Shown here one piece after another: positions 1-6,350 of a stretch of 6,350 nt of DNA; positions within the stretch are counted from its first letter, which is position 1, and each line of letters opens with the position of its first letter. Source of the stretch: an uncultured bacterium (GTDB lineage: Bacteria > Patescibacteria > JAEDAM01 > Absconditabacterales > Absconditicoccaceae); assembly GCA_937950065.1 (NCBI GenBank), contig CALFEN010000317.1, positions 1 through 6,350 on the forward strand, read 5' to 3'. Position numbers and translations under genes: made by a program. The notes beneath the pieces were generated by a model, which was not told the DNA's origin, searched no databases, and worked only from the letters and a program-made list of their open reading frames with translations.

Positions 1-30
1 CTCTTTCCCTACACGACGCTCTTCCGATCT
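1..30 (+). other. Illumina TruSeq/P5 sequencing adapter remnant (not genomic)
   Basis: The first 30 bases equal the 3' portion of the Illumina TruSeq universal/P5 read-1 adapter and end exactly at its hallmark CTTCCGATCT. Their base composition is far more GC-rich than the AT-rich sequence that follows. This is untrimmed adapter fused to a contig end, not biology. Genomic sequence starts at base 31, so anything reading through this junction is an artefact. The sequence match is direct; that this marks a contig end is inference. Confidence 0.97.
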
Positions 31-90
31 GTACTATATATTAGCTTGGATCAGGAACTTTCCAAAAAACTTTCAATGATAACAAAATAA
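31..90 (+). CDS. Possible 3' tail of a truncated plus-strand gene
   Basis: From the adapter junction one frame stays open for 19 codons and stops at TAA 88-90 (tail ...SLDQELSKKLSMITK). A second plus frame (from base 32) is also open, ending with a TGA-Gly codon and TAA at 80-82 (tail ...AWIRNFPKNFQG), so the frame cannot be decided from so short a piece. The reason to propose a gene end is that a strong plus-strand intrinsic terminator begins about 28 nt after the stop, which implies transcription arriving from the left. No family can be recognised. The fragment is cut by the adapter, not by a natural break. Confidence 0.3.
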   Translation, partial: VLYISLDQELSKKLSMITK

Positions 91-118
91 AAAATTTATT
101 TAAGCCCGGGATTTTTTG

Positions 119-147
119 AAGAACGAACTCTTTTCGTTCTTTTTTTT
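119..147 (+). terminator. Intrinsic (Rho-independent) terminator, plus strand
   Basis: A perfect 9-bp inverted repeat, AAGAACGAA (119-127) and TTCGTTCTT (133-141), encloses a 5-nt loop CTCTT. The stem runs directly into an uninterrupted T tract ending at 147. On the minus strand the stem is followed by CAAAAAATCC rather than a T run, so it works in the plus direction only. It would end transcription of the gene cut off at the left edge. It is the only textbook terminator I find in the window. Confidence 0.8.
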
Positions 148-514
148 ATACTTTTTGGAATAGTTCAAAAAGTAATTTACAAGAGATTTTACAGAGTCCT
201 GTAGTTATTTATTTTATAAATAAAAAATTAGATAAGTAGATAAAATATTTATTACTTTTTTAAAAAATCCTCTCTTTGTTGATCTGTAAAAAAATATTAT
301 CTATTTGCTGTTAAACAGAAGAAGATAGTTAAAATTTATGATACTGTTTGGAAATTATATTATATTTAAAGAGATTTGCGAGGTAAATAAGATTTTTATA
401 TAGCTTTTAACTCTAAAATTCAAAAACTTTAAATTATAATAAATGAATTATTAAGGGGAAATTTTATTTTAATAGTTTCTTGTTCTCTTTAGTTTACATG
501 AGGACGAAGAAATC
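148..514. other. Gene-free AT-rich stretch between terminator and HAD gene
   Basis: I see no supportable gene here on either strand with TGA read as Gly: TAA and TAG break all frames, and the longest open run (plus, about 244-370, roughly 42 codons) has no good start and a composition like the surroundings. Small inverted repeats occur, for example TTATTTAT/ATAAATAA at 205-223 (3-nt loop) and TATCT/AGATA around a CTGT/ACAG pair at 298-327. None is followed by a T tract on either strand, so I do not call them terminators. This is the 3' flank of the minus-strand rseP-HAD pair. An undetected small RNA cannot be excluded. Confidence 0.5.
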
Positions 515-1057
515 TTATAATTGAAAATATGAAAAGTCTTTTATTTTTCAAATTCCAAGTCTATTTATTTTCAAAATTTCAATGTCAAAATTAAAATCAT
601 TTGGAGAGGCAAAAACTCTGTCATCTATATAGATGATTTTTTCTTTATATTTTTTATAAATTTTTTTTAAATCTTCTACTTTATTGGCATCTGAAGTAAA
701 AATACATCAGTCCACAAGATTTCTTGCTCAAGAGTGAATAAGTTTTTTTTCTTGAAAATATTTATCTCAATAGGTCAAAATCAACTTCTTTTCTTTATTA
801 TTTTTACAGAACGAGATAAAATCATTATATAAAAAATGTTTTGTATTTCTTCGTACAATATCGAATTCTTGTTCTTTGATTCAGCACTTACCAAGTCGCC
901 GTTTGAAATCAAACATTCAGTTATTTACTACCTTGCTATAATTCATATTTTCCTGCAGCATCTTTGGATTTCTTCAGGTATTACAAAAAATATCCATAAA
1001 AAAATCTACAAATCAGTTTTTATCAAAAATAGTTTCATCAAAGTCTATTACAAACAT
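515..1057 (-). CDS. HAD-superfamily hydrolase (phosphatase-like), substrate unknown
   Basis: A 180-aa protein when TGA is read as Gly (8 TGA against 2 GGN glycine codons). HAD motifs are visible in order. Motif I is FVIDFDETIF at residues 2-11, with D5 the expected nucleophile and D7 the acid/base. Motif II is LILTYG at 92-97, with T95. Candidate motif III lysines are K126 and K131/K132 in TSDANKVEDLKK. Motif IV is IIYIDDR at 141-147, with D145/D146 as Mg2+ ligands. HAD enzymes form a phospho-aspartate intermediate and remove or transfer phosphate in the cytosol. Residues 15-85 would form a small helical cap; there is no signal peptide or membrane segment. The start ATG lies 11 nt after the rseP stop on the same strand, so the two genes are probably cotranscribed. 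The leader is A-rich without a Shine-Dalgarno motif. The fold is well supported; the substrate cannot be read from sequence. Confidence 0.85.
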
Positions 1058-1068
1058 CTTTTTTATTT

Positions 1069-2277
1069 TTATCAGATTCATGGAATAGAGACATTCCAAA
1101 ATCTTTGTAAATCTAATAACATTACATATATACCAAATCACATAAGTAATATGAAAAATATCATATTTACATAGTTTTCAAATGTAAAATATTTTTCAGG
1201 CTTTAATCTAAATATTTTTTGGATCAATATTCACAATGTCCTTCATCAGTCCAAAGCAGGTATCGGTAGTACATTGAATATTCACAATGCTAATGATATC
1301 ATAGCTGCAAATGAGAGATAATGCAAAAATCCAAAATATTGTAATATAATTTCTCCAACCTTAACCGCTCATATGGGACCTGACATTTTTTCCATAGAAC
1401 TTTGGATTCTCTGTTTGTTCATAGATACTAGATTTGAAAAGAGTGCTCATAAAAGATGGTAAGTAAGAACTGTTTCTTCTTTCATCTCTATCACTGATAC
1501 TCACATTGCTGTAACAAAATCAAATTTTATAGGTATCATTTGAGTATCGCCGCTTCAGGAATGAATTATATTTAATAGACAACTGTCCGGTGGACAAGTT
1601 ATGTTTTTATCTATTTGCTGGTCTCATCTTTGAATTTTTAAATCAAAGGATTTCCCATAATTGTCTTTTAGAAGCGTTCATATATTTAGGCTATCTACAG
1701 GATTATTGTTTATAGTCAAAAAAATATCTCACGAAAGAATATCATTTTTGGCTGCCAAACCGTTGGGTGATACATCAATCACTTCTAATGGTACTGCTAT
1801 GGATTTGCCTGTCAAGAATCACTGTTGTGTCAGGAATTCTTCTGTAGGCATTAAGTAACTGTGTGTTTCAACTGGTAGGGCGTTTTTGGGAAGTAATTGC
1901 ATAGGTTTTATTCATATGGTGAATATTATTGTGAATAAAATCCATGCAAAAACCAAGTTCATACTAATTCATGCTAACAATATGGTAAGTTTTTTCCATA
2001 TATTTACTCACATGAAACTATCAGGAGCATTGAATTCTTCTTCATTTTCTGGAGATTCTCATTTTAGTCTGACAAATCATCAAAGTGGAATCCAGTTTAT
2101 AGTGTATTCGGTTCAACTTTTATCTGTATAAAACTTAAATGCTCTTGGAGGTATGCCAAACCCAAATTCCAATACTTTTACTCAAGCTTTTTTGGCTGCT
2201 ATAAAGTGTCCTAATTCGTGTATTAGTATCAATACAACAAAAAGAAGTATTCATATGATTATAAATAATATTTGCAT
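1069..2277 (-). CDS. rseP: RseP-type site-2 zinc metalloprotease (RIP, M50 family)
   Basis: A 402-aa integral membrane protease that cleaves transmembrane segments of anchored proteins within the bilayer; in characterised bacteria it acts after a site-1 cut of anti-sigma factors or on leftover signal peptides. Helix 1 (about 3-25) ends in the zinc motif HELGH, with H20, E21 and H24. Next come GFGIPPR (39-45), the membrane-loop motif WIPLGGFVRLKGE (62-74), and a second helix region with AGISMN (102-107). One PDZ domain covers about 160-225 (GLAAKNDILSGD at 173-184). SGPIG follows at 299-303, then the third zinc-ligand motif NVLPIPALDGGR (335-346), with D343. A last helix spans about 372-389. 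A single PDZ and 402 aa fit the RasP/short-RseP type rather than the two-PDZ E. coli form. It holds 24 TGA-Gly codons, including both glycines of LDGG, against 11 GGN. The ATG at 2277 puts HELGH at the usual distance from the N-terminus. The gene lies upstream of the HAD gene in a likely operon. Confidence 0.95.
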
Positions 2278-2323
2278 AGTGTATTTTGTTTAATTAATAA
2301 TTTTTTTTTAGGTATTTTTGCTA

Positions 2324-2364
2324 AATATAAGAATAATTATAAAAATATTGTCAAAAAAAACAAT
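2324..2364 (-). promoter_or_regulatory. Candidate rseP promoter
   Basis: On the minus strand a perfect TTGACA (2354 to 2349) is followed after 18-19 nt by TTATAT/TATATT (2330 to 2324), about 45 nt before the rseP ATG. An alternative on the same strand is TTGTTT (2363 to 2358), 16 nt, TATAAT (2341 to 2336). In such AT-rich DNA chance matches to the -10 box are common, so only the exact TTGACA carries much weight. Confidence 0.4.
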
Positions 2365-2790
2365 AGTTTTTTGAATAAAATAGCAAAATGTTTACAAAAC
2401 ATTTACTTTTATTTTTATTTATTTTATAAGTTTATTCAATCTTTACAAAAGAATAATTAAATTTTGTCATTGTTTTTATGCGATTAATAATTTTAGTAGG
2501 CTTTTTTGTTAAGTAAATATATGGCACAGTTTTAATTTTATCTAAAAATTTGAACTAAAATAGAGTAGAGATTAATTTATTTCGTCTAACAGAATTTTGA
2601 AACGCTTACGAGTTGTTTATTAATACTGATTTATTTAGATGGGTTTACTATTGTTACATTGGATTCTGTTTTGGACGCATTTTTTTTGGGGAAATATATT
2701 ATATATTTTATAAAACTAAAAAACAGACAGGCGTTTATTTTTTGTAAATAGAAAAATAAAAGAATAATTATTATTTAATCTAATAAAATT

Positions 2791-2818
2791 TTGACAAAAA
2801 AATTTTTTTTAATATAAT
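2791..2818 (+). promoter_or_regulatory. Full-consensus sigma70-type promoter of the 728-aa gene
   Basis: TTGACA at 2791-2796 and TATAAT at 2813-2818 are both perfect consensus boxes, separated by a 16-nt A/T tract (mainly A then T). Transcription would start near 2825, leaving a leader of about 30 nt before the ATG at 2855. AAGGAA at 2826-2830 sits at the very 5' end of that leader, 24 nt before the ATG, too far to act as a Shine-Dalgarno site. The perfect boxes suggest strong, largely constitutive expression; that is inference. Confidence 0.75.
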
Positions 2819-2854
2819 AAATAAAAGGAATTTTAAAAAAATAAAAACAAAAAA

Positions 2855-5041
2855 ATGACAGCTCAAAATTATATTGATAATGAAGTTTGAAATATAATAA
2901 AGTTTTATAGGCATATTTCCAGATTTCTTTTTTGAAGTGGAATATATATTGTTCTTATAGTTCTTTCAGCTTTATTTGTTTTCTTTATAATTGGTGAAAT
3001 CCAGATAAACCTTGGTTGAGATATAATTTCCGGGATCTCTTTGTGACAAGTTAAATCAAAAGATTTGATAAGTGCAAACAAAATGGAGATATTAAATAAT
3101 TATAAGAAAGACGGAGTAAAGTATGAAATATTATGATGATATATTTTTTGAGGTAGTGGGCAGACATATTCTTATAATAATTTGTCTTCTATAAATAAAA
3201 TAGTATTGCCATATAGATTTTATGTAGACAAAGAGACTTTGTCGCAATATTCAAGCTTAAAAAATACAGATATGAAATTCCTTTTGGATTTTGTGCTGAA
3301 AAATATTTTGTTGAAGAATCCTACAGATGACGATTCTGTAGATGTACAGGACCAATGAGTGAAGTCACTTACCAATGACGACATCTCTAAAACATTTAAT
3401 TTGATATGCTTGGATAGTTTCGTTGTTACTCCATTTTGTCAATTAGAAATAGATAATTATTTGAATAACGTATCTTTTTATGATTTGTCAAAAGATATGG
3501 TTTGAGTGAGAAAGATTTATAATAAATTACGTAGTAAATGATATAAAGATGCTGTTTGTAAGTCATATCAAAACTATACAAATTTTGCACTTGATTTTAA
3601 TGATAGTTTTTATTCTATATTTCAGGATTGTGGCGGCGAATATTTATCAAATTATCAGTTGTCAAAAGATTTTAATAATATAAATCAGAATATTATATCC
3701 AATTCACTTGATAATAAGCTTTATTCAACTCAATCATTGAATGCCTATAAACTACTTTCTTTTCAGAAATTGATATATGTAAACTACGAATATGGAAAAA
3801 ACTTTAACGTAGATTTGATTTGAGTTTATCTGTCTTTTGTTTCTAATCTTCTTTCAGAGCAGAAAATCTGAGATCCGTATTATGATATTATATATCTTTA
3901 TGATAATTTCTATTTATCACAGGTAATCAACGTTCAAAAGAGTAATAGTAATCAGAAAATATCAGATGCTATACCTAAATTAACAGAAAAAATAACAAGT
4001 ACAAATAAATGAGATGGAGTTTTTATAGATAAATGACTGGAAAAGCTTATAAAAAATAAAAAATTGATAGAATTGTCAAATAAAAGTACTTCTATCTCTG
4101 TGGGCCCTTCTCAAGAGGTTTTCCCTATAAATAAATTTCAGTCTTTGATTAATTCTTTGGATGGGTACTATGCTACTACTATAAAAATGGAAGACAAAGA
4201 TAATACTATATATTATGCTAAATGAACTTTGGAGAAGAGTTTTTCTACAGAATGAACTAATACTAAATCAATAGTCATAAAGATTGATTTGTATTATAAA
4301 TATGACTGAAATAGTTTTCATATGCAAAACGTGAAAGTTTCTGACTACCCTGATTTGGAGAAGGTTATTAATCAGAGGATAAAAAAGAAATTTGATTTTG
4401 ATTTTTCTGATATCCTTGAAATTGTTAGAATATTTCCTTTGGAAAAGAATGTTTCAGTATCTTTTTGTAATAGAATTCAGGGATTGGATTTTGTGTGAGG
4501 AGAGCGTCCGGAAGTAAGAAATTGTTCTGAAAGTGATCTTGTTTTGTCCAGAGAAGAGATTACTTATACTTTCCATTTTAATGATGAAATATTGGATATT
4601 AATTCTATACAGATAAGTGATCTAGGAGTCCAGCAACAGGTCTATAATAGTTTGAGTTGAAATACTAATATAATAAAGGATACTTTCCTTAATATCCTAC
4701 CGACATTATTGAACTTTAAGGCGGAGCAATCTGCAGATGAAGAAGTAAATGATATAATAATTATAAAATTGAAAATAAGATCATATCTATGAATTGAACT
4801 TGATGATATTGCAAAAAAAGATGACAAAAATTATCATTTGAAATTTTCATTAAATTCTTATCAGATGGAATGTGATATTAATAAATCAGAAAATTATAGA
4901 TTATATAATCTTACTATATTTGGATGACAAAAAAGTTATAATCTTCAGAAATTTTCGTTAAATCTATTGGATAGTGAGAAGACAAAAATAAATAAATTTA
5001 GATTGGATCCTATATGATATATCAAAGAATACTTAAAGTAA
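2855..5041 (+). CDS. Membrane-anchored protein of unknown function, 728 aa, large extracytoplasmic domain
   Basis: I do not recognise a family. With TGA as Gly the frame runs 729 codons from the ATG after the consensus promoter to TAA; it contains 22 TGA and 17 GGN glycine codons. A short N-terminus with K16, R19, H20 and R23 precedes one hydrophobic helix at about 28-47 (GIYIVLIVLSALFVFFIIG). By the positive-inside rule this gives N-in/C-out topology, with about 680 residues outside the membrane. There is no cleavage or lipobox motif, so it should stay anchored. No second membrane segment is visible. Seven cysteines all lie outside the helix: C185, C195, C235 and C259 cluster in the first half, then C538, C557 and C673. 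Residues 100-360 are rich in Tyr, Asn, Ser and Asp; the rest alternates helical and beta-like stretches, for example 436-509 and 569-716. It stands alone on the plus strand between two minus-strand operons. A surface or cell-contact role is possible but unproven. Confidence 0.9.
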
Positions 5042-5172
5042 ATTTTTATAATTTGTTTATACACTGATATTTTTTAATAGTTTTTGCTTATTCTATTTTT
5101 CTCCTTGCATCTAAAATTTTCAAATAATTTTCTGAAAATTTAAATAAGATTACTTAATTATAAAATCTGGAT
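5042..5172. other. Convergent intergenic gap, weak AT-only hairpin
   Basis: The gap lies between the 3' ends of the 728-aa gene (plus) and tsaB (minus), where terminators for both would be expected. The best structure is AAATTTTC (5114-5121) with GAAAATTT (5134-5141) around a 12-nt loop. The stem has two G-C or C-G contacts at most in total, and no T tract follows on either strand. I do not call a terminator with confidence; it could be a weak bidirectional one. Confidence 0.35.
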
Positions 5173-5766
5173 TTATTGTTTAGTCGTAATATTTGGCTGG
5201 ATAATATAAATAGGTTGTACGTGATTGCTTGGGCTTATTCACATATTTTTGATATCTACTTTGTTTGTTTTATTTCTAAAATTTAATAATAGAGTTTGTC
5301 AATCAAAGTCGATGTTTATCCTATCGTCGATGTCTTCGAAAGTCTGGTCTAAAAATAGATCTCATTTATTTTTTAGTCAGATATCTGAGGCACTGACTTG
5401 ATCGTAGCTTTGAGATTGGAAATCAAAATTCCAATAGTTTTTTGTCTGTCAGATATATAGTAGTCATTTAGACGGTAGTAAGTTTTGCTTTACAAAAAGA
5501 GAATACAAATCAATTTTTGAAATATTAAATATCTCTATTTGGTTTTTGTATAAAAAATTTAACATATTTATACACAAAGTTCATACTCTGATGGAGGTAA
5601 AAGATCCTGGTCAGTTTACTATAAATATTTTGGAATAAAAATTTTTACCAAAAATATCTTTCAAAGTATTTGGCAGAGTTCTTTCAAGGTTTCTTTTTTC
5701 AAGAATTATTTTTTTTCATCATCAGATTATTATTATCTTATCTAGCGATAAATTCACAAAAAGCAT
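5173..5766 (-). CDS. tsaB: tRNA threonylcarbamoyladenosine (t6A) biosynthesis protein TsaB
   Basis: A 197-aa cytosolic protein. In the known bacterial pathway TsaB is a non-catalytic, actin-fold-like partner that holds TsaD (with TsaE) so that threonylcarbamoyl is moved from threonylcarbamoyl-AMP to A37 of ANN-decoding tRNAs. The family signature is clear at residues 52-62, GPGSFTSIRVG. The C-terminus has the expected VQPIYIIQPNIT (183-194), like the P-x-Y-x-x-x-P-x-x-T tail of TsaB. The N-terminus MLFVNLS aligns with the usual ILxIDTS strand but with Asn in place of Asp. At 197 aa it is shorter than typical 220-230 aa homologues, with the middle (85-150) divergent. It holds 11 TGA-Gly codons against 2 GGN; the first G of GPGS and the G of the final VG are both TGA. 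The ATG at 5766 lies 23 nt after the upstream pilin-like gene, so the two are probably cotranscribed. No Shine-Dalgarno motif is present; the leader is a run of T. Confidence 0.9.
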
Positions 5767-5789
5767 AAAAAAAAGTTAGTAATTAAAAA

Positions 5790-6164
5790 TTATCATTGCA
5801 CGAACGTTTCTATTAGTTTGATAATGGCGTAACTAAAAATAACCAATAATAGTCATATTACAGAGTATTTAATTCATTGTTTTCATTTGTTAGCCTGTCA
5901 TTGATCTGCACCAGCTGTGATAAATATTATACCGGATATGACTAATGACACTACAATTATTGTTCATATAAAGAAAGTTGTTCATTCTATTACGTCTTGT
6001 ACAAAAACGTCAGGATCATTATCTGCATTTCATTCTCTGATGTGCAGAGTATCATATATTTTGAGGCTACAGCTTCATTTGGTTATTTTGTCTGAATCGC
6101 AATCTATCCCAGCATTGTCTGAATCTGCCAGTATTATTTGATTTTCTAGGGTTCAATTTTCCAT
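5790..6164 (-). CDS. Small two-helix membrane protein, T4SS pilin/VirB2-like
   Basis: A 124-aa protein (10 TGA and 3 GGN glycine codons; TGA is also the last codon before TAA). The N-terminal 60 residues are polar and acidic, with C22 and C32, and contain no clear signal peptide. Two hydrophobic helices follow at about 63-84 (FFIGTIIVVSLVISGIIFIT) and 100-118, joined by a short loop, AGADQGQANKGKQGIK (84-99), rich in Gly, Lys and Gln. This helix-loop-helix ending with an A-G-A-D-x-G-Q-x-x-K-G-K loop is the pattern of the short pilin-like proteins common in CPR genomes and assigned to the TrbC/VirB2 or T4SS-pilin group. In characterised systems VirB2 subunits form the conjugative or secretion pilus. 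No other secretion gene is visible here, so a pilus role is inferred from architecture only. The first ATG is used; the leader is AT-rich without a Shine-Dalgarno motif. It probably forms an operon with tsaB. Confidence 0.75.
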
Positions 6165-6227
6165 TTTTATATATATCTTATAAAAGATTTTATATATTTT
6201 AAAGATTTCTATAAAAAATTCAAATAA

Positions 6228-6257
6228 ATTATGAAAAATTATTTGATTTTGTTTCAA
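6228..6257 (-). promoter_or_regulatory. Candidate promoter for the pilin-like gene and tsaB
   Basis: On the minus strand TTGAAA (6257 to 6252; 5 of 6 consensus bases) is followed after 18 nt by CATAAT (6233 to 6228; 5 of 6). Transcription would start near 6221, giving a leader of about 57 nt. AT richness makes chance -10 matches likely. Confidence 0.4.
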
Positions 6258-6270
6258 TATTCATTATAAA
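6243..6270 (+). promoter_or_regulatory. Candidate plus-strand promoter for the right-edge gene
   Basis: TTGATT (6243-6248), a 16-nt spacer and TATAAA (6265-6270) lie so that a start near 6277 would leave a leader of about 27 nt before the ATG at 6304. This is close to the arrangement before the 728-aa gene. It overlaps the minus-strand candidate, so this would be a compact divergent promoter region if both are real. Confidence 0.3.
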
Positions 6271-6303
6271 AAAGATATTTGATTTTAGAAAGTTAATGTC
6301 GTA

Positions 6304-6350
6304 ATGAGAATACCAGAATTTGCTATACCTCTTATAGTTGCTTTTATTAT
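6304..6350 (+). CDS. Possible 5' start of a plus-strand gene cut by the window end
   Basis: ATG at 6304 opens a frame reading MRIPEFAIPLIVAFI and runs off the window. A short charged start followed by a hydrophobic run would suit a membrane or exported protein. The evidence is thin: only 15 codons are seen. The minus strand is also open here (for example a frame ending in TAA at 6231 to 6229, and another ending at 6287 to 6285), so this could instead be the 3' end of a minus-strand gene upstream of the pilin-like gene. Confidence 0.25.
   Translation, partial: MRIPEFAIPLIVAFI

Follow-up and report, generated by a model that had tools for sequence, protein, structure and literature searches.

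The window, by which we mean the whole stretch of DNA analysed here, comprises 6,350 nt (contig CALFEN010000317.1 of assembly GCA_937950065.1, positions 1 to 6,350, forward strand) and comes from an uncultured bacterium that GTDB places in Bacteria; Patescibacteria; JAEDAM01; Absconditabacterales; Absconditicoccaceae. Its GC content is 25.8%. Under NCBI genetic code table 25 the window contains five long frames (Table 1). Two of them open at codons other than ATG, the HAD frame at the GTG at 1141 and the pilin-like frame at the TTG at 6257, but the ATG at 1081 or 1057 in the former and that at 6164 in the latter are likelier starts. Both genes thus probably begin at internal ATGs, a choice which, judging by the translations, costs no TGA codon. 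The ATG at 1057 is the start used by database homologues of the HAD protein. Four homologues of this protein were found in the database, one of them being the window's own protein. ARAGORN found no tRNA in the window, and three Rfam matches, two of them to snoRNA families and the third to a microRNA family, were all below the gathering scores and were dismissed as chance.

Table 1. Genes and codons of interest in the window.
Feature	Position	Strand	Details
HAD-like phosphatase gene	515..1081	-	8 TGA; PF00702 (Pfam) E 0.0091, below cut-off
CGG codon of the HAD gene	899-901	-	
CGA codon of the HAD gene	896-898	-	
CGA codon of the HAD gene	851-853	-	
rseP, site-2 protease (M50)	1069..2277	-	24 TGA, 11 GGN, 4 TGG; TIGR00054 196.3 bits (cut-off 147.55); PF02163 160.9 bits
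Two adjacent TGA, both Gly of LDGG	1243..1248	-	RseP residues 344, 345
Two adjacent TGA, both Gly of IPLGG	2077..2082	-	RseP residues 66, 67
Gene for 728-aa protein	2855..5041	+	22 TGA, 17 GGN; no family assigned; hydrophobic N-terminus
tsaB, divergent	5173..5766	-	11 TGA, 2 GGN, 1 TGG
TGA, first Gly of GPGSFT	5611..5613	-	TsaB residue 52
Type IV secretion pilin-like gene	5790..6164	-	10 TGA, 3 GGN; PF18895 28.0 bits (cut-off 26.6)

An earlier note on this DNA had proposed that the five frames are open only if TGA is a sense codon, and had counted by hand about 75 TGA against about 35 GGN codons. Both counts turned out to be exact, and the proposal holds, as the 75 in-frame TGA are accompanied by no internal TAA or TAG in any of the five genes, each of which ends with TAA. 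UGA makes up 75/110 glycine codons of these genes, or about two thirds, and it outnumbers all GGN codons together, so that it is indeed the main glycine codon of the window. The remaining two frames across the same DNA contain from 9 to 66 TAA and TAG codons each, and with table 11 no ORF is longer than 112 aa, the one of that length lying antisense to the HAD gene and rseP. One might suppose gene decay or an assembly full of errors, in which case the TGA codons would be real stops. An Illumina adapter does stand at the contig end, so that the assembly is not perfectly clean. Decay or error would, however, hardly produce 75 TGA, all in frame, and not a single TAA or TAG inside five genes; moreover, rseP, tsaB and the gene for the 728-aa protein are open with in-frame TGA in relatives as well, and RseP keeps its HExxH and LDGG motifs. 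With no internal TAA or TAG and with such conservation, UGA as a stop was rejected, and we regard this explanation as vanishingly improbable.

That the frames are open says little about the residue inserted, as they would be equally open if UGA were read as tryptophan, which is its meaning in Mycoplasma (table 4), where it is a sense codon as it is here. The public protein database gives exactly such a translation for three proteins of the window. RseP was scanned against NCBIfam with TGA set in turn to each of the 20 residues. The score for the curated family TIGR00054 was highest by far with glycine, at 196.3 bits, compared with 169.1 with serine, 168.1 with aspartate, 166.3 with alanine and 151.1 with tryptophan, the lowest value being that for isoleucine (135.0). 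In the case of TsaB, for which ten residues were tried against TIGR03725, glycine again scored highest, with 24.7 bits (in a match covering residues 45-89 only), followed by alanine with 19.2 and serine with 16.0, while the match was lost altogether with tryptophan. As all of these scores are below the cut-off of 69.3, this TsaB is a divergent member of its family. The solved RseP structure 7w6x has Gly-Gly at the place of the LDGG glycines of the window.

Relatives were sought in GTDB genomes with a degenerate RseP pattern that allows either GGN or TGA at glycines. This yielded 31 loci, an incomplete listing since the pattern demands an exact match; a pattern scan of viral_contigs gave no match. 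The RseP alignment, in which TGA was written as X, includes 15 rows with in-frame TGA (13 from Absconditabacteria and two from Gracilibacteria, called code-25 rows below) and 16 further rows treated as standard-code. Three of the latter (L005, L007 and L017) were assigned to that set on account of an rseP with no or one TGA, the single TGA of L005 being possibly its stop, and among these three the prfB search described below covered the genome of L017 only. L060 was left out of alignment A2 and kept in the column counts. The HAD, TsaB and 728-aa proteins were searched in the genomes of 16 of the 31 loci; TsaB was matched in ten of them (one match being short and weak), and the 728-aa protein in 13 at E <= 0.1, its long matches having 23-28% identity.

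At the 24 columns where the window's rseP has TGA, the standard-code rows have GGN in 140/306 readable cells and tryptophan in none, as opposed to GGN in 244/5082 cells of the 363 remaining columns. These columns are thus enriched for glycine in relatives with the standard code. The code-25 rows have GGN in 183/283 readable cells of the same 24 columns, besides 59 cells with TGA and three with tryptophan, and in 151/5168 cells elsewhere. The same tendency was observed for TsaB (nine code-25 relatives; GGN in 30/81 cells at TGA columns and 33/1589 elsewhere) and for the 728-aa gene (ten code-25 relatives; 27/173 and 124/6450, respectively), with no tryptophan at the TGA columns of either. The motif glycines that the note had singled out do lie on TGA codons: both LDGG columns are Gly in 15/15 readable standard-code rows, those of IPLGG in 15/16 and 16/16, and in GPGSFT the codon of the first Gly is GGN in 8/9 and TGA in 1/9 code-25 relatives. 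On the other hand, at many TGA columns the relatives either favour a residue other than glycine or favour none. At RseP residue 332, for instance, 12 code-25 and 13 standard-code relatives have Ala, and at TsaB residue 15 Asp stands in 8/9 relatives; in the poorly conserved 728-aa gene, glycine is not the preferred residue of relatives at most TGA columns.

One of the six TGG codons of the window (four in rseP, one each in tsaB and the HAD gene) sits on a tryptophan column, RseP residue 112, with TGG in 14/16 standard-code rows, and at TsaB residue 112 TGG stands in 6/9 relatives; TGG thus stays tryptophan, as had been claimed. Tryptophan at UGA was rejected by the identity of the columns and, given also the loss of family scores, appears very improbable. 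These comparisons show glycine to be the meaning of TGA in the genes of the window, in agreement with the earlier note.

The existence of the tryptophan translations in the database deserves a comment. P0001, P0121 and P0127 are the RseP, TsaB and HAD proteins of the window with Trp at every TGA. The warning that standard callers would shred every gene here is consequently correct for table 11, but it does not hold for these three proteins, which the database contains whole. Among the 120 RseP matches listed (of 7605), P0001 included, 78 show Trp in place of at least one invariant glycine of the family, up to five such sites being located per entry by motif search. In P0001 these tryptophans are UGA codons; in the other listed entries they would be UGA codons as well, and such intact-looking entries are very probably wrong. 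The practical error is thus silent Gly-to-Trp mistranslation as well as shredding, and alignments, predicted structures and functional assignments in this phylum can be led astray by such entries.

The decoding machinery was searched for in the genomes of 20 of the 31 loci. An initial tRNA pattern, whose loop letters were assumed, gave five matches in 4/20 genomes, none of which was taken as a tRNA, and it was replaced by a tRNA found by ARAGORN in the RAAC1 chromosome, the only one with a UCA anticodon among 37. ARAGORN labelled it SeC. A selenocysteine tRNA has a long arm, and we rejected the label, as this tRNA has 74 bases, no long arm and the acceptor features of a glycine tRNA. Its acceptor end (G1:C72, C2:G71, G3:C70, U73) is the glycine identity set used in PMC8629427. 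The tRNA was matched in 12/13 Absconditabacteria genomes, being identical in nine of the 12 (RAAC1 included), and in all 11 genomes besides RAAC1 the anticodon is UCA and the acceptor end is the same. G016 is the one Absconditabacteria genome with no match, and only 19-base matches were found in the Gracilibacteria G006 and G007.

As to release factors, prfB over the cut-off was found in 0/15 code-25 genomes searched. The longer prfB matches in them fall at the prfA gene, and some of these genomes have further short matches (19-29 bits) elsewhere. A prfA gene with in-frame TGA is present in 13/15 (in nine it exceeds the prfA cut-off, and in one it is truncated at a contig end), while neither prfA nor prfB was found in G007 and G008, bins that are probably incomplete. 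Among five standard-code genomes searched, prfB exceeds the cut-off in two and is split into two pieces in a third, and G013 and G014 have none of their own; absence of prfB from a single draft bin is therefore weak evidence. In the relatives, then, both checks proposed in the earlier note came out as it expected, with a Gly-type tRNA of UCA anticodon present and no prfB over the cut-off, and we would expect the genome of the window itself to have this tRNA and to be devoid of prfB.

We thus conclude, with a probability of roughly 98%, that the window comes from a divergent lineage of Absconditabacteria (SR1) which uses NCBI table 25 and reads UGA as glycine. In such a scenario, a dedicated tRNA-Gly with the UCA anticodon would read UGA, release factor 2, the terminator at this codon, would be gone, release factor 1 would terminate at UAA and UAG, and in AT-rich DNA, such as that of the window, UGA would have overtaken GGN. 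The code as such is already known for Absconditabacteria. The note's statement that Gracilibacteria and Absconditabacteria use it corresponds to table 25; PMC8629427 and PMC8080830 have published the code for the group to which the window belongs, and PMC4032931 gives proteomic support for UGA as glycine in a BD1-5 bacterium. The window shares with the other members of code 25 glycine at UGA, tryptophan at UGG and genes ending with UAA, and its relatives have the glycine-type UCA tRNA and no release factor 2 over the cut-off. As the code is established, the value of the window lies in its lineage and in annotation.

Where the window differs from other code-25 members is in the extent of UGA use. 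In its rseP, TGA accounts for 24/35 glycine codons, the highest share among 16 code-25 rseP sequences, the other 15 ranging from 0.15 to 0.66. The next-highest values are those of L030 (27/41) and L019 (15/23, a partial gene), and the rest fall between 0.15 and 0.33. AT bias may have driven the high share; the correlation of UGA share with locus GC is negative and not significant (Spearman -0.44, p 0.10, 15 code-25 sequences, the window included and RAAC1 left out). Since high UGA use in code-25 bacteria is noted in PMC10746230, we do not claim majority use of UGA as new. Still, a divergent branch with 75/110 glycine codons being UGA helps to show how far the takeover of a stop codon can go.

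The position of the window was assessed in an RseP tree of 30 rows, thus with one gene, from which L006 and L023 were left out and in which L014 was replaced by the RAAC1 chromosome. The window falls inside a 14-row Absconditabacteria clade together with RAAC1_SR1 (support 95/99). The other 13 Absconditabacteria rows group without it at 91/89, so that its branch may lie outside all other Absconditabacteria sampled, a placement that is not firm. Its RseP is at most 54% identical to that of any row (L030). The protein database contains closer relatives, with identities, among the matches listed, of 74% for RseP, 61% for TsaB and 73% for HAD, values which are too low as far as the entries carry Trp for UGA. 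Judged by its sequence, the window belongs to a divergent lineage within Absconditabacteria (SR1). A member of the same clade, RAAC1_SR1_1 (CP006913, Candidate division SR1 bacterium), has an rseP homologue of 53% identity and a homologue of the 728-aa gene of 24% identity, while no match to the window's tsaB was found in it; its rseP has TGA at 11/46 glycine codons, as opposed to 24/35 in the window.

The 728-aa protein has no Pfam family in any of ten aligned members (10/10). Its predicted structure is poor (mean pLDDT 62.6, pTM 0.47), and a PDB fold search gave no match at E <= 0.001.

NCBI table 25 does not include CGA or CGG as tryptophan codons. We consider it likely that the table, though right for UGA, is incomplete here, and that CGA and CGG also encode tryptophan in the window; this would extend the reading of UGA as glycine and not compete with it. 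The five genes contain two CGA and one CGG, all in the HAD gene, which would then have a tryptophan pair (WW) at residues 81-82 and a third tryptophan at residue 97 (numbered from the GTG at 1141). At RseP residue 112, the tryptophan column mentioned above, 5/15 code-25 rows have CGA or CGG; at RseP residue 394 CGA is present in 6/15 and TGG in another 6/15; and at TsaB residue 112 CGA or CGG occurs in 3/9 relatives and TGG in 6/9. The rows with CGA or CGG on tryptophan columns include G020 (locus L050), whose RseP lies on a long branch. With these codons on tryptophan columns in relatives, table 25 alone may misread the three HAD codons. Tryptophan at CGA and CGG together with glycine at UGA was also published for Absconditabacteria, the clade to which the window belongs, by Shulgina and Eddy 2021 (PMC8629427), in comparison to which the window offers only three such codons, in one poorly conserved gene.

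Several observations point the other way. The two closest HAD homologues show RR and R at these places, albeit in database translations that are unreliable in this clade, and several CGA and CGG codons of relatives, chiefly in the 728-aa gene, lie on columns without tryptophan. In addition, the Gracilibacteria L009 and L024 each have one CGA on an arginine column (Arg in 23/30), and the rest of their codons of this kind lie on other columns, none of them on a tryptophan one. The possible branching of the window outside the other sampled Absconditabacteria also speaks against this reading. A distant HAD homologue has H, W and G at the three places; HAD homologues are few, and behind a W in a database protein from Absconditabacteria there may be either TGG or TGA.

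Combining these points, we suggest only tentatively, at somewhat less than even odds, that the window represents a deep Absconditabacteria branch absent from the sampled genomes, in which the change of code would be at its most advanced, UGA would be the majority glycine codon genome-wide and CGA and CGG would encode tryptophan. If this were true, three codons would differ from the standard code, one of them dominant for its amino acid.

The Gly-type tRNA with a UCA anticodon, which would read TGA, is more strongly conserved among the relatives than the tRNAs that neighbour it. It is identical in 28/55 genome pairs, a count that has to be read with a bias in favour of identity, as its loci (L121-L132) were located via similarity to a single tRNA copy; identical pairs for the neighbouring tRNAs amount to 3/55 for Ala, 6/55 for Tyr, 6/45 for Arg and 4/36 for Glu. 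Its loop is CTTCAGC, with G37, a residue that is unusual in tRNAs reading codons that start with U.

The RseP, TsaB and HAD proteins of the window are present in the public protein database with TGA translated as Trp (see table). Among the RseP matches listed, Trp stands at family-invariant glycine sites in 78 of the 120. The few CGA and CGG codons of the five genes may encode Trp instead of Arg.

A genome binned under the title 'candidate division SR1' (G009, locus L017) carries prfB above the cut-off, and its rseP contains no in-frame TGA at all. It looks like either a standard-code organism that was wrongly labelled or a mixed bin. The same genome gives a weak match, 70 residues long, to the 728-aa protein of the window. 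The family of this protein, for which there is no Pfam family, was found in 12/13 sampled Absconditabacteria genomes and in neither of the two sampled Gracilibacteria genomes, and six Cys residues are kept in all ten aligned members.

Features and their coordinates
Feature	Window position	Remark
Database entries P0001 (RseP), P0121 (TsaB), P0127 (HAD)	515-2277 and 5173-5766	TGA=Trp translations
CGA/CGG codons	896-901 and 851-853	sole CGA/CGG among five genes
728-aa gene	2855-5041	
Adapter	1-30	untrimmed
Open frame	6304-6350	start MRIPEFAIPLIVAFI

At the two ends of the window, the first stretch is untrimmed adapter at the contig end, identical to the Illumina TruSeq read-1 sequence, and an open frame continues past the window end, possibly as the start of a further gene.
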